A stretch of DNA of 10,093 bases from an uncultured Halioglobus sp. (GTDB lineage Bacteria > Pseudomonadota > Gammaproteobacteria > Pseudomonadales > Halieaceae): NCBI GenBank assembly GCA_905480565.1, contig CAJQQW010000060.1, positions 1-10,093 on the forward strand, given 5' to 3'. Numbering within the stretch: position 1 is the first letter of the stretch; the number at the start of each line of letters is the position of its first letter. The notes under the pieces are model-generated. The model made no database searches. It was not told the DNA's origin and saw only the letters and a list, made by a program, of their open reading frames with translations. Positions 1-10,093 of this stretch are shown one piece after another. The translations under genes were made by a program, and so were the position numbers.

Positions 1-1
1 T

Positions 2-1261
2 GACGATCTCGGCTATGGAGACATCGGTGCCGGCGCAGCGGATAATGCACTGCTCGTAACGCCACACATCGACCGTCTGGCCAGCAACGGTGTGTCCCTC
101 ACTGACTTCCATTCTCCCTCACCCATTTGCACCCCGTCCCGCGCCGCCTATCTCACCGGACGTCTTGCTCCCAGAGCAGGTTTACCCAACGTAGTATTCC
201 CCTCTGGTAGCCTGAAGGGCTTACTGTTTAATACGCTGGCCGCCCCGGAACTCAATATTCGCCTACCCGCAGAAGAAATCACCCTGGCCGATATCCTGAG
301 AGCGTCTGGTTTCGCCACCGCCATGGTGGGCAAATGGCACCTTGGCGACCACAGCCCTTCTTTGCCGAATGACATGGGGTTCGAATTTTTTTACGGCGCG
401 CTATACAGCAACGACATGGAACCTTTCGCCCTCTACCACGATCGCGAGGTCGTGGTGCCCGCGCCGGTAGATCAACGTTTACTCACCGAACTCTACACAA
501 AGGCGGCCAAACGTTTTATTGAAAAAGAAGCAGGCAGTAAACCTTTTTTTCTTTACTTCGCGCACAACTTTCCGCATGACCCGCTGCATGTAAGAGACAC
601 ACGCAGGGGCCAATCTGATGGCGGGCTTTACGGGGATGTATTGTCAGAAATTGACGACAGTGTGGGTGTCATCATTGATACCCTGAAGCGACAGAATGCA
701 CTGGAGAATACCCTCATCATTATGACGTCCGACAACGGCCCCTGGTTTTTGGGGGATGCGGGCAACCAGCGTGGGCGCAAGGGCAACACGTTCGAAGGCG
801 GCATGCGGGTTCCTTTTATCGCTCATTGGCCCGCGGCCATAGAGGGCGGGCGATCAGAGCCCGCCATGGCAATGGGTACAGACCTCGTTCCCACGGTACT
901 GGAGTTGCTGCAGTTGCCCTTCCCCAACGACCGCCAGCTCGATGGCCGCAGTGTCCTTGGCACATTGTTGAACGGCGAACCCACTCCCCACGATTACCTT
1001 TACTACTATGAAGGCGAGACGCTGTTCGCCGTGCGCGACCAGCGCTTCAAGTATCGCGGGGCTGCCGGTGTGTTTTACAGCACTGATCAGATGCCTGTGG
1101 GAGGCTCAATACCGCAAAAAGAATGGCTGTTCGACCTGAGGGGAGACCCCAGGGAGTCCTATGACACTTCAGACCGCCACCCACGCGATCTCGAGCGACT
1201 GCGCAGCGCATTTCTGGCCAAGCAGCAAGACATGCTCGATAACCCGCGCGGCTGGCAGTAA
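2..1261 (+). CDS. Type I (formylglycine-dependent) sulfatase, 5'-truncated by window edge
   Basis: This is a partial gene. The open frame runs from base 2 with no stop, so the GTG at 92 is internal and the true start lies before the window. The 419 visible residues begin at the metal-binding Asp-Asp of the N-terminal DDLGYGD motif. The C-T-P-S-R sulfatase signature is at residues 43-47, where Cys43 would be oxidised to the catalytic formylglycine. The second signature, GKWHLG, is at 110-115, a His-rich FAHNFPHDPLH segment follows near 187, the metal ligands DNG are at 244-246, and the active-site Lys (RGRKG) is at 260. Together these mark an arylsulfatase-A-like S1 sulfatase that hydrolyses sulfate esters. 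Such enzymes are usually exported, but the signal peptide is outside the window. The substrate (aryl or carbohydrate sulfate) cannot be told. A methyltransferase gene follows 76 bases downstream on the same strand. Confidence 0.95.
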   Translation, partial: DDLGYGDIGAGAADNALLVTPHIDRLASNGVSLTDFHSPSPICTPSRAAYLTGRLAPRAGLPNVVFPSGSLKGLLFNTLAAPELNIRLPAEEITLADILRASGFATAMVGKWHLGDHSPSLPNDMGFEFFYGALYSNDMEPFALYHDREVVVPAPVDQRLLTELYTKAAKRFIEKEAGSKPFFLYFAHNFPHDPLHVRDTRRGQSDGGLYGDVLSEIDDSVGVIIDTLKRQNALENTLIIMTSDNGPWFLGDAGNQRGRKGNTFEGGMRVPFIAHWPAAIEGGRSEPAMAMGTDLVPTVLELLQLPFPNDRQLDGRSVLGTLLNGEPTPHDYLYYYEGETLFAVRDQRFKYRGAAGVFYSTDQMPVGGSIPQKEWLFDLRGDPRESYDTSDRHPRDLERLRSAFLAKQQDMLDNPRGWQ

Positions 1262-1285
1262 CTGAGACACAGCGCTTAACTTGCT

Positions 1286-1315
1286 GTGACAGAACGATGT
1301 GGCGGTTGATATAAC
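1286..1315 (+). promoter_or_regulatory. Possible sigma70 promoter for the COMT-like gene
   Basis: GTGACA (1286-1291) matches the -35 consensus at 5 of 6 bases. TATAAC (1310-1315) matches the -10 consensus at 5 of 6. They are 18 bases apart. Transcription would start near 1322, giving a very short leader that begins at the ribosome site. This could give the methyltransferase its own expression, separate from the sulfatase. It is judged by eye only. Confidence 0.35.
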
Positions 1316-1320
1316 ACCAC

Positions 1321-1326
1321 AAGGAG
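1321..1326 (+). promoter_or_regulatory. Ribosome binding site deciding the start of the COMT-like gene
   Basis: AAGGAG lies 11 bases before the ATG at 1338. The in-frame upstream GTG at 1299 has no comparable site, and translation from it would run through this sequence. The ATG at 1338 is therefore preferred. Confidence 0.65.
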
Positions 1327-1337
1327 TGAACCGATCT

Positions 1338-2111
1338 ATGCAATGGTGGCGATTCCTGCATCCCTCAGCACTGGGCTTCACGCTGAAAACATCCTCGCAG
1401 GCTCTTCTAGATAAAGTGAGACAGGCACCACCGCGCACCGTACAGGCAACGCGTTTTGTGGCAGAGCATGCGCGCAGTGGAGACCCACTGAGTGTTCTCC
1501 AAACGCTGGACCGCTTTGCGAGGGAAGAGCGCTGGCTGATGAGCGTGGGGCCCGACAAGGGGCCGCTCATCACAGAACTGGCAGAGCGCGTGCCACCTGG
1601 CGCCAGAGTGCTGGAGTTGGGCAGCTACTGCGGTTATTCCGCTGTGATGATGGCCAGCACACTGGGCCCACAGGCAAATATCATCTCGGTAGATATCGAT
1701 GCAACCGCGATAGAGTGTGCACGCCAAAATGTTGAAATGGCCGGGCTCTCCAGCCAGGTTACGTTTATACAGGGGCCGTCATCACAGATTGTTTCAACGT
1801 TGACAGGGCATTTCGATCTGGTCTTTCTGGATCACTGGAAAGACCTTTACAAAGGAGACCTGCAGACTATTGAAGAACGCGGACTAATCGGCTACGGAAG
1901 CATCGTCGTTGCGGACAATGTGGGCGAAATTTTCGCGCCGAAAAAATTTCTCGACTATGTTCGCAATTGCGGTCTTTACGACTGCGAGCATCGCCGAGCA
2001 ACCATAGAGTATACGCGGGTTCCGGACGCGGTAGAGATTGCTGTTTACCGATCCGATCCGCTCGATAGCCAATCTCAGGCCGCGCCCAAAGATACCTCTC
2101 CAGCAGCATAA
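1338..2111 (+). CDS. COMT-like class I SAM-dependent O-methyltransferase
   Basis: This 257-residue protein transfers a methyl group from S-adenosylmethionine and most resembles catechol O-methyltransferase. The SAM-binding motif ELGSYCGYS (93-101) is nearly the animal COMT motif. The metal and catalytic set is intact: Asp165 and Lys168 in LDHWKD, Asp193-Asn194 in ADN, and Glu224, corresponding to rat COMT Asp141, Lys144, Asp169, Asn170 and Glu199. Trp66, Met68 and Lys74 match COMT Trp38, Met40 and Lys46. A Mg2+-dependent cytosolic enzyme acting on a catechol or similar vicinal diol/phenol is therefore likely, but the native substrate is unknown. About 40 N-terminal residues precede the COMT-like core. 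The start at 1338 follows from its AAGGAG site; a GTG at 1299 would add 13 residues. The end overlaps the convergent SRPBCC gene by 37 bases. Confidence 0.9.
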   Translation: MQWWRFLHPSALGFTLKTSSQALLDKVRQAPPRTVQATRFVAEHARSGDPLSVLQTLDRFAREERWLMSVGPDKGPLITELAERVPPGARVLELGSYCGYSAVMMASTLGPQANIISVDIDATAIECARQNVEMAGLSSQVTFIQGPSSQIVSTLTGHFDLVFLDHWKDLYKGDLQTIEERGLIGYGSIVVADNVGEIFAPKKFLDYVRNCGLYDCEHRRATIEYTRVPDAVEIAVYRSDPLDSQSQAAPKDTSPAA

Positions 2112-2533
2112 GCTTCGGTGTATTTGCGGAATTTTCGGAACATTATTTTATTGGCTAGCCAGATAGCCGGACGAGTGAAAGGCATCAGGCGACGAGAGAG
2201 TCCGTTCACTTCCATCGCCATGTACCACTCCACCCGGCAACTGCCATTACCCAGATCAGTCACGCGGTAGTCTTCGAGGAAACTCCTCGTCGCATCTTTG
2301 CTGGAGCCCAGGAAGGTAAACGCCATACGCTTACCCCGCTCCCACTTGACGAATTCCTCATAGCCAATCATGTCGCCCATCATGTGGACGCTGCGCGTGG
2401 TGCCCACGCCATAGGGCTGGGGAGACGTCCACTCAACTTTTTCAATGGGTAGAGCCCACTCGGTCCAGGCGTTGGCGTCCTCGAACACATCAAAAATCTG
2501 CTCCGGGCTTGCCGCAACGATCTCTATAGCCAC
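2075..2533 (-). CDS. SRPBCC-fold (polyketide cyclase/START-like) protein
   Basis: The N-terminus (residues 1-26) has the usual SRPBCC opening: a beta strand, then A-A-S-P-E-Q-I-F-D-V-F, then an A-W-x-E-W segment. Later come a G-x-G-T turn, alternating strands including VKWERGKRMAF, and a long C-terminal amphipathic helix rich in Arg and Lys. This suits a small hydrophobic-ligand-binding protein such as a lipid or aromatic carrier or cyclase. The family has no diagnostic catalytic residues, so ligand and reaction are unknown. I prefer the GTG at 2533 (152 residues) because GAGGAA lies 7 bases upstream and the protein then begins right at the fold. An ATG at 2611 would add 26 residues unlike the family and lacks a clear ribosome site. 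The gene lies downstream of the DUF3581-like gene after a 297-base gap and is convergent with the methyltransferase, overlapping it by 37 bases. Confidence 0.8.
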   Translation of the reverse strand: MAIEIVAASPEQIFDVFEDANAWTEWALPIEKVEWTSPQPYGVGTTRSVHMMGDMIGYEEFVKWERGKRMAFTFLGSSKDATRSFLEDYRVTDLGNGSCRVEWYMAMEVNGLSRRLMPFTRPAIWLANKIMFRKFRKYTEAYAAGEVSLGAA

Positions 2534-2830
2534 AAATACGTTCCTCGTCTGCTCGAGAAACTCCACACCCACTTTTTGGCACTTGTAATAGTCGCCCAAA
2601 ATTGTCCCCATAAAATTATGAACTCGCTGTAAGGGGTCGCACTGTACACTACCCAGACACCGGTTAACCAGCGCAGCCCAACGTATTTAAAGCTGCAGGC
2701 CGCCGATAGCAATGCGGCACACTGATTTTTTGATTCTGAAAAATACCCTGGCCGATAGATTCGCCGGCAGCGACGACCATATAATAAAACCTGCCGGATA
2801 AATGAGGGGGACTGATCAGTTTTTAGTCTG
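2534..2830. other. Intergenic region between the DUF3581-like and SRPBCC genes
   Basis: I see no convincing gene here. The region holds a 7-base inverted repeat (CCGGCAG at 2764-2770, CTGCCGG at 2791-2797) whose loop contains TATAAT on the plus strand, although no plus-strand gene follows. It also holds the palindromes ACTGATCAGT (2811-2820) and GGTTAACC (2662-2669). A weak minus-strand promoter candidate for the SRPBCC gene is TTGCTA (2707-2712) with TTAAAT (2685-2690), 16 bases apart. No clear terminator with a T tract follows the DUF3581-like gene. Confidence 0.4.
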
Positions 2831-3535
2831 CTAGACGCTTAGCGTACGAACTCGCTCTTCGTAACGATTAATTGCCTCTGCGTTAAGCTGCTTATCGTAG
2901 GGCTTCAAGCCGCTGAGCAGCATGCACTTTTTACCGCGCCCAACAATTTCTCCGTTTGATACCAGGTGAAAAGCCAGATCTACGCTACCCCGTTTGCCAT
3001 TGATCTCCACGCGGTGCCTGTCGCTCTCCAGCAACGCCCCGCTTATATCCAGGGTGTCGAGGTCGATCACCATACTCTGGTACATCACGATAGGACGGTC
3101 CGGGTTAATCATAACCCCCTGATCCGCCAGCAGCGGCACCAGTACGCGAGGAAACGTCTGGCCGGAAAACTCTACGTAACTCTGCGTGATGCTTTTAACA
3201 AGCGCCTCGTCCTGGCGAGATTCCCCCGAAATGTTTATCTGCAAGTATTCTCGACCGCCTTCGTCTAACAACCGCATGCCCGGCGACGGTTCTGGTGGAA
3301 TTAGCTCAACGCCCTCAACCACCATGCCGGAGAATATGAACTCCATGTGCTGACTCACGCCGTAGCGGGCCAGTATCACGGCAAAAAGTAAGTCTCCGGG
3401 TATGCAGAAGCGTTTCGCATCCACGTCGTGGATCGGATTGAAATCATTGGCCATATTCTTGGCGAATTCACTGCCCTGCTCGCGAGTGAAGCTGATTCGG
3501 CCGTTTGTCTTGTCATAGTAATCATCGATAATCAT
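2831..3535 (-). CDS. DUF3581-like, probable hotdog-fold protein
   Basis: This 234-residue protein resembles the DUF3581 family as I remember it, which is a length and motif judgement, not a search result. The marker is DFNPIHD (31-37) followed by KRFCIPGDLLFA (41-52). The N-P-I-H-x-D core resembles the active-site segment of MaoC-type hotdog hydratases and thioesterases, where Asp and His are catalytic, so a hotdog fold acting on an acyl thioester or a similar ligand is reasonable. The function of the family is not known to me. There is no signal peptide or membrane segment, so it is probably cytosolic. The ATG at 3535 is preceded by GAGGT at a longer than usual distance. The gene is 69 bases downstream of the PPTase gene, with its own possible extended -10 promoter in that gap, so it may be only partly co-transcribed with the sulfotransferase operon. 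Confidence 0.75.
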   Translation of the reverse strand: MIIDDYYDKTNGRISFTREQGSEFAKNMANDFNPIHDVDAKRFCIPGDLLFAVILARYGVSQHMEFIFSGMVVEGVELIPPEPSPGMRLLDEGGREYLQINISGESRQDEALVKSITQSYVEFSGQTFPRVLVPLLADQGVMINPDRPIVMYQSMVIDLDTLDISGALLESDRHRVEINGKRGSVDLAFHLVSNGEIVGRGKKCMLLSGLKPYDKQLNAEAINRYEERVRTLSV

Positions 3536-3574
3536 GGCTATTCAGCTTTACCTCGACGTGCATTAACAGGCCGT

Positions 3575-3583
3575 ATTTTAACA
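3575..3583 (-). promoter_or_regulatory. Possible extended -10 promoter for the DUF3581-like gene
   Basis: Read on the minus strand the sequence is TGTTAAAAT, which fits the extended -10 form TGnTATAAT with one mismatch. No good -35 box is visible. Transcription would start near 3568, giving a leader of about 33 bases before the ATG at 3535. Confidence 0.35.
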
Positions 3584-3604
3584 GCATTTCATCGCACGAG
3601 GTGA

Positions 3605-4336
3605 TTACCCCGCAGGTGTGAGACTGGTGGCGCGAAGGGAGACGGTACGCTCTGTGGCTGCACCCTGTGAATCCAGTTCTATAAGCGTTACGCCGGGCGC
3701 GCCTCCGTCACCCATCCAGCACACAGCCATGCGATAGTTCTCCAGCGGGTCCAGTAAAAAATAGGTGGACGGATCCGCGCTATCATCAGTGAAGCAGGCT
3801 ATATGCCCAGGCCCATCCTCGTGCAAACTGAAGTCAAATCCGTAGGCTTTCAAACCAGGAGCAAGCGCCTCACCACGGGCCTTCACGGCGCACTCCTTGA
3901 GGGTCCAGTAATCGAAAAAGCGTTGTTCTCGCAATTGATCGGGACACGTCTCAAGCAGTGCCAACTCTTCCGGACGAAAGTATCGGCGCGCCACCTTTAG
4001 CGACGCTCGACGGGGATCACAATACTCAAGGTCGACCCCCACCGCCACCTCGCGACTGACTGCGCAAACCAACCAGTCACCGCTGTGGCTGAGATTAAAC
4101 TCGATAGACTGTGCACCTCCTCCCAGCGCGGGCTTGCCGTGCTCCCCCTCATCAAAATGCAACTCGGCCGCCGGCGCTCCGACGTAGCTGGAAAGAACCG
4201 CTCGCTTGAAGGCATCGGAGCTTGCAAAGCTGTCGTTACGGGCGAGCCAAAGGTGAACGCAATTGGCCTCCAGAACAATATTTTCGAGACTGTCTATCAC
4301 CCTCAAGTGATCAGAAACGCTGGATAGTTTTGCCAA
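3605..4336 (-). CDS. Sfp-type 4'-phosphopantetheinyl transferase
   Basis: The enzyme moves phosphopantetheine from coenzyme A to a serine of acyl or peptidyl carrier proteins. All family motifs are present, numbered from the longest frame: GKPAL (67-71), FNLSHSGD (80-87) with the conserved His84, GVDLEY (100-105) with Mg2+ ligands Asp102 and Glu104, RYFRPEE (118-124), and WTLKECAVKA (144-153) with Glu148 and Lys152. The length of about 230-243 residues is normal for the Sfp/EntD/HetI class. It lies last in the tightly packed sulfotransferase operon. The start is uncertain: TTG at 4336 overlaps the oxygenase gene by 26 bases and has no well-spaced ribosome site, whereas GTG at 4300 lies 10 bases past the oxygenase stop, keeps the whole domain, and could be reached by coupled re-initiation. 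No carrier protein, polyketide synthase or NRPS gene is in the window, so its target is elsewhere. Confidence 0.92.
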   Translation of the reverse strand: MAKLSSVSDHLRVIDSLENIVLEANCVHLWLARNDSFASSDAFKRAVLSSYVGAPAAELHFDEGEHGKPALGGGAQSIEFNLSHSGDWLVCAVSREVAVGVDLEYCDPRRASLKVARRYFRPEELALLETCPDQLREQRFFDYWTLKECAVKARGEALAPGLKAYGFDFSLHEDGPGHIACFTDDSADPSTYFLLDPLENYRMAVCWMGDGGAPGVTLIELDSQGAATERTVSLRATSLTPAG

Positions 4337-5024
4337 TGATCCGGTCGCGCACCTTCCAGAACAGGCTGTCAGGATTGATCACCACAATAAAGACCTTGCG
4401 CAGCTTATCGTCGGGGCAGGCTATCGGCCGCACCGCATGCCAGGAGTGATCGGTGCGCAGCATAAGAGCACTGGCATTGCCGATAGACTCGAACTCGATG
4501 ATGTCGTCAAAGTCTTCGAGAGCGGGTGCGGTGTTGTAATCCAGCTGACCGCCATCATCAAGGGCCAGGGTCGCGCCGCCCCAAGCCGGATCCCAACTCT
4601 CCTTCGAATTGAAGTAAAATAAATGCGAGCCGTGCTCCCGACGGGCGTCGCAATGCGGCGAAACATCGGCGCCGCTGGGGGTGTAATGCCAATGAAAACG
4701 AAACTCTACCTTACGCGCGCCCAGTAATCGCTGAATCTCTCCCCGATAAGCGTCTGAGCACAGCTCAGCTATAAACTCCTGCCACGGCTCTGGTACGGGC
4801 AGACCGGGCCTGTACTCCAGCGAGTGACGATCGTGCGGCGCCTGTCCCGCTCGACGGCTCTTACCCATAATCGCATCGAACATTTCCAGTGGCGGCATGT
4901 TATCCAACAATGCCTGAAACCCCTCGTGATGCAGCAGCGGCTTGTTCAGGTAAGGATAAGGCGAAACTGACATGAACTCGTCGGTAGGCACTGCCCGCAG
5001 CTGTTCAATGTCGAGATATTTCAT
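4311..5024 (-). CDS. Fe(II)/2-oxoglutarate-dependent oxygenase (prolyl-4-hydroxylase-like)
   Basis: This 237-residue protein has the double-stranded beta-helix signature of 2OG oxygenases. The iron-binding H-x-D is His124-Cys-Asp126, the distal iron ligand is probably His196 in SWHAV, and Arg209 in LRKVF is placed to bind 2-oxoglutarate. The segment WDPAWGGATLAL (144-155) is the usual strand and turn between them in prolyl-4-hydroxylase-like members. It would hydroxylate a substrate using O2 and 2-oxoglutarate, releasing succinate and CO2. The substrate may be a small molecule, lipid, glycan or peptide; the sequence does not decide. The ATG at 5024 overlaps the upstream glycosyltransferase stop as ATGA, which points to translational coupling in the operon. 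There is no signal peptide, so it is cytosolic. Confidence 0.85.
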   Translation of the reverse strand: MKYLDIEQLRAVPTDEFMSVSPYPYLNKPLLHHEGFQALLDNMPPLEMFDAIMGKSRRAGQAPHDRHSLEYRPGLPVPEPWQEFIAELCSDAYRGEIQRLLGARKVEFRFHWHYTPSGADVSPHCDARREHGSHLFYFNSKESWDPAWGGATLALDDGGQLDYNTAPALEDFDDIIEFESIGNASALMLRTDHSWHAVRPIACPDDKLRKVFIVVINPDSLFWKVRDRIIGKTIQRF

Positions 5025-5935
5025 GCTGCCCGGTGTTCCAGTTTGGGTGTTCGCGCCAGTACCTCAAAGGCATCATGGCGCACATGATTCCTGTCGATCT
5101 CATCGCGCACCAGTGTCTCGGTTATATGACCCACCTCCAGGCACTCCTTCAAAAGTCCGAAGAAAAACGACTCCTGCTGCCGGTCCGGGTGCTGTTTGTA
5201 GCGGCCCAACAGCCCATACTGGCCGAAGACCCTCGCCCGCAATCGGTTGGCTGACGCCAACACAGGCTTGTTCTTGAACTTGTCCGCCGGAATGTAATCG
5301 ACAGGCAGACCTGTTTTCCAGGGCTGGGTTTTTCGTTTGGTATTGTGCAGCAGGCGGGTATTGGCATCGAGGTGATCAAAGTCGTTCCAGTAATCTTCGA
5401 GGAAGCCAATATTCTCAGGACTCTCGTGAGCCAGGACCATCCACTCCTTGTAGTCTTGCTCTCGGCGAAACAGTGCATCGAATTCTGCCTCCGCGTCCCA
5501 GTGTCGAAGCTTGGCACACTCCATGAGCATTACGCTGGTCGCCACCTGGTCGACTTTGCCCGCCTTCGCAGAGCGACGCCGACCCATAACAGCAGCACCG
5601 CCCATGTCTCGCTCAAAAAGTTCGAAAATATCCCCGACCGCGAAGATATCCGGATCGGTAAGCACCGCCCTGCCCTGCCAGTTCATCAATTTCGGTGGCA
5701 GAAAACGCAGCGGAGTGAATGACTGCAGATCATCCATATGCCAGACGCGGGTGGTGCCGCCGCGCAGGAAGGTCTGACCCTCCTTTGCTGCAAGATAGGG
5801 GTGATTTTTTGTGTGTATAAACTGCACATCGAACTCATCGGCATGAGCAGAGTTGCGGCGGAACGAATACTCTGCCACCAGTGCGCCCAGCCACTGACGT
5901 TCGTTGGTATGGATAAATACGCAGCGGTCTTTCAC
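5021..5935 (-). CDS. Glycosyltransferase-like protein (GT-A fold, GT8-like)
   Basis: The 304 residues read like a GT-A sugar-nucleotide transferase. An N-terminal strand (VFIHTNERQ) opens the fold. LTDPDIFAVGDIFELF (92-107) carries Asp94-Pro-Asp96, the likely metal- and nucleotide-binding DxD motif, followed by the V-G-D-I-F-E-L-F helix typical of GT8-like enzymes. A distal LHNT...TQPWKTG segment, near residues 218-232, resembles the H...KPW element of GT8 C-termini. Donor and acceptor are unknown, and the exact family assignment is tentative. The GTG at 5935 is chosen because it overlaps the sulfotransferase stop as GTGA and has GGAGG 4 bases upstream (5940-5944). An ATG at 5986 would overlap that gene by 55 bases and add 17 residues that look out of place. 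It is the middle gene of the sulfotransferase-glycosyltransferase-oxygenase run. Confidence 0.7.
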   Translation of the reverse strand: MKDRCVFIHTNERQWLGALVAEYSFRRNSAHADEFDVQFIHTKNHPYLAAKEGQTFLRGGTTRVWHMDDLQSFTPLRFLPPKLMNWQGRAVLTDPDIFAVGDIFELFERDMGGAAVMGRRRSAKAGKVDQVATSVMLMECAKLRHWDAEAEFDALFRREQDYKEWMVLAHESPENIGFLEDYWNDFDHLDANTRLLHNTKRKTQPWKTGLPVDYIPADKFKNKPVLASANRLRARVFGQYGLLGRYKQHPDRQQESFFFGLLKECLEVGHITETLVRDEIDRNHVRHDAFEVLARTPKLEHRAA

Positions 5936-6858
5936 CCCGCCTCCGAGGCTTCTGCACTGGTGTAGCCAAATGCTGGCAACATGCACGAATCTACCATGGC
6001 AACCAGCTCAGCCACTTGATTGTCATCAAAATAATCCCGATACCCCCCTACCTTGGCCTTCCGCACTTTATAGGTATTGGGGTCATTAACATCCTTCGCC
6101 TGAACACGGCTGCCGCTGCGCCAGAAGTAGTTCTCCTGCTCTTTTTTGCGCAGGTTCTCCACCGAGGCAAACTCTGCCGTATCTGCGAGGTACTCAGGAA
6201 TCGCCTCGAGATTGAGGAATTCCACGATACGCTCCATTTCCTGTTCCGGGTTGGCGCGCAAATCTTCGTAGCGCACCACAAGCAGCTCCTTGATATGGGG
6301 CAACTCCCGGGCCCAGTTGTTCATAAACTCTATAATATGATTCAGCCCCTGCCCCTCATGTTTTACGAAGTCATACACTGATATCTCGGCATCGTGAGGC
6401 GGGTAATTGTTCATGGCTTTCTTTTCAGGCCGCATACGAAACTTCCACTGGTGAAATTGGGAAACCGCCACGTCAATCGGGTTGCGCACCAGCAATACCG
6501 TCTTTTTGTCGTAGAAATCCTTCTTGGAATCAACATTACCGGTGTACCTGCGCAGGTAATTGTCATGGGTGAAGAAGATCTTCGGGATGCTACTGTTGAG
6601 CCGCGTGTAGTTGTCAAATCCCATCAGAATATTATCGGGCAGCTTGTAGACTAACTGGTAATAGCGGGAAATCATCACCCGCACCCAGGTACGGCCGCTT
6701 TTACCATAGGACGCGAAAACGTACTGGCAGCGGTTATACTTCCAGAATTCCTCCTTACCACGACGCCAGCGTTGCAGATCGTGTGCCTTTTCCTCCGGTA
6801 AAAATACCGAAATCGCGCGTACCAACCACTTGATCAGTCGCTTGATAATCATGTGCAT
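5932..6858 (-). CDS. PAPS-dependent sulfotransferase
   Basis: This 308-residue enzyme transfers a sulfuryl group from 3'-phosphoadenosine 5'-phosphosulfate (PAPS). The 5'-phosphosulfate loop is SYGKSGRTW (50-58) and the 3'-phosphate motif is LLVRNPIDVAVSQFHQW (122-138), with Arg125 and Ser133 in the usual places. His98 in FFTHDN is the candidate catalytic base, and a Gly-rich KVGGYRDYF segment near the C-terminus matches the second PAPS-binding region. This is the Sulfotransfer_1 type, soluble or peripheral. The N-terminus (MHMIIKRLIKWLVRAISVFL) is basic and amphipathic and may touch membrane, which would suit a lipid or glycan acceptor. The ATG at 6858 has AAGGGA 8 bases upstream; a TTG at 6924 would add 22 residues and lacks support. 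It is first in the operon, behind a hairpin-bearing leader. Confidence 0.93.
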   Translation of the reverse strand: MHMIIKRLIKWLVRAISVFLPEEKAHDLQRWRRGKEEFWKYNRCQYVFASYGKSGRTWVRVMISRYYQLVYKLPDNILMGFDNYTRLNSSIPKIFFTHDNYLRRYTGNVDSKKDFYDKKTVLLVRNPIDVAVSQFHQWKFRMRPEKKAMNNYPPHDAEISVYDFVKHEGQGLNHIIEFMNNWARELPHIKELLVVRYEDLRANPEQEMERIVEFLNLEAIPEYLADTAEFASVENLRKKEQENYFWRSGSRVQAKDVNDPNTYKVRKAKVGGYRDYFDDNQVAELVAMVDSCMLPAFGYTSAEASEAG

Positions 6859-6866
6859 GAGTATTT

Positions 6867-6889
6867 TCCCTTGATCAGGGCAGATCAAG
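6867..6889 (-). promoter_or_regulatory. Leader hairpin overlapping the sulfotransferase ribosome site
   Basis: A perfect 7-base inverted repeat (CTTGATC at 6870-6876, GATCAAG at 6883-6889) is separated by 6 bases. On the transcript of the minus-strand operon its 3' arm shares three bases (6870-6872) with the ribosome site AAGGGA (6867-6872). The stem could mask the start of the site, or the repeat could be a protein-binding operator. There is no T tract, so it is not a terminator. Confidence 0.45.
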
Positions 6890-6894
6890 CGGCG

Positions 6895-6924
6895 AAGGTT
6901 ATCGGATGATTGGGTTATTCTCAA
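6895..6924 (-). promoter_or_regulatory. Possible sigma70 promoter of the sulfotransferase operon
   Basis: On the minus strand TTGAGA (6919-6924) matches the -35 consensus at 5 of 6 bases and is followed after 17 bases by the weaker TAACCT (6896-6901). Transcription would start just before the leader hairpin. A second, slightly upstream candidate on the same strand pairs TTGAGG with TAAAAA about 16 bases downstream. Both are judged by eye only. Confidence 0.35.
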
Positions 6925-7088
6925 GATTCCGTGGTATTTTTAACGCCTTTCCACCTTTCCTCAACTGTATGATTTTCTTGGGATTTGGAGATGCGCGCCA
7001 GCAAGGTAATCAGCTGGGAGCGCGAGGCACAAACACAGCGGTGCGGGTCTTGACTACAATGCCCCCCCTGTCTAGACGGTGCAGGTAG
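6925..7088. other. Divergent intergenic region between two operons
   Basis: This stretch separates the minus-strand sulfotransferase operon from the plus-strand lipid operon and must hold plus-strand control signals. A TTGACT box at 7050-7055 is visible, but only a poor -10 (TAGACG, 7073-7078) lies 17 bases later; TACAAT at 7055-7060 is an alternative -10 without a good -35. A run of seven C, the palindrome GTCTAGAC (7071-7078) and a weak CCAGC/GCTGG inverted repeat (6998-7002, 7013-7017) are also present. I see no gene here. Confidence 0.4.
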
Positions 7089-7931
7089 ATGAACACGTTA
7101 AATCGACTAATCGTTATTATCACCACTCTCGCCTCACTGCAGGCCGTGTCGAGCATGGCTGCCAGCGGGGACACCGTCGCGCTGCCCTCCTGGCAAGTGC
7201 TGGAATTTGAGGAAAAAGCGTTCTGGGCCACGGCCCATTCCCGCATAGAATTGCTTCCCGACGAGGAGAACCCTGGATTCTGGCTGCTGGATATCACCAG
7301 TTCCGTAGTGGGTAACTCGGAGACAGTCGCCGTCGTTTTTGAACCCGAAACGGGCCAGGTGCTCTCTCGGTCACGGCTGAGCAAGGGCAAGGGACACCGC
7401 ATGAAACGCTACGACTACCAGGAAAACGCGGTGGTGCGTGAGCGTCGCAATGGCAGCGATTACCCGGAGATGGCCCCAGCGGACTGGCCCGTCTCCTCTC
7501 GTAAAAACGTGGCATTACCCGCTGCTGCAAAGGATAACGTTATCACCAGCCCCTACCCATTGCTGGTCCTCGCCCAACGATTACTGACCAGCGACAAAAA
7601 CAAAGCCATAGAAGTACTGGTGCACACGGATCTCAATATCTACCGAGCACGTCTCAGCAGCGGCAACGGTATACCGCTGGATGTCGACTATTTGCAGGGT
7701 GAGGAACGCGTGCAAGGCAGGCGCGAGACACGAGCCGTTGCCATCCAGGTCAACCCGGAAGGCGCGCTCAACGACGATGAAGATTTCAACCTGCTGGGCC
7801 TCGAGAGCAATATCCTGCTGTTTTTTGACCGGGCTTCGCTACTACCCCTTCAGGTAACGGGTAAAGCCCCAAGAATCGGCGATACCAGCATCAAGCTCAA
7901 ATCAGTTATCCTGCGGCAACCGCCCACGTGA
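7089..7931 (+). CDS. Secreted/periplasmic protein of unknown function
   Basis: This 280-residue protein is not recognised with confidence. Residues 1-24 form a classical Sec signal peptide: basic start with Arg6, hydrophobic core I8-V20, and a Ser-Met-Ala cleavage site after Ala24. No lipobox cysteine is present, so it is not a lipoprotein. The mature part is rich in beta strands with repeated phrases such as VVFEPETGQVLSRSRL, MKRYDY and, at the end, LPLQVTGKAPRIGDTSIKLKS. This broadly recalls periplasmic DUF3108- or LolA/LolB-like lipid-binding barrels, but the resemblance is weak. The ATG at 7089 follows a modest AGG 3 bases before it. Its stop overlaps the lipid kinase start as GTGA, so it belongs to that operon and may handle an envelope lipid. 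That role is inference. Confidence 0.8.
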   Translation: MNTLNRLIVIITTLASLQAVSSMAASGDTVALPSWQVLEFEEKAFWATAHSRIELLPDEENPGFWLLDITSSVVGNSETVAVVFEPETGQVLSRSRLSKGKGHRMKRYDYQENAVVRERRNGSDYPEMAPADWPVSSRKNVALPAAAKDNVITSPYPLLVLAQRLLTSDKNKAIEVLVHTDLNIYRARLSSGNGIPLDVDYLQGEERVQGRRETRAVAIQVNPEGALNDDEDFNLLGLESNILLFFDRASLLPLQVTGKAPRIGDTSIKLKSVILRQPPT

Positions 7932-8890
7932 GGTCAGTGCCCGGCACGGTGGGCCTGATCAGCAACCCATCCAGCGGCCACAACCGCGGTCAGTTTGAAC
8001 ATATTTGTGAGCGCCTCGCACAACACCCGTTGATCCATCACCGCATTACCCGAAGCCCCGCCGACATCCTGCATGTACTTGAGGAATTTGCCGCGCTTGA
8101 TTTAGAGGTACTGGCCATCAACGGAGGAGACGGCACTGTATCGGCGATATTGGGCGAGCTACTTGAAAAACGGCCATTGCCAGCACTGCCCAAAATCGTA
8201 CTGCTACCCGGGGGTACCGCCAATATGAACGCGGGGGATATCGGTGTGAGAGGCTCTCTGCGCAAGGCCGTCGATCGTTTTTGCCAGTGGTCTAATACGC
8301 AGTGTGACGGCGACGATATTACAAGGCGCGCCCTGATGAGAGTCGTGATAGAGGATTCTGCTGCGCCCCGCTACGGCATGCATCTTGGCGGCGGTGCGGT
8401 CATTCACGGCACAGAATACGCTCACCGGGAGATCCACTCTCGCGGCTTGCGCGACGATTTCAGCGTCGCAATAGGTACACTGCGAACGGTGTGGGGCGTA
8501 TTGCGAGACGATCCGGCTTTTAACCGGCATATCACCACCACGCTGACGCTGGACGACGGTGTCCCGACAACACACGACTCGCTCATACTGACCCTGAGCA
8601 CCCTGCACCGTCTCGCATTCGGTATGCAACCCTTCTGGAGCGACGAACCGGGTTCCATCAGGCTAACCCTCATGGAACAGGGCTGTACGCGCTTTGCACG
8701 CACTTTCCTTTCGATTATTCGCGGACGGCCCAATAGCAATGCAGTACCCGCATCGGGATACCACAGCCACAACGCCGACAGGATTAAACTGCAGATGTCT
8801 GGCAACCTCAACCTCGATGGTGAACTGCTGGACGTGGATGGCCAGGTTGCTATTACAGCCAGCCCCGAGCTGGAGTTCCTTCGCCTGTGA
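7928..8890 (+). CDS. Diacylglycerol kinase family (YegS/LCB5-like) lipid kinase
   Basis: This 320-residue protein has the DAGK catalytic domain. The opening strand and loop is LISNPSSGHN (10-19), the nucleotide-binding motif is INGGDGTV (64-71), and PGGTANMNAGDIG (94-106) is the third family signature. The C-terminal beta domain ends with a LNLDGELLDVDG segment, matching the conserved DGE region of this fold. Such enzymes use ATP to phosphorylate diacylglycerol or a related lipid, giving phosphatidic acid, at the cytosolic membrane face. The length is close to bacterial YegS and DgkB proteins. There is no transmembrane segment. The GTG at 7928 overlaps the previous stop as GTGA and has no separate ribosome site, so translation is probably coupled. 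The next gene, likewise GTGA-coupled, resembles a CDP-diacylglycerol synthase, which supports phosphatidic acid as the product. A sphingoid-type substrate is not excluded. Confidence 0.9.
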   Translation: MRSVPGTVGLISNPSSGHNRGQFEHICERLAQHPLIHHRITRSPADILHVLEEFAALDLEVLAINGGDGTVSAILGELLEKRPLPALPKIVLLPGGTANMNAGDIGVRGSLRKAVDRFCQWSNTQCDGDDITRRALMRVVIEDSAAPRYGMHLGGGAVIHGTEYAHREIHSRGLRDDFSVAIGTLRTVWGVLRDDPAFNRHITTTLTLDDGVPTTHDSLILTLSTLHRLAFGMQPFWSDEPGSIRLTLMEQGCTRFARTFLSIIRGRPNSNAVPASGYHSHNADRIKLQMSGNLNLDGELLDVDGQVAITASPELEFLRL

Positions 8891-9840
8891 ATGCTTATCC
8901 GGCGGTTTCCGGACCGGACCCTGACCGAGATCCCAATCTATCCGCACTGCTGTCGCAACTGCAAACGCGGCTGAACGATGCAGTATGCTGCACCTTGGTC
9001 TATGGCTCCTGCCTGCGCAGTGGCGATATCTATGACGGGCTGCTGGACCTGTACCTTGTCTGCGACGACTACCGTTCGGCCTACAGCAGCATTCGGCTCG
9101 CTGCCGCCAACTGGCTGCTGCCACCCAACGTTTTTTATGCCGAACAAAAATCCACAGGGGCCGCTGGCAGCGATCTGACACTGCGCAGCAAAGTTACGGT
9201 CATTTCCCTGCGAGACTTCGAGCGCGGCTGCTCTCCCGCCCGCTTCGAATCTTATATCTGGGGCCGATTCGCGCAACCCACTCACATACTGCACGCCCGC
9301 GATGAGCAGACACGAGCAAGAGTAGAGGCGGCTCTCACCCAGGCGGCTCTCACGCTATTGGTTAATGCACTGCCCGCTCTGCCACCGCAAGGCCGCCTCG
9401 AAGATCTGTGGGTCCACGCTCTGGGAATGAGTTACAACACCGAATTGCGCACCGAGCGCAGCGGCCGGGCGCGTGAACTGGTTCTCGACGCAGCCGATTT
9501 CTATGCAGCAATGACTCGCCATCACGCACCGCAATTGGGGCCGTCTTTTGCACTACAGGGACAGGGCTCACAATTAACCTATCGCAGCAGTACCAGTCCC
9601 ACTGCGCGACGCTGGATCGCATTGGCCTGGGCAGTGCGCCGCGCTCAGGGCAAACTCCTGTCCGTCATGCGATTGGTAAAGGGGCTGTTCACCTTCGATG
9701 GGGGCCTGGACTATATTGCCTGGAAACTTGAGCGGCATTCCGGAGAAAAAATTATTATTCCAGACAAGGTAAGGCGCACCCCACTGCTGCACATGTGGGG
9801 GTTTTTCTGGGGGCTGTACCGCCGCGGCATCTTTAAGTGA
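8887..9840 (+). CDS. Tam41-like nucleotidyltransferase, putative CDP-diacylglycerol synthase
   Basis: The 317 residues read in the same order as Tam41/Mmp37, the mitochondrial phosphatidate cytidylyltransferase. VYGSCLRSG (38-46) carries the Gly-Ser nucleotidyltransferase motif; LLDLYLV (52-58) supplies Asp54, like the I-D-F-x-F of Tam41; NVFYAEQ (81-87) stands for its VYFNP; LRSKVTVISL (99-108) for its KYGV(V/I)SL; and YIWGRFAQP (123-131) for its YIAGRLxKP. A run of leucines, then LGMSYNTELR, matches the later LSYxGDxRM. Tam41 makes CDP-diacylglycerol from CTP and phosphatidic acid, and the preceding lipid kinase would supply phosphatidic acid. The pattern Asp-x-Tyr, not Asp-x-Asp, argues against an ordinary MNT-type transferase. 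The GTG at 8887 overlaps the kinase stop as GTGA. The C-terminus (HMWGFFWGLYRRGIF) is aromatic and basic and may bind membrane. The family match is read by eye. Confidence 0.7.
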   Translation: MNAYPAVSGPDPDRDPNLSALLSQLQTRLNDAVCCTLVYGSCLRSGDIYDGLLDLYLVCDDYRSAYSSIRLAAANWLLPPNVFYAEQKSTGAAGSDLTLRSKVTVISLRDFERGCSPARFESYIWGRFAQPTHILHARDEQTRARVEAALTQAALTLLVNALPALPPQGRLEDLWVHALGMSYNTELRTERSGRARELVLDAADFYAAMTRHHAPQLGPSFALQGQGSQLTYRSSTSPTARRWIALAWAVRRAQGKLLSVMRLVKGLFTFDGGLDYIAWKLERHSGEKIIIPDKVRRTPLLHMWGFFWGLYRRGIFK

Positions 9841-10012
9841 AGGGCGCGTCGAAGGAGGCCTCAAATTCGCAACAGAGTGTATTTATGTAACTGTTTTTAA
9901 TCGGTTTTATTAAATATCTGCGGATACTCCAGAGGCCTCGTATGGTCGTCGTAGCAGGTACTATTCACGCCCTGAGCATCCCTCAGAAAATAGAAAAAAA
10001 GGCCGTATTCCT
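9841..10012. other. Intergenic region between convergent genes
   Basis: No gene is apparent. The region is AT-rich between 9865 and 9925. The 8-base palindrome GAGGCCTC occurs twice (9855-9862 and 9932-9939), and CTGAG/CTCAG (9972-9976, 9982-9986) makes a small hairpin with a 5-base loop. A weak terminator for the plus-strand operon may be AACAG (9871-9875) with CTGTT (9891-9895) followed by further T residues and a T-rich stretch. Confidence 0.4.
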
Positions 10013-10014
10013 TT
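9990..10014 (-). terminator. Possible weak terminator of the edge gene
   Basis: On the minus strand AAAGG (10010-10014) can pair with CCTTT (9998-10002) across a 7-base loop, and the transcript continues with further T residues. The stem is only five pairs and overlaps the stop codon, so confidence is low. Confidence 0.3.
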
Positions 10015-10093
10015 ATAGTTCTGGCTTCAGAAACTGATCCTCCGGCAGCCCCACGATTTCATGAAAGCCTGCGTTTTTATCCAGACCAATCAC
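10013..10093 (-). CDS. C-terminal end of an unidentified protein (partial at window edge)
   Basis: An open minus-strand frame enters from the right edge and runs 26 codons to a TAA at 10013-10015. The visible residues include VIGLDKNAGFHEIVGLPED and end FLKPEL. The composition and the clean end before an AT-rich non-coding stretch look like a real C-terminus, but it is too short to assign to a family. The rest lies beyond the window. Confidence 0.5.
   Translation of the reverse strand: MIGLDKNAGFHEIVGLPEDQFLKPEL

Follow-up and report, generated by a model that had tools for sequence, protein, structure and literature searches.

The window analysed here, a stretch of 10,093 nucleotides from an uncultured Halioglobus sp. 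(contig CAJQQW010000060.1), contains three open reading frames on the forward strand, 7089–7931, 7928–8890 and 8887–9840, which overlap by 4 bp at each junction with the letters GTGA. The GTG start of the middle gene overlaps the stop of the upstream gene and its own stop overlaps the start of the next, confirming the original prediction of an overlapping kinase and Tam41-like pair (7928–8890 with 8887–9840). The features considered are as follows:

3605–4336, reverse strand: 4'-phosphopantetheinyl transferase (PF01648)
5932–6924, reverse strand: sulfotransferase (PF00685)
7089–7931, forward strand: first of the three overlapping genes, its product matching no Pfam family above threshold
7928–8890, forward strand: DAGK-family lipid kinase, proposed to be of the CpgB (bacterial ceramide kinase) type
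8887–9840, forward strand: Tam41-like nucleotidyltransferase of 317 aa, homolog of Caulobacter CpgC and proposed CTP:ceramide-1-phosphate cytidylyltransferase

A chance reading frame at 8887–9840 is ruled out by 1906 homologs of its product at E ≤ 0.001. Regions were compared using queries from the window and twelve loci (L035, L039, L040, L043, L069, L070, L071, L072, L074, L076, L125 and L126). By counts that include self-matches, and with L076–L078 repeating the genomes of L046, L039 and L038, 30 of the 32 Halieaceae-type rows had the 7089–7931 protein and 26 the sulfotransferase, whereas none of 25 other rows had the 7089–7931 protein.

Relationship to Tam41 and to Caulobacter CpgC

The product of 8887–9840 had been predicted to be related to Tam41, which would be expected to appear as a match to Tam41_Mmp37 (PF09139). 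In a single-sequence Pfam search the protein itself scores 14.8 bits against PF09139, for which the curated cut-off is 24. Of 41 aligned family members, however, 32 match PF09139 at E ≤ 0.01, and no other Pfam family was matched among the 41; one Geobacter homolog reaches 32.7 bits. An NCBIfam search with the protein found no family, and a PDB search with the single sequence returned chance matches only (antibody chains). The family profile, however, matched the PDB entries 6ig2 and 6ig4 at E 4e-4 (6ig2, E 4.2e-4; next match 0.36), which are named mitochondrial phosphatidate cytidylyltransferase, are presumably structures of S. pombe Tam41, and are the sole significant PDB relatives of the family. 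A further phosphatidate cytidylyltransferase with the Tam41 core, 7ecd, which we take to be the bacterial Tam41 of Kimura 2022, was retrieved with a 6ig2 fragment at E 8.5e-21, but the window-family profile does not reach it among PDB matches at E ≤ 10. Aligned by hhalign with fragments of 6ig2 and 7ecd, the family gave a probability of 94% and E 1.3e-7. The kinship to Tam41 is therefore borne out by the family matches to PF09139, the 6ig2/6ig4 profile match and the hhalign result.

The motifs said to follow Tam41 order hold up in large part: all 36 aligned homologs, Caulobacterales included, keep GS (40–41), Asp54, Lys102 (within LRSKVTVISL) and W125, R127 and F128 (within YIWGRF) without exception, whereas from FYAEQ only Y84 is among the conserved positions, at 97%. 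The invariance of GS, Asp54, Lys102 and Arg127 is the pattern expected of a nucleotidyltransferase. Alignment with the mitochondrial CDP-diacylglycerol (CDP-DAG) synthase Tam41/TAMM41 matches the central Lys, GRF-x-x-P and Y-x-x-E/D-x-R, and the GS motif lies in like order, in a stretch that scored negative in the profile match. The window protein differs in reading SYIWGRFAQP where Tam41 has MYLAGRFQKP, in falling under the PF09139 cut-off and in sitting among sphingolipid genes. Tam41 homology and a DAGK-family partner are both points in favor of a diacylglycerol kinase and CDP-DAG synthase forming a second CDP-DAG route beside CdsA. So is the report of a bacterial Tam41 that synthesizes CDP-DAG (Kimura 2022, as cited in PMC11646218), after which a Tam41-type protein in a bacterium is no novelty as such.

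Homology also runs end to end with the Caulobacter CpgC family, hhalign matching 293 columns at E 9.2e-82, and the 8887–9840 protein shares 32% identity over 278 residues with a C. vibrioides protein; gene order suggests that P0172 corresponds to CC_1161. Taken by itself, the Caulobacter CpgC profile has no detectable Tam41 homology: six of six CpgC proteins had no Pfam match and a PDB search gave no Tam41 chain. The link between CpgC and Tam41 thus passes through relatives in Halieaceae and Desulfobacterota, making the window family a sequence bridge that ties the two together. Searched in 14 control genomes, PF09139 gave a sub-threshold match in Methanocaldococcus and none elsewhere; its silence in Caulobacter agrees with drift of CpgC. 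Drift past detectable Tam41 similarity would suit a protein that has kept the Tam41 fold without being a lipid cytidylyltransferase, and that instead puts phosphoglycerate directly on ceramide-1-phosphate or uses another nucleotide. Published schemes in which CpgC turns ceramide-1-phosphate into ceramide phosphoglycerate (PMC12275187; PMC11324152) can be read the same way. We consider this unlikely, as the four putative nucleotidyltransferase positions are retained even in the Caulobacterales, and direct glycerate attachment is described in the 2024 paper as energetically not very favorable (PMC11324152).

Kinase partner and genomic context

The kinase has a DAGK catalytic domain with GGDGT (PF00781 DAGK_cat, 52.9 bits; cut-off 23.6), as do YegS/DAGK-type bacterial lipid kinases, but scores well short of what NCBIfam requires for YegS, YegS/Rv2252/BmrU and diacylglycerol kinase. 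In a phylogenetic tree, six ordinary DAGK-type paralogs form a separate group, split from the cluster kinases with support of 90/97; the deep forks are weak and there is no single clean clade, the long-branch paralogs L145 and L147 standing beside the cluster kinases at 29% bootstrap. The kinase accompanies the Tam41-like gene at 42 of 44 loci, both exceptions being truncated, and is thus a conserved neighbor; in loci L041 and L044 it is near the Tam41-like gene, not adjacent. It was present in all 10 Caulobacterales regions read, out of 16 with the Tam41-like gene. Distances for the two proteins correlate across 36 loci (r = 0.945), a value that shared ancestry alone can yield.

In Caulobacter, CpgB is reported to make ceramide-1-phosphate, and in vitro to phosphorylate diacylglycerol about as well as ceramide (PMC10331486). 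This promiscuity favors the CDP-DAG route and also a pair of broader specificity serving both ceramide and diacylglycerol pools. The same source describes phosphatidic acid as unchanged on cpgB deletion, which argues against the CDP-DAG route, and the separation of the window kinase from the six ordinary paralogs argues against broader specificity.

Co-occurrence with serine palmitoyltransferase, scored with a profile cut-off of 500 bits, bears on both. Among 278 genomes drawn in three groups, around centers picked as holders of the Tam41-like gene (G000, G001 and G002), all 59 gene-holding genomes encode serine palmitoyltransferase, 58 above the cut-off and one split (G260, 498 bits, with the match cut at a contig start and a second piece). 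Serine palmitoyltransferase without the Tam41-like gene was seen in two (G113 and G196), six and one (G282) genomes of the three groups, figures to be read knowing that the search alignment A2 has only one Caulobacterales row and may have missed diverged Caulobacterales copies. The co-occurrence is given as counts, since Fisher tests on the three groups take no account of how closely the genomes are related. Among 19 gene-holding genomes that were chosen rather than drawn, serine palmitoyltransferase exceeds the cut-off in 16 and is truncated by a contig end in one (G005, 468.5 bits); two others, which may be incomplete, show only paralog-level scores (G004, best 208.8; G088, best 309.3). The last two favor a CDP-DAG route, but the tracking of serine palmitoyltransferase in the three drawn groups argues against it, and also against a pair of broader specificity, which we consider highly improbable. 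The host metagenome-assembled genome itself encodes serine palmitoyltransferase (591.8 bits) and also a CdsA-family gene. The predicted setting beside CdsA accordingly stands, but a salvage branch there is probably wrong, and the CdsA-family gene is itself a point against a second CDP-DAG route.

Long Halieaceae regions (29–40 kb), tabulated for four of five genomes with L129 left out, are ceramide clusters: 4 of 4 contain serine palmitoyltransferase, a GNAT protein (proposed ceramide-synthase type), an NTP transferase, a phosphoesterase and LptF/G. The same genes occur in the Caulobacter crescentus clusters of CpgB-CpgC (CC_1160-CC_1161, ceramide phosphoglycerate pathway), where a DAGK-type kinase likewise adjoins the CpgC homolog. 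The clusters differ in that a CpgA-like CDP-alcohol phosphotransferase was not found in the four Halieaceae regions, which add sulfotransferase and ELM1-type genes, and in spacing, serine palmitoyltransferase being adjacent in 12 of 16 Caulobacterales genomes and 9.6–42.8 kb away in the 19 genomes with both genes on one contig. On gene context and co-occurrence we reject a plain CDP-DAG salvage pair. Diacylglycerol and phosphatidic acid, the substrates originally predicted, are probably wrong given also the end-to-end homology to CpgC, and a second CDP-DAG route appears quite improbable. The pair most likely activates ceramide rather than an ordinary phospholipid.

A candidate route of ceramide activation

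We propose that the pair is probably a CpgB-CpgC module serving phosphosphingolipid synthesis, leading from ceramide via ceramide-1-phosphate to CDP-ceramide. The model is based on homology, invariant residues, gene order and co-occurrence, from which we infer residue roles, substrate, product and step order. Against it count the two chosen genomes with paralog-level serine palmitoyltransferase scores, the undetected Tam41 homology of the Caulobacter profile, the in vitro action of CpgB on diacylglycerol and the failure to find, in the four long Halieaceae regions, a CpgA-like gene that could use CDP-ceramide. The kinase would convert ceramide to ceramide-1-phosphate. The Tam41-like protein would bind CTP through the GS motif, Asp54, Lys102 and Arg127, draw ceramide-1-phosphate out of the membrane and transfer CMP from CTP onto its phosphate, with CDP-ceramide and pyrophosphate as products. 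Attachment of the head group would then fall to a separate transferase acting on CDP-ceramide, and the LptF/LptG-type and ABC proteins of the cluster would export the finished lipid.

The pair belongs to a known, biochemically unsolved system. CpgC is said to act on ceramide-1-phosphate "via an unidentified mechanism" (PMC13228409), its step is still called unidentified in a 2025 paper (PMC12275187) and that 2026 preprint, and formation of NDP-ceramide by CC_1161 was suggested already in 2024 (PMC11324152). The term "CDP-ceramide", in that spelling only, was not found in the literature searched, and a search for Halioglobus with sphingolipid found nothing relevant. The broad spread of CpgB alone is likewise in print (PMC10331486), as are orthologs of CC_1161 from two further gammaproteobacteria and Spt-like genes of Desulfobacterota; to these we add the module of kinase plus CpgC, seen in genomes of Halieaceae, Desulfobacterota and the Geobacter type. 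The pair points to the chemistry of the unsolved step in bacterial sphingolipid synthesis, and the bridge from CpgC to Tam41 reduces that step to one direct assay with CTP and ceramide-1-phosphate. A Tam41-type match should not automatically be taken to mean a CDP-DAG synthase.

A wider reading seems to us evenly poised: that CpgC-type proteins as a whole are Tam41-fold CTP:ceramide-1-phosphate cytidylyltransferases yielding CDP-ceramide, and that the sulfotransferase and ELM1-type genes of Halieaceae give a sulfated or glycosylated head group undescribed there. On this reading bacterial phosphosphingolipids would follow the activated-lipid logic of CDP-DAG phospholipids, with a Tam41 relative replacing CdsA. 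The sulfotransferase at 5932–6924 is a possible head-group enzyme, with a putative link to the pair. In a Litorirhabdus-like region an acyl carrier protein adjoins serine palmitoyltransferase, and the phosphopantetheinyl transferase at 3605–4336 could charge such a carrier.

Gene organization and Tam41 homology

The window lies in a 3.1 Mb metagenome-assembled genome (MAG; 74% complete), and its closest named relatives are Halieaceae/Halioglobus. Its genes include:

5932-6924 (-), sulfotransferase (PF00685)
7089-7931 (+), first gene of a trio, with no Pfam family over cut-off
7928-8890 (+), kinase of the diacylglycerol kinase family (PF00781, 52.9 bits)
8887-9840 (+), Tam41-like protein of 317 amino acids (PF09139 Tam41_Mmp37, 14.8 bits, under the cut-off of 24)

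The three plus-strand genes overlap by 4 bp at each junction, and the original prediction was right both in pairing the kinase with the last gene and in calling the latter Tam41-like. The PF09139 search that it proposed as a check gave a divided result, as the window protein itself scored below cut-off while 32 of the 41 aligned members of its family matched at E<=0.01; none of the 41 matched any other family. The Tam41 signal is thus clearer in the family than in the window protein, as further indicated by a Geobacter relative (PF09139, 32.7 bits), by a PDB search with the family profile in which 6ig2 and 6ig4, both named mitochondrial phosphatidate cytidylyltransferase and presumably from S. 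pombe, were the sole matches below E 0.3, and by hhalign of the window family against fragments of 6ig2 and 7ecd (probability 94%, E 1.3e-7). Residues invariant over 36 aligned homologs include Y39, G40, S41, D54, K102, W125, R127, F128, E186, R188, E190, R262 and K280. Of the fold's three acidic residues, Tam41 is reported to retain only one, with which the single conserved aspartate C-terminal to the GS motif would be consistent (PMC11646218).

Conserved neighbours and the Caulobacter ceramide phosphoglycerate genes

Scanning of named genomes identified 44 loci, comprising 31 of Halieaceae type (a label based on similarity, several such loci being titled only Gammaproteobacteria), 10 of Desulfobacterota or Geobacter type, two from other gammaproteobacteria and one from Euryhalocaulis. 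Litorirhabdus and Mangrovimicrobium loci were assigned to the Halieaceae type on our assumption that they belong there. The kinase neighbour is conserved, with a member of its family present in 42 of the 44 loci; it lies on the opposite strand in one (L041) and ~1.2 kb from the Tam41-like gene in another (L044), and in the two loci lacking it (L022 and L032) the contig starts at or within the Tam41-like gene. The 13 non-Halieaceae-type loci, which are of unequal length and in some cases cut, encode a calcineurin-like phosphoesterase (10 loci), a CDP-alcohol phosphotransferase (7), LptF/G (7) and a MobA-type NTP transferase (3). This neighbour set matches that of the Caulobacter ceramide phosphoglycerate genes, as borne out by the literature.

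The C. vibrioides protein P0172, listed in a search with the protein from locus L067, shares 32% identity with the window protein across 278 residues, and the Caulobacter and window families matched profile to profile over 293 columns (E 9.2e-82). We infer from gene order that P0172 is CC_1161 (CpgC), and take CC_1162 to be spt. The Caulobacter family profile taken alone showed no Tam41 similarity, so the link from CpgC to Tam41 passes through the relatives of the window protein, and it is as this bridge that the window family is useful.

CC_1161 adjoins CC_1160 (CpgB) in a genomic region of ceramide genes, and a CDP-diacylglycerol-synthase-like InterPro domain in CC_1161 accompanied the proposal in 2024 of an NDP-activated ceramide (PMC11324152). 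CpgB is reported to be an experimentally shown ceramide kinase that accepts diacylglycerol in vitro, with phosphatidic acid unchanged upon cpgB deletion (PMC10331486), and CpgC to have a part in converting ceramide-1-phosphate to ceramide phosphoglycerate by a mechanism described as unidentified (PMC13228409). Tam41 homology suggests that the simplest chemistry would be CTP + ceramide-1-phosphate -> CDP-ceramide + pyrophosphate, in which we infer the substrate, the product and the order of steps; the term CDP-ceramide was absent from the literature searched. The original prediction had instead assigned the pair to CDP-diacylglycerol synthesis, as a salvage or dedicated phospholipid branch beside CdsA. 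A CdsA-family gene is indeed present in the MAG; the salvage role is probably wrong.

Co-occurrence with serine palmitoyltransferase

Serine palmitoyltransferase was counted at a curated cut-off and genome kinship was left uncorrected in all co-occurrence counts. Among 100 Halieaceae genomes, all 39 with the Tam41-like gene fall within the 41 with serine palmitoyltransferase. Among 80 evenly drawn Caulobacterales genomes, all 16 gene holders likewise fall within the 22 with serine palmitoyltransferase. In 98 genomes from the class to which G002 belongs, a gene holder chosen as centre of the third draw, each gene occurs in four with an overlap of three, the fourth gene holder (G260) having a 498-bit match cut by the contig start plus a second piece. 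By these counts, serine palmitoyltransferase is present in 59 of 59 gene-holding genomes drawn, 58 over cut-off. In genus g25, the two genes occur together in one genome and are both absent from two others.

The two genes share a contig in 19 of the 39 Halieaceae genomes (9.6 to 42.8 kb apart) and are on separate contigs of split assemblies in the remainder; in the window's MAG, serine palmitoyltransferase (591.8 bits) is on a different contig. It is adjacent on the same contig in 12 of the 16 Caulobacterales gene holders, and the kinase adjoins the Tam41-like gene in all 10 regions read of these 16. The genes from regions L067 and L072 and from a Litorirhabdus-like region also pass the curated cut-off.

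Of 19 chosen gene-holding genomes, some also in the draws, 16 pass, and in G005 the match (468.5 bits) is truncated by the end of a contig. G004 (locus L034) and G088 (L035), whose completeness is unstated, count against co-occurrence: both have the Tam41-like gene and kinase, with best serine palmitoyltransferase matches of only 208.8 and 309.3 bits, respectively. These assemblies may be incomplete, or the pair may serve a different purpose there.

Serine palmitoyltransferase was present with the Tam41-like gene undetected in G113, G196, G282 and six Caulobacterales genomes, which may reflect incomplete assemblies, diverged copies that were missed, or sphingolipids made without a CpgC-type step. 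Over-cut-off serine palmitoyltransferase genes in G034 (C1:488584-489747) and G064 (C8:124275-125444) each have one in-frame stop, attributable to decay or sequencing error.

The Halieaceae sphingolipid cluster

All four long Halieaceae regions (29-40 kb; a tally containing self-matches for the G103 region) encode serine palmitoyltransferase, a GNAT gene, NTP transferase, phosphoesterase, LptF/G, the kinase and the Tam41-like protein; the G103 region also contains genes for an acyl carrier protein and a fatty acyl-AMP ligase. One relative of the GNAT gene has a weak, below-cut-off GNAT match, and other relatives had no family match at the thresholds applied; the position of the GNAT gene, by analogy with CC_1154, would suggest a ceramide synthase. 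A CpgA-like gene was not found in any of the four regions. Two genes with PF06258 'mitochondrial fission ELM1' domains also lie in the cluster (L125:10279-11334 (-) and 16518-17648 (-)).

Among loci and regions tabulated for neighbour genes, homologues of 7089-7931 occur in 30 of 32 Halieaceae-type rows and the sulfotransferase in 26 of 32, as against none of the 25 other rows (22 genomes) for either. This suggests a head group or transport step specific to the family, possibly a sulfated lipid head group in the case of the sulfotransferase. By eye, the N-terminus of the 7089-7931 product resembles a signal peptide. Between the sulfotransferase and a phosphopantetheinyl transferase lie 4311-5024 (-) and 5021-5986 (-), a below-cut-off 2OG-Fe(II) oxygenase match and a protein whose sole match, to glycosyltransferase-8, is weak.
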